A stretch of 64,000 nucleotides of DNA from Terramyces sp. JEL0728 (Eukaryota > Chytridiomycota > Chytridiomycetes > Rhizophydiales > Terramycetaceae): positions 1-64,000 of the forward strand of contig JADIIU010000056.1 in the NCBI GenBank assembly GCA_027603945.1. Reading direction: 5' to 3'. The first letter of the stretch is position 1; the number at the start of each line of letters is the position of its first letter. This document shows, in pieces, positions 1 through 64,000 of this stretch. The position numbers were made by a program, and so were the translations under genes. The notes under the pieces are model-generated. The model was not told the DNA's origin and made no database searches. It saw nothing but the letters and a program-made list of their open reading frames with translations.

Positions 1-210
1 GGAAAAATGGCATTGAATCTTGTTGTGTAGGTTATGTTTCCAAATGTTTTCAAACTATATATGGGAATATCTTAGATGGAAGAGTTTGCCAAATTCTTGA
101 AGTTTCGTCCAAGTCTGAAAATGGCTCTGAATTGCAAAGAAGTCTGGAGCACAATGGGCTAGCGACAGCCAAAATTATGTCGTAATAAAAGCATAAATTT
201 ATTCAATCTA
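1..210. other. No gene recognised at left edge
   Basis: I see no coding signal here. It lies 3' of the transposase gene and may hold the rest of that element, but I could not match a terminal inverted repeat to the other side. Confidence 0.5.
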
Positions 211-1562
211 TCACTGATTTTGATCTATAATCCTATGAGTAAAGCCAATGGATCGGGCAGTGTTCACAATGGATGAAGGTTTCACAGATTCCCATGCATC
301 TGCAACAAAAGTGGACATTACCCCTCGTTTTAAATTTGACTTTCTTCTCTTTTTTTGTGGTACGTTAATAATCTCTCCCAAAGGTGCCAAACCTAGGTTA
401 TCAAACTCTATAGTTTACTGTTTGGAGTTTTCCGTTCTTCCAACACCTTTTCCAAGTTTTGAACAACATGTTTTTGCTTTTCCTTTCTGATGTAATCCTT
501 AAAAGGCTTATTTATACCAACATCCAACATTTGAAGATGAGAAGTGGTGTTTTTTGGAAGCTGTACTTGCAAGCAACCCAATTCTGCAATCTTGTTCCTA
601 ATAGCTGAGGTTTGATGAGCTGCGAAGTTGTCCATCATTAATAACGCTGGACGAAATCCATGTATAGCTCTTTGGCATTCAAGAAATGGACCTAGACATT
701 CTTCTACCCAAACCATCATAACATCTTCATTACAAAAGTTTGTTTCATTGACAACAGCTACAACCCTTGGATCAACCTCCTTCTTTAAATTTTTGGCCAC
801 CGTTCCATCTGGTTTTGCTTTGAAGACAGTTAAAGGTTTCAGCTGTTCGCCTGTTAAGTTAACAGCAAGCAAAATAGAACAGCTACAATTTCCATTCAGT
901 CCTTTGACTGCTACTTTCTTTTTACCTTTGACATCAATTGTTTTTGATGGAAGAGTACCAAACTGTTCTCCAGTTTCATCCATGTTTATCACCATTGCAT
1001 TTGGTATGTCATACACTCGTACCAATTTCCGTACATAGTTGACAAAATCAATTCTGTATTTGGCCATTTCTTCCTCACTAATTTCATTTGAAACATGCGT
1101 CTTTCTTCTGATAACAAACCCATTCCTATCCATCACTCGATAAGTCCATGCAATTAACGAATCGAATGAGGTAAATTGATTTTCGGGGAATGAAAGTTCA
1201 ACATAGGCAGCTAAATCCATGTTTGAAATTGCCATATCGTACGAACGTTGACGATGAACATATGCAACCACAGCATCTTCAATATCTGGATACTTTTTCT
1301 TTGGCCCTGGATGTAGCTTCTTTTTGTATAAATTTGTTTCAGCAAATATTTTGATCCTGTTTTCAGGCTGCAACCATCTGTATATACACTTGGTGTTAGC
1401 TAAGGTAATAAGGCTGGCTTTTTCAACTGGATTTGGGTGGTCAATACTGGTAAAGTAATCCACAAGGAATAATGCTTTCCTTTTTAGTCTAATTTCGTAT
1501 TGAACCCTGGTTTTTTTTAGCAAATCAGGATTAATATCCATTGTAGTTAATTCAGGCTGCAT
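211..1562 (-). CDS. pogo/Tigger-like DDE transposase (one 26-nt intron)
   Basis: Transposase of the pogo/Tigger (CENP-B/Jerky-like) group, which cuts and re-inserts DNA at TA sites. The N-terminal part is basic and suited to DNA binding. The catalytic triad is visible: D in NMDETG, D in LMMDNFAAHQT, and a third D in LDVGINKPF. The main frame stops at 408, but removing GTAAAC...AACCTAG (393-418, 26 nt) joins it in phase to a conserved tail (KKRRK, then ADAWESV...SIGF). This gives about 441 aa, a normal length for the group. I see no disabling stop apart from the one inside the inferred intron, so it could be a recently active copy or a domesticated gene. The alternative to the intron is a frameshifted pseudogene. 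Confidence 0.8.
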
Positions 1563-1601
1563 TTTACCCTTATTAGTTGAGTATTTCTATAAAAATTATT
1601 T

Positions 1602-1661
1602 GGTATAAGAGAAAATCTCAAATCTCTATTGAAAATTTTTTTTTTTTAATTCTCTTATACC
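1602..1661. repeat. 12-bp inverted repeat 5' of the transposase
   Basis: GGTATAAGAGAA (1602-1613) and TTCTCTTATACC (1650-1661) are perfect inverted copies about 36 bp apart around a poly-T run. This could be part of a transposon end, a small MITE-like insertion, or a transcript hairpin. I found no matching copy on the 3' side of the transposase. Confidence 0.5.
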
Positions 1662-2645
1662 ACGATAAATACGGTAGCCATTATTTTGTTCCTTTTGTTG
1701 ACTGCTTCGCCACTTGGTGTCTGAAACAGATAGCGTGTTTTTTTTCCTAAAGGAATCGTTTAGTTGAAGAAAACGTGACTAAAGACGGTGAAGGAATAGA
1801 GATGGTGACACGATTGTGGTGGTTTGATTCACAAATGGCGACTTAATAAGGATATTACTAAATCGAGTTGTATAAAAGGACAATTTTGTCCAAAATCCAT
1901 AGATGAACCAGACTCGTATGGTCTATTTCGTATTATTTGCAATTGATTTCTTGTCAATTCAACCTTCCTGGTATAGTGTGTGCACTAACAAAGATAATGG
2001 CTTCTCGCATGTTCATTTACTTTTTAGGTTGGCTCCGGCAGCAGTGCAGTGCTAGTTTAGCAGAGTGCTGGGTAGTACAGATTCTGGCACTCCTCGAAAG
2101 TTGCTGTAATCAACAAAAACTTGGTTTTCATCTGGATATGTCGGCCGTAAACTTAAAACTGTTGTTGGTTTCGCACGAGCCATGCTAGTTTAGTTGGTTC
2201 ACATTTGCAACGCACACTGCGGAATGGACAAGTAGGTTTATACCGACGCAGCCTTTCCAAAATGTCTAGATATAATCAGGTGGATTCACAACACCTTTTG
2301 GTACACCTAATGGGAGCGCAGTGGTTCAACACCAATGATTCGTTGCAAAGGATATCTTTTGGGGTACATGGTAATTATAGAGGATATCATTGATCATATA
2401 GGACGAGAATAACATTCTCTATAGACACGAGACACGTGTTTAACCTATTCGGCATCGGATTTCCAAAGTGCACTTGATGAATTGAGTAGGCTTTTGGGTA
2501 TTTTCGAGGCTGTTCAGGCAATGAATCCCCCTTTGCAACAATTATAAATCGCTATTCAATAGGATATTTTCGTTTGGATGTATGTTGAATGGCCGTTGAG
2601 ACACTGACGAGACCGCATGCAGACGGTAAAACGTGGTTCTGAAAG
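1662..2645. other. Intergenic, no gene recognised
   Basis: Two short open frames (1937-2188, 2205-2393) have no recognisable domain and no family support. I treat the stretch as upstream region of the HNH nuclease gene. Confidence 0.5.
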
Positions 2646-2653
2646 TATAAATA
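2646..2653 (+). promoter_or_regulatory. TATA box of the HNH nuclease gene
   Basis: TATAAATA lies 26 nt before the ATG at 2680. The same box-to-ATG spacing recurs at the zinc-finger genes and at ATP sulfurylase, so 5' leaders here appear very short. Confidence 0.6.
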
Positions 2654-2679
2654 ACTCGTGAGCAGCCGGAAAACGACAA

Positions 2680-3168
2680 ATGAAGTTATTATTGGTTTCC
2701 AGTGCCTTTGCAGCAGCAGTTCTCAACCAGGCATCTAGCTACAACATCATTCCAAGCTATACTCCAGGCTGCTTGTGCACCACAAGTGATGCCAACTATC
2801 AAGAAGCTCGTTATAAAGAAGGAATCGCATATTGTAAAAGAAACGTTGGCACTGCTGAAAAAACAAGAGTTGCCAACAACTATGGCGTGCCTAAATCTAC
2901 TTGGTCCAATTATGAATTTGATCACTTTATTCCACTAGCTATCGGCGGATCTGATGATGATTACAACTTGTGGCCAGAACCATTGACTGCTGACAATTCG
3001 CTTGCCAAAGATAAAGTTGAAGCGCAGGCATACAGAGGCATGAATGATGGAAGCTTGACCCAAAGAGAGGCAGTAAAATTGATTCTTGATTGGACTAATC
3101 AAAATCTTGGTCAAAATTATGACCTTGACACAGTTATGGGCAATGCTTGTTCCGGACAAAATTCTTGA
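2680..3168 (+). CDS. Secreted HNH-type nuclease-like protein
   Basis: A 162-aa protein with a clear N-terminal signal peptide (hydrophobic run, cleavage probably near residue 20). The core reads YEFDHFIPLAIGG (Asp81-His82) followed by YNLWPEP (Asn96), the DH...N arrangement of HNH/His-Me finger endonucleases. AKDKVE follows, as in many bacterial proteins of this type. Four cysteines (31, 33, 52, 158) suit an extracellular protein. I infer a secreted DNase or RNase for nutrition or competition. The family is best known to me from bacteria, so horizontal transfer is possible. No intron is needed. The stop is followed at once by AATAAA. Confidence 0.75.
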   Translation: MKLLLVSSAFAAAVLNQASSYNIIPSYTPGCLCTTSDANYQEARYKEGIAYCKRNVGTAEKTRVANNYGVPKSTWSNYEFDHFIPLAIGGSDDDYNLWPEPLTADNSLAKDKVEAQAYRGMNDGSLTQREAVKLILDWTNQNLGQNYDLDTVMGNACSGQNS

Positions 3169-3683
3169 ATAAACTAGATTGAAATGTTTCTGGTTATGAA
3201 TCGCCAGATGCAAAGTAAAACAAAATGCAAATCTTTATACAAATAATTTATTTCCTTTTTTTACATATTCTGCGGTTTTGGAATCCCATATTCGGGATAA
3301 TAGTTTTAACCACCTTGATTCTTTTTATGCATTCATCGCAGTACAACCCAGTGCACTGCAAGTCACAGCCATTTAAACAAAAGTTGGGGAATACCGACTC
3401 ATCCACCGACGAGGTTTGTGGATGAGTGTTTTTAATATTCAGGAAAGGCATTCTAAAGTGTAAAAATTCATGGGTTTTCTCTTTCTTTTATACTTGCATT
3501 GAGTCATACCAGCCGCTTGTAAATGTCAATTTTTTTCCTTTTACAGCAAAGGAGTCATTAATCCAGAGACTTCTGGGAGGTGTGGACAAGAAATAGTCAT
3601 CTGATTATTCCAGCAGTGTCTCATGCCAATGGGATGAACTTACAGTCGAGCTAGAGCCTTGAAAACGTAGTGAACCAAATATT
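3169..3683. other. Intergenic, nothing recognised
   Basis: Region between the convergent HNH nuclease and MAD2 genes. I see no domain-bearing frame or RNA gene. Confidence 0.5.
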
Positions 3684-4295
3684 TTATTCCTGAAGTTTGT
3701 AAGATACCATAGAATCGATTTTATAATCGTTAGTATTCAGTGATCTCAATTTTACAATCGTTGGGTCTGAAATAAGCTTTGCGTCAGAGTCAATCTGCAT
3801 TAATTTCAATTACCCACTCTGATGGTACTTGAATATTCCTGTCGGTATAGGCTAGCACACTAAAAGTCATGTTTTCAGGAAGGATTGGGAGAAACCCAAC
3901 ACTGGCAGTAATTTGCCTGATAATTGCGCTGATTTCTGCATGAATTTCCCTTTCCTTTCTCTCCTTGTTTTCTTTAGTGATGTTTAATTCAAACTGCCAG
4001 CGTTCCCGAACTTCTAGTGTTTCCTTGTCTATTAAAACCAAAACCAGCGACCATATTTGACGAGTTGATATCCATACCTTCACTTGAGCCAATATTTGTG
4101 CCAGATACTTGGACAGAGCCTCATCCTGCGATACAAACAGCGACAAGTTGTACTTTTTAACCACCTTGAAACCTAATGTCAGTCATGCTTACAGTCTGGC
4201 GAATAGAGCTCCCTCTGGTACAAGATTGAATTGATGCTGTATTCAAAAAACTCTACGACGATATCTGCTTCACCAACTAGTGCGATATTTTTCAT
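3684..4295 (-). CDS. MAD2: MAD2 spindle checkpoint protein (HORMA domain)
   Basis: HORMA-domain protein that inhibits CDC20/APC at unattached kinetochores. Visible blocks are ADIVVEFFEYSINSILYQR near the N-terminus, RWQFEL, IIRQITASVGFLP, and VPSEW. A simple reading would stop after VPSEWVIEINAD and lack the safety-belt C-terminus. A 19-nt intron (3795-3813) restores VKLRSLNT...SMVSYK, as expected for MAD2. A second intron (4173-4192, GTAAGC...CTGACATTAG, 20 nt) joins the first exon. The spliced frame gives 190 aa, close to the usual ~200. The start at 4295 fits the family. It diverges from MCM7, with 183 bp between the two ATGs, which suggests a shared cell-cycle promoter. Confidence 0.9.
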
Positions 4296-4478
4296 CTTTT
4301 TTGTAAAGAAAATACGAGGTAAATGTCGCCTCAGATTAGAATGATGTAAAAAATGAACTGAGCTCTATCGCTCCTCACTATTGGATTCGTACCATCCCAA
4401 ATACCCGTCTGTCTCAATTTCATTGCATGTCCGAAAGTTCAAACTTTTAAATTCGCTCGAAAAAGATTTGCAAATCTA

Positions 4479-6820
4479 ATGTCTACTCCAGCAATTAATA
4501 TTGGGATTGACTATGCACAAGAAAAAGGTTATCTTTGACTAATATCAGGTACAGTGACGACTGACTTGAGTGAAAATCAAGGATATCTTGGACAACTATA
4601 AACCAACAGATTATATCAGTTTCAGCGACATGTTGGCAGAAGTTGCTCAGCAGAAATTATCCAAAATTGAAATTGAACTTGACCAACTAGCAATGGTACC
4701 TCGTTCTTAATTACAGATCACTGATCAATCTCTATTATTAAATATTGAACAAAACACAAAGAGATACACAAGCTTGTTTTGCCAAGTTGTTGATTCTATG
4801 CTTCCAGATCAAACAGATCAAGTAATCATTGCTAATATCAGCCAACTGACGATTCAGATCCACTTTCTGTTTTAATTTACCAACGAACAAAGAGAAATCA
4901 AGAAGATGGAAACGGAGCTATTTCCTTCCCTCCAGAATTAGTCCGCAAATAGTATTTATTATTAATTTAGCAACTTGACTTTTGTTCCTAGAACCTCCAT
5001 GAAAATGGTGTCTGTTCGCCAAGTAAAGGGAGATATGGTTGGGAAAATGGTTAAAATCAAAGGAATGGTGACTAGAGTCAGTAATGTGAAGCCTTTATGT
5101 GTCGTATCTGCATACTCTTGCGATTCATGTGGTCACGAAGTATTCCAAGATGTAGTAATCATCTAATCTAGGTTACAAACGCAACTTGGACTCCAATTTC
5201 TGTTTGCCCTTCTTCTCAATGCCAAACAAACAACACTAAAGGAAGACTATATTTACAAACCAGAGGCTGTAAATTTGTAAAGTTCCAAGAGATGAAGTTG
5301 CAAGAATTGACTGATCAAGTGCCAATGGGACATATCCCCCGATCTATGACGGTATATCTCACTCAGGAACAAACCAGAACTGTCAATCCTGGTGAAATTG
5401 TAGTCGTTGGTGGGTGTATACTTCCAATCCCATTCACAGGATACAAAGCCATTAGAGCCGGTTTGATCACCGACACATACTTGGAAGCACACCACGTATT
5501 GCAAATGAAAACTCAGTATGCTGACATGACCTTGACTGAAAGTATCAGAGAAGAGATTCACGCGAACGCAAATCAGCCTGGAATTTACGATCGCTTAGCC
5601 CACTCTATCGCACCAGAAATCTATGGCCATGAGGATGTAAAAAAGGCTCTGTTATTGATGCTGGTTGGCGGATCAAACAAGGAAACAGCTGACGGAATGA
5701 AGGTGCGTGGTGATTTGAATATTTGTTTGATGGGCGATCCCGGGGTTGCGAAATCCCAATTGCTCAAGCATATCTGCAAAATTGCACCCCGTGCAGTATA
5801 TACCACTGGCAGAGGTTCATCTGGTGTTGGGTTGACAGCATCTGTTACACGCGATCCAGTTACTGATGAAATGGTTCTTGAAGGTGGTGCATTGGTGTTA
5901 GCTGACAATGGAGTAGCTTGTATCGATGAATTTGACAAGATGGACGAAACAGATCGTACGGCCATACACGAAGTTATGGAGCAGCAGACAATCAGTATCA
6001 GCAAAGCCGGCATTACTACAACGTTGAACGCTCGTACTTGTATTTTGGCAGCTGCCAATCCTCGCTATGGCCGCTACAATCCAAGAATGAAACCAACAGA
6101 CAACATCAACCTCCCAGCTGCATTATTATCTCGATTTGATTTGCTTTTCTTGTTGCTTGATAAACCATCAATTGAGTCTGACTTGAAGTTGGCACAGCAC
6201 GTCACCTTTGTTCACCGCTGTTTGAAACACCCCGTAAATGAAGATATTTCAGTATTGGAGCCTAATTTGATCAAGTAGCATTTATTAACACCAGACATTA
6301 CATTTCAGTTGCCCGTACTTTCCAGCCGACATTACTTCCTGCCACTGCAGACCATGTTATTAACTCTTATGTAAATCTGCGTAAAAGAGCCGACGAAACT
6401 CAAGATTTCCAATACACATGTGCTAGAACATTATTGTCCATCATTCGTCTGGCTTCTGCATTGGTAATACACATCTAACATTAGACTCGTTTAAGATTCT
6501 CTAATGAAATTACCGAACTAGATGTAGATGAAGCTCTTCGATTACTTCAAGTTTCCAAAGCATCATTGAACCACAAACCAATTTTCAAAAAGGACGCGAC
6601 TAGTGCGATCTTTGAATGTATCAAGGAAATGTGCACCCGTTCAAATGGCCAATTACAACCAACCATCAACTTGGGGGATGTTCGCGAACGTATCTTGTCC
6701 AAAGGTTACACAGAGTCTGATTTGTTGAAATGTATTGAAACCTATACTGACGACGATGTATGGATGGTTAGTGGCCAAGATTCTAGTATGTTGAGATGGT
6801 TGGGTATTCAAGATGATTAG
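4479..6820 (+). CDS. MCM7: MCM7 replicative helicase subunit
   Basis: Subunit of the MCM2-7 helicase that unwinds DNA at replication forks. Recognised by [11 protein letters not shown], the zinc finger (CDSCGHE ... CPSSQC), Walker [10 protein letters not shown], the Walker B region IDEFDKM, and the arginine finger SRFD. Eight exons are needed: 4479-4527, 4571-4695, 4717-4821, 4842-4951, 4971-5151, 5172-6274, 6295-6463, 6485-6820. They sum to 725 aa, a normal length. Six introns are 19-21 nt. The first gap (4528-4570) is 43 nt and splits cleanly into a 21-nt and a 22-nt intron with no exon between. The spliced N-terminus DYAQEKVKIKDIL matches the family, which supports the join. Confidence 0.93.
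4528..4570 (+). other. Tandem array of two mini-introns in MCM7
   Basis: Unit 1 is 4528-4548 (GTTATC...CTAATATCAG, 21 nt). Unit 2 is 4549-4570 (GTACAG...CTGACTTGAG, 22 nt). Each has its own donor, branch-like motif and acceptor. They abut as CAG|GT, so splicing unit 1 would recreate a donor at the exon edge. Only removal of both keeps the MCM7 frame. Confidence 0.7.
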
Positions 6821-6938
6821 ATATCTAATAAAACCCATAATTACATCAACTTTTATTCATCTAGACCGTACCGCCGTTACCATATCAGTTTTAATAAATC
6901 AAAATGAAGGTTGGCCTGAAGTAGCTTTGAGCACGCAA

Positions 6939-7877
6939 TCAATCAAACAACTTCCCAATCTGGTTTTTTGGCTTACCGTAGTAACCTTTATAAGCCAAAT
7001 CCTTTTCTGAATACCCATTTTTCCATGTGCCTCTGAATTGGTGCTGTAATACACACGTTGGGTTATCGTGTCTGCAATCAATTCCGGTCCACTCTTTACC
7101 TAGCACGCATATAGTTTCATGCCCCCATTTACACTGAACAACGCTTTTTGGAAACATTTTCAGGTTGTTCCAGGACAGACCGCCTACTACAGCTGTATCT
7201 AGATAATCACATACTTTTCTGTTAACAAAATCAGTGATAATCCCGCTGCCTGCAATCTCTTGAACATCATAATATCCAATTTTGTTTGCGCCGGCCTCTG
7301 TTTTCTCAATTTCTACTATAATCCTATCCAACAATTTCCTGATAAACTGAGATTTCTTGATTTGTGCAAACATTGCCCAGGTTTGTAACTGGCCCATCCT
7401 GACTGGCGGTATTTCCTCAATTGAATATCGTTCGTGCTCTATTCCAAAAATTATCTGACACTCCTTGGTCTTTGGATGATCTATAAAATATGAAGGGTAG
7501 TTGACATAAGGAATAACGTCTAAATCTACACTGGCTCCGCCATTGTAATAAAGCGAAACTATTTTCATAAAGTCTCCTTGAACTATTGGATACAAGTGCA
7601 ACTTTTCCAGTGCTCGCACTTCCTTCACCGCCATGACTTTTGAAATAAGAGGATGATCAGCATGTATACGGTTAATTATTGTATCGTTCAGAGTCACCTT
7701 GATCCATTTATCAATGTTATCCAGTTCATAATCGGTTTTGTTGCCCATAAACACAAACGACACTTGATACCTGTCCATCTTTTGAGCTTTGACCAAATTC
7801 GCCATGTAGCCCGACTGCCAGATTGCATACAGTTGATACAGGGCCAATAACCCTACGAACAACAAACACCTGCACAA
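6939..7877 (-). CDS. GT32-like membrane glycosyltransferase (start uncertain)
   Basis: Resembles the OCH1/GT32 class of Golgi transferases that move a sugar from a nucleotide sugar. The DXD-containing block YYNGGASVDLD sits at residues 111-120. A hydrophobic N-terminal segment (residues 4-21) predicts a type II membrane protein. Later cysteine- and Trp-rich sequence (CKWGHETICVLG) is probably lumenal. No ATG lies between the upstream SF3B6 stop (7922) and this frame. The first in-frame ATG (MANLVK) would delete the membrane anchor. I give the frame from a TTG at 7877. A 56-nt intron from the end of SF3B6 (GTAATATAAT... to ...TTTTGTGCAG) would join the two in phase, which may be coincidence. 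Confidence 0.65.
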   Translation of the reverse strand: MCRCLLFVGLLALYQLYAIWQSGYMANLVKAQKMDRYQVSFVFMGNKTDYELDNIDKWIKVTLNDTIINRIHADHPLISKVMAVKEVRALEKLHLYPIVQGDFMKIVSLYYNGGASVDLDVIPYVNYPSYFIDHPKTKECQIIFGIEHERYSIEEIPPVRMGQLQTWAMFAQIKKSQFIRKLLDRIIVEIEKTEAGANKIGYYDVQEIAGSGIITDFVNRKVCDYLDTAVVGGLSWNNLKMFPKSVVQCKWGHETICVLGKEWTGIDCRHDNPTCVLQHQFRGTWKNGYSEKDLAYKGYYGKPKNQIGKLFD

Positions 7878-7921
7878 AACCCGTTGTGGTTGAATTGTAA
7901 GAAAAATGTAAAAATATTATA

Positions 7922-8218
7922 TTACTTTTCCCTTTTAGCAGCTTTGGACTGCGAATAAAACAGCACGATAAGATATCTTCCTTGTAAATTGAACCCAGAC
8001 AAATGCTCTTGAGCTTGCTTTGCGTCGTATAGATCTTCGTACACCACAAATGCGGTTCCTCTGGTATCGTTTGCATTTCCAAGTCGTATTTGTCTGATTG
8101 CCCCATACTTTCCAAATAAATCGTACATATCTTCGCTCGTTATTTTATATGGAAGATTTCTGACAAATAGTGCCCTATTTACATCTGGTGGAAGTTTTCC
8201 CTTATTTGCGAAAGCCAT
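7922..8218 (-). CDS. SF3B6: SF3B6 / p14, branch-point-contacting U2 snRNP protein
   Basis: Small RRM protein of the SF3b complex that contacts the branch-point adenosine. Diagnostic blocks are [26 protein letters not shown] (RNP2/RNP1 region) and [11 protein letters not shown]. It is 98 aa. The animal protein is about 125 aa because of a C-terminal helix (KKKEEQLKLLKEKYG-type) that is absent here. The shortening is notable in a genome where branch point and acceptor are nearly fused. It lies 34 bp downstream of the dynein stop on the same strand. Confidence 0.9.
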
Positions 8219-8252
8219 AAGATTTTAGAAACTTTTTCGAGATCAAATTTTA

Positions 8253-11200
8253 TTAAGCAATAATTGCAACGGATCTCTTGATGATTTCTGATCGCTTTGG
8301 GTGGTTACTAGTGAATTCAAAAAGGACATGTTGCCGGTGAGCATTGGAATAAATTGGAATTGCAACATTTCCTGCTGTACTTGATTGAGCCCAGTAGATA
8401 AACATTGCTCCAAGGTGGAATGGATTGACTTGGTCACTTAGTTCCAAACTGCCATTTACCAACGCTGCGCCTTCCAGCTTCATGTTGACGACTTCAAAAC
8501 ATGTGGTTTTTGGCTTATCGCCAATTGTGCAGTTCAGTTGCAAGTGTTCAAGCGAAACCCCAATAGCCTTTGAAGTATATTGTCTAGTTGCAGTCAAGAA
8601 CGCTCTAGGGTCAAACAGCGCTCCAATCGAGATTTTTGAGTGGATTGGTTCAATTGACTTTGAAATTTCATTTGTTTGTTTAAACTTCACACCAACTTCG
8701 TTGATAAAGGCTTGTAAGGATTTGAATGGAGTGCTATAAGTAATCCAGTGGGATGGAATCACACCTACATTAAAAATCAACTACTTTTCCCAATATCTTG
8801 CAGTAATGAACGAGAATAATTGGTTTGGTGTGTTTTTCCATTCAAAATATCCATTAATAACGCTAAATCGGATGAAATAGTGTCATGCAATGTTTTGGCT
8901 AACTTGAACTCGTTTCGGAAATATCTGCTTACAGAGTCATTGCCTTCAGTTCTGAATGAATCAGCAATCTTTGGGATTAAATCAAGCCATCCAACAATCT
9001 TGCTCTTCAGGGATGATTTCCATTGTACAACTTCCTGGTCAACCAATGAGTTTTCGATAATACCATCCAAAGTTCGAAGTTTGGAAAGGATTTCGAGAGT
9101 TTTCTTTTGCTTCATAAGCAAGTCTGCATCCTGGGACAACCCAATCCAGTTTGGTGGTTGAGACTCTTCCAGCTTGTTCACCCATTCTAAAAATTGGCTG
9201 ATTTTCACTCCTTCTGGAGTCACCAGCAGGGGCTGGCTCTTCAAGCTTTCCACCAGCTTAAAGTCGGCACTGTAAATTGCTGGATTCAAGAATTGATTAA
9301 TCAACGTTTCCAGCATTGTTTGATCAACCTTCCTATCAATCTTACCACCATAAACATTTTGAGAGAGCAGCATTCGTAAAGCTTCCCACGGAATAGATTC
9401 TGGTGCAATATTTGATCTTCCGTTGCTAGCAAATGCAAACCAAGTATCCAAAATCTTCACCGCAATATCGAAATCTGAATCGTTGAAATCATAATTCTTT
9501 GTCCAGCCAATAGGTAGGTAACGGACCCTCTCCAAAATCACAGAATGTACCCAGGCTAACATGAATAGTGCGCGTTGCTTTTCGATAGGTCCTTGCAGAT
9601 AGTTTCTGGAAATTGAATTCAAGGAGTCCTTGATGCACGAGCGAATTCCAGACGGTGGTTCAAAAATCATAATTTGTGAGCCCCTCAACAGGTTAACAGG
9701 TATACCTGGGTGAACTTCGCAAGTAATAAACAGTTTGAATTGAGGAGCCTGGTAACTGACTACTTTCTTTTCCAATGCTGATAGCCAGTGCAGAGATAAA
9801 TGAGCATTTCGGACAAGCACCCAAGAACCTTGCTTGGCAGCTTGAGCAATGGCGTTATCAGCGCTTTGAATACTTTCGTTCGAGCCCATTGCTACTAACA
9901 TCAAATGTTTGCCCTCTCCTGTTGCTAGTGATTCCACTCTATGGCTGACATCATATCCTTTGTAGTTGAATAAAATGGTAGGCTTGATTTTATATCCACT
10001 CGGCTGTGTTTCTTTCAGTAATGTCGAGAACTTCTTGTCGTTGTGATCCAATGTGAACAAAGAACCGAAAATTGATTTTAGATACCCCGTTACGGCGTCA
10101 ACGAATCTATCAGGTCGAATAGTTTGAATAATCAAAAGTCTCTGGAAGGCATTACATACACCTAGTATTAATTGCATTTACCAAGCGCACCAGACGATAA
10201 AACATTCAGCAATTTGTTTTCAGGAGCAGAATCGTCCAGTAATGACTTCCAGACATCAGAGTTCTGCAAAACTACGTTCGGAAGGCAATCAAAGACCGAG
10301 ATATTTGAAAGTTGATCAATTTTGATTGCCAGGCTATTACCTACAAGATCTTGTAACTCGGGATCAAACTTAGTGTGCACAATATCATGCCCTGAGGTCA
10401 AATATTCCCATTCATCTCCTTTCACTGCAACTTCACTCTTGATACGGGAAATCAAAAGCGCAAACACTGGCAAGTCTTCTTGGCGTAATGCAAATGATAC
10501 GCATTCGTAAACAGTGGTGAAGATGCTTGTTTCCAGCACATCTACTTTATCCTTTGGTACAGAGTCAGAAGCAAGTATTCCATCTACAATGTCAAAGAAA
10601 AATTCCAGAGAAAATGCATAGAAAAACTGTACACTGTGCAACTGTTCAATACAGAAAAATAGAGAAGAACACCTCTGTGCGAGCGGCTTGAATAAGGAAG
10701 TAACCGAGTCGACTTCAGAGAGAACTTGGGCTGTTTGCGATACCTTTTCAAGGATTTCTGAAGCCTCCTTTTTCAGATTTTCTAAAGAGTTCATCACGAC
10801 ATCATCATCCAAGATATTGCTCTTTGATTCATTCAATGAAGCAAGCAGTTCTTTTTCCAGGATATGGAGTCTCAACTGGAATTCGCCTTGAGCCTTGAGT
10901 AAGTCTTTTCTCTTCTTTTCAATGTCTGCTCGAGCCGACTTCATAAATTTATCCAAGCATTGTACTGTCAAACTTCCAGGGGTAACTGTAAAGTTGACAA
11001 ATGTCACTCGGCTGCAAATATCCGGAATAAATTTGACTAACGGGTTCTTTGTAATCATAAATAGCATGAACGTTGATGAAAAGTCAATTTCCTTCTTACC
11101 AAGTCTAATCAAGTTTCTTCCACCGCTCTTCCAAACTTGTTTGTTTAAGATTGGATTCAGAATTGGGTCGTAATCTTCCGCATCCTGAATGATAATTGGA

Positions 11201-14200
11201 CTGCCAAACCGCAGTGCACTTTCCAAGTTTTTAAGGAAGGCAGCGTCTCTGAAACTCGTAACAACAATGTTCTTGGCCTTGTATAGGGATTTGAGATATG
11301 AAAGAGCTTGGTTAGATGGATCGATTATCAATGGATATCGTTGACTTCGCTCCATAATAACTGCATTTTCCATGCATAGGTCATCCGCAGGCAGCGAGTT
11401 AACTATCCAGTTGTTTCTTTGCTCTGCCGTGCTGAGATAAGCATAAATTGACAGCTGCTCGTTAAATTTGATACCAGATGCACTTAGCTTTGATTTCCAA
11501 TTTCCAGTTAATTGGTGACGTGTTGCCTGATCAAAGTAGCCTGCATAGGATAAGAATGCTGAAGCCAAAATACTATCTCCAACTAATGTTTCCATTTGAA
11601 CACCAAACGTTTCCCTAGATTCTGTCCACCGTTCTCGTTCAGAGGACAGGTTTTCAACTACACTCAAAGATCTTCCAACTCTTTCTTTGACACCTTCCAT
11701 TTCCTTTTTGAGGCTGTGAACTTCGCTAATCAAAACAGCGTATTCATCTTTGTAAACGTTAATGCTTTTCTCAAGTTTGACAATCAACGCTTCCATTTCA
11801 CGAGCTTTTTCCTTTGTTTCGCTGGCACTTTCTTCTAACTGTTGCACTTCAGCACGAAGTGGTTCCACTTTTTCTAAAATTGAAGCAAAGCTGACCTGCG
11901 CAATAACCCACTGTACCAACGGCCCACACGCTTTGCTTGCCCGGTTTACGGCTTCAAAGTTGAAGTTTGGATCGCTCAGGTAGTTTGTAGAAATATCATC
12001 TCTGATTTTCTGTGTAAGTTTTGAAGTATCGTAATGGACAATATTGGAAATGAAGTCATCCTTTCTCAACACTGCTATAACACTCTTCCATGAGTCAACC
12101 TTATTCCCTAAAAGAATACAAACAGCTTCCATTGTCATTTTAACAACAGCTGGAGGGTTCTGCATGGAGCGCACTTCCGTCAAGTGTTGCTTTTTGATAT
12201 TGCTGACACTTTGTTGAGCTTCAATTACTGCAGGTTCAGCCTTTTCAAGATCGGCAACGACAATTTTCTTTCTTTCTGCAATTTCAATGTCCTTTACCTC
12301 GAGAGACTTTTGAATGTGCACCGAAGCGGCTCGATTGTTCTCGGCTTCTTGTTGGTCTTCAACCATCTTTTTCAACTTTTCGTTTGCTTGGGCAGTTTTC
12401 AGTTCCAATTCTTTTTTCTTTTCTTCCAAGCTTACCCCTAATTCTTCAACCTTTACCAAAGTCTCTCGTAGCCTTTCCAGGCCGACAATCAAGTGTCTTT
12501 GGCGGTCTTCTAGTTGCGACCTCTTTTCCTGGTAAATCGTGCAGAAGTTTGTGACAAAATCAATATATTGCCTTGGAGTGATGAAAACATACTTTTTTTG
12601 TTTTTTGACACTAATTGAGTGATTAACTTGTTTCGAACAACCGTGTATAAAAATACAAGTGTCCAATAGTACATTGCGCAATGAATAAGGCTTGACAATT
12701 TCCGAGTATAGAGGCTGGAAAGTTGGTGGACATGTATAGCTTTGATCAATATCCACGAGCTCTGTAAATTCACTTGCAACTTGATAAAATCCTTGATTAT
12801 TCCAATCACCCATCCAATTTAGCACACATCTGTTGAACAAGGCTGGAGATGTAGTTGCTTTGTTTGAGAGTTCCCCTTCCGGTGGATTCATAGTAAAGAT
12901 GACATGCAAGTTTTTCGCGACCTGTTTGGTAAACCAGGCATAGAGCTCATCATGAGTATCTAAAGCCAATCCTTCCCTGATGGATACTTCCTTGCATGAA
13001 GTCATCAAAGAGGTAAATTCATCCCCTTCGAACAATCCAGGAATTTCTGCATTTGCCAGTAACGTATTGATTCTTTCCAAAAATGAAGAATCCATCACAT
13101 TAGCTTCGTCAATGATAAAGCAAATCTTTTCCCCTTTGCATCCAGATCTCTTGAGCACAATCCTCAAATCGTCATCAAAATCTGATATGGAGTATTTGCT
13201 CTCCATTGCAGGCTGGAAAACTGAAATACCATTCATCCAAGCGACAAACCGTGTCAATGTAGATTTTCCACTTCCTGAAATCCCAATTAGGAGCAGGTGG
13301 CCTTGGATTTGGTGGAACACTCTGTCGATACGAAGGATGTGTTCCAAAGCATGCTCAAACAGGACCAGTGGAACTTCAACTTCTTCTTCGTAGAATACCT
13401 GCAGCCGTGCTTTGATATATTGCGAGAGAGCAGTTGCATCTGTGGATTCATAATCTTTAGAGATAAAGTTTGAGAATAGAATTGGTCGTGCGAGAGCTAC
13501 GACAATGTCCACACCAGGGAAATTTTGAGCAGCAGTTCTTTGTAGCAAATCGTCGGACCAATCTTTTTCGCCATCATCAACCAAACGATCTTGGAACAAC
13601 CTGATACCTTCGTGTGCCCAAATTCTAACCAACTCTTCAATTGAAATAAATTCCAACGAATGGATAATTTCATAAATTCCTCTGATCCATCTTGTCAGTT
13701 CACGCGGTGAGAAAATGTAATGTGAATGAACATCTGCTGTAAATTGAGTTTTAGAGTTTGTGTAGAACTCTACCATTGCGTTAGTCAATGCATCCGCATA
13801 TCCGCGCAAAGCAGGGTGTGCCTTCAGTGCGGCTCGACTGAATGCTGAGTAAATAGTTTGCAGAGAATTTTGTTCTGGATATCCAACATATACAACTGGG
13901 CAATGGCGCAAGAATCGGTTGCTGAGAACAACTCTGCCCGGATCAGTTGGTGGGTTGCAAGCACCAATAATCTGCACTCTTTCAATGGTAACCCAAACTC
14001 TGTCTGATCTCCAGAATCCTTTTTGCTCAATCATCTGGCGAATGAGAGAAATAACTTTTTGAGTCCCGTACTTGTCAAGTTTGGGCAGATTGATTTCATC
14101 ACAAAATAGTACCAGCCATCTTCCGGGGTTCTTTGGCATAAACACCTCGCCATTTGCTGATTTTTTGTACTGTCCATTAACTTCCAATGTACGAATAATA

Positions 14201-17200
14201 GATTCGCAATTGGTTTCACTGGAAAAGTTGATTGGAATCACATCTATTTCTGGTAATTTTCTCAAGGAAGAGAGCAGAGTCATTGTCTAACGTGAGATAT
14301 TAAATACCTTTCCAGACCCTGGCGGGCCACACAGAATTACAGATTTGTGTTCAGACAACCAAGCGTACAAAATCTTTTCATGCCGCAAAGTATCCAAAGT
14401 AGGAACAACGATATCCTGTCTTGCAATGTTTTGACGATCAATATCAATAACTGGGACCATTGACGACCAAGAAACATAGTCCGGAGTGCCAATATCAATA
14501 TCGTATTCAAACACAGAAAATCCATCTGTCCCAATCTGCACACTGCCAGATCTATTCAAAAACTCACCAAGTTTTAATCGGTCATCATTATTGACATCTC
14601 CGCCGAAACTCCAGCCTAAATGAATATAGAACGATTTCAAGACATAATTTTCCAGCTGGTCTGGAAGAAGAGGGAAATCGAGGTGTGTAGAGTCGTATTC
14701 CAAAATTGACTTGACACTCGAGTTCAGCAGAGAAAACAAGTTTTGTAGACCCCTGATAATGGTAAATTCCATAATGTGTGATAAAGTTTGGGAGAAATCA
14801 ATGGCGAGCTCCAGAATAGCGCCTGGAGCAAAGAGTGGTTCAAGTATATCAGCTACTTGGCGCTGAGAAATAGAGATTTCTGAAAACTTTAGTTTTGTCA
14901 AATCAATGTCATAAGTTGCAGGCATTTCATCTACAGGCACATTGTGCAACATGTTCAAGTAACGTTTAGAAAGCATATTGACTGAAACCATAGATTCAGG
15001 AAACCAGACCATTCCACATCTACTAACGGTAGCCGGAGTAGCTTGATCCAAATCTTGGACTTCAAACATAATTCTGACATTTGGTGGCAGCGGAAGACGC
15101 TCACCATTTGGTAACGTCAACATTTTGTTGTCATCTAAAACAGAGTTCAAATTTTCAACCCATTCTGGATCAACATCTCCATCGAACACAATCCAATAGC
15201 GTTTCGCGCTTTCGCCTCTATCATCTGTCAAGACTTTACGGATAATTTTTGTAAAAATGCCATCTGTCCATTCTCTAGTCGTAGAATCCATCCAGCCATA
15301 CAGTTTATCTTTGGATATAGCCTTTGGATCTATAATATAATGGCGGGATTCCTTTGCTTCGCACTTTTCCAATGCTTTCAACAAAGTTTTCCAGGCAGTT
15401 GATTTACCAGTTCCAGATTTACCGACAACCATAACACCATGGTTGATTTCTTGGATACTGTGGAGCTGTAGGACTTTTCCCAGCCAATCTTGATCAGGAA
15501 CAAGCATCAACTCTTTACAACATTCTTCCAATTCTAGCCTGAGTCTTGTATCGCTGATTTCGCCTGTTCTTGCCTTGGAGAATATATCATGCAAGAGTCT
15601 ATTTTAAAAATCAATTACGTTTCAGCAAGAACAGCATCTTCTTTGATCAATTTAGGGAAAACTGTATCCTTGATACTCTGCACCAAAACTACTTCTTCAA
15701 GAACATCAGTTTCTTTTGAACTTTGGTTTTGTCTTTGAATTCGACCGGCAGAGACCAAGACACTCTTGAGTGCTCTTAGCCCAAAATCATAATGGGGCTG
15801 GTTGGATAATTGCTCGCTGCAGATTTCAAAGAATGGAATAGCTTTCGAAGCTAGACTTTCGGCTTCGGCAAATCCTTGGGAGAATAACATTACTTGAGCA
15901 ATCAGTAATCTGTCTGGGATTGTCATTGAGACCCCTCGGAATAACGAGGTCAAATTATCCGGCAGCGAGGATCTACCAGCGTACCCAGGGTTCATCGTAA
16001 TGAAAATACCAGTAGACGGGTTTACTTGCAATGATTTACCAACAAGTTCAATTTCTTTTGACGATTTAAGCCCAACCTGGATAGATTGTATCTGTTGAGA
16101 AACAGCAGAAAGAATCTTTTCTTCAAGACGATTGAATTCATCAAAACAGCCCCACACTCCAACCTTGCATAGCCCAATAAAGATCCTACCCATAGATTGG
16201 AAATCAAAGTTTTCATCACAACAGAAAACAAGGCATTGGCGACCTAGTTGCGCTGCCATCGCTTTGACACTTTCAGTCTATGTTAGTCAACGTTTACTTT
16301 TCCAGTTCCAGCAGGACCGAAAGGAGAACCGCCAAGTTTATTGTCTAGCGCTTGGGAAAGAGTCAAGTAACATCGGTCAGTCAACGGTGTTTGGACCAAT
16401 CGATCATACACACCAAGATAATCGAATCCATAAGTAAACGAAGCGCTAGCAATCTTCACCACCACTTGAGAATCCTGCATATAAAACCTCATATTGGATA
16501 GCCAGCTGAAATCATTTATACTGGAAACTTTAGATTGCAACAGTGTTCTTGTAACATCTCTCTGATGAACCATTTCAGTAATCAATGATTCACACTTTTT
16601 CCTATTGAGGTATTTCAAGTCCTTTACTACAAATTGCGCCAGTAAAGAGATAATTTCGGAAATATTGGACAGCAAGTCATCCATTTTACCATTCTTCACT
16701 GCAATTTCGGTATTTTCCGTCCATTTGTATTGGGCAGTAAGGATTAGGATTTGTGCAGGGTACTGATCAACCCACTTTTCCAATTCCTCCAAGTGCATCT
16801 TCTTATAACTTCTAACACAAGATTCAAATGAATTGAAAAGTGCAAGCCTAGTTTCCTCTTCGATTCTAGTCAGCCATTCATAAACTCGGGTTTTTGTACG
16901 ATCAATTGGATTGGCAAAAGTGATAATTTCGCCTTCGGGAGATGAAACCCCTAGGATATTTTGCTGTTCGTCGTCAGTCAATACTCTAGTAACAGCTGGG
17001 AAGATTTTCTTTAAATGCGGCTGGATACGATCTAGATCTTTAGAGTTGCCCAAAATTTCCAACAAATCTTCATCAGCAACAAAATAGAATCGCGAGAAGT
17101 TAGACCGTTCTCGTTCAAGGTAATCACCTAAAGACCGCTGAATGCCAGACAATAATTCACCTAATCGAGCCATACTCTGTTGAATATTTGGGATAAGGAT

Positions 17201-20200
17201 TACTTCAATGATCAACGGTGATTTGTAGACTTTGCGCATCATAGTCATGAATTCAGCGTCGATCGAAACAAATCTATTACTTTCCAACGGTAGAATTTGC
17301 TTGATTTCCTGGTTCCCAGAAAAGATACCCTGAATGTACACCCACTGCCGTTGAACATTGATCCACAGATCTAGCAAAGTCAATATTTTTGAAAGGCTAT
17401 CCTCCAGCTGCATTGCTTCGTCTTTAAACGCTCTGTAATGAACAGAATTCTTCATGGCAGTAAGTGCAGCTAAATGATCCTGGCATTTTGTAAACAAGTC
17501 ATCCCACCCTTTCACTAATCTACACTTGTTTTGGAAATTGGTAAATTCAAGTGAATATTGTGCCCAAACGGATTTGATTTGTTTCAGGTACTCTTCAAGT
17601 GCCATTTCGCCTTGGGCTAAACTTATGATTTCTTCTACTTGCTTTTCCTTCTTTTCGTAGTTGACTTGCCATAAAGTACCAACTTTTAACGAATTTGTTT
17701 TTTCAATTGAAAGGATAGTATTGATTCTAAGCCAATGACGTTCACGGAGAGATTCGGATTTTAACGGAAGCATACGCAAGTGCTTGGATAAAATACCGCT
17801 GATTTTTTGGTACATTGATTGGTAGGCCAAGTATTGCCGGGTTTGATTTGGCATACTTTTCATATTCTCCAAAATCTTTTCAACCATACCTTTAACTTGC
17901 CAACATTCTTCACCAAACCACGAAATTTCGTGAATCTTTAATATTTCATCCCAAACTTTTTCTAGGGATTCCCATACTCTTTTCAAATCCTGGTGTTCAG
18001 AAATTGCTGGCGCAAGTAGTGAATTGCTAAAACTCTTGATTTCAAGTGCTTGCTTGGCTTTGCCAAGTAATTCAAAAGTCTTGTTGGTAACAGTGAATTT
18101 ATGTTCAAACTCGTTTAAAACTTTCAATGCTTGTGCGGGCTCTTGATCTCCAAGCGGCTTGAGGTTATTCCAATCTTCAACCAGGGTAGATATCTGGTCA
18201 TTCGTTGCCTGATCTTCTTGAACAATTTTCTCTTTTAACGGTTCAATTTGGTCTTGGATTAATCTGGTTTTGCGCTCCAAGATTTCTTTGAATGCAGAAT
18301 GTTCACCATTCACTTGGTCATAGTACAGCCAATCCTGTGGGAATTTATATCTTTGACGTTCAAGAATACGCTGACCGTTATAAAACTGCTTCATTTTCAA
18401 ATCAAAATTGGTAGTTTCATTGCCCAGTTCTTGAATCAACAGTAAAAAGTTTACCAGATCGTGGGTTGTTGAATAAGCCAAATTCTTTTCCAAAGATTCC
18501 CGATAGTTTTTTAAATCAGAATAAAACTGCTGCATTTTTTGCAACAGGATAGTTGAAAACTTGTTGATCAAATCCCGTTGCCAAATATCATATTGTAGAT
18601 TGACTTTTTGTTGGACATTGCCATATTCAATCGCCAAACCTCTAAATTCTTGTCTTGTTTCCGTTGTATCAAATGTGGACCGCACTCTCTTGACATCCAG
18701 TAGCGTATTACACCACTTTTGCAAATCATCGCCGAGTGTATCAAATACTGTCTGTGGTTCCAAGTCCCAAAGCGACTGATATTGTAGCCACTTGTCAACG
18801 TACAAACTCAAATCATTGTACAAGCTATCAATGCATTCAAATGCTTTCACCAAATCCTTTGGATCAAGTTTAGATACAAGGTTGAATGTCTTTTGAGTCT
18901 GTTTTTCAAAAGAGAACACTTTGATTCTAGGCAACAGTGTAACAACAGACAGCAATGTCTGGAATTTTCGTGTCCACATTGCTTTCGCACTTTCCATTGG
19001 TGGATTCAAATAAATTGCCTGGTTGCGCATCTGGATTGAATAAACTACTTCGGTATCAAATTCAATATTCCCAAGATTCCAGCTCTTTACCGCTTGGCCA
19101 AGTCTACTAAACAAAACATTTTCAATTCTAGCATCTAATCCAATAATCCATTCATTCAAGTTGCTGAAACTTTCAAACGCAAGTAAATCAACATTCTTTT
19201 GTATCTTGTCCATAATAACAGATAAGACTAGTTGCTCATACTTGCAATCTTCAAGTTCGCTGATCAATGAATCAATTTCGTTCGTTTTTTGTAAGGCTAG
19301 ATTGATTTTATCTTGGAATTGGAATACCGATTGAGAAAATTCACTAACGAATTCCACATACCGTCCTTCATTGTTTTCTTCATACGTATTGATAAAGTAG
19401 TCCCATTGCAGTTGGATCCCTTGTTGAACCAGAGTTTGAACTTTGAGGTGGAATTCACCGACGAGCAACCCGACTTTGTCAACACTAATCAAACACTTTT
19501 GGTAAATCCGAAGCGATTCATTTAAAGAGACTGCAAATGGATATACTTTCTTGCTATCAAGAGACGCATTCTGTATTTGCATTGGCACAGAGTACCCCAT
19601 ATTCATCAAATTTCGTACTTCCTTGAACACAGATATACTCTTTGAATCAAAATTGATTCCCAGCTCCAATTTGTTTAATAATCTGTTTTTGGTGATTGTG
19701 AATATTCGTCCACCTATGAACGCTCTATTCATTTCCTCGTTTAACCAAGTTTCAAATAAAGATGAAGTGTCGAGCTGTTTTTGGAATGACATTTGTTCAT
19801 TGTATAGTTTCTGTCCTTCTTGGTATTGTTCCCAGCCTTTACCGAGGATATACTCTACTTTTTTCATTAATTCATTCAATTGCCGTTCAATCATTTTGAT
19901 CCAGAGTAGATGTCCGGAAAGTAAAGGCACATCTCTTAGTCTAGTCAATTGCGAATCGTCGCTATTTTCATACCTCTTCATGAATTTCAAATGCAATTCT
20001 TTCAGATCTTCCTTTACCTTTTCAATCAACTGGCTTTGGTACTCACGAATCGCACCTCGGATTTTAGGTCGAACAAATAACGCATTAAACTTTGAAAAGA
20101 TCCGAAACATGTCGTTTGCAGTCTCACATGTTCCCAGCAAATCTTTTAAATTGGAAATAATCATTGATTCTACTTGGGAAATGTTTGAATTGTAGTTTTG

Positions 20201-21658
20201 TTGCGCAATTTGCCAATTTAAAGTCCCTTGCTCGGATAAATCCAAAATATCAATATGTTTAATATGATCAAGTGCTCGAAGGACTAATTCGGTTGAATCA
20301 GATATTCCCAGGTCTTGTTTTCCGCCAGTTATTTTCTTCAAAGTAGTTGATAATTGGTCGTGCTGGACCCGGAAATTGTAAATAAAATCCAGTCGTTCTT
20401 CTAGTAATTGATGGTACTTTTCTACTTTGACTGGAATCAATTTTTCAACGCGCTTTCGAAGTAAATCCCTATGGTTAATAAATAAAACCTTCCGATTGAA
20501 TAAAATTCTTTAATGCTGTCTTCCCAAGTGCCAAAAATCTTTTTACATTCTTCAATGACAGTTTTGAATTCATTGATTTCTAAATACATGAGATTCTTTT
20601 GTTTTAAAATCAGCAAAATCTGATTGTTCACATCGCGGGAAATAGCTTCTAATAGCAATAATGTCTTTTGTATTGGATAAGGTGCTAATTTGAGTTTCTT
20701 GTTGACATGGTTGAAAATTGCAGATACAGAGTCGTTTACTTTTTGCAAATCAGTAGAAGAGAGCAACTCATTGACTGGGAATTCCTTGAACAGAACATTG
20801 TATTTTGTCACTTTTTCAATCGCCTCCTTGATTCCAGTGTCTGCAATGAACCTATCGTTAGCAATGTCCTACCTAATAGTCAGCCAAAGAAATACCTATA
20901 ATTAGAAGCTAGGGTACCCTACGGTAGCATGAAATCTTTTAGCTTGTTTCAATATCTCCAATGTCAACAACACCTTTTCATCATTCAACTGCATCTCAAT
21001 CAAATGCAAATGCCGCTCCATCTGAATCCAAAACTCAATCTCATTCCTACTATTATCAATAATCTGATTTTCCAACAATGTGACTTTATGAATTTCGTTT
21101 ATCCATATTTTTACATCTTTTTGGATTGAATTAAGAAAAGTGGTGTCTTGTAATAGGTTGTCGAATGGCTGCTTTTGTTCTGCCAGTCCAACTATGGTTG
21201 GATTGAATTTCAGTTGGATATCTGGTATGTTTACTGTTTGCTGCGATTGCGCCAGTGATAATTCCAGCTCTGCTAATTTCTTTATGGTTTGCTTATCCTT
21301 GTCTTTATTAATTCCAATGTACCTGGAGATTAGTTGGGTGTACCTGGAGATTAGCCAATCTAATACCTGGAGATTAATCACAAAAACCTTGAATAAAATA
21401 CGGAGTGATGGCATAATGCAAGTACGAATACAATTCCTTTTCATTTGGCAAATTCAAAAACAAGAATTCATTCTTTGGATCATTTTCCAATCCTCCTTTT
21501 TTAATAAAAACAATCGAATCTGGAATTGGTTTTACTGAAGTTTTGTCTTTTGTAGTGTAAATACTTTTAAGTGATTGGTCGGTTAGGAAATCTAAAAGAA
21601 TTTCCTTTTCAATTGGGTTGAATGTTTTGAAATACTCGTAGTAGATTTCAAAATCCAT
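8253..21658 (-). CDS. DYNC1H1: Cytoplasmic dynein heavy chain, complete, 9 exons
   Basis: Minus-end-directed microtubule motor. The spliced frame gives 4377 aa, normal for cytoplasmic dynein-1. In order: N-terminal tail ([18 protein letters not shown] is a dynein signature); linker; AAA1 P-loop GPAGTGKT (about residue 1725); AAA2 GKSGTGKS (about 2010); AAA3 GPPGSGKT (about 2375); AAA4 GISGSGKS (about 2720); stalk coiled coil; AAA5-6; and the C-terminal domain. Exons (minus order): 21388-21658, 20918-21302, 20489-20851, 16298-20468, 15619-16277, 14308-15598, 10182-14286, 8785-10161, 8253-8764. Six introns are 20-21 nt. The first two gaps (85 and 66 nt) each break into consecutive mini-introns. 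Two introns fall immediately before or inside the final Thr of a P-loop. Stop codon and AATAAA overlap. Confidence 0.95.
20852..20917 (-). other. Tandem array of three mini-introns in dynein
   Basis: On the minus strand: 20896-20917 (22 nt, GTACCC...TCTAATTATAG), 20873-20895 (23 nt, GTATTT...CTGACTATTAG), 20852-20872 (21 nt, GTAGGA...CTAACGATAG). Every unit has a GT start, a branch-like motif and a TAG end, with nothing left over. Removing all 66 nt joins HATVG to [10 protein letters not shown] exactly as in the dynein family. Confidence 0.75.
21303..21387 (-). other. Tandem array of four mini-introns in dynein
   Basis: On the minus strand: 21367-21387 (21 nt), 21344-21366 (23 nt), 21323-21343 (21 nt), 21303-21322 (20 nt). 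The first three all end in TAATCTCCAG, so they look like tandem copies of one intron. The fourth ends in TTAATAAAG. Removing all 85 nt joins [10 protein letters not shown] to [14 protein letters not shown] in phase, as expected for dynein. Removing only the first three gives the wrong frame. An alternative donor further upstream (after AIT) with retention of unit 4 would also keep the frame. Confidence 0.7.
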
Positions 21659-21729
21659 TTTTTAAAGATCTTTTTGAGGTTCTGGCCAATTCTCACATAA
21701 TTCAATACCGTAGAAAACTAATATTTTTA

Positions 21730-22032
21730 TTACAGATTAATGTCTACATCAACTTTAGATTTGAGCAGTCCAAAAGCAGGTGCAACCCAGACCCCACAAT
21801 TACACTGATCACCAGTTAGATTAAAACTGCCGAGCTTGGAATTACAATGCTTGCAGTTAATTTTACCCTGGATCTCTGTGGTTTCATATTCCTTTAGAAA
21901 TATTGTTTGGCAGTCGTTTATTGGCTGTGATCGTTTGCGGTAGTTGAAGGACTCCTGGCCAACTCCTTTTTCATGTTTGGTTTCATTGTCTTTGGTTGTT
22001 ATTGGCTTTCTACAATTTTTGCATTTTATCAT
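21730..22032 (-). CDS. Stand-alone YVH1/DUSP12-type zinc-binding domain
   Basis: A 100-aa protein that matches only the C-terminal zinc-binding half of YVH1/DUSP12, the phosphatase-related factor that releases Mrt4 from pre-60S ribosomes. Visible are CKNC (C4, C7), then GKINCKHC (C60, C63), KLGSFNLTGDQCNCG (C77, C79), and the terminal WVAPAFGLLKSKVD. No phosphatase domain (HCxxGxxR) precedes it. Upstream sequence to 22454 has no open frame that could supply one. In yeast the zinc half alone carries the ribosome function, so this may be a minimal functional form. It ends 71 bp before the dynein start. Confidence 0.85.
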   Translation of the reverse strand: MIKCKNCRKPITTKDNETKHEKGVGQESFNYRKRSQPINDCQTIFLKEYETTEIQGKINCKHCNSKLGSFNLTGDQCNCGVWVAPAFGLLKSKVDVDINL

Positions 22033-22454
22033 TGGGTTTGCACAAAAAAAATTAATTTTTGAATTGGGAAAATGTGGATTATTTCATTCAGTTGGCTATT
22101 ATCTTCTCTTGTGGCCACAGAGTACATGTAGGATACGCAATGTATTTAAAAGCACTCGAGGTCCCGCACGCAACTGATGTAGCCATTTCCAGTTTACAAT
22201 AAAGCACACATTCATGGCTCACAGATCCTCCAAGATTAATCACCAGTCGTTCCATTGTTCAACTGACATTCATGAGCCTCGTTATCAATGACGTAATGCA
22301 TGGATTTAGATTGTGTACCAACAGTGATTAGTGACAAATTATGAGATCATCCTTGGCATTAGTTATGGAATGTCAAGCAAGCAGTCAAGATCGCGTTCGT
22401 GTTATTAATAGAATACCATGAGATACGATGACGTGTTATGTACAAATAGAGAAA
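22033..22454. other. Intergenic, nothing recognised
   Basis: Region between the GATA-factor stop and the YVH1-like start. No gene, tRNA or repeat seen. Confidence 0.5.
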
Positions 22455-23159
22455 TCACGATATTATATTAGATAAAGACATTATAGAAGAACTTTTCGAT
22501 GTCGCAATTTCAGCCAAGTACATCAGCGACTCTTTCTTTTGCGTTTCCAAAGGCGACATTTTAGGTGAAGGCAGATAATCCTGCTGGATTTGCTTTGGCT
22601 CATTCTTTACTATTACAGGAGATATAGGCGTATAGCGAGCTGCTTGGCATAGCTGCTGCAGAGGCGGCAATTTACCACCATTCATGACCTGCATTTTAAT
22701 TGGTGGTAAAATTAGGGAATCGGTGTAGAATGAATCGCTTCTGGCCATATGAGCTCGTTTCCTTCTTCTAATTATTGGAGTTTTCATCTCTTTTGGTCTA
22801 TGCGAACCATGAAGTTTATAGTACAGACCACAGGCATTACAGATACTGTTGCCCTCCAAGTCTCTTCGCCATAGCGGAGTATCGGTAGTATTACAGTTGA
22901 AGCACTTGTTTGATGGGGTTGATTGGCGTTCAGGTTGAACAGCAGGATGGCTCCAATGGAACTGGAAGCTCCGCTCGTGCGGTTCAGCATAATCTTTACG
23001 CAGGTATTTAGGTCTCTTTTGCTGATTGGATTTCAGATACAGTCCTAATATTAACAATTGATTACCACAAGCATTACATACAACCTCACCCAGATTATTA
23101 CGGCGCCAAAGCGGGGTAGATGTAGTTCCGCAACCAGTGCATTTTCTAACTTTTGACAT
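22455..23159 (-). CDS. GATA transcription factor with two zinc fingers
   Basis: Nuclear DNA-binding protein predicted to bind (A/T)GATA(A/G). Finger 1 uses C7, C10, C28, C31 (CTGC...TPLWRR...CNAC). Finger 2 uses C79, C82, C100, C103, followed by a basic RRRKR stretch. Both have the 17-residue GATA loop. A 21-nt stop-free intron (23045-23065, GTAATC...GTTAATATTAG) sits inside finger 1. If retained, it inserts seven residues between CNACG and LYLK and would disrupt the finger. Spliced length is 227 aa. Two-finger fungal GATA factors include siderophore/iron regulators, but the iron-sensing cysteine block between fingers is missing, so the target pathway is open. Confidence 0.9.
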   Translation of the reverse strand: MSKVRKCTGCGTTSTPLWRRNNLGEVVCNACGNQLLILGLYLKSNQQKRPKYLRKDYAEPHERSFQFHWSHPAVQPERQSTPSNKCFNCNTTDTPLWRRDLEGNSICNACGLYYKLHGSHRPKEMKTPIIRRRKRAHMARSDSFYTDSLILPPIKMQVMNGGKLPPLQQLCQAARYTPISPVIVKNEPKQIQQDYLPSPKMSPLETQKKESLMYLAEIATSKSSSIMSLSNIIS

Positions 23160-24304
23160 TTAACTGCGGTAGGGAAATGTTGTCTTTTTATCATCATCTA
23201 AGAGCCCCGACCAAATTATTATTTCCATTTTCGGTTTGGCCAAGAGGCGCAATCAAGTGAAACGATTCAAAGATTACGATCTGGCCAATCAAATCGCATA
23301 AAGTTCCGCAGGCACTATTGGACACAGTGGGCTCCATGTAAAATGTTTTAAATAGCTGTCAAGCCATCATTGCAAAATCACATACGATGGAATAGCGAGG
23401 CAGTAATAGCCATATTGTACGCTATTTGAAGGTAAATAATAACAGAAAAGATCTTGTGATGGGTCTCGAGTTTCACATTGAGGATCAATCTTTTGATTGA
23501 TTACTGAATCAAGGTGGCAGTGTCAAGCCCATTATTAACACTACCCCAAAATTAAATTAAAATGAAAGGGAGAATACAAGTGTATATCACAGCTGAAAAT
23601 TGGCACTACTGTATTCAGAAACTTGTTTTTCCTTTCTCCGCCCTACGTTGGCACTTCCGATTTGGAAGCCTAAAGAGGATGGTTACACACAGTTTTATTC
23701 ACATGAACCAACTAATACTCTGGCTTCAACGAACCGCAAGTAATACCAACCCCAACTAGAGATGTATTGTAACCAGTAGTGTTTTCCTGGACGCACTTGG
23801 AATGTCGTTCGTTTCATGTTGATGATATCAGTTTGGTGGCAGTGAATGTGACAAACGAGATCCCTGATTATCAGGCTAATCAAATCAGGCGGGCTCTGTT
23901 GTTCCATTGTTAATTTGCTTTGAATTATCAGTGAAGCCAAGTACATGAATGATCTAGTAAGAATGATCTCATGCTACTTTTGAAACCGCAGAGCAGTAGA
24001 TTTGTTCTTTGTGTTACCATTGATATCGGACATTGATGGTCTTTGAAGATGAACTGATTTGATCAAATCAGCACAAATCAAATTCATTCAATCAGCGGCA
24101 AAATTAATGCTCAATGAACTTTAACCTCTTGGCATTGCGCAGCAATCACTGCCGTTTATAGTGCTCTGATTGGGCAAGTTGTTTTTGCCGCCTGGAATGA
24201 TCGCAGTAATAGCCAAGTAGAACAATTAGGCTTCCGGACCAACATGGACTCTTATGGCACAAAAAGAGGACTATTTCTGAGAAAAAGTACACTGAAAACT
24301 TTAT
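23160..24304. other. Intergenic 1.1 kb, nothing recognised
   Basis: Long 5' region of the GATA factor, with the 3' end of RAD51 on the far side. Short frames at 23562-23759 and 23695-23946 have no supportable product. It could hold regulatory sites, but I cannot define any. Confidence 0.5.
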
Positions 24305-25426
<1,122 letters not shown>

Positions 25427-25576
25427 TGAGATTAGTAGATTTCGGACAAAAATTTCGAGTCACTGATTAATCCATTGATTGGATGATTTCAATGAGAATA
25501 GAACTAATTTTACCCAGGTTCAGAAATAATTCTACTGCTATAATCTGCCGATTGACAACAAATAAGTACAACTAAT

Positions 25577-26107
25577 TTATTCTGACAGTGTCCATCTAGT
25601 AAGCTCCTTGAATTGGTGGCGCTGCAACAAATCAATGCTTTTAACGACATCATAAACAACCAAGTCCCATTCTTGATTTCTAATATCAGTCCATGTCTGG
25701 CTCGCTATAGCAAGTAGCTCCTCCAATTCAGCACCGTTGAACTCCCTTGATTTAATCCCATGGTTCAGATAGGCAAGGGATATATGATCCATACGCTTTA
25801 CCCTTATTTCTGGAAATATGCTTTTCAAGCTGATCAGTGTTTCACCGGCAAATACAGTTGGGATTATAATACTTTTTGCGGTTTTAATTGGTGGGTAGAA
25901 TGTAGGCGGCTTTAACTGGTGAATATTTGCTTTAATTTCATCAATTACTGCAGAAATAATTTCCATATCAGCCTCAAAAAACCCAGTCAGTGATATATGG
26001 GGTGGATACTGATGGGCTTCATTAGGTATTGATAGAGTAGAGTTGAAGTAATCCAGACAGTATTGCTTTAAAATTCCATTTGGTTCTAAATAAATAATGA
26101 ATGCCAT
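25577..26107 (-). CDS. 2H phosphoesterase superfamily protein
   Basis: A 176-aa single-exon protein with two H-x-S motifs about 70 residues apart: HISLTGF (H37) and HISLAYL (H108). This pair is the signature of 2H phosphoesterases (LigT/CPDase/ThpR and USB1-like), which act on 2',3'-cyclic or 3'-terminal phosphates of RNA or on cyclic nucleotides. The N-terminal strand AFIIYLEP also suits the fold. I cannot assign the substrate. Roles in tRNA-splicing by-product turnover are known for fungal CPDases. Confidence 0.75.
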   Translation of the reverse strand: MAFIIYLEPNGILKQYCLDYFNSTLSIPNEAHQYPPHISLTGFFEADMEIISAVIDEIKANIHQLKPPTFYPPIKTAKSIIIPTVFAGETLISLKSIFPEIRVKRMDHISLAYLNHGIKSREFNGAELEELLAIASQTWTDIRNQEWDLVVYDVVKSIDLLQRHQFKELTRWTLSE

Positions 26108-26575
26108 TTATTTTTGTGAAACAAAATTCCTTTTGCTTCCACGTAAAACTCGAGATACTATTTTCCAGATGAGTAACCATCTATAAAATGGTTTGGTTGC
26201 CAATCTGGAATTGAAATTTACAAGTTTCTCAAGTTATCCTTATTTTTAATTTTTTCGTCTTAACAGCAAATGACCGTTTTAATCTGCATATGGAAATTGC
26301 TTGTATTTCCTTCAATGGGGTCAAAAATTTATTGAAAATGGGAATACTGGTATATCAGAGCATAATAATTCCTTTATTAGCTGTTGCACATTGCAACTCT
26401 CGCGACGATGAATTCGGCTACTCAACTATTCCATCCATCGCTTGGATAGGGTAGGTTATCACTCGGAATTGAGCTACGAGAAGTTTAGAGCTGTATATTT
26501 GAGTAGTTATGTCTTGATGGACGACTAACGAGCATTCGGGTAGATGAAATGAAAAACATGATATATTTGCAAACG
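26108..26575. other. Intergenic, nothing recognised
   Basis: Between the 2H phosphoesterase start and the small orphan gene at 26576. No other gene seen. Confidence 0.4.
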
Positions 26576-26806
26576 CTAATTCAACATAGTCGCAAGTAGG
26601 ACATCAGGAGAAACCGATTTAATCTCTTCGTATTTCTTCCCGAAATCGTATCCTTGTGTTTCTAGCTGCAAGATTTCATGGATAGTCAGGTTTTGAAGAT
26701 TCAATGATACTTTGAGCATCGCATATTGAAGTAGGTCGGGTAATTGGATGATTTTCTAATGTTAGAATCATTTTACAGTGTGAGATAGATGGTTCTGTTT
26801 AGACAT
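26576..26806 (-). CDS. Small orphan protein, QYAMLK/SxDVLxATxL family
   Basis: Spliced 69-aa protein. Exon 1 encodes MSKQNHLSHT. A 21-nt intron (26756-26776, GTAAAATGATTCTAACATTAG minus its final base in the quoted limit) follows. Exon 2 encodes the core LQYAMLKVSLNLQ..LTIHEILQLE, and the end reads SPDVLLATMLN. The same core and ending occur at 46.2, 48.4, 49.2 and 50.0 kb, with a shorter relative at 34.8 kb. The core is likely an amphipathic helix. No known domain is recognised. Family conservation, not length, is the evidence that this is a gene. Confidence 0.65.
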
Positions 26807-27432
26807 ATTTTGGTAAGGCGTTTTTCACTTATCACTCTTATTTCCCGTATTGTCTGTTTTTGGAAACCAGAAAAGGTCCCTTTCTAATGATGCATGAAGT
26901 ACTACATCAATAAATGGCCGGACATTTGTGATTGTTTTGAATCTAACTAGCTGTTTTATTGACGTCTAGATTGTAAGAGAAGCACCGAGTTTTGATCCAC
27001 CACCCGGCAAACAGTCGTAGGGAATAAATAGCGAATTGCACAGGAAATTAATATTCAATTGAAATATGCAACTTCCGAGATATTTCTAGGAGTGCGGGTA
27101 ACTGTTGATGCTTCTTGCTGATAATTACAGGCTTTGTTGGTACGTAACACAATAATATTGGTTTTTATTACAGATGAGCATTCAACTTTTATTAGAAATC
27201 GTATCAATTTGACTTATTTTCGGGACTTTTGACCATGTGAGTCAAATCAACAATTTTCTTTCGGTTAATTTCGCTCAGACAGTAATGGGTGATAAAAATT
27301 CAACAACAACTTTAAATTCATCCTTCAATCACTTTAAATTGACCAGAAATACTTTTATTTTTGAGTTTCAAAGTGTTTCATTGTCTCTTTTCGGCTTGGT
27401 TTTCTTGGGCGGAGTTTTCAAAAAAGCTGACG
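26807..27432. other. Intergenic, nothing recognised
   Basis: Divergent upstream region between the small orphan gene and the kinase-GTPase gene. No RNA gene or clear promoter box found. Confidence 0.4.
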
Positions 27433-30211
27433 ATGGACAAATCAAATTCATTGTTGGCAAACATTGCCCTAAGCATTAATAAGAGATTGGCAGGCAGAGG
27501 CGGCTGCGGACAAGTCTATTATGCGATTTATTCAGGACGGGAAGCTGTTGCAAAAGTAGCTACGCAAACAAAGCATGAAGATATTATTTTAAGGGAATAC
27601 AAAATGATGAAGGAGTTGACTTCAGAATACACTGTAGCGGCAATTGTGTTCTTGCATGGCGCTTCCATTACCTTGCCGGAGGAAGAGGATAAAGTCCCCG
27701 TCCCAAGATCCTGTTTATTCATGGAGTGGATGAACTGGGGTAGACCGACGCTAATAATAGGTACACTGGGACAGTATATTGTCAAGGAAAGTAAACTGGA
27801 CGCAATGGAGCCGGAATTCATCAAGAAAAGAAGCGTTATTCTTCAGCAGCGAGCAGGGATAATGCTAATGGCCTGTAAAGGGATCGAATATATTCACAGA
27901 AAGGGATATGTGCACCTGGATATCAAAGCAGAAAACGTGTTGCTGGATTATCATAACAATAAACTTCAGGCAAAGATATCCGATTTTGGGTCTGTGCTCA
28001 AGGAGGGGTCCGTAACTGGAGTTTTTCAGACACCAGGTTATGTGCCTCCAGAATCAAAGAAATCCAATTCGGTACATTGCTATTAACATAGAAAACCAAC
28101 AAATATGATATCTTTGCGTTTGGGAGCATGTTGATTCATATTGTCATGCTGGAAAACTTTCCATTCATGTGGAATGGAACTCCAAAGACTTTTGAAGGAA
28201 AGGAAGACTTTTTGAAGGAGCATTTGACAGATAGAAATTTGTTGCAAATTATACTAAAGGCCATTGCCCCAGAACCATTCAACCGTCCCTCCATTTTGTC
28301 TGTGGTTGACATGGTATCCAAACTGAATGAAACTTCATTCAAATTAGCCAAGCCTGGAGAGTCACCATTGCAGAAAAAGAATATCGTAGCTGGTACATTT
28401 GTATTCATTTAGGTATGAGTGTAATGTCGGTTGTAAATGAAATTTCCGAGATGACGCAAGATACTGCAGCAGGATATTTATTCCAAGAATTGGGGATTTC
28501 AAAGTCCAAATGTTCGTGGAGTCAGTTTTGGGAGAAGTATTGCGCTAGATTCTTGAAGGATGCAAATTACATCAATCAGGAACGATTTAGAGTCGAATTT
28601 GGAATCAACAGAAACTATGTTTCTATTGCAAACATTAATAATACGCTTTTTAGAGAACTTCCAATGAAACAGGAAATGGGAGACGAGCAGATTTGGAAAG
28701 ACCAAATAATGGATACCCTTCAACAAACTCATGCCAAGTGCAAACAAAACAACGTTTATGTCTCAAAGATGGACCTCGACGGGTTTAATCTAGCACCGGA
28801 AATCAAAAACAACCTCAACAGTAACATGGTGTTCAAGTTTGGAGCTCCTCAAAACCCCAAAACCAAAACTCCAAAGTTAAGCGATGGAGACGAGGGGAGA
28901 GTTGCTAATCTGATTATTCTAGGCGCAAATCAAACTGGGAAATCCTCACTAATAGGAAGTTTAATGAATGGGCAAGTGTTTTGTTAATCCAAGTGATGAC
29001 ACCAAGGTGGTTGCTGCCAATCTGGTCACAGGACAAGCTGTTAAATCTACTATGGAGCAGGCTTGGGTTTCTGGAGAAGATAGAATTGCCACTTGGGAAT
29101 TCAAGACGGAAAAGTACACTGTAGCGATCAATGATACTCCTGGACACAATGGATTTTTGAGAAATTTAGTTACTGGTGCTTCAATTGTAATTATATTTAA
29201 CAGCAGGCTGATTTTGCACTCATTTTGATTTCTCCAAACTTGGATCAATTCGAACTAGAAGACCACCCCGGAAGCGAAACCAGGAAACAACTACTTTTGG
29301 CGAAACACTTGGGAATCAATCGTTTGATTATTGTTGTGAACAAAATGGACGAGAGTAACTATTCGGAGACTGTTTTCACTGACATTCAGATGAAATTTAA
29401 GAATATCTTGTCTATAATCGGGTATTTCCCTCAATCGTGCCCGTTTGTGCCTGTATCTGGACTAACGAGCGAAAATATCCTGCGCAGCTCATCGAAAATG
29501 CCTTGGTATCATGGATGGAAAGCTGATACTTTTTATGAGCCTTCACACGGCCTGTCGCTCAGGGAAGCGGTCAACTCGGTTGAAATTGTATCTGACAATA
29601 ACAAACCCTTGCGGCTGCCGATACAGAAAGTGGTTGCTGACGCTACTGGAACCACAATTTTTGGAAGAATCATGTATGGGACTCTCACAACTGGAATGAA
29701 GATCAAACTAAACCCTGGATCAATTGTTACAGAAGTAGAATCTATCCATTCCAACGATGGCGTTCCATACACGACAGTAAACAAGTATCATCAGGGATTC
29801 ATTAGGGTGCGCTTACCTCTCATGAATGCCAATATTACTACAAGAATGGTTATATCCAATCCAAAAAGGGGGCCAGCAGTCGATATATCTTCGTTTATAG
29901 CGATTTTAACTATACTCCCGATTCCAGGAAAGTTGGTGTCGAAAACAGCACTGCAAATGCTTACCTCAACATTGACCAATTACTGTCAGATTACAAGGTT
30001 GATTCAAAAATTAGATCCGCATACTGGTAAAGTACTTCAAGAACGTCCTCGATACCTGGTGCATGACGATGTTGCAGTAGTTGAGTTAGTAAACTTGCAA
30101 ACTGTTTGTTTAGATACCTTTACCGAGTTTCCAGAACTGGGAAGATTTACGCTGCAGCAAGATGGACGCGCCATAGCAATTGGTGTAATTACATCCATTA
30201 GAAGAGCTTAA
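27433..30211 (+). CDS. Protein kinase fused to EF-1alpha-like GTPase
   Basis: Predicted 895-aa fusion. Residues ~15-300 are a Ser/Thr or TKL-like kinase: glycine loop GRGGCGQV, AVAK lysine, HLDIKAENVLL catalytic loop (HRD changed to HLD), DFG, and C-lobe NRPS. Residues ~320-480 are a helical linker I do not recognise (SWSQFWEKYCARFL). From ~485 comes a translational-GTPase domain: P-loop GANQTGKSS, NDTPGH (544-548), VNKMD (605-609), then EF-1alpha-type beta-barrels ending LGRFTLQQDGRAIAIGVI. Introns: 28072-28091 (20 nt), 28393-28412 (20 nt), 28976-29006 (31 nt), 29187-29206 (20 nt). The second intron makes the fusion. Without it the kinase stops at 28412 and the next ATG is 2 nt later. Exon lengths sum to a multiple of three. 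The 31-nt intron is the weakest join. Confidence 0.75.
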
Positions 30212-30304
30212 TTAATATAATACTAGTCAATGAATTGATCTCATGCTCAATCCAGATATTTCCGAGCACAAAAACTCTTATCGGAACCTTTATTCTACTT
30301 TATT

Positions 30305-31660
30305 CTATGTTTGTACAGCATTTCCAACTTCATTCGCTTCTTCCTTGACCACATCTTCCTTGTTCCTTCTGTTTTCATTCTTGAAGAATAAAGATGTGAC
30401 AGCCGCTATTCCTGCGCCAATAACCAACAGCAATACCCCATATTTCAAATTGCCATCAAAGGAAAGTGCATTAGATACAAACAAGAAGAATATCCCTCCA
30501 GCATTGCCGCCCAGTAAGAGGAACCCTGCAGATGTCCCTTCATCGATGGGAAAGGTTACTTCAACCCCCAATTCAAGAACCATCGGGACAATAGGAAACC
30601 CGCCTAATCCAAACAACACAGATCCAATATACCACAAATACAGGCTATCTGGCTGGCATCCAATAAAACACAAGATTGAACCGGCTGTTGTAACAAAGCA
30701 GCAGATCTTTAAAACCATTGCATGATTCTTTGAGAAATCCAAGTACGGACCAATAACGGCTGCAGATACAATCCCAACTACGATTGTCACTACGCCTAAA
30801 TTACCAGCATCAGACTCTGAATATCCAAAGGGTGTAACGTAATTGGAAATCAAAGTGATATAAGCGTTAAACATCCCCAGCATTGCTGTGAGGATCACAA
30901 ACAAGTATACAAACTGTCTCGTAGAGAATAATCTTTTCAAACCTTCCTTGAAAGTAATTGGAGCGATATCAGCTGAATGAGAGGGTGGGGTTTTTGGTTT
31001 ATCCTCAACCCAGAATGCTGGAACTACTGGAATAAACGAAATTCCCAAAATAATCAGGTTCTGCATTAGTAAACACTTACATAATACAAAAAGGTATTTG
31101 GGTCAGAGTCAGAAACGATTCCAGGACCAAGGGCCAGTGCGATAATGGATCCAAGGGTTTGTGCGAGTGACATAACAGAGTTGGCCATCGTTCTTTCATT
31201 GGGCCCAAACCACAAGGCGCACACTTTTGTTGGAGCTAAATTAGAGCATATCAATACCATCAAGCAGGAAAGGTTGTCCAGATCCTGACAGCACCTGCCC
31301 CATAAAACACAAAATATATTTCGTAATTCCACCAGTAAAATCCCCAATTACTCTTATGAGAGACCCAAGGAACGTCAAAAACACTCCAACAAATATCGAA
31401 GCTCTGGTTCCTTTGGTGTCCAGAACCCAGCTTGAAACAGGACTAATCAGTACAAAGAGTATAAAGTAGATTATCGATAGAAAGTTGATTGCGAACGAAG
31501 ATACTTGATAGTACTTTTCCGAGGATGGGGTGATTGAGCCAAATGACGACCACTGTGTTGCGTTGGCGATGTTGGCCATGGCCACCACGAATGCTATGAA
31601 GAAGCGCTTGCGGTATAGGACGAATGGTTGCTCAATCATTAAAAAGTCAAATTTCCTCAT
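30305..31660 (-). CDS. SLC49/FLVCR-type MFS transporter
   Basis: About 437 aa with roughly 12 hydrophobic segments. Features suggest the SLC49 group (FLVCR/DIRC2/MFSD7), linked in animals to heme, choline or pyridoxine transport: WSSFGSITPSSEKYYQVS in the first half, WVLDTKGTRAS in the conserved loop 2-3, and ALWFGPNERTMANSVMSLAQTLGS in mid-protein. Introns at 31236-31257 (22 nt, GTATTG...CTCTAATTTAG) and 31061-31080 (20 nt, GTAAGTGTTTACTAATGCAG) restore continuous membrane segments. The C-terminus is basic then acidic and cytosolic. The substrate cannot be read from the sequence. Confidence 0.8.
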
Positions 31661-31786
31661 TGTTTTTCAAAAAGCCACCAATGGATCGCGGCTGCTCACG
31701 AGATGTTGCACAAGTCCAAAAGTTACCAAGGATATATAAATAAGCGTGCTGGATATTACATCATTCAAAAAGTGAAAAATTTATTC

Positions 31787-34423
31787 TTACTTCAAGGATT
31801 TGGAAAGTGCCATCAAAGTACCAACAAAGGTCAAGATCATCTTTGGCTTGACTTCAACGATATCTTCTGGCAATACGAAAATGGTAGCACCCAATTTACG
31901 AGCAATAGAGATTGCATATTTGGCATTCAATTTAGACAATTCTTCTAATATTAATGAGGATTACCTGTATCACCCTTGGAAACGAGTTCATAGTTGACAA
32001 TACCTGGTTTAATTGCGTTCAACAAGTCAAGGAAGAATACAGCGTTCTTCAACGATGAGTCTTTGAAATTAGCCATAGTGGAGTGCTTTCCATTGTTCTT
32101 TACAGCGTGGTTGGCCCAGTTGATCATATCATTATCTGTGATTTCAACACCGCCTTGCGACAAGGTTTTCAAAGTTTGGATAATATGCTCTCTCATCAAT
32201 TGCCATACCAAAGCAAGTGTGAGTTTCTTGTTTCCGTCAACAATATCAGAACCGCCAATACCAACTAGGGAGAACTTTAATGCCTTACCCAAGATCGTTA
32301 CATAGTTGCAATTTTCTACTTTTTTGAATTTAGAAGCGATTGGGGCTGGTTTGTTTACTTTTTTCCAATCAACAAACTCTGGTTTTACTTTGTCAATTGC
32401 TTGCAAAAGAATGAGACCATCAGTCAAATCATCAAACAAGTTGTTGACGAATGGATCAACACCTAATGAGTTGAGCCATAATGCAAATGCTCTAGCTTCA
32501 CGATCACCTTCAGAATCAAACAAGCTGCTATCTAATCCAGCCATTTCAGCTTCAGTCAATTTTTCTAGTCCAGGATGAGTGTTGAACAAGTGAGCAACGA
32601 ATGCAAAGTTCAATTTTTGGTTTCCTTCTACCAAAGTTTTAGGAGAGATATACTTTCTACATCCAATTTTGTCTGCATTTTGTAAAATCTGTTCGGCTCT
32701 TTGCAACAAGTCAGAGGTTTGCAATGGGGCCTTTGAACATTGGGCTGGAGCTAATTGATTCAACAAGATCGTATAGTTTTCACCATCTTTTACATCAGAC
32801 CCAAAGTTCTTTACAGTTCGTTTGTGGCCAGCTTTTCCCAAGTGGTAGTTGAACCATCTCAACAGGATTTGTTCAACTGGTAATTTGAGGAAATCTTCGA
32901 GATTTTCTCCATTAAGCAGCAATCTGAACAATTCAGGATGAACCTTGATATCGATATTTGCTTGCAAACCAATTTTGATGATTTGCCAAATTAGCCCCAA
33001 AATCAAGTGTTCTCTTCCTTCAATCAAATCGTTAGCCCCAATGTTGACAACGGAACAGCCAATAGCCTTGGCACTATTAACTACGACGTTATTGTTTTCA
33101 GTCATTTGGAAGGCGTTTAATTTTTTGTTGACGTTCAATACACGTTCGTCAATAGTTCCAGGGACAGAGTCGTTGATAAGTTTTGCTAAAAGCAAACCAT
33201 CTACATTAAAATGGATTACCTTTGCATTCAGAAAAGATTTGCATTGATTTTGGATCGATAGGCAGTCTCGACGCCAATAATTTATCCGAGCCAAGTTGTT
33301 GGTTGATGTGGATAGTGAAAGATTCCTTTTCGTCCTCATTGATGGTGTGCGTAGTGTTTTCCATGTGTCCGTGTAAAACAATCTTTTTGTCATCTCTATG
33401 GCCAACATGAGATGCTCCCTTTTCTTTACGCACATCAGAGACTGCAGTCAAGAAACCTTCAAAGGTTACTAATCCTGCATCGTTAGTGAGCGATAATTGC
33501 GCGATTTTAGAGATAACCGCTTGAGCGCTTTCTCCAGCTTTAGTAGCAATAGCAGATAATTCGGTAGGATGAATACGGTCTATTGTTAAATTACGCGATA
33601 CCTGATTTATCTTTATCAGAAGCTGCAAATTGTTGGTGGAAAGCAGCAATTTCGGAGGCTGTAAAGTATGGATATTTTGATGCTAAACTAACTGTATTGA
33701 TTCCCATATTGTTTTTATAATTTTGTTCTGATTCAAATGTTTCCAAAGGTTTCGATAATGAGACAGGAATTGAAGTTGGCAAATTGGCGTGTCTATTTGT
33801 TAGAAACCCGTGACTTTTAATCCACGTTTCGCGGTTGCAACTTACATTATAGGCTTTGTTACAGATACTCTTTGCGGAACAGGTTCTGGCTGTGGAATGA
33901 CTGGTTTTGGCGGGAGTTGATAGGTTGTTGGTGCCGGTTTTGGAACAGATGCAACTGGAGGAGAATAGGTATTTGCAGTGTATGAAGGAGCGCTATGCTG
34001 TAAGATTGGAGTAGTTCTCGGTAATTCCGGTACAGCAGGAGTCATTTTCTGCATGTTATTTGGTTTTTCGGCTGCACTTAGTCTTTGAACTGCCGGTGCT
34101 TGATGACTCTGATAATTGTTTGAATTAATACCAGATTGTAAGAAAGGCGAATTAGAAACACTAGTCCTAGTTTCTTGCTGGTAGTTGTTTGAGTTAATTG
34201 TGGATTGCAAGAAAGGTGAATTAGTTACACTGCTTCTGGTTTCTTGATGAACGCTATTTCTGTTTGATGCATTTGACGGTCTCTTTACTTGCAATGCTTC
34301 ACTTGGAGCAGTATCTCCAACTGGAGTATCGTCAGTTTCCCAGTCATCCTCATCTAATGAATTCCCAAGCGTCTTTACTTCCTTTCCTAATGGTGCTTGA
34401 TTAAAATCTCGAAATCCTGACAT
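31787..34423 (-). CDS. Fimbrin/plastin with DDW acidic, proline-rich N-terminus
   Basis: Actin-bundling protein. The C-terminal ~620 residues are fimbrin: EF-hand region (ASDKDKSDRIHPTE) and four calponin-homology domains ending [23 protein letters not shown]. Introns 31945-31964 (20 nt), 33201-33219 (19 nt) and 33580-33601 (22 nt) fit. A 53-nt intron with strong ends (33793-33845, GTAAGT...CTAACAAATAG) then joins, in phase, a 193-residue N-terminal part starting at 34423. That part contains DEDDWETDD, like the Arp2/3-binding NTA of cortactin, a 23-residue tandem repeat ([18 protein letters not shown]), and a proline-rich tail. Total 840 aa. The alternative is two genes, with fimbrin starting at MGINTV (33707). 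The unbroken frame across the junction favours one gene. Confidence 0.75.
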
Positions 34424-34847
34424 TATTGTTTGTGATCTCTTGAATTTAAAATTTCGCCTTTTATATATGGTGGCTGGTTCTATTCCCCTCTTTTGAAACC
34501 TTTTGATCGGCAAAATATAAAGTTACAGCCAAGTTTTTCAAGGGATAAAGAAATGGTAGAGCATGCGGTTGAAGTTATAATGGCCAGTTGGAAATAATTA
34601 TCTCCACTTGAAAATAATTATCTCAGCACTTGCTGATCAGATATTCCATAAAAATCGACTCAAAACACAGATTCTCTGGTACCGCATTTTCTTTGAGATG
34701 CAGGATCTATAAAAGTCAATTCACAGAGCTGCTTCTACTACAGATGCGGCAACAGATTGGTTTGATTCATCAGAGCATCTGCGGTTAAATCTTGATCCAA
34801 ATAGCACTCCAAAGTTCAAAAGTATTAAATTTATATTAAGTTAAAAA
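34424..34847. other. Intergenic, nothing recognised
   Basis: Upstream region of the fimbrin gene and 3' region of the small gene at 34848. No further gene seen. Confidence 0.4.
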
Positions 34848-35011
34848 TTATTGAAGCCTTTCCTGTAATAATTTCTTGAAATCAAATCCATCCTTCTCCA
34901 TTTGTAATAGATCGTGTATGCTCTTCTTTTCCATTCCAAGGGTGATCTTTAGTAATAAATACTCCATATTCTGTTTAAAAATCTATGTTAAGTGGGTTGT
35001 ACTTGTTCCAT
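34848..35011 (-). CDS. Small orphan protein, MEYLLLK member of the tiny-protein family
   Basis: Predicted 47-aa protein. Exon 1 codes for MEQ only. A 20-nt intron GTACAACCCACTTAACATAG (34983-35002) leads to IFKQNMEYLLLKITLGMEK followed by KSIHDLLQMEKDGFDF. The core matches the 26.6-kb relative (YAMLKVSLNLQ..TIHEILQLE..GYDF), and both have an intron just before the core. It lacks the DVLEATRL ending of other members. Short length and tiny first exon lower confidence. The homology and a canonical mini-intron support it. Confidence 0.5.
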
Positions 35012-35417
35012 CGAGATCTAACGCGAAAAATCAAAAAACAACAACGAAGAAAAAACGGGTGGGGATCGGATTTTCCGCCGTTTTTTTAATTTAGAGTCAC
35101 TTATCTCGGATATGTGTGATTTGATATCACGAATACCCGGTACTTGATCGCCTTTATTTGCGACAATGCCAGTAATATGAAAAGGAAAGTCGCATGCATG
35201 TGGAATGCTAAACCATTTCCGATCAGAGAACCACTAATAATATATCGGACGATGTTGAAATAGTAGGAAAATGCGGAAAAATAGCTCATAGATCATGCTT
35301 TGAAACCGCAATACCGTGTATTCAGCAAATGAAAGTTTCCAGCTCAAACTTAAAAAGCATGCATGACCAGATCAGGACCAAATGTCGTCCATTCAAGTTT
35401 CAACAAAACTTGAAAAT
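35012..35417. other. Intergenic, nothing recognised
   Basis: Contains a GC-poor run with poly-A/T near 35030-35095. No product supported. Confidence 0.4.
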
Positions 35418-35732
35418 CTAATTGAAGCATGTTTTATTCCTTGCGGTTATATCTCTTGGCAGCCATTTCCCGAACGATTTCTTTTGACTAGCAGACATTT
35501 TCTTTATGGTCTGTTCAGCTTTGCGAGCATTCGAAGACCATACAGCACCTAATGGTTTAAAAAACTTTCCTTTTCCGACCCAAGATTTGGAATTCAAACA
35601 CTTTACATTCTTGACGTGTTCGCTCCAACGTTCTTGAGGAGTTCTTTGGGTCATGCCCGTATAAATCTGTTTTTGGCCATTTGCACGGGTGCTTTCACCC
35701 ACATATACCCAACCAGCATTGCCTTTGGACAT
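35418..35732 (-). CDS. GIY-YIG nuclease-like protein
   Basis: A 104-aa protein opening with GWVYVG and QKQIYTGMTQRTPQERWSEH, the pattern of the GIY-YIG fold (GIY as WVYVG, YIG as IYTG, then a catalytic-type Arg before a W..H helix). The C-terminal half (SNARKAEQTIKKMSASQKK) matches the A-E-x2-IK helix often seen in short family members. The start at 35732 is the first ATG. The domain is nearly the whole protein, unlike SLX1, which has a C-terminal zinc finger. Phage, bacterial or organellar origin is possible. It diverges from the next gene, 69 bp between ATGs. Confidence 0.7.
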   Translation of the reverse strand: MSKGNAGWVYVGESTRANGQKQIYTGMTQRTPQERWSEHVKNVKCLNSKSWVGKGKFFKPLGAVWSSNARKAEQTIKKMSASQKKSFGKWLPRDITARNKTCFN

Positions 35733-35801
35733 TTTTGGATTCGCACAACTTAACACACATCACGTGCTGGAATTTTTCAAATTCTTTTTTTTGACATTGC
35801 A

Positions 35802-36281
35802 ATGGGAAAGACAAAGAATCCAAAGAGAAACAGAGAAAAGCCTCTAGAGCATGAGGATATGCCTCGAAAATACAGACAAATAATGAATCTAGAGAAACAC
35901 AAAGTCCAAAAAGAAACCAAGACTGAAAAATTGCCCATTTCGAATGGCAATCAACCAGACATTCAGCACAGTGTAAATAAAGCTCAGTTCAAGCAAACAA
36001 ACAAATACAAGAAGCGCAAAGACTATTTAAATGGAAAGAACAAGAAAGTAGAGGAAAGAATAGTCGAAGTAAGAAAGGATAATGTAAAATTTGGCGAGAC
36101 AGTAAAGGAACCGCCAAAAATCACAAAGTTACCAAAACGGAAAAAGGAAAAGGAAATGTCCTTGTTGGAGAAGAGCAAGCTGCAGAAACAGCGCGAATTC
36201 GCAATTCAAGAATATAGAAAATTAAAGACCAGAGAGCGAATGCAAAGAGAAAAGAAGAAACTGAATTTATCCTTGAAATAA
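35802..36281 (+). CDS. CCDC137-like basic nucleolar protein
   Basis: A 159-aa, lysine-rich, coiled-coil protein. The block VKFGETVKEPPKITKLPK resembles the conserved core of CCDC137-type proteins (FGEVV..PP.LT..PR), with a following helical segment (QKQREFAIQEYRKLK). In animals CCDC137 is nucleolar and chromatin-periphery associated, so a role in ribosome biogenesis is an inference. Single exon. Low complexity makes the assignment moderate. Confidence 0.6.
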   Translation: MGKTKNPKRNREKPLEHEDMPRKYRQIMNLEKHKVQKETKTEKLPISNGNQPDIQHSVNKAQFKQTNKYKKRKDYLNGKNKKVEERIVEVRKDNVKFGETVKEPPKITKLPKRKKEKEMSLLEKSKLQKQREFAIQEYRKLKTRERMQREKKKLNLSLK

Positions 36282-36464
36282 AAGATATTTGACTGAGATG
36301 TATTATGAGGTTATCACTGGTGAATTCTGGTTTGAAAAGTTCCAAAAATACCTGTAGAATGACAGACTCTTTCGCAATTCAATAAAGACAATTAATCGGT
36401 TACCAAGGCTATTCCAGACTTGTCTCAGCACACTGTTCTTGCAGTTGGAAAAAAGTAAATCCAA

Positions 36465-38641
36465 ATGGCAAATCTACAAATAAATACAAACCTGCCCGCT
36501 TATTCCAGCTTAAAAAGCTCCAAACGAAGGATAATATACAATGACTTTTCAACGATTGATTGGACGCTTGATACCCAAAAAGAACGAGAGCGACAACAGG
36601 AGATTAGAAAACTGACTGGATACTCTGGATTCCTCATCAAGTTATTTGAATTATGCCAAGAATCATTTTTAATTATACTTGTAGGCTGTATCACTGGTTT
36701 CTTTGCCGGATTTATCGATATTACTGAAGGTACTTTTATCTCATAAGGCTGGCTGAGTAATACAAGAGAAGGATACTGTAAAGAAGGATTTTACCTAAAC
36801 AAAAAGTTTTGTTGCTGGCTGCAGGATGAATGTACAGATTGGGTAGAGTACAACGACTCGTCATTCCTGGGAACAGTGTTTGGGTTTTTTGTGTATAGTT
36901 TATTGGGATTACTATTTGCAACAGCATCAGCAATTCTAGTCAAGGAATATGCCAAATATGCAGCTGGATCTGGCATACCAGAAGTTAAGACGATACTGGG
37001 AGGATTTATTATTCATAGATTTCTTGGGTTTCGAACATTGATTGTTAAATGCTTGGGATTGGTGTTGTCTGTTGCGTCGGGATTATCGGTTGGTAAAGAA
37101 GGGCCATCTGTGCATCTGGCTTGCTGTATTGCAAATATAGTCAGTCGATTGACAAGCAAGTACAAGACGAACCAAGCGAATAGGAGGGAATTGATGAGTG
37201 CTGCATGTGCTGCTGGAGTCAGTGTTGCTTTCGGCGCTCCGATTGGTAACCATGATTAACAAAGGTGGGGTCTTGTTTTCATTGGAAGAAGTGTCATACT
37301 ACTTTCCTCACAAGACAATGTGGAAGTCATTCTTTATGGCGATGATTGCGGCGATTACATTGCAGATTATTAACCCGTTCAGAACACACAAACTAGTATT
37401 ATTTCAAGTGCAGCTAAATAGAGATTGGTATGGGTTTGAACTACCGATATTCATATTATTAGGAGTACTGGGAGGGCTGTATGGAGTGCTTTTTATCAAA
37501 ATGAATCTCAAAGTAATCAAATATAGACGCACCAGCTGGATATCTAAGCATCCAATAGCAGAAGTTGCTGTAATTGCACTAGCAACGGCTATTATTTCAT
37601 ATCAATTCAATTTCCTCACTGGTGGAACAGCAGAATTAGTTGCAAATTTATTTAGAGAGTGTAACGAAATAGATGGCGATTTTCATGGACTGTGTAGCAA
37701 CGATCTTATTGTACAAAATATCTTCTTGTTGTTACTTGTCGCAGCAATCAAGGCTATATTCACAATCTTTACTTTTGGTATCAAAGTACCAGGTAATTGT
37801 ATTTAACTTTAGCAGGTATTTTTATTCCGTCGATGGCTGTCGGTGCGACTGTTGGAAGAGCAATAGGAATAATTATGCAAGGGTTGTATAATGCATTTCC
37901 AAAGTTATGGATATTTGCTAGCTGTCCTGGCGGCGAATGTGTAACTCCTGGCACTTATGCCATTCTTGGTGCAGCAGCAGCGTTAGGTGGAGTCACTAGA
38001 ATGACTGTATCGCTAGTAGTCATCATGTAATCGATATTAACGTTAGGTTTGAACTTACTGGAGCATTGTCTTATGTCTTACCAATTATGATGACTGTAGT
38101 AATAGCAAAGTGGATTGGGGATACATATGGCGGTGAAAGTATATATGACGCATTAATCCACTTGAATGGGTATCCATTCTTAAGTAGTGAACTAAAAAGG
38201 GGGAAAGCGGCGAGGGCTGCCGATCTAATGACTAGTGTTGAAGATTTAGTTGTAATTCAATCGGAAGGCCAGACTATACAGTCTTTAGATGCTGTATATA
38301 GAGAAAACAGGTACAAGGGATTCCCGGTAGTTACTGCCGACAATTTAATCATTGGGTATTTTGGAAGAGCAGAGCTTTTGACATCCATACAAACGTTTAC
38401 ACAATCAACACAGAACCAGTCAAATGCAATTCATTTCCAGCCCAGCTTCAGTTTATTTGACGATTCGATTGACTTTCAGAGTTGGATGGATACAACCCCC
38501 ATGATGGTTCACCCACAAATGATGCAAGAAACTGTCCAAGAACTATTCATCAAAATGGGGCTTAGATATGTACTGGTAGCACGGAATGGGGTTTTGAAAG
38601 GTATTATAACAAAGAAGGATCTACTCCGACATTTCAACTAA
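36465..38641 (+). CDS. CLC chloride channel/exchanger (ClC-3/4/5, Gef1 type)
   Basis: Spliced 699-aa membrane protein of endosomes, Golgi or vacuole that exchanges chloride and protons. Selectivity motifs: [16 protein letters not shown] (with the gating glutamate of exchangers) and AGIFIPSM. Two C-terminal CBS domains follow ([13 protein letters not shown]...; [12 protein letters not shown]...[10 protein letters not shown]). Four introns: 36730-36747 (18 nt, the shortest in the window), 37246-37264 (19 nt), 37793-37812 (20 nt), 38027-38046 (20 nt). Each restores a conserved segment, for example [13 protein letters not shown] and KVP|AGIFIPS. The N-terminus contains the acidic/aromatic start typical of the ClC-3 branch. 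Confidence 0.93.
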
Positions 38642-38918
38642 TATATTATACATTAAACAACGCGTTGTACCTTAGTTTGTGTATTTGCCAGGCAATTTTT
38701 AATTCCGTGGGATTTCAGATTTACGTGAAACAAAACTAGAAATCCGTTAATACGAAATACCAACTATAACTCGACTTATTTTATCATTATTGCAGTGATT
38801 TTCCTTTCCATAACTTGACGGAAAATACACCCGTTGGGCTAAGCCGCGCGCCAAGATCTGAACCTGAAACAATGACCAGTGAAACAAGATAAGAGTAATT
38901 TAAGGAATTAAAACTTTA

Positions 38919-39512
38919 TTAACATAGTAAATCGCTGATTTTGCTGCCGACCGGTCTTGCTGGTACATCTGGTACTTGAGGTATAATATCTGGCTTCATA
39001 TCTTCAAGTTCTATAGAATCGATCGGCACAGAGTCTTTACATCCGTTGCAAAGGTATTTAGCGACGACATTGGGGTGTTTGAACCATTTCATTGATTTCT
39101 TGTTGCTGCAGTTTGAACACTCGTGGTTTGGGATAAATCTAACCCCGCCTGATTTGAGCTTTCTTCTGCGACGATAGCATTTTTGGCAGATGTGTCCATT
39201 CTTTACGAATGAGTCTACGCACCAGTGGCCAGAAGTGTGGGTGTCTAGACAGTCACCGCAAATTCGTTCGTACCAAATACCGTTCTGCAAGACGTCGTAC
39301 TTTTTCTTGATCTTCTTATCGTCTTTCTCTTCATCTTGCGAAGAGTCTGACGGCGGGGAAGGTAGCGAGTAGCCCTGGGTTTGATGCTGAGATTTCAAAT
39401 CATCAATAGTCGATTTCAGAGCTTGTATTTCAAGCTTCTGATCACGGAGGATCCTATTTGTTGTTTCTTGTTCAGAAAGGAGCAGGAAATATTTTGTCTT
39501 GTATTCTTCCAT
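38919..39512 (-). CDS. Coiled-coil two-zinc-finger protein, family copy 1
   Basis: A 197-aa member of a four-copy family in this window. The N-terminal coiled coil (MEEYKTKYFLLLSEQETTN) is followed by an acidic/serine linker. Zinc motif 1 is CGDC-x20-CQKC with inner TSGHWC and VKNGHI. Motif 2 is CSNC-x19-CNGC with W at the GATA-like position and KHPN. The tail motif SKISDLLC matches copies 2 and 3. No intron. The start at 39512 is the first ATG and aligns with the other copies. Likely nucleic-acid or protein binding, but function unknown. Confidence 0.8.
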   Translation of the reverse strand: MEEYKTKYFLLLSEQETTNRILRDQKLEIQALKSTIDDLKSQHQTQGYSLPSPPSDSSQDEEKDDKKIKKKYDVLQNGIWYERICGDCLDTHTSGHWCVDSFVKNGHICQKCYRRRRKLKSGGVRFIPNHECSNCSNKKSMKWFKHPNVVAKYLCNGCKDSVPIDSIELEDMKPDIIPQVPDVPARPVGSKISDLLC

Positions 39513-40870
39513 TTTGGTGTAAAATATTTGGCAAGTCCGCAACTTTTATACCTATTTTGCCCCAACCTCTCATGCCAATTTTAGCTGGACGAGCCGAACA
39601 AAAAGCCGTTCAGCCTTACTATAGAATAAAAAAGTGCCTGTAAAATGAAATTTTTCTCAGTGGGTTACGAACCCCTTGTTTAGAGCTGTGCTTTCCACTT
39701 GGGCTGGTGATTGTACGTGTCGTTTTCGTGTCAATATCTGTGAAATTCGAGTTTCGCCTAAATGACCCTCCGGGTTATGGCTTCAAATGTGGAGTATAGA
39801 ACTGCTTAACAAAAACCATATGGTATGGTGTAGCACTCAAATCGTATGTTCTGGAAAGCTTAAAAAATACGCTGTTTTGCAGAACCTGTTTTATTGTCCG
39901 TGTACTGTGTTCAGGTTTATTAAACGCTGGGCAAAATCTGCTCTTTTTTTGTGGACCCAACATTGTTTCACATTCGGCATTATCGGATGTTTGGGCCCCT
40001 TAAATTGAACAGTAGCTCTATTTAGAAGTCAACAATCAAATTGGTAAGTAGTGAGTGTCCAATCGGAAAAGCCTTGTGATTGGTGAAAACCCTTGTCTGT
40101 GGTTAAATGCATAATTTTGCAGGCGAACAAAGATCCACTCGCTAATAAGAAACCCCACATCTAAAGTATTTCGCCATATCTTGCAGTTCATTATATTAAA
40201 AAGAGGGCCAAAGAATATAATTTTACTCTAATTTCATTCCCATTCTATCACAATTGAATTTCGCACAGGGATCCAAGGCCTAAAAACGGGGGGTCAGAAA
40301 AATACCAGGGAACGACTTAAAGGGACAGCAGTCCAAAAAAAGAAGGAAATGCCGTTTACTAGACTTACTCCAAAACATCTTGAAACAATATTTGAACTTT
40401 GATTAGGCTCAAACTGGTTGCATGTTTAGTTAGCCTCTGGCATGATATTTTTTTCGGTATGTACAAGATTTTCATATGACCAAATTAATTGCGCAATTTT
40501 CATCGAGATGACACCACACAGATAATACTGGATTTAATATTAGTGTGCTGGGCTATCAAAAGGCGGTTGAAACCCACACTTACCAAGCAGCCCTTAAAAA
40601 GCTTAAAATTTCGTCATTCTGCATTTTTCTTTGCCTCATATTGCTAGGGCGATTACGTGTGTAATGTAACCAGATACTGCCCGACGGTAAATAGGGCCAC
40701 TTAATTTAATCATTCTTGACTGTCGCCAGACTCTGATCTATTACCCAATTTCGTATTTTTCCATCTCGCCCGAATGATATGAACGCCTCATCTTGAAAGT
40801 CTGATGATATTATCAATGAACATCTGTGATATTAACAGTGGTTATCACTAGAATTTATCAATTGTGTTTA
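39513..40870. other. Intergenic 1.36 kb, nothing recognised
   Basis: Between zinc-finger copies 1 and 2. Short frames (for example 39775-39963, 39787-40008) have no support. It could be promoter of copy 1 plus decayed sequence. Confidence 0.45.
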
Positions 40871-41599
40871 TTAACATACCAAATCACTGATTTTGGATCC
40901 TTGAAAAGGCAAACTACTGGAAGCAGATACAGGAGATTCAGGTGTTTTAATAGCGAGAATATCACAAGTAATTTGAAGTTGATTATTACAGCTTTTGCAA
41001 TGGTACAGCCCAGCTAGATTTGGATGCTTGAACCAAACCCTAGACTGTCTAGTCTTGCAATGATTGCATTCATGAGTCGGCCTGAATAATTGGCCACAAT
41101 CTAGTGCTTTTTTTCGTCTACGGTAACATTTTTGACAGATGTGTCCATTCTTTACGAAAACATCAATACACCTATGGTTAGTAGATGATTACCAATGGCC
41201 TGAGGTGTAGTTTGCCGAGCAGTCGCCGCAATGTCTAGCAACTGCTTTGCCATTCGCTAGAGTATCGTACTTTTGTTTAGAAAGGGCAGGCACAGATCTG
41301 TGTTTTCTTGCGCGGTACTGGTCACTGTTGGAGGATTTTCGACTTGCATTAGATTCGGTTTCGCTGTCGGAAGCTTCCTTGAACGACGCATCATTAGGAC
41401 ACTTGGCTTTTGTCATTATAACTGGTGAGCTATTGGAATTGCGAAAAGGCAGCAACTTTGCGAGTTGCGCATCTTTTTCATAAACCATATTCCTTAGATG
41501 CGTGATTTCCTTTTCCTGACTCTTTAGCTGACGATGCAGGCATAATTGTTCTTCAAGCACAGTTAGATATTTAGATTTGAAAAGTTCAAGAGTATCCAT
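40871..41599 (-). CDS. Coiled-coil two-zinc-finger protein, family copy 2
   Basis: Spliced 235 aa. The coiled coil (LELFKSKYLTVLEEQLCLHRQ) closely matches copy 3. After a serine-rich linker, motif 1 is CGDC...TSGHW|C...CQKC, interrupted by a 21-nt intron (41172-41192, GTAATC...CTAACCATAG). Motif 2 is CNHC-x19-CKSC with VWFKHPN. The tail is GSKISDLVC. It is the only copy with an intron at this site; copies 1, 3 and 4 read straight through. That implies recent intron gain here or loss in the others. Confidence 0.85.
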
Positions 41600-42103
41600 A
41601 ATAAAGTCTGCTTGATTTTCAATTTATACGAACGGCCACCATCTGCTTGTGTCATTAGCTTTTGTGAAGTTTAAGTGTACAAGGGCACAAAAGCCGCAAA
41701 GCATATGGCGAAGGGATTCGTGCAAAACTCTGCGTGAATTGGCCTCAAATAGTACCATTTAGTGCTGTTTTCTGTCGTTGAACTCATATTTGCATATGGT
41801 GTCTTTTGTCGGCAGAAACTCGCTAGAACCAAAGGCAAGATTTCCCGTAGTTCCTTATGGTTCCTGCAAACCATTCCGCTTGGCTGACTATACAGCATTT
41901 CCACTATCAATGTGCTATTGGGATGCATATTCTTATTCGCTCTTCCTTATTACACAAGCAACCAAGGACTTTCTGTGTACTTAAATCATATGATTAGCAA
42001 CACAAAAATCGATTTAGTGATACAAGAGCACAAACTGATCAATGGCTGGAGAGAGCCAACAGCTTCGAAATCATCTGTATCTGTTTGACAAATATTTTTT
42101 CCC
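41600..42103. other. Divergent promoter region, nothing else recognised
   Basis: Between zinc-finger copy 2 (minus) and DPH7 (plus). No coding signal. Confidence 0.45.
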
Positions 42104-43110
42104 ATGAAGAGAACAGTTCTGCACACATTGGATACTATATACAGCGCAGATTCAGTAGAATTCTGTCCAATCCCAGAATACCAACAGTATTGTGCAATAG
42201 GTACATACCAAGTACTGGAGCAACAAAAAGAACTAGAAACCAACCGAACTGGCAAATTCATGATACATGAAACCAATGAGGAATTCACTAATACCTACAC
42301 AAAAAACACAAGCGCAATTCTGGATATGAAATGGTCATTCCAACCAATTGAAGGGAAACCGTGTTTAGCCATTGCCACTGCAACCGGAGACACTACCCTC
42401 TATCAATTACAACCAAACGGACAAGCAACAGCGTACCAAACATTAAATAATCAAAAGAATGTATTGAATTTATCAGTGGATTGGAAGAACCGATTAGGCG
42501 GTGAACCAGATTTACTTGCAAGTCAAAGCGATGGAAATATTACACTATTAACGACCACTCCAGGTGGGCTAATTCAGAAAGAAGAATGGAACGCACATGA
42601 TTTGGAAGCATGGACAGTCTCGTTCAATTATCACGATACAAACACTATTTATACTGGCGGTGACGACTGCATGTTCAAAATATGGGATGCAAGAAGTTTA
42701 GAGTTACCCGCAATTACAAACAAGAAGCATTCAGCTGGCGTTACGAGTGTATCTTGCCATCCAACAAAGAATTTGGTTTTGACTGGGTCGTATGATGACC
42801 ATATTCGTGTTTGGGATCCTCGATCAATGTACACACCGCTTAGCACTGTACACACTGGTGGAGGAGTATGGCGACTACGATTCGACCCATTTGATGACAA
42901 TAGAGTGCTTGCTGCATGCATGTACAACGGGTTCCATATTTATTCCATGAACGGTAAGTTACTACTAACTCAGAATCAAATAATTTGTCGCTAGTTCATC
43001 GAATGGATCAGGGATCCATAGCTTATGGAGCAGATTGGTCATTTGATTCCAAAAGACTGATTGGCACTTGTTCATTCTACAATCGTTTATTTAAACTGTG
43101 GAAAATATAG
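42104..43110 (+). CDS. DPH7: DPH7/WDR85, diphthamide biosynthesis WD40 protein
   Basis: WD40 propeller that demethylates the diphthine methyl-ester intermediate on eEF2. WD blocks seen: GGDDCMFKIWDAR and GSYDDHIRVWDPR. DPH7-like text includes LDTIYSADSVEFCP at the N-terminus, VYxGGDD, and the C-terminal end (IAYGADWSFDSKRLIGTCSFYNR). One 20-nt intron GTAAGTTACTACTAACTCAG (42954-42973) precedes the last 45 codons, which complete the final blade. Spliced length is 328 aa. Confidence 0.88.
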
Positions 43111-43130
43111 ATAAATCCCTTAGTATACGA

Positions 43131-44193
43131 CTAGTAAAAATTCCTGGTTATTATTATACACGATGAATCAATAGACATCTTTTCTTCAACTTTAATCTTT
43201 TCCATTTCTATACAAACATTTCCATCCTTCCAGTGATCCAATAATTCACAGGCAGATAATACCAGTAGGATGTCGCTCTGGTTGATACTAGTTAAAACAC
43301 TCAGCTCGCCCAGTGTAAAAGTAGTGGTTGGGTTCAGTCCAAGTATAGACAGAATTACTGTTTTCCAATAGGATAGATATCCTTTGAATCCCAGGTCAGA
43401 TAGAGGCCGCTCTGGCCCGCCAATCACCTTTTTCAACTTGCACAACTCGTAGCTAAACTCAATGAGTAGCCTTCCGTAACGCTTGTTTTGGTAAGGCGGT
43501 AAAACCAGAATACAAGATAAATTATAGCCTTCAACTGAGTATTTTTCTATCGTTAATCTGCAACAATAGCAAAGCTCTGCAACTTACCTTTGGAAAAGTA
43601 CCCAACCAAAGTATCATTTTCAAATAATACATAAAACAAGAATGGATCCAGGTCGTAAAAAATCGTTTTATGGTCCAGAAACAACTTGGTCATCAGGCAA
43701 AGGTTCTGGCAGTACAATTTTGTTTCTTTTCCATCCAATGCAATGATTTTCAAATTGTCTTTTTCGTATACTACATTCTGAGGCAGTCTAAAAGCACAGT
43801 TCTGTTCATGCGATGTATAGTAATTGTTGTACTTTAGACAGTGCTTGCAAAGGTAAATCGAGTTTGTGGAATTGGGAAATGGCGAGTAGTACCAGGTGGA
43901 TATCTTGTAACCTTGGAAATAAAGATACTCTATTGTTCGTACTTCGATTTCTTTGGCGGTTTCCTGTTCGGTTTCAGTTTCTAGTGTCAGTATTATTGAC
44001 CATTATGCGCAAGGAGTTTGGTAGAAATCCAAATGTCTTCCCGCTTATCGCCATCAAGAAAGCGGCAGTAGGCGAGATCACTATTGATTTTTAATACTTT
44101 TATTGTCCTGTTGTTGTATTTATAAAAGTTATTGAGATGCGGTTGTTCAACCATTTTTTTTCTGATAAATGGTAGAGCTTTTGTGGTATGCAT
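43131..44193 (-). CDS. MYST-family histone acetyltransferase (Esa1/Tip60-like)
   Basis: Chromatin acetyltransferase of 333 aa after splicing. Order: chromo-barrel region (VLKINSDLAYCRFLDGDKREDIWIS), C2HC finger (CKHC...H...C, with a short loop), then the MYST core: LYCQNLCLMTKLFLDHKT, FYVLFEND, VGYFSKEK, the acetyl-CoA loop (QNKRYGRLLIEFSYE), and PERPLSDLG with the catalytic-type Glu. The conserved Cys in LSCILVLPP is present. Introns at 43981-44000 (20 nt, donor GTCAAT) and 43547-43587 (41 nt, longer than usual). Shorter than Esa1 (~445 aa), mainly because linkers are trimmed. Convergent with DPH7, with 20 bp between stops. Confidence 0.9.
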
Positions 44194-44665
44194 TAAGATT
44201 TCACTTTAGACGGGAGAGGTTGGCTATTGACCCAGCACAAGCCGGAAGAGGTTGTTCTGGCTTGGTTCCACAATCAATAGTGATGGTGATGGTAAAAGAC
44301 CAACGAAAGCTGAGGTAATTATGCATCAATCTGTTTGTAATTAGTTGCGCCTTTCTAAGGGTATCCGTTATTGACACATTTTAGGATTCAGGAACCGAAG
44401 ATTGCACGGCAAACCCAAATAAGTTTGCGGCTCAAAATATTTTGTATGAATAACGAATTGACATGAAGCCCCATATTTTCCGAACCCTTCTTATCGTCCA
44501 GGATCCGTGACTAGAAATCACATTCCAAGCTTGCACTAATTAAATCGCAAAATCAGACCTCGTTTCGGGACGCCAGAAAAAAGACCAGTATCAATATGGT
44601 ATTTAATAAGTCAGCCAGCACATGCCGCAAATTATAAAAATAAGCCTTGCAGTCTATCCCCTCGT
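44194..44665. other. Divergent upstream region
   Basis: Between the MYST gene start and the orphan gene at 44666. A TATAAAAA box lies near 44634. Nothing else recognised. Confidence 0.4.
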
Positions 44666-45037
44666 ATGAATAATTACATTTCGCTCCAAACTCCACGAAT
44701 CCAAACACAATGCCAGCCAAGCCAATTCACACTGCTTGCTAATATCGAATCCGAATACCTATCATTCAAACTGCCAGAGATCAATACAGTGTCAGTAAAA
44801 CAAGGCGGTCCAAAAACCTCAAAGATACCTCGAACACGGAATGAAATGTTATATACCCTGTTTGATCCAATCAATTGGAATGTATTGAAATCGTCCAAAT
44901 CAAGTTTAGATGACTTGCATTTGAAGTTGCTGCTTGCTAACTTGGCAGACGACCCAGCTCAAAGAGATCGAGTGTTTGAAGAATACTGCAAGTTCCTGAC
45001 TCAGCCAATTGAAGTATTTGAGTGCAAAATTCAATAA
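44666..45037 (+). CDS. Orphan protein, VFEEYC pair member 1
   Basis: A 123-aa protein of unknown function. Its C-terminal block (LHLKLLLANLADDPAQ..RVFEEYCKFL...VFECK) is related to the next plus-strand gene (LNLRLIAANASGDQS...CVFDEYCAWL...LFRMK), so both are probably real and arose by local duplication. The N-terminal half is unrelated in detail. A TATA-like box sits ~32 nt before the ATG, and AATAAA overlaps the stop. No known domain recognised. Confidence 0.6.
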   Translation: MNNYISLQTPRIQTQCQPSQFTLLANIESEYLSFKLPEINTVSVKQGGPKTSKIPRTRNEMLYTLFDPINWNVLKSSKSSLDDLHLKLLLANLADDPAQRDRVFEEYCKFLTQPIEVFECKIQ

Positions 45038-45399
45038 ACTTTTTAAAAATGTATTTATCTTGCGTAGTTAGCCATCCTAAAGCCTGGATAGAAAGAATAC
45101 ATTGCAGTGGACAGAAAGAAGGGAAATGTTGTAGAGTTGCAGGCGAGTATTTTGTCGGCATTTGAATCCGGGAGCAGCATTCTTGATCACTTGAGGGGAG
45201 TATTACAAATTTGCACGCGCAGTTTCCAAAATTGAACACGTTCTTATTCCCTTATCAGTTCGAAAACATGCAAATATCAAAAATACCAAAATTGCGGTAA
45301 ATTATATATGGGAACTTGAATTATGATCGTGTGTACATCTTGCTGTGTAACGTGTCTTGAATTGCCCAGGTGATTTCCCTAATTTGAAGAAACTGGACA
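45038..45399. other. Short intergenic, nothing recognised
   Basis: Separates the two orphan paralogues. No coding support. Confidence 0.4.
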
Positions 45400-45741
45400 A
45401 TGAAGTCAAAAGGAAAGAACATTCGAAATACAAACAGGAATTCGTTCGCAAACTCTGCAAATATAATTCCAAAGGGTCGAATTTTAGCTGCTCCAAAATT
45501 ACCCAGTCGAAAGCCAATATACCCTTCTCCAACAGTTACGGAGGAAACAATCGAAGGAAAAGCTGCTGTAGTTACTGGTGTTCATTCTCTACATCCCAAT
45601 ATTGATGCAGTTGTTGTAAATAATTTAAACTTGAGACTGATTGCCGCAAATGCTAGCGGTGATCAGTCTGCAACGAACTGTGTATTTGATGAATATTGCG
45701 CATGGTTGGTTGATGATCCACGTCTATTCCGAATGAAATAA
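45400..45741 (+). CDS. Orphan protein, VFDEYC pair member 2
   Basis: A 113-aa basic protein with a proline/lysine-rich N-terminal half and a C-terminal block related to the preceding orphan gene (VFDEYC matching VFEEYC, similar spacing to a final F..K). The start at 45400 is the first ATG in frame. The stop is followed by AACATGGG with no clear poly(A) box. No domain recognised. Confidence 0.55.
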   Translation: MKSKGKNIRNTNRNSFANSANIIPKGRILAAPKLPSRKPIYPSPTVTEETIEGKAAVVTGVHSLHPNIDAVVVNNLNLRLIAANASGDQSATNCVFDEYCAWLVDDPRLFRMK

Positions 45742-46225
45742 ACATGGGTTTTATACGTATTTCCTTGTACTTTACATTTCCTACAAATTTTCTCATAATC
45801 GAGAGCTGGATAGCAGGGAATATCAACTCCTCTGATTGCTCTTTGCCTGCTTCATTTGAAAGATTTCAGATTAGATCCAGGGGTGTGAAATATTGAATCC
45901 TTGTACCCGTTTTATTGTAAAGGATGAAGAAGAGTAATCTGCTATCCTTGATGATACTAGCAGCACGGCATATAGTATTCCTTTGCTTTCGGCATTAGTG
46001 TTTGAGACTATCTATAGCTATTTGCTTTGTTTCTCCCTTTTGAATGAAAACTCATTTTTCTACTGAGCCTCGGAAATAGCTGCTGGTCACTCACCTCCTT
46101 AATCGATAATCGCTATCGACAATAATCACTATCTATAGTATCTTGACATGTGGATTTCATGCATGAAATTCTGGCTGCTTGGAACACGTGGCTGAATCTT
46201 AAATGCATGAAATTTTCGATATAAA
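45742..46225. other. Intergenic with a short direct repeat
   Basis: ATGCATGAAATT occurs twice (near 46159 and 46203), just before the orphan gene at 46226. Otherwise nothing recognised. Confidence 0.4.
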
Positions 46226-46483
46226 ATGGTAAAACGGCGAAGCTTTCTAATGGCAGAAAATGCAAGACTAGCTGAGCTCCGAGCCCGAATGGAATACGCA
46301 ATGATGAAGGCGTATCTGGGCATTGAGTTGTCCATTCAAGAACTGCTCGTAAAAGAAAAGTCTAGACCAGTTGCCGTCTATAATCAAGCGTATCCGATCA
46401 TGGAGCTACATCCATCTAGCAAAAGTATACCCTATTCTCTGGTCGGTGTATCTGCAGATGTCCTAGAAGCAACAAGATTATAA
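46226..46483 (+). CDS. Small orphan protein, MEYAM/DVLEATRL family member
   Basis: An 85-aa protein. The core ARMEYAMMKAYLGIELSIQELL and the ending VSADVLEATRL are shared with genes at 48.4, 49.2 and 50.0 kb, and more weakly at 26.6 and 34.8 kb. The N-terminus is basic and helical (MVKRRSFLMAENARLAELRA). AATAAA overlaps the stop. A helical protein-interaction peptide is the most I can infer. Confidence 0.7.
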   Translation: MVKRRSFLMAENARLAELRARMEYAMMKAYLGIELSIQELLVKEKSRPVAVYNQAYPIMELHPSSKSIPYSLVGVSADVLEATRL

Positions 46484-46526
46484 TAAATTATTCGTGTCTG
46501 TATTCTCAAGCTTGCTAAAAACAAAT

Positions 46527-47507
46527 TTATTCAACGTTAATGCTCGTTTGGTTACTCTGTTTCAATCTTTCTAAAATTGTGCAGATTTGAACAAGATTTG
46601 GCCGGTTTTGGAGGTCAGCTTGTAATATTGCTGTAATCAGCTTTTGGAAATGAGAGTTGTAATTTGCATTAGGAAAGGTTATCGTGGATCGAACACTAGT
46701 CATTGATCCATCAACTATAATTAGATCGTATTTACATGGTGATTCGCCATAGGCCATTGCATATAGAGTACATCCAACCGACCATACATCGGTAGCTTCT
46801 GTAATTTGACATTCACTAGGTGGATCAAACAACTCTGGGGATCTAAATGGAGCAGTAACAGTCTCAGCACAGTGTTCTTGAAGAGCAACAGCCTCCTTTC
46901 TGCTGGTAATTTTCATTCTTGCTAATGAGACAGAGCCCAAATCCATCAAAATACACTTGTAGTTATCTCCAATTAAAATGTTGGCAGGCTTCAGATCTCT
47001 AAAAGCCAATGGTGGACTACTCGAGTGAAATGCAGACAATCCATTGCAGATATCAATTCCAAAACTGCAGATTTGTTCTAATGGCAAATTTCCCTTGTTT
47101 TGGTCAATAAGGTTCTGTACAGTCCCATTTCTGCAAAAGGGCAAGAGTAACAATCCTTCAACAATCTTTCCGCCTTCCTTTTTCAATTCTGAATCGTACA
47201 ATTTCAAAACATGATCTGAGCGCACTTTTTTGTGGGCTTCTATTTCCTGTAGAAGCAGTTTCTGTTGTTCTTCCAATTGAATTTTAATTTGTTTCAGGGC
47301 AAACTCCTTTCCGTCCTTCTTGTCCTTGACCAAATATACAAACGAGAAGCCGCCTTCGCCCAATTGTCTTTGAATAACCAACTGGCGGTGGTTTAGTGCA
47401 ATTGTTTGGGGTACGAAAAATGTGTAACATGACAGTAATTTTGAGTATATCGATGCTAATATATCTTTGAAATGTGTACTGATTCCACCCCTATCGCGGA
47501 TATCCAT
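46527..47507 (-). CDS. STK16/Env7-like protein kinase
   Basis: A 326-aa Ser/Thr kinase of the NAK family, related to STK16 (membrane-trafficking, Golgi/vacuole-linked). Seen: LGEGGFSFVYLV glycine loop, FALKQI lysine, EEQQKLLLQEIEAHK helix C, LLLPFCRNGTVQNLI, FRDLKPANILI catalytic loop, MDLGS (DFG changed to DLG, as in STK16), APFRSPELF and TDVWSVGCTLYAM. The N-terminus is longer than needed and could contain a membrane-targeting segment. Single exon. Confidence 0.88.
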   Translation of the reverse strand: MDIRDRGGISTHFKDILASIYSKLLSCYTFFVPQTIALNHRQLVIQRQLGEGGFSFVYLVKDKKDGKEFALKQIKIQLEEQQKLLLQEIEAHKKVRSDHVLKLYDSELKKEGGKIVEGLLLLPFCRNGTVQNLIDQNKGNLPLEQICSFGIDICNGLSAFHSSSPPLAFRDLKPANILIGDNYKCILMDLGSVSLARMKITSRKEAVALQEHCAETVTAPFRSPELFDPPSECQITEATDVWSVGCTLYAMAYGESPCKYDLIIVDGSMTSVRSTITFPNANYNSHFQKLITAILQADLQNRPNLVQICTILERLKQSNQTSINVE

Positions 47508-48369
47508 TTGTTTGAGATTAAGAAAAAATTGACACGATGCATAAATAGCTTACCCAAGGGAAGATTGCAGTGTAATAAAGACTCAATTGATAGTAATCAC
47601 AGTAGCCGCTCTGGATTTGCAAAAAACTTTTGCTTATTTTCACTGATGAATAAAGCATTTAATCAAACACTTGATGTCAATTGCAATCAAAATGAAATCC
47701 AGGTTCGGAAAGATAGGTCTGGGCTTTAGAACAACGTACAGTAAAGTGCATCCATGAAAATCTCCACAACATCCAAGTGTCTGATAAATACCTTCAAGTT
47801 AGTATACCAATCAGGATTCTCGGTACTGCGCTGGCTCTCCAACAATGTGTCTGTTCAATACAATAAATATTGAAAGATCCCTTGAAAAAGTACCCTTAAG
47901 TACCCCTATTTATCCCGTCCAATTACCATTTGGAAGCCCATCTTCCCTGTAAAATGGAGATGTTCTCGTTGATCATCGGATTTGGTAATGGGTAGAATAC
48001 GGATATGGAAGGAGGTTTGCTTGTTTGATGGAGGCATTTTCTGTTCAGCAATCCTAACTTTTCCTGAGAACTTTCAACCGCGCTTGAGATTAGCGGATAT
48101 GACAAGATGGTTCAAACTCTCCCTTCAAAAATGACAGTCGATCAGCGGATTTGGTTATTGCCATTGATTGGAAGACTAACCAGCATTTTCAGAGCATTAT
48201 GTTACTCAAAGTTTGTGCTATGATCCAGAATAATACCTAGGGTAGTTGCAAATAACAGCAATTGCTATAAATCAAGCAGTTACCAATCCAAATCTGGATG
48301 GATTTCACAGTGCAGCAGAAACTCAAACATTTAATCCAAATATCCGACAATAAAAAGAATTTACATTTA
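47508..48369. other. Intergenic 0.86 kb, nothing recognised
   Basis: A short frame at 47472-47729 overlaps the kinase start and has no support. No RNA genes seen. Confidence 0.45.
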
Positions 48370-48558
48370 TTATAGTAATCGAGTTGCTTCTAGTACGTCG
48401 GTGGAGACAGCGGATATACTGTGCAGGTGGTATAAACTGCGGAAAGGAAACCGCTTCCTTTCCATCTCTACTAGCTCTTTGATAGAAGTATGTTCAAGAC
48501 CAAAGTATACTTTGAGCATGGCGTACTCCATCCTGATCTGAAATTCTCCTGGAAGCAT
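48370..48558 (-). CDS. Small orphan protein, MEYAM/DVLEATRL family member
   Basis: 62 aa: MLPGEFQIRMEYAMLKVYFG, then LEHTSIKELVEMERKRFPF and the ending VSTDVLEATRLL. It is the shortest single-exon member and shows the core plus terminal motif with little else, so it defines the family consensus. Confidence 0.65.
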   Translation of the reverse strand: MLPGEFQIRMEYAMLKVYFGLEHTSIKELVEMERKRFPFRSLYHLHSISAVSTDVLEATRLL

Positions 48559-49185
48559 TATTTGGTAACGGTAACTTGACCAAGTAATTGATGGAGCTAA
48601 TGAACAATTATTACCAGAAGTGAGTAAGAATGAGTAATCCTTTACAGCAAAAAATTGGGATGGAAAAATCTACCATATTGGATTTATCCAGAGTGGATTA
48701 TGATATTCGCCAGGGTTACAAACAGAAACTTGTTCAAGCGGAAGATCGACATCCCACTCACCATATGTTGTAGGAAAGTTGAAGGAAAGCGGAAACACCG
48801 ATTAGGAAATATTTGTAAAGATATCCTGTATCAAGATATCATCCTCGAGTTACAAGTCCAATCAAGGGTGACAAAACCAATACTTTGTATTTTTCCGCCA
48901 AGTGAAAATTCTTCCCACACTTCACCAGGGTTTGCAATTAATAAGCAATTGGGAACACCATTTACGACCCGCATTATTAGCAGAATGAAAATTTTCACTT
49001 GCCATTGTGATTCAGGAGGATCATTTGTGAAATCCACTGAAGGTTGCGAAATTTAAAATTTATAGCGAGTTGAAATCCAAACAGTTTCGCAGTGAGGATA
49101 CATGGAGAATACATGGCTAATGAAAATACTTGAGAAATAGTAGCGGTTACCATAAAACCACACGGTTCCAGCTGAATAACATTTA
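48559..49185. other. Intergenic, one unsupported small frame
   Basis: An ATG at 48630 opens a 47-codon frame (MSNPLQQKIGMEKSTILDL start) with no recognised relative. A larger frame over the same region starts at a TTG. I do not call a gene. Confidence 0.35.
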
Positions 49186-49377
49186 TTAGATAAGCGACAA
49201 TCTGGTAGCTTCAAGAACATCCTGTGAAACGTTGCTGAGTGGAGGAGTATACAGATCTTGCCGCATAAGCAGTTCATCCGCAGAGAAATGTTCTAGTCGC
49301 AGATAAGCTTTACACATGACATACTCCATGCATATTTTGAACCGCTGCAGGAGTAAATCTTCCTTTTCATTCCCCAT
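49186..49377 (-). CDS. Small orphan protein, MEYVM/DVLEATRL family member
   Basis: 63 aa from the first ATG at 49377. The core ICMEYVMCKAYLRLEHFSADELL and ending VSQDVLEATRLSLI match the neighbours. The variable middle is short. No domain known. Confidence 0.65.
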   Translation of the reverse strand: MGNEKEDLLLQRFKICMEYVMCKAYLRLEHFSADELLMRQDLYTPPLSNVSQDVLEATRLSLI

Positions 49378-50025
49378 GTTAATCAAGATTGATTTGCGGG
49401 TATAATTTTGGGAAAAGGAAAACCGAAGCAAAAAAGGGAAGCAGTCGAGCTAATCTTGCCAGAGTATATCCCATCTTGCGAGATAAACAATCAAGGAAAA
49501 TGCGTACTTTTAATAATACCTTTCAACAATTACTGAATGTTGGAAATTTCTCCATTGCCAGTTGGAACATAGTCCACGCTGCTAGCCTACCTCCTTATTG
49601 TGATATGTAACTGCTCGCGGTCAATTGCTAGGCACACAATCACAGATTAAGTGATTTTAGTCACGATTGCAGAAAAGGTGCTATTTATACTCGCATTAGC
49701 TTTATGCTCCTGTCCTTTATTGTCCATCCGAGAATTCCCCCAAAAGAACCTTGTCTTGAATTGGGCTGAGAACCGCAATCAACAAAATTACTCATCATGA
49801 CTCATCCACAAACGACTAATACAATACTTCATCAGCAATAAGCCCATTATAAAGCACATTTGGAAAATGTTTAATATTTCTCTATTTGGATCTCTGATTT
49901 TTACTTGGAAACTATAGCAACACGCATACCAACATGAGGAAAGGTCCAAGATACAGCCAACTTGCATAAAAAAGAAATAGAAAGCAACTAGAGAACCAAG
50001 ATACACAAATCAGTTGCAAAAATCG
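49378..50025. other. Intergenic, nothing recognised
   Basis: Frames at 49389-49610 and 49788-50006 have no support. Confidence 0.4.
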
Positions 50026-50274
50026 TTAGGTATTTATTAATCGTGTTGCTAGCAGCACGTCCAGGGACACCAGGTTATCTGAACCATAGTCGATAGCTTT
50101 TGGTATCTTTGTGCTTTCGCAGTATTTAATTGGAAGCTGTTCGAGTTCCATCTTCATCAAATCGCTGACACTAAAGTTCTCCAGTCCAAGCGACACTTTA
50201 ACCAACGCTAGCTGCAGCCGTATCTGTAATTTACGTGCCAGTAGTTTATGATTAGTCTTCTTTTGTGTTTTCAT
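50026..50274 (-). CDS. Small orphan protein, divergent DVLLATRL family member
   Basis: 82 aa: basic N-terminus (MKTQKKTNHKLLARK), core IRLQLALVKVSLGLENFSVSDLM, and ending SLDVLLATRLINT. The ending DVLLAT matches the 26.6-kb member, linking the distant copies with the cluster. Confidence 0.62.
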   Translation of the reverse strand: MKTQKKTNHKLLARKLQIRLQLALVKVSLGLENFSVSDLMKMELEQLPIKYCESTKIPKAIDYGSDNLVSLDVLLATRLINT

Positions 50275-52098
50275 ATAAAAATATTAAAATCTTCATTGGG
50301 TTTATATATCAGCCACCTATCCAAATTTGTTTTTGACCACACTTGTAGGTGCGTTCCACAGAATGAAAATACTTCAACTTCCAACTAAAGAGATCTTTGA
50401 CCTGGCGAATCATTTTCTCGTTACCCGGGGCATCCTTTCCGCCCAATCTTTTACTAAAACTTTTATATTTTCTCGCTTTGATTTCGAAGGGTGATTTACG
50501 AGTCAGCGGAAAATAAAACCCGATAGTTGAAAACGATTGAAAGACCCAGCGCTAGAACCCCCTGAAAAAAAAACTCGAACAATACCCGCTGCATGATTAT
50601 ATTTAGTGTTTGTTATACTAAATAGTAACACAAAACGTTCACTTGCAATAATCATATGGATACATGGACCAACAGTGCTTGGCGGGGCTATCGATAACAT
50701 AAATTTGGCATGTTCTGGGATCGAGCAGAAGGGGCGTAATCAATAGCAGTCATTCACTAAACGGCGATCATATAACCGCTATTTCCTTGATTCATGGTTT
50801 CTGTTGGATAAATTCTTGTTATGGATGTCATTAATACGTACCGCCATTTACGGTAACTAAACCGCTCAAGTGCTGATAAAAACGTTTTCGTTGATAACAA
50901 TCAAAAGATTTCGGCTAGACTTCCTGATTAATACAAATACCCAATTGGACAGGGTAGATCAAAACAGAACTTGGCAATTACTAAGTGCTGCTGATCTAGC
51001 CAGCCTTGGATTATTGCTGGCTATTAAGGCAGTAGAATGGTCAGAGTCCGAACTTGTGGAAAACGTTCCTAAAGATTGGAAATACACTAATTAATTATCT
51101 AGTGATGTTGAACATAATTATATGATTTCGTTAATGAATAGAGGGAGAATTGCTCAAGCATCGCCAGCCTCAATTGAGGGCTGCTTGGCTTTATTGTGTT
51201 AGTTACAATAGTGTAAACAGCAGTAGTCCTTTATAACCCTCACTCGATGTGATTGAATAACATCTCCAGTGTAATTGTAATATGCCAGTCGCTGCTGGAA
51301 AATGAATCAGGTAAAAGATCAGCAAGTTTCTCTTGACCCACCTCATTTTCTCTTTGATGGATTCGTACTACAGGACACTGAACATTCCCAAGTAAAAATA
51401 TGTATGCGAAACACACTCACTGGCTCATCCTGCATTTTTGGTTTTGAAACGGCTAATTAACCATTTGCATTCCATTTTCGGACCTTGTTGCAAACATGTG
51501 TTTGTTGAAAGGGAAAACTTCGGAAATGCACAGCGATATTTGCTGTCTGCTACTGAAAGAGACCGAGAGCGAAGGCTGCGATGTAAGGCTGGAGAGAGAA
51601 GGAACAAAGCAGAACTGGTCTGATTGAACCAAAAACACAATTTAGTATGGATTGTGTCACATTTGACACACATGTCACAAAACACCAAACAAAATTTCAA
51701 AGAGTAGCAAGTATAAGATACTAATTCCAAGTAGCATCAAAGGGACAAAAAGTGATTTTCATTATAAAATCAAATGGCCCAAGAAATTTCCAGATTGCTA
51801 GAGTTGAGCGCTCTCCTTTGTGTCGAGTAGGCCGTAATCAGCACACAGCCAAATTGCGGTTGATGATCGAGTGAGTTCATTAAACAAACAAAAAAACATA
51901 AACTGGCAGACGCAAAGGAGATATAATCAATTGACGGCTAGGCGGATGGAATCAAAGTGAGTTTGGACAAGAAAAACAGCCTTGCCCTTGGTTTTGTGCT
52001 TTTTTGTCCTCTGTACCAATTCGTTCTACAATCTAAAAAGGCAGGCGACAGGGGTATCACCCACTTACACAACGACCATTTTGTGTGCTGGGCTGAAG
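50275..52098. other. Intergenic 1.8 kb with one doubtful frame
   Basis: The frame at 50870-51094 (74 aa, non-ATG start) contains LLLAIKAVEWSESELVENV, which faintly recalls the tiny-protein core and might be a decayed or spliced member. The rest shows no coding signal. Confidence 0.4.
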
Positions 52099-52106
52099 TA
52101 TAAATA
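52099..52106 (+). promoter_or_regulatory. TATA box of zinc-finger copy 3
   Basis: TATAAATA 25 nt upstream of the ATG at 52132. Confidence 0.6.
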
Positions 52107-52131
52107 GAAAGACAAAATCTCCCTTCACAAA

Positions 52132-52803
52132 ATGGAAACGCTCGAACAGTACAAGGCAAAGTACCTGATGGTGCTCGAAGAACAGTTACATCTGCACAGA
52201 CAACTAAAGAACCAAGAGATGGAAATAGCCCACCTAAGGAATCTAGTATACCAAAAAGACAAGGACATTGAACAGCTGCTGCCAAAAACAAGACCCATTC
52301 CCCGATTCCCAACCCCAGCAAAAGAAATCTCTGATACCGAAAGCGATAAATTTATTGGCTATACTCACGAATCTGATAAAGAACGAAAGCGCAAGCCGTC
52401 TCTAAACGCAAACAAGCCAAAATTCGATGCTCTTGCCGATGGCACCAGCATACCTAGACAATGCGGCGACTGCCATGCAACTCATACTAGTGGACACTGG
52501 TGTCTCGACCAACACGTAAAGAACGGCCATATCTGCCAAAAATGCTACCGTCGTAGAAAAAAGATGATTGTATCTGGTATAGAATTCATCCCTACCCACG
52601 AATGCTCAAACTGCACCTCCAAGACATCTCCAATGTGGTTCAAACATCCCAATCAAGGCGGCAAGTATCTCTGCAGCGGCTGCAAAGACCAAATCAAAAT
52701 CACTTGTAATATATTGTCGCCTAAAGAACCGCAGTCGCCTGTGTCTACTTGTTCGCATGAATCTACGCATCGCGGGTCCAGAATCAGTGATTTGCTTTCG
52801 TAA
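52132..52803 (+). CDS. Coiled-coil two-zinc-finger protein, family copy 3
   Basis: 223 aa, single exon. Coiled coil at residues 1-50. A charged linker runs to ~110. Motif 1 uses C111, C114, C135, C138 with TSGHWC and VKNGHI. Basic RRRKK follows. Motif 2 uses C158, C161, C181, C184 (CSNC-x19-CSGC), with W eight residues after the second Cys, as in GATA fingers. The tail is GSRISDLLS. The basic segment between the motifs suits nucleic-acid binding, and the coiled coil suits dimerisation. I consider these diverged GATA-type fingers; a separate origin is possible. Confidence 0.85.
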   Translation: METLEQYKAKYLMVLEEQLHLHRQLKNQEMEIAHLRNLVYQKDKDIEQLLPKTRPIPRFPTPAKEISDTESDKFIGYTHESDKERKRKPSLNANKPKFDALADGTSIPRQCGDCHATHTSGHWCLDQHVKNGHICQKCYRRRKKMIVSGIEFIPTHECSNCTSKTSPMWFKHPNQGGKYLCSGCKDQIKITCNILSPKEPQSPVSTCSHESTHRGSRISDLLS

Positions 52804-53145
52804 TTTATAATAAACTTTGTTTTTAGTCTTGGAGACAGCGTTGCACACTCTTTGGACATGCCATTGAAAAGTTGGCGCTTCCTTTGTAATTGCTGGAATC
52901 TCCAATTACACCCCAAACAAGCTCCTGTTAAGTTGGCTGTCCTTTTAAGTTGGACGTTTATGCTGCTGGACTTTAGCACTGGTCAAGTAGAGAGTTCCTA
53001 CTTTGGAGTGCTACCATGCACCTTTCATTCACTACAAATGACTCGAGGGTCTTCATCGCCGCTGATTTTTGACTCATCTTGTGCCCCGGCCACCACGTAT
53101 TGTCGGTATAAAATCGGAGCTTTTTCCGAGGAAATGAACTGGCGA
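52804..53145. other. Short intergenic region between copies 3 and 4
   Basis: AATAAA follows the copy 3 stop. Two TATA-like boxes lie near 53107 and 53146. No gene. Confidence 0.45.
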
Positions 53146-53153
53146 TATATAAA
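53146..53153 (+). promoter_or_regulatory. TATA-like box of zinc-finger copy 4
   Basis: TATATAAA 29 nt before the ATG at 53183, similar spacing to copy 3. Confidence 0.5.
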
Positions 53154-53182
53154 CTGCAAAAACAAAAGCGGTTAAACTACAA

Positions 53183-53791
53183 ATGTGCGATTTAAAATAC
53201 TACCAGTCGCAATACTACACGCTGCTAAAAGACCAGGAAAGTCTTAGAAAACGACTAGCTGACCAAGAAAACGAGCTGTCGCTTCTTCAACAGCTGGTTT
53301 ACGAGCAAGACATTCAAATTTCAAATCTACAAAACAAGCAAACCTTTCCTGTACATGATAAACCACAATCCCCGTTGCAAAATGACAAGTCTCCAATACA
53401 GAGGTTTACAGGGTACCTAGCCCTGAAAGAACACCAACAGTCCAGCTCGGCTTATCAAATGTATGATACTCTTGCTGACGGGACTACTGTCCCTCGCCAG
53501 TGCGGCGACTGCTTCTCCACAAGAACATCCGGCAGATGGTGTCTAGACTCATTCGTAAAGAAAGGACACATTTGCCAAAAATGCTACAGACGCAGACGTA
53601 AATGCGCTTCGGCTGGTAAAAGATTCATCCCAGCGCACACTTGCACCCACTGCAAAACAACTCATTCCGAAATTTGGGCAAAACATCCAAACCAAGTGGG
53701 TCTGTACTTGTGCAAACAGTGTAAAGATAAACTGCGGATAACTTGTAATATCATGCCTGCAGAGCCACAGTCGCCAGTTTCAACAACTTAA
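53183..53791 (+). CDS. Coiled-coil two-zinc-finger protein, family copy 4
   Basis: 202 aa, single exon, directly after copy 3 on the same strand. N-terminal coiled coil. Motif 1 is CGDC...TSGRWC...VKKGHICQKC. Motif 2 is CTHC-x19-CKQC with IWAKHPN. Like copy 3 it continues ITCNI and EPQSPVST, but it stops there and lacks the SDLL tail. Copies 3 and 4 share more linker text with each other than with copy 1, which suggests a tandem duplication. Confidence 0.83.
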   Translation: MCDLKYYQSQYYTLLKDQESLRKRLADQENELSLLQQLVYEQDIQISNLQNKQTFPVHDKPQSPLQNDKSPIQRFTGYLALKEHQQSSSAYQMYDTLADGTTVPRQCGDCFSTRTSGRWCLDSFVKKGHICQKCYRRRRKCASAGKRFIPAHTCTHCKTTHSEIWAKHPNQVGLYLCKQCKDKLRITCNIMPAEPQSPVSTT

Positions 53792-53797
53792 TATATT

Positions 53798-56579
53798 TTA
53801 TTTGCCTTTTGCATAAATAACTTTGCGGAACCGTACTAGATCACTTGGGCAGTCTTTCTTTAGCCTCAAGCTGCAGCTGATTGCATCACGGAGGACCATT
53901 TTTACACTTTGAACAACGTTTTGTCCGCAGGAAACCAGTTGCACTGCTTTATCCGTGTCTTTTGGCGACGACGCTTTAACTGCAGCAATAACTTTAAGTG
54001 TTTGCGCCAAAGTTACTAATCGCGCCAATGTATTTTGTATTTGGTTGCATAATCTCTTGTCTGCACACCAAGTAATAAGAACTTTGACAGTCTCTTCTAG
54101 TTTATCAGTTTCGCGCATGATATCTTGTGCAGTTTGGATAAACGATCTCTTGGCTTGTGGATCATTGTGGCGAGAAAGCTTATTGTGGTACTCGGAAAGG
54201 TCTAGAAACTTTTGTGCGATTTTGTTGACAATCAACACAATGTCATTTTCTTGCTGTGCCCAATGAGAAGCCTCGACCACAAGCTCTTGGCCAGCAGCCT
54301 AATATTAAATAATAGCACCTTGATTGGATCTTGCTGCGCTTCAGTTTCACTGAGGACTTTTGGAGCTTCTTCTTGTACAATAACCAATTCTTTAATCGCA
54401 GAGGTCAACGATCGTAACTGATCATCCTGCTGCTTTTCTGCTTCTTTTACCAATTGTGCTTTTTGGTCATCAGTCAGTTGGTTAGGATCAGACGCAGGAA
54501 TTGGTTCTGGTTCAACTGGTGTCGGTTTCTCTTTTTCATACAATACCACTGCTGGTAGCTGTAAAGCATCTTTAGAAATGTTATTGTATTCCCGGACCAC
54601 GTTTCCAACTGTGGACAATCCAGCAACGATAGATTTGACAATCTTGTTTAATTCTTCCTTTTCATTTTCAGATGAAGTATCCAAGTGCTGGAACAAATCA
54701 TTTGCTCTAGAAATCAATTGTGGCAAGGCTGAATTAACAATAAATACCTCCTTTGATGAATGCAATTTCGGTAGTTAGGGCTTGTTTGTAATTTGGATCT
54801 TCGGTATTCTCCATTTCCTGTTCAGTGATTCTTAATAGTTGCATAGCTGAAAGACCAGTCAAATTCATTTCCTTTGAAGCGTTTGGCAAGTCGTTCTTTG
54901 CAATAGCATCCAGCAGGGACTTTGAATGGTGAGAAAAGGCAATGTCTACGGTCAAGTATTCGTTTACGGCCAGATTCAATAAGCTGTGGAGCAGCAAATA
55001 CCCCTTCTTGAGAAACAAGTGTTTTTGTAAGGTCTTTGACAGCATCTGCATACGAATTGATGGTCTTTGTAGCATAATCCTTGGCTAACTCGTTCTCTGG
55101 ATGATTTTTATACAGATTAGTGGCAGCAATAACAGCGGGCAATGCTTTTTGACATTTTTCAAACTGCGCATTGGCAACAGGCAGGGTTTGATTGGTAGGA
55201 TCAACGGATTTCAATGCTGCAGTGACCAACTCGCCCAATTTCTTTGCTTCATCATGAAAAACAAGTGATTTCTCCCCAAGTAATTCTGGGTTGGTGCATC
55301 TGACTTGCTCTTGCATTTGTCCTACTACGGTAGACAAATTGGCAGGATCGGATAAGTTGCCAAGAGTAGTAATAAGTTCTGAAATCACTCCACTGGTGGC
55401 ATTAGCTTGGAGAATATCTCCGCTCTTATCAAGAGCATTAATCAAATGTGCTGAATCGTGATCTAGCTGGTTTTCGTTGAACATTACATGTTGATCCTCC
55501 AATAAGGTTTTGAATAATTCGATATTCGTTCCAGTGGCACTATTGACTTCTTTTGCTTTGTTATGAACATCGTCCTTTCCAACTCTTTCAAGTATACCTT
55601 GATTAGAAAAATATACCGTCGATACTTTGATTTCTCTTTAATACTTCTCCAATGAATTCCTTGCACAATTGATCGGTATCAGCACTGGATTTCTTCCATT
55701 GCTCACTTAATGGTTCCGCTAACAGTCTTGCTTTGACTTTTGCATATCTGAATTAACAGCAATTACTTGTTATCGTCTTCTTCATTTTGCTGCTTCTTGG
55801 AATATTCATCATAGTCCTTGCAAGTGACAATCTCATCAATCTTGATTGTATTATTTTCAATATTCTGTCGTGAAATTGTCAAAATTTCTTTGGCGTTGCG
55901 CGCATTTGGTAACGACAAAAACAATTTACAAGCCTGAATATAAGGCCCGCTTTCATTTTTTATATTTTCAATCGCGTCTTTTAAATCCAGCGCCAGTTGG
56001 TCTGAAACGATATCTCCGACACGCTTTGAACATAGCTGACAGGTTGCAAAAATTGACTGAGTAATACGCTTTACCGTATGGATATACTGCGATTGGTTGT
56101 TTAAATCCCCATTGAAATTCTCCAGTCCCAAGAGCAGATTTCGCAACAGCGAAGTTTGTTGCAATATTTTCAATCTACATTAGAAAAAAATACATTTCAG
56201 AATCGTCAAATACATCCAAAATCCTAGTAGTGCCTTCCAGGATCCCTTTTACTGATTCTAATAGATCCTGTCTCCCCTTTGATGAAAATGGATCCCGTGC
56301 CAATAAACTTGTAGAAGAAACCAATAGATTTGAAGCATCGGACACTTGTTGACAAGCCAAAGGCATCAATTCCTTTAGCGTCAAATCAGCAGTCGGCTGA
56401 TTCGTAATCTTCTTGGCAACAACTATTAAATTCTGTATTTGCGACTCTACTGCTTTTGACAACTGCGACAGGTCTGGAGTGGGGGTTGAATTTATATCCG
56501 AATCGGAAATGATTATTATTAGAGCTGAGACTGCGTCTGCTAGTGGCGAGAGTACTTGTTTTGAAGTTTTCGTGTGCAT
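53798..56579 (-). CDS. Vinculin/alpha-catenin family actin-linker protein
   Basis: 887 aa after removing six introns: 56175-56193 (19), 55748-55766 (19), 55598-55616 (19), 54946-54967 (22), 54729-54747 (19) and 54299-54318 (20 nt). Almost wholly helical, with repeated helical-bundle text. A proline-rich hinge (PTPVEPEPIP, about residue 650) separates head and tail, as in vinculin. The tail (TLAQTLKVIAAVKASS...VQLVSCGQNVVQSVK) matches the actin-binding end of vinculin and alpha-catenin. Length is close to alpha-catenin (~900). Links actin to membranes or adhesions in animals and amoebae. Its role in a fungus-like cell is unknown. Convergent with zinc-finger copy 4. Confidence 0.82.
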
Positions 56580-56757
56580 TCTGATTACGCGAAATTTTTG
56601 AGTTCATATTTAGCTTTGACCATTCTTTGGTCATAATATTCCATGCAATAAAGTGCGCTCTTGGTATAGAAATTAGCTGGCACAAGACGAATGTTCCGCG
56701 AAAGCACCACAGCAGTTTGAAAATACACTTTTGGAGGATTTGCAATAGAGATGCACT

Positions 56758-58086
56758 TTATTTAATATTTTTCTTCAAATCTTTAAAGAACTTTGCAAAC
56801 GTTCCATCATTCTTTTCCTCTTTAGTTTCTGCTGGTTTTGCTTTCTCTGCTTTCTGTGGTTTCTCTTCACTCTTTGCTCTTTCTGGTTTCTTTTCCGCAA
56901 ACGCTTCCAAGAGCAAATCTTTCTGTTTGGAGGTAAGAGAGGTTGGAAGCTTGACTTTAAGAGTAACGATTTGGTCGCCTTTTCCTCTTTGATTGACATT
57001 AACAATTCCCCTCTGTCTTAATACCTTGCGATCTCCAGGTTGGCTACCTTGTGGAATGTTCAATTCAACATCACCATCAACTGTTGGGATATGTATTTTC
57101 CCACCTAATATTGCTGTAGTTAATGGCAAGTCCACATCCAATAAAATATTCGCTCCATCTCTCTTGAACTGTGGATGTCTAGATACATTGATTTGAATTA
57201 AAAGATCACCAGGTCTTCCGTTTCCTTCTACTGGTTCATCCCCTTGCCCTTGTAATCTTACCCTCATGCCATCATCAATACCTACAATTAAATAAAAAGT
57301 ACCAGCAGGAATATTAACAGTGATATCTTTGCGTTCTCTTATTTTACCTTGCCCTTGGCAGGTGGTACATTCATTTCCTTTCATTAATAAAAAGTTACCG
57401 CGTGCAATCGTCTTTCCTTTACCACCACAAGCAGGGCAGCTAGTAGCCATCTGGAAACCGCCTCTATTAAAGATAACCTGTCCAGCACCACCACATTGAC
57501 CACAAACAGTGGGCTTCTTGCCTTGCTTGGCACCATCCCCACCACAAGGGCTGCAAGTCACAATCTTCTGATATGATAATTCCTTTTTTGCACCATGACA
57601 AGCTTCCATAAATGTGATGTTCATTCTCTGCATTATATCTTCACCGATATTATCCATTTGACCGCCAAATCCTCTAAAGCTTGAGAATATATCATGGAAT
57701 GGATTACCACCACCGCCAAATCCAAATGGGTTTCCTTGGAATGGATTGCCTCCGCCTTGGAAAGGATTTTGCGAATCCTGGTGTCCAAATTGGTCATAAT
57801 CCTGCCTCTTTTGTTCATCAGAAAGTAATTCGTAAGCGGACTGAATTTCAATGAATTTTTCTTTTGCTTTAGGGTCTTTGTTTGTGTCCGGATGATATTC
57901 CTTTGCAAGCTACGTCAATAACAATTGTACCTGATAGTATTTCTTTTTTATTTCGTTTGCCGACGCTTGCTTCCCTACACCAAGCACTTGGTAAGGATCC
58001 TTTTTAAAATAATTAATTGCGGATGAATGGAATGAATTTGCTGTAATTTTTTGTAGCAACGGTTTCCTTAGTAGCCTTGGAATCAT
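56758..58086 (-). CDS. MDJ1: Mitochondrial type I DnaJ chaperone (MDJ1-like)
   Basis: 428 aa. The basic N-terminus ([22 protein letters not shown]) looks like a mitochondrial presequence. Then comes a J domain with HPD (EYHPDTNKD), a Gly/Phe region rich in NPFQGG, four CxxCxGxG zinc repeats ([32 protein letters not shown]), and the DnaJ C-terminal substrate domain. A lysine/glutamate-rich tail is extra. Introns: 57910-57930 (21 nt, just before LAKEYHPD) and 57282-57302 (21 nt, stop-free, in frame, splitting [11 protein letters not shown]). Starts 51 bp from the opposite-strand TRMU gene. Confidence 0.9.
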
Positions 58087-58137
58087 AAATAATTTCAAAA
58101 TTTTTTTTCCTGCAGAGTTCGAGAAAAAATAGAGCAC

Positions 58138-59269
58138 ATGAGATGTAAAGGAGATTTCAGTTATATTAATAGATATTTCCATTCACACACGGACAGGGGT
58201 TTAAGGAAACCAAAAGTTATTGTCGGGCTATCAGGTGGAGTAGATTCCACAGTCTCTGCTTTACTCTTGAAAAATATGGTAAAAACTACAACTTACATAG
58301 GGATATAATGTTCATGGAGTATACATGAAGAACTGGGATCATAAATACGAAACCGGCAACTGCCAAGATGAATTCCCAGAGATACAAAAAATAGCAAACC
58401 AAATAGGAATACCAATTGCCCAGTTTGATTTCACTAAAGAGTATTGGAATTACGTCTTTGATCCGTTTCTCCAAGAATTGATGAACAAGAATACGCCTAA
58501 TCCGGATATATCTTGCAACCAGCATATTAAATTCGGCTTATTTTATGAGCGGGCTGTCAAAGAGCTAAATGCAGATTATATTGCCTTTGGACACTACGCC
58601 AGAACAAAACTGATTGGTGGCAGGACTCATTTGATGAAAGCAGTTGATGGAAACAAGGACCAAACATACTACTTGACTCACATTAAATCATCTGTGCTGG
58701 AAAAAACACTATTTCCAGTTGGCGGGTTGATTAAGCCGCAAGTCAAGCAAATAGCTAAAGACAACGGGCTTGAAGATGTCGCGTTTAAAAAGGAAAGCAT
58801 GGGAATATGCTTTATAGGCCAGAGAAATTTCAACAAATTCATTTTGGATTACATCCCCTCCAATCCCGGTAAATTCGTTACAAAAGATGGCCAAGTACTT
58901 GGTTCGTGCAAGGATTTGTCAATGTACACTGTTGGCCAAGGTGCACGCATACCTGGATCAAAGAAATGGTTTGTAGCTAAAAAGAATATTGAAAAGAATG
59001 AGCTTATTGTAGTGGAACGAAACGATGACCTTTTGAAAACATCTAAAATACGGTGTAGTATGTGGTGGATCAATGATTGCGTGCAAGGTGACTACCATAT
59101 CAAGTATAGGTATCGTATGGATCCCGTCAAAGCGCGTGTATCTGCCTTCGATGGCTATATGGAAATTGTATTTGATGAGCCTCAAGAAGGGCTAGCAGTT
59201 GGCCAGAGCGTAGGTATTTATGATGACTGTATTTGTTACGGCGGCGGAATCATTCGGCAAGTGTATTAA
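58138..59269 (+). CDS. TRMU: Mitochondrial tRNA-specific 2-thiouridylase (TRMU/MnmA)
   Basis: 369-aa enzyme that thiolates U34 of mitochondrial tRNAs for Lys, Glu and Gln. PP-loop SGGVDS, first catalytic Cys in NTPNPDISCNQHIKF, second in GICFIGQRNF, and C-terminal beta-barrel (ARIPGSKKWFVAKK). A 22-nt intron (58279-58300) joins the PP-loop exon to GYNVHGVYMKNWD. The N-terminal ~25 residues are Arg/Tyr-rich and suit mitochondrial import. The bacterial-type enzyme reflects the mitochondrial ancestry of the family. Shares a very short divergent promoter with the mitochondrial DnaJ gene. Confidence 0.92.
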
Positions 59270-59513
59270 GTTTTTTGGCAACTTTCTCATTTTGTGCAAC
59301 AATCAAATTTGATTGACCGTAAATCAAAGAAACTCTGCACTGCATTCCAAGATAAATAGAATAAACACTTGTGAACAGCTATATGGGTGATTGATGAATA
59401 GGAGTGAGTGTGTTTGTCAATGTCTAGTCATCCCAAGGCGAGTATCTATGAAAAACACTGACTTGAAATCAGATCCCTTTAAACGGCGACCTTGCTTCGA
59501 GTTTCCAAAAAAT

Positions 59514-61237
59514 ATGAACGACCAAGTAGACTCTCTAGATACCCAAGAGAAACTAGAACAAATTACTGAAATCGCAACAGAGCTATCTTCGGTAGCCCAA
59601 GAACTCGACACCCTTTCGTCCTCTGCTGGCGAAATCCAACAAGCTGCAATCGAAGTTACTGAAATCGCAAAGGAATTATCTTTTGATTTTGATGATGAAT
59701 CAGTTGAATTACAAAATGTTGCCCAGGAATTAAACCGCGTTGCACAAGATAGCCTTGTAATTGGCGAAATCGTTGGTGAAATTAAACAAATTGTTGATGA
59801 ATTAGATACAATTAAAGGTACATTTGATTTGATTTAGATGAGCAAATTATTATTGAAGAAACTTATGTTCAAGCTACAAAGGAAATTGAAGCTCATGAAC
59901 AACGCAAAGTCAAAGTAGTAGAAACTGTTCAAGAAACGCCAGTCGAGCCAGCTACTGAAGCAGTTGTAGCGGAACTAGTCGCTGAAACAGCAGTTGATCA
60001 AGCAGCTGAAGTCGTGAACGAAGAGCAACCAGTAGAAACCGTTGTAGAACCTGTCCAAGAATTGGTAACTGAAGAAACAGTAGCGGAACAAGTCACTGAA
60101 ACTGTCCCAGAGCCAGCTGAACAGAAAGTAGAAATGCAAAAAGCAGTATTTGAAGAAGCCACTACCATTGAAATTGTTGAAAGCGAGCAACATATTGAAA
60201 CTCGTGAACTTTATGTAACACAGGACGTAGCAGGGGAAGTTGAACCGGTAGTCGCTGAATCGGCTGTGGAAGAAACTGTTTCTGAACAAGCAAATGAGGA
60301 ACAGATAGCAATTACAGAACAAGAAACAGTTGTCATTGAATCTGTCCAAGCTGATGTTATTGACGAACTTATTCACGAACGCGTTACTGATGAATCTGTC
60401 CAAGATGATGTCATTGAAGAATCTGCCCAAGATGTTGTCAATGATAAGGAAGTTGTAGAAGACATTCAAGATATAGTTGCTGACGAACACACTGAAGACA
60501 ATGATGTTGATGAAACTCCTGTTGAAGAAACAGTTCAAGATATAGTTGCTGACGAAGCTGTCCAGGATGTTGTCAATGATAAGGAAGTTGTAGAAGACAT
60601 TCAAGATATAGTTGCTGACGAACACACTGAAGACAATGATGTTGATGAAACTCCTGTTGAAGAAACAGTTCAAGATGTTGTTGACGAAGAATCTGAAGAC
60701 GTTCAAGGTATTGTCGTTGAAGAAGTATTGGTAGAAGATGTAGCTCAAGTCAATGTTGTCGAGAAAGTCCTTATTGAAGAAGTTGTTCAAGGCAATGTCG
60801 TTGACAAGACTGATAGTGAAGAAGCAACTCAAGAACATGTAGAGATGACTGCTGAACAAACGGTCACAGAATCTGTTACCGAACAGGTAATCATTGAGGA
60901 ATCGGTCATTGAAAAATCTGTAGTCAAAGACGATAAAGTTATAACAGTAGAAGCAACCCAGGCTGGAGAAACTACCACTGAATCCAATATTAATGAAGCT
61001 AAAGCGGTAGATATCCAAAGTTTAGAATCTATTAACAACCAAGAAAAAGATGCTGAAACCGTTCGTGAAGTGGTAATCGAAACCGTTTACGAACAAGTAC
61101 CAGAAATCACCAAACCGGAAGCTGCTGTATTGCTAAACACCTCATCCACCTTAGATATTATAGACGACGAAACACATGCAGCTCCCGAAGTAAAACCTCA
61201 AGCAGCTCCATCCTATGGAAGATGCCTCATTCTCTAA
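59514..61237 (+). CDS. Acidic Val/Glu-rich repeat protein with CaaX box
   Basis: 567 aa after a 20-nt intron GTACATTTGATTTGATTTAG (59818-59837). The N-terminal 100 residues are helical heptad-like sequence (ELSSVAQELDTLSSS). The rest is an extremely acidic, Val/Glu/Gln-rich low-complexity region. A 45-residue unit (containing DVVNDKEVVEDIQDIVADE) is repeated. The last four residues are CLIL, a CaaX motif with terminal Leu that predicts geranylgeranylation and membrane attachment. An in-frame ATG at 59394 would add 40 residues. I prefer 59514 because homology-like helical sequence starts there, but this is uncertain. No known family recognised. Confidence 0.7.
60431..60676 (+). repeat. Direct repeat, two 111-bp copies with 135-bp period
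   Basis: 60431-60541 and 60566-60676 appear identical by eye, within the acidic repeat protein. The period is a multiple of three, so the frame is kept. Lack of drift at synonymous sites suggests recent duplication or gene conversion. Confidence 0.8.
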
Positions 61238-61629
61238 ATTTTAATAAATCATTCTGATCATTTGTTTGATATTGTGGGGTTAATATTAACACGTGACACA
61301 ACGTAGGCAATACACTGGCATACTGTCTCAATGTCTCGAGTGTTGCTCTTTTATACGCTAATTCCCCGCTGCAAGTGTGATAAGTCTTTGATAATCTCCC
61401 TATCGCGAAATCACGCAATTTTCACCTCATACTAAGAAATGGAAAATCCAACAGAAAAATGGAAATTAATAAATCTTACGAACTGGTAAAGGCAAATCGA
61501 TCCAAGGATCGGATAGCGGGTAGGAATAGCATGCATTCGCAAAAAACCACTAATTTTTCCCTCGGTTTCTTGTGTTCCTTTTTACCTCCAAATCGTTTGT
61601 GGCTGGAACTCAAGGCATCACACCCACAG

Positions 61630-61637
61630 TATAAATA
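61630..61637 (+). promoter_or_regulatory. TATA box of ATP sulfurylase
   Basis: TATAAATA 25 nt before the ATG at 61663. It decides the start, because the open frame runs back to 61459 but that extension contains this box. Confidence 0.65.
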
Positions 61638-61662
61638 TCACCAACAACGATCAGCAACCAAA

Positions 61663-63327
61663 ATGTCTAATCAACCACACGGAGGCGAGCTAAAAGATTT
61701 GATTCAAAGAGATGCCCCAAGAAAGGAAGAGTACATTGCGCTGGCAGCTGAATTGCCATCATTAACCCTCAATGAAAGACAGTTGTGCGATTTAGAGCTG
61801 TTGTTGAATGGTGGGTTTTCTCCTCTCGAAGGTTTCATGAACCAACAAGACTACGAAGGCGTCTTGTTCAACCTTAGACTTCAAAACGGCTTGCTATGGT
61901 CCATGCCAATCACTTTGGATGTCAGCCAACAACAAATTGATGAATTGGAGCTAGCTGCCGGCAAGAAGATTACCTTGCGCAACCCACAAGATGACGAGCC
62001 ATTGGCTATTTTGACTGTTCAAGATATCTACAAGCCAAACAAGTCGCTGGAAGCCGAAAAAGTATTTGGAAAGGATGATTCTGCCCACCCAGCTGTCAAC
62101 TATCTGCACACTGTTGCCAAGGAATTCTACGTCGGTGGATCATTGGAAGCAATCAGCTTGCCTGCCCATTACGATTACACCGAATTTAGATTCACCCCAG
62201 TCGAACTCCGACAGAAATTCAACAAGCTTGACATGTCTAGAGTAGTCGCATTCCAAACTAGAAACCCAATGCACCGCGCTCATCGTGAACTCACAGTCAG
62301 AGCAGCTCGCGAAAACAAGTGCCATGTGTTGATCCATCCTGTAGTTGGAATGACTAAACCTGGCGACGTGGATCACTTTACTAGAGTTAGAGTGTACAAG
62401 ACCATCCTTCAAAAATATCCTGAAGGTATGGCGATTTTATCTCTGCTGCCATTGGCAATGCGTATGGGTGGACCAAGAGAAGCTTTATGGCATTCCATCA
62501 TCAGAAAGAACTTTGGATGCACACATTTTATTATCGGTAGAGATCACGCTGGCCCAGGCAAAGATTCAAACGGAAAAGACTTTTATGGCCCTTATGACGC
62601 TCAAGACTTGGTCAACAAGTACGTGGACGAGCTTGAAATTACTGTAGTTCCATTCAAGATGGTTTCATATATCCCAGACACTGACGAATATGTTCCAGCT
62701 GACCAAGTTCCAGAAGGAGTACAAACCCTCAACATCTCTGGCACAGAATTGCGTAGAAGACTAAAGACTGGTGGCCATATTCCCGATTGGTTTACTTATC
62801 CTGAAGTACAAACAATTTTGCGATCTGTATATCCAGCCAGGACAAAGCAAGGATTTGCAGTGCTGTTTGTTGGACACTACTCTCAAGCTCTTACAACAGT
62901 TGCAAATGCGCTCGACTCTGTTTTAAGCCAAGGAGGCCAGCGTCCAACCACCTTGCTACTTCCAAATGAAAAACAGTCGTCTGCAACCGAACAAGATGTT
63001 TCTACCTTGTCGTTCATTGCTGGCGAAGTTTCAAAGAATGGCGGTGCTGTCATTGCTGCTCCATTGATTACTAAACAGTCTCAACAAGACCGATTCGTGG
63101 CAACCGTGTCAAAGAATGGAGGTGGTATTGTCTTGGTTCATGTTGCTACTCCTTTAGAATACGTCAAGGCTACTGATAGAGCAGGACACCACTCTAAAGG
63201 ATCGAGCGATTTTGAGGCTCCATCCAAGCCAACTTTGGTTGTTGACTTATCCACACAGTCGATTGGTCAAGTTGTACATGAAGTCGTCCTTGAGTTGGAA
63301 AAGGAAGGATACGTTGGTTCACGTTAA
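61663..63327 (+). CDS. MET3: ATP sulfurylase, fungal type
   Basis: 554 aa, intron-less. Makes APS from ATP and sulfate, the first step of sulfate assimilation. The catalytic domain shows [10 protein letters not shown] and GRDHAGPG. The C-terminal ~165 residues (from [16 protein letters not shown]) are the APS-kinase-like domain with a degenerate P-loop. In filamentous fungi this domain is allosteric and binds PAPS; yeast enzymes have lost that control. Its presence is the best taxonomic marker in the window. AATAAA overlaps the stop. Even codon use suggests high expression. Confidence 0.95.
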
Positions 63328-63384
63328 TAAATTGTTATTTATAGTCAATTTCAAGTGTGCTTTAGCTTCTGCAATAAGGTCCAT

Positions 63385-64000
63385 CTATTTTTTTATTTTT
63401 AAAGAAATGGAAAAGAGGAAGGCAGATACTAATAGTACAGCCAAACAAATTCCCCACATGTAGAAATACCCGTAGAATTCATACACAAATCCACCAACCG
63501 TATTTCCAATAATCCCCCCAGCGTTGTTGGAAAGAGAGCAAAATATTCCAATAAACGTCTGGACATACTGTGGATGAGCTAACTGCTGCGTTAGTTCAAT
63601 ACCAGCAGCCCATTGGAAAGCAAATGAAGCACCATGTGTAACCTCAATCAACAAAATCAAATAGTTGCCTCCTAATATTAGCACGGATTACCTTTTTCCA
63701 TTAAATCTCCTAGAATATTTGGCAAGTACATGTAGATGAACATTCTGGCAATCAAACACGCATGAGAAATGAGAATCATCCTTCCTTTACCAACTTTTTT
63801 AATCAAATAATCTACAATAAGAATGAAATTACCTGAGTAATAGAATACTGGCAATTCCATCACCACTGAGAATGGCGTTGTCGATCCTAGTAAGGTCGGA
63901 GACGCTTTCCAGACAATTGACAAGTAAATGAATAAATAGGCACCAATAATTGCAAACACAAAGCCTAATAATGAAATTGTAACAAAGAATAATGCGGTTT
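63385..64000 (-). CDS. MFS_1-like/MFSD6-type transporter, partial (cut by window end)
   Basis: C-terminal part of a multi-pass membrane transporter. Two open segments join across a 20-nt intron GTAATCCGTGCTAATATTAG (63672-63691) to give ILGDLMEKGGNYLILLIEVTHGASFAFQWAAG, the text of the MFS_1-like group (MFSD6, nucleoside/oligosaccharide symporter-like). At least six hydrophobic segments are visible. The frame is still open at 64000, so the N-terminal half lies outside. Ends in a short basic tail. Confidence 0.75.

Follow-up and report, generated by a model that had tools for sequence, protein, structure and literature searches.

How do four introns come to stand in a row in one gene with no exon between them, and how would they leave the transcript? 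The question is raised by 85 nt in the cytoplasmic dynein-1 heavy chain gene of the chytrid Terramyces sp. JEL0728 (Terramycetaceae). The window, that is, the whole stretch of DNA analyzed, is 64,000 nt long and belongs to contig C56. The first-pass annotation had divided the segment at 21303-21387 (minus strand; array A) into four units of 21, 23, 21 and 20 nt, and this division is exact. On direct reading, all four units start with GT and end with AG, as it had stated. The three joints are AG|GT, the juxtaposition of acceptor and donor that is seen in recursive splicing. The common tail that it had noted for units 1 to 3 is also present (TAATCTCCAG). These three units share their tails only, and unit 4 differs, ending with TAATAAAG. 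The gene and the units are as follows, with scores from a weight matrix of 120 introns.

8253..21658, minus strand: cytoplasmic dynein-1 heavy chain gene, with arrays A and B and further single introns of 20-21 nt
21367..21387, minus strand: array A unit 1, 21 nt, GTTTTTGTGATTAATCTCCAG, weight-matrix score 6.5
21344..21366, minus strand: array A unit 2, 23 nt, GTATTAGATTGGCTAATCTCCAG, score 5.2
21323..21343, minus strand: array A unit 3, 21 nt, GTACACCCAACTAATCTCCAG, duplicated in the copy on contig C37, score 8.2
21303..21322, minus strand: array A unit 4, 20 nt, GTACATTGGAATTAATAAAG, score 9.5
20469..20488, minus strand: single ordinary dynein intron, 20 nt, for comparison

The claim that only full removal fits both the frame and the dynein sequence stood in its first part. 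Among the 16 possible splice subsets of array A, the removal of all four units is the only one with zero stops before the next intron site; each of the other 15 has at least one in-frame stop. If single GT-AG removals are considered, 13 keep the frame open. One is the removal of the full 85 nt, and the remaining 12 delete exon residues or keep unit residues. The second part of the claim is not carried by the printed alignments, in which dynein homology does not span the array. Full removal rests mainly on the frame, because the human dynein alignment begins just 3' of array A (query residue 92 or 95). For a different cytoplasmic dynein, two rows begin earlier, at residue 87, and would include the array.

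The introns of the species were surveyed in a genome of 15.0 Mb (231 contigs), using a 264-kb sample made up of the window and a further 200 kb drawn from 20 additional contigs. Gaps with GTA...AG ends between coding flanks show a length peak at 19-22 nt in this sample. At these lengths, there are 93 gaps with GTA...AG, while each of five control end pairs has between 10 and 28. The consensus of the 120 training introns is a GTA donor, TRAY, 2-3 nt and AG. TRAY starts at position 11-12 in 100 of these introns and is 2-3 nt from the AG in 109, a branch spacing that depends on their selection for TRAY near AG. A Viterbi gene finder, with short introns limited to 17-27 nt and optional introns of 28-200 nt with GTA donors, yielded 163 genes and 269 introns in the 264 kb, and 263 of the introns are 19-22 nt long. 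No intron of 28-200 nt was parsed, even under a milder penalty, in this coding-model parse, whose scope is coding sequence and GTA donors. With control end pairs, the number of such introns was 1, 0 and 0. The finder overlooks some introns, such as an apparent one of 21 nt left in topoisomerase I. The RAD51 gene in the window supports the method through its protein match.

24305..25426, minus strand: RAD51 gene, with five single introns (19-21 nt) that support the intron size of the species by homology

With these five introns removed, a solved RAD51 is matched over 328 residues (E 1.9e-174). In the 264-kb coding parse, the genome falls among ultrashort-intron genomes, in which the whole intron population lies at about 15-25 nt, and for the sampled part this documents a fungus whose introns are nearly all 19-22 nt. 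Because about 20 nt is the normal intron size here, each array unit is considered to be one complete ordinary intron. The first-pass reading of the array A units as complete introns with a branch-like motif agrees with this: each fits the species consensus, with the GT...AG ends and the TRAY at species spacing that mark U2-type spliceosomal introns. The units score 6.5, 5.2, 8.2 and 9.5; in the training set, the median score is 9.5 and the 5th percentile 3.1. With normal introns of about 20 nt, the unit size becomes less exotic, and the arrays become more telling as a phenomenon.

An Rfam search of the window gave no match. A genome search for U1 snRNA gave no match, and 14 control genomes likewise gave none, so this search does not bear on the absence of U1. 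A sulfate adenylyltransferase in the window shares 94% identity with its Boothiomyces macroporosus counterpart across 89% of the query. The window also contains a frame for a DDE superfamily endonuclease (Pfam DDE_1), probably a transposase, at 408-1562, and a coding-like tandem repeat with periods of 27, 66-69 and 135 nt, apparently rich in acidic codons, at 60388-60700. Ciliate-style DNA elimination was rejected as a less simple account of the units, which match the single GT...TRAY...AG introns of ordinary fungal genes. That the standard code yields sensible proteins also disfavors it.

Array A is one case of a genome-wide pattern. Four strict joint patterns gave 51, 30, 30 and 30 matches in the whole genome, against 2, 4, 5 and 0 for the reversed patterns (141 against 11 in total). 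The strict matches correspond to 128 places on 80 contigs. A looser joint pattern showed a weaker contrast (21 matches against 9 in the control). Chains of abutting units were also scanned with the intron weight matrix on both strands of the 264-kb sample, at thresholds 4, 6 and 8. At threshold 4, four chains were found, with 4, 3, 3 and 2 units, and units in these four arrays score as low as 4.7; Markov-1 simulation gave no chains and the reversed sequence gave one two-unit chain. At thresholds 6 and 8 there is no excess, with one two-unit chain in the sample against 1 and 0 in the reversed sequence. The chain excess in the sample is seen at the lower threshold only, and the genome-wide patterns are the stronger test. 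Internal exon lengths in the gene-finder parse of the 264 kb include six of zero and one of 8, and the next is 30. Since the lengths jump in this way, zero-length exons form a separate class and not the tail of short exons.

Array B, which the first-pass annotation did not contain, lies in the same dynein gene at 20852-20917. It has three units and two AG|GT joints.

20896..20917, minus strand: array B unit 1, 22 nt, score 7.8
20873..20895, minus strand: array B unit 2, 23 nt, score 4.7
20852..20872, minus strand: array B unit 3, 21 nt, score 9.2, no in-frame stop

Full removal of array B gives a gapless alignment of a 14-residue stretch to KRFHATVSFDTDTG of human cytoplasmic dynein 1. Removal restores the frame at array A, and at array B and others the conserved protein is restored by homology as well.

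A second copy of the dynein region is found on contig C37, where 121 of 9,919 aligned bases are substituted and 17 indels occur. Among the indels is a complete extra unit 3, identical to the neighboring unit, so that array A has 4 units in the window and 5 in the C37 copy. This is the one array at which variation in unit number was observed. The earlier proposal that array A multiplied by tandem duplication is supported by this extra unit and by other arrays; duplication within array A is directly visible for unit 3 only. The donor of array B unit 3 (window 20852-20872, and L006) is GTA in the window and GTG in the C37 copy. If this unit were retained, seven residues would be added, and it is a possible variable site.

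C37 and C56 may be related as two uncollapsed haplotypes or through a recent duplication. Both are kept because genome searches with an exon of Hook and a stretch of PSMA6, meant to reveal further copies, returned their own locus only. On eight contigs (C3, C4, C18, C26, C36, C37, C44 and C86), there are two near-identical array joints each, about 7-62 kb apart on the same strand, which suggests recent segmental duplicates or haplotypes joined in assembly.

Beyond the C37 dynein copy, which was left out of the list, 21 arrays with 84 units were read out. They were hand-picked, mostly from pattern and chain matches. Seven weak or overlapping chains were dropped (L029+ 1937, L029- 2468, L032+ 1908, L035- 2158, L039-, L041+ 2305 and L043- 2242), and the arrays on C8 and C12 were listed without their weak leading units. 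The units are 19-25 nt long, and the longest arrays have eight units. Most arrays were harvested by patterns demanding intact internal joints, which place the rate of joint decay outside their reach; since the patterns require such joints, the intactness of inner units in these arrays is partly a selection effect.

Full removal restores a conserved protein at seven arrays, namely, those in dynein (array B), PSMA6, topoisomerase I, Mgm101, Hook (two arrays) and peroxidase. In PSMA6, removal of four units aligns without a gap at the site. The deposited PSMA6 of Terramyces sp. JEL0728 is 100% identical over 86% of the spliced protein predicted here, and its model reads directly across the array. 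A stretch near the N terminus that is present in relatives is missing from the deposited protein (P0122 versus P0121, P0123 and P0124), and by this comparison of sequences the public gene model seems wrong near the N terminus. In topoisomerase I (L023, C17), full removal of three units is gapless against solved structures at the array site; the third and last unit was kept by the gene finder and was removed manually on homology. This protein also has a 7-residue insert relative to solved structures, which looks like a missed 21-nt intron without an in-frame stop. In Mgm101, the domain match spans the four-unit site (profile positions 4-170 of 170). The Mgm101 array (L028, C4, minus strand) and the exon downstream of it both begin with GTTCC, as a small target duplication or a tandem duplication would leave. 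In the peroxidase, with two units, the Pfam match spans the site (profile 1-237 of 237); this match was used as comparison with solved structures at the strict cut-offs of 1e-100 and 1e-95 gave no rows.

The Hook-like gene on contig C128 has arrays of 7, 3, 8 and 3 units, and a gene nearby on the opposite strand has one array of 8 units. When the Hook-like gene is fully spliced, the HOOK_N match covers the 7- and 3-unit sites, and the alignment is gapless at both. The first eight-unit array on this contig contains five identical 20-nt introns consecutively and one weak unit (score 1.8). The locus (L043, C128:20700-23400), with five arrays and 29 units within about 1.7 kb, is a hot spot of intron duplication. 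Two further arrays of five units each, in genes that presumably encode a PI-synthase-like protein and an SPX protein, rest on frame and on this resemblance and were excluded from the seven; the PI-synthase-like piece has no Pfam match, and the SPX match is split into three stretches. On the minus strand of L029 (C12), in a gene that we take to encode FG-GAP-like repeats, an array has four units or more, the last of which starts with GC rather than GT.

The same data bear on whether the units could be partly exonic, as a coding minisatellite or as alternative micro-exons that some transcripts retain. Unit 3 of array B, whose 21 nt contain no in-frame stop, would suit this, and the gene finder kept it in the C37 copy, as it kept the third topoisomerase I unit. 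Against this stand the array lengths, which are distributed over the three frames (8, 6 and 7 of the 21 hand-chosen arrays have a length of 0, 1 and 2 modulo 3), as expected for non-coding sequence. The stops in 15 of the 16 splice subsets of array A and the solved-structure relatives, which lack any insert where array B and the PSMA6 and topoisomerase I arrays lie, point the same way. A partly exonic nature is considered very improbable. The coding minisatellite in particular was rejected, given array lengths in all frames, stops and gapless homologues.

The reading that we consider probable is that each unit is a complete spliceosomal intron, duplicated in tandem and most likely excised singly. 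In size, the unit would belong to the one class of introns that the sample contains, of which nearly all are 19-22 nt. Tandem duplication of an intron of about 20 nt would produce AG|GT joints, at which the copies abut with zero-length exons between them. The spliceosome is apparently restricted to about 20 nt, and the units would be excised one by one. Each excision would leave a row of complete units and recreate a donor or an acceptor at the exon edge. Any order of removal, or a skip from a donor to a distant acceptor, would give the identical mRNA, so that gain or loss of a unit would be invisible in the protein. Duplications should then be harmless, or nearly so, and accumulate, and the unit number would drift like that of a minisatellite.

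Since the mRNA would be the same, the route of removal has to be judged from other evidence. Array A could be removed in one step: the first donor would pair with the last acceptor, all 85 nt would leave as one intron, and the inner units would be an intronic minisatellite carrying decoy sites. The same protein would result, and the deposited PSMA6 model, which crosses its array, is compatible with either route. Most eukaryotic spliceosomes handle 85 nt easily. In this species, however, the 264 kb contain 0 introns of 28-200 nt against 269 short ones, and the distance from donor to branch is 11-12 nt in 100 of the 120 training introns, a selected set. In several arrays, moreover, the units diverge yet keep their ends and branch-like motif, which is partly a selection effect. 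One-step removal is considered unlikely. The lack of any longer intron in the parse and the almost constant distance between donor and branch favor unit-by-unit removal, which we infer to be the likeliest route.

The origin of the arrays was approached through the similarity of their units. Nine pairs of adjacent units, in four of the 21 arrays, are identical, and 15 of the 63 adjacent pairs, in seven arrays, lie above the 99.9th percentile of between-array similarity. In the other 14 arrays, no neighbor pair is more alike than units of different arrays; these arrays are either old or formed another way. Independent insertions would give such arrays too, if the units were dispersed mobile introns, similar to introners, that were repeatedly inserted side by side. 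The genome was searched for two unit types with up to 3 mismatches. The first was found in the dynein arrays only. The second was found five times in its own array, with four 3-mismatch matches elsewhere; all four have a broken GT or AG end, and a control pattern gave one match. Neither type has an outside copy with both GT and AG intact, that is, the dispersed similar copies that characterize introners, and a mobile introner was rejected for these two types. Runs of three to five identical neighbors also argue for local duplication, and repeated insertion of mobile introns is hardly a probable source. Identical neighbors, together with the lack of usable copies of the two tested unit types elsewhere, point to the origin of arrays by local tandem duplication, as judged from the unit sequences.

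A wider proposal is advanced with moderate confidence, below that in the tandem-intron reading itself: that splicing here follows a fixed ruler of about 20 nt, that up to eight abutting introns are excised singly, and that introns behave as minisatellites, with replication slippage altering their number at more than 100 places. If true, zero-length exons would be a normal gene structure in this genome, and arrays would be spliceable at any unit number and in any order. The arrays are a natural repeated test of intron recognition. Exon definition is inapplicable at their joints because neighboring introns have no exon between them; whatever pairs donor with acceptor there must lie within the intron, and is probably its length. 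With the arrays, the order of splicing and the shortest lariat geometry could be measured in vivo. A way for introns to multiply while the protein stays the same is also suggested, and differences in unit number between copies would make the rate of duplication measurable.

A literature search, with subscription papers mostly outside its scope, found no arrays of complete tiny introns and no chytrid introns of about 20 nt. The comparisons below draw on parts of the cited papers. The closest likeness in the joints is recursive splicing at ratchet points, where AG|GT and zero-nucleotide exons are described in Drosophila and human (PMC8605326; PMC10156609). There as here, an acceptor abuts a donor, and each excised segment leaves a new donor at the edge of the exon. 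Recursive sites mostly subdivide long introns, with medians near 550 kb in two human sets, and lariats show some of them in introns under 1 kb, where conventional splicing dominates (PMC10156609). Array A, in contrast, is 85 nt in all and has no long host intron, and each Terramyces segment is a full intron of about 20 nt, the normal size of the species, with up to eight in succession. Human UBC has a tandem array of dual-specific AGGT sites, each usable as donor or acceptor, which the authors connect with tandem repeats and the creation of introns (PMC10809524). The UBC repeat is a coding ubiquitin monomer that is variably kept, whereas in Terramyces a complete, non-coding intron is repeated, and every copy has to be removed.

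Stwintrons (spliceosomal twin introns) of fungi are also complex intervening sequences composed of several intron units, and they are removed by consecutive excision reactions, with one step or two usable in Lipomyces starkeyi (PMC7138796, PMC8469720). They are nested: one of the outer intron's splice elements is interrupted by the inner intron, which leaves first. The Terramyces units are each complete and uninterrupted and they abut, so they are not stwintrons; unlike in stwintrons, any order of removal would work.

In size, the units resemble the ultrashort introns, about 15-25 nt, of four other organisms. Introns are 15-16 nt in Stentor, with a tightly placed branch point (PMC9505925), 23 nt in Trichomonas (PMC12316389), and about 25 nt in Paramecium and Nyctotherus (PMC5014332). 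The words "tandem" and "recursive" have 0 occurrences in the main texts on Stentor (PMC9505925) and Trichomonas (PMC12316389). These hosts are ciliates and a parabasalid, whereas Terramyces is a fungus, with back-to-back joints at about 128 places.

The last comparison concerns the gain of introns. In the tandem-genomic-duplication model, a stretch of exon is reportedly duplicated and yields one intron. Intron gain by this route (PMC4974935) is similar to the case of Terramyces in that a tandem duplication gives rise to an intron. In Terramyces, in contrast, it is an existing intron that would be duplicated, repeatedly and without exon gain.
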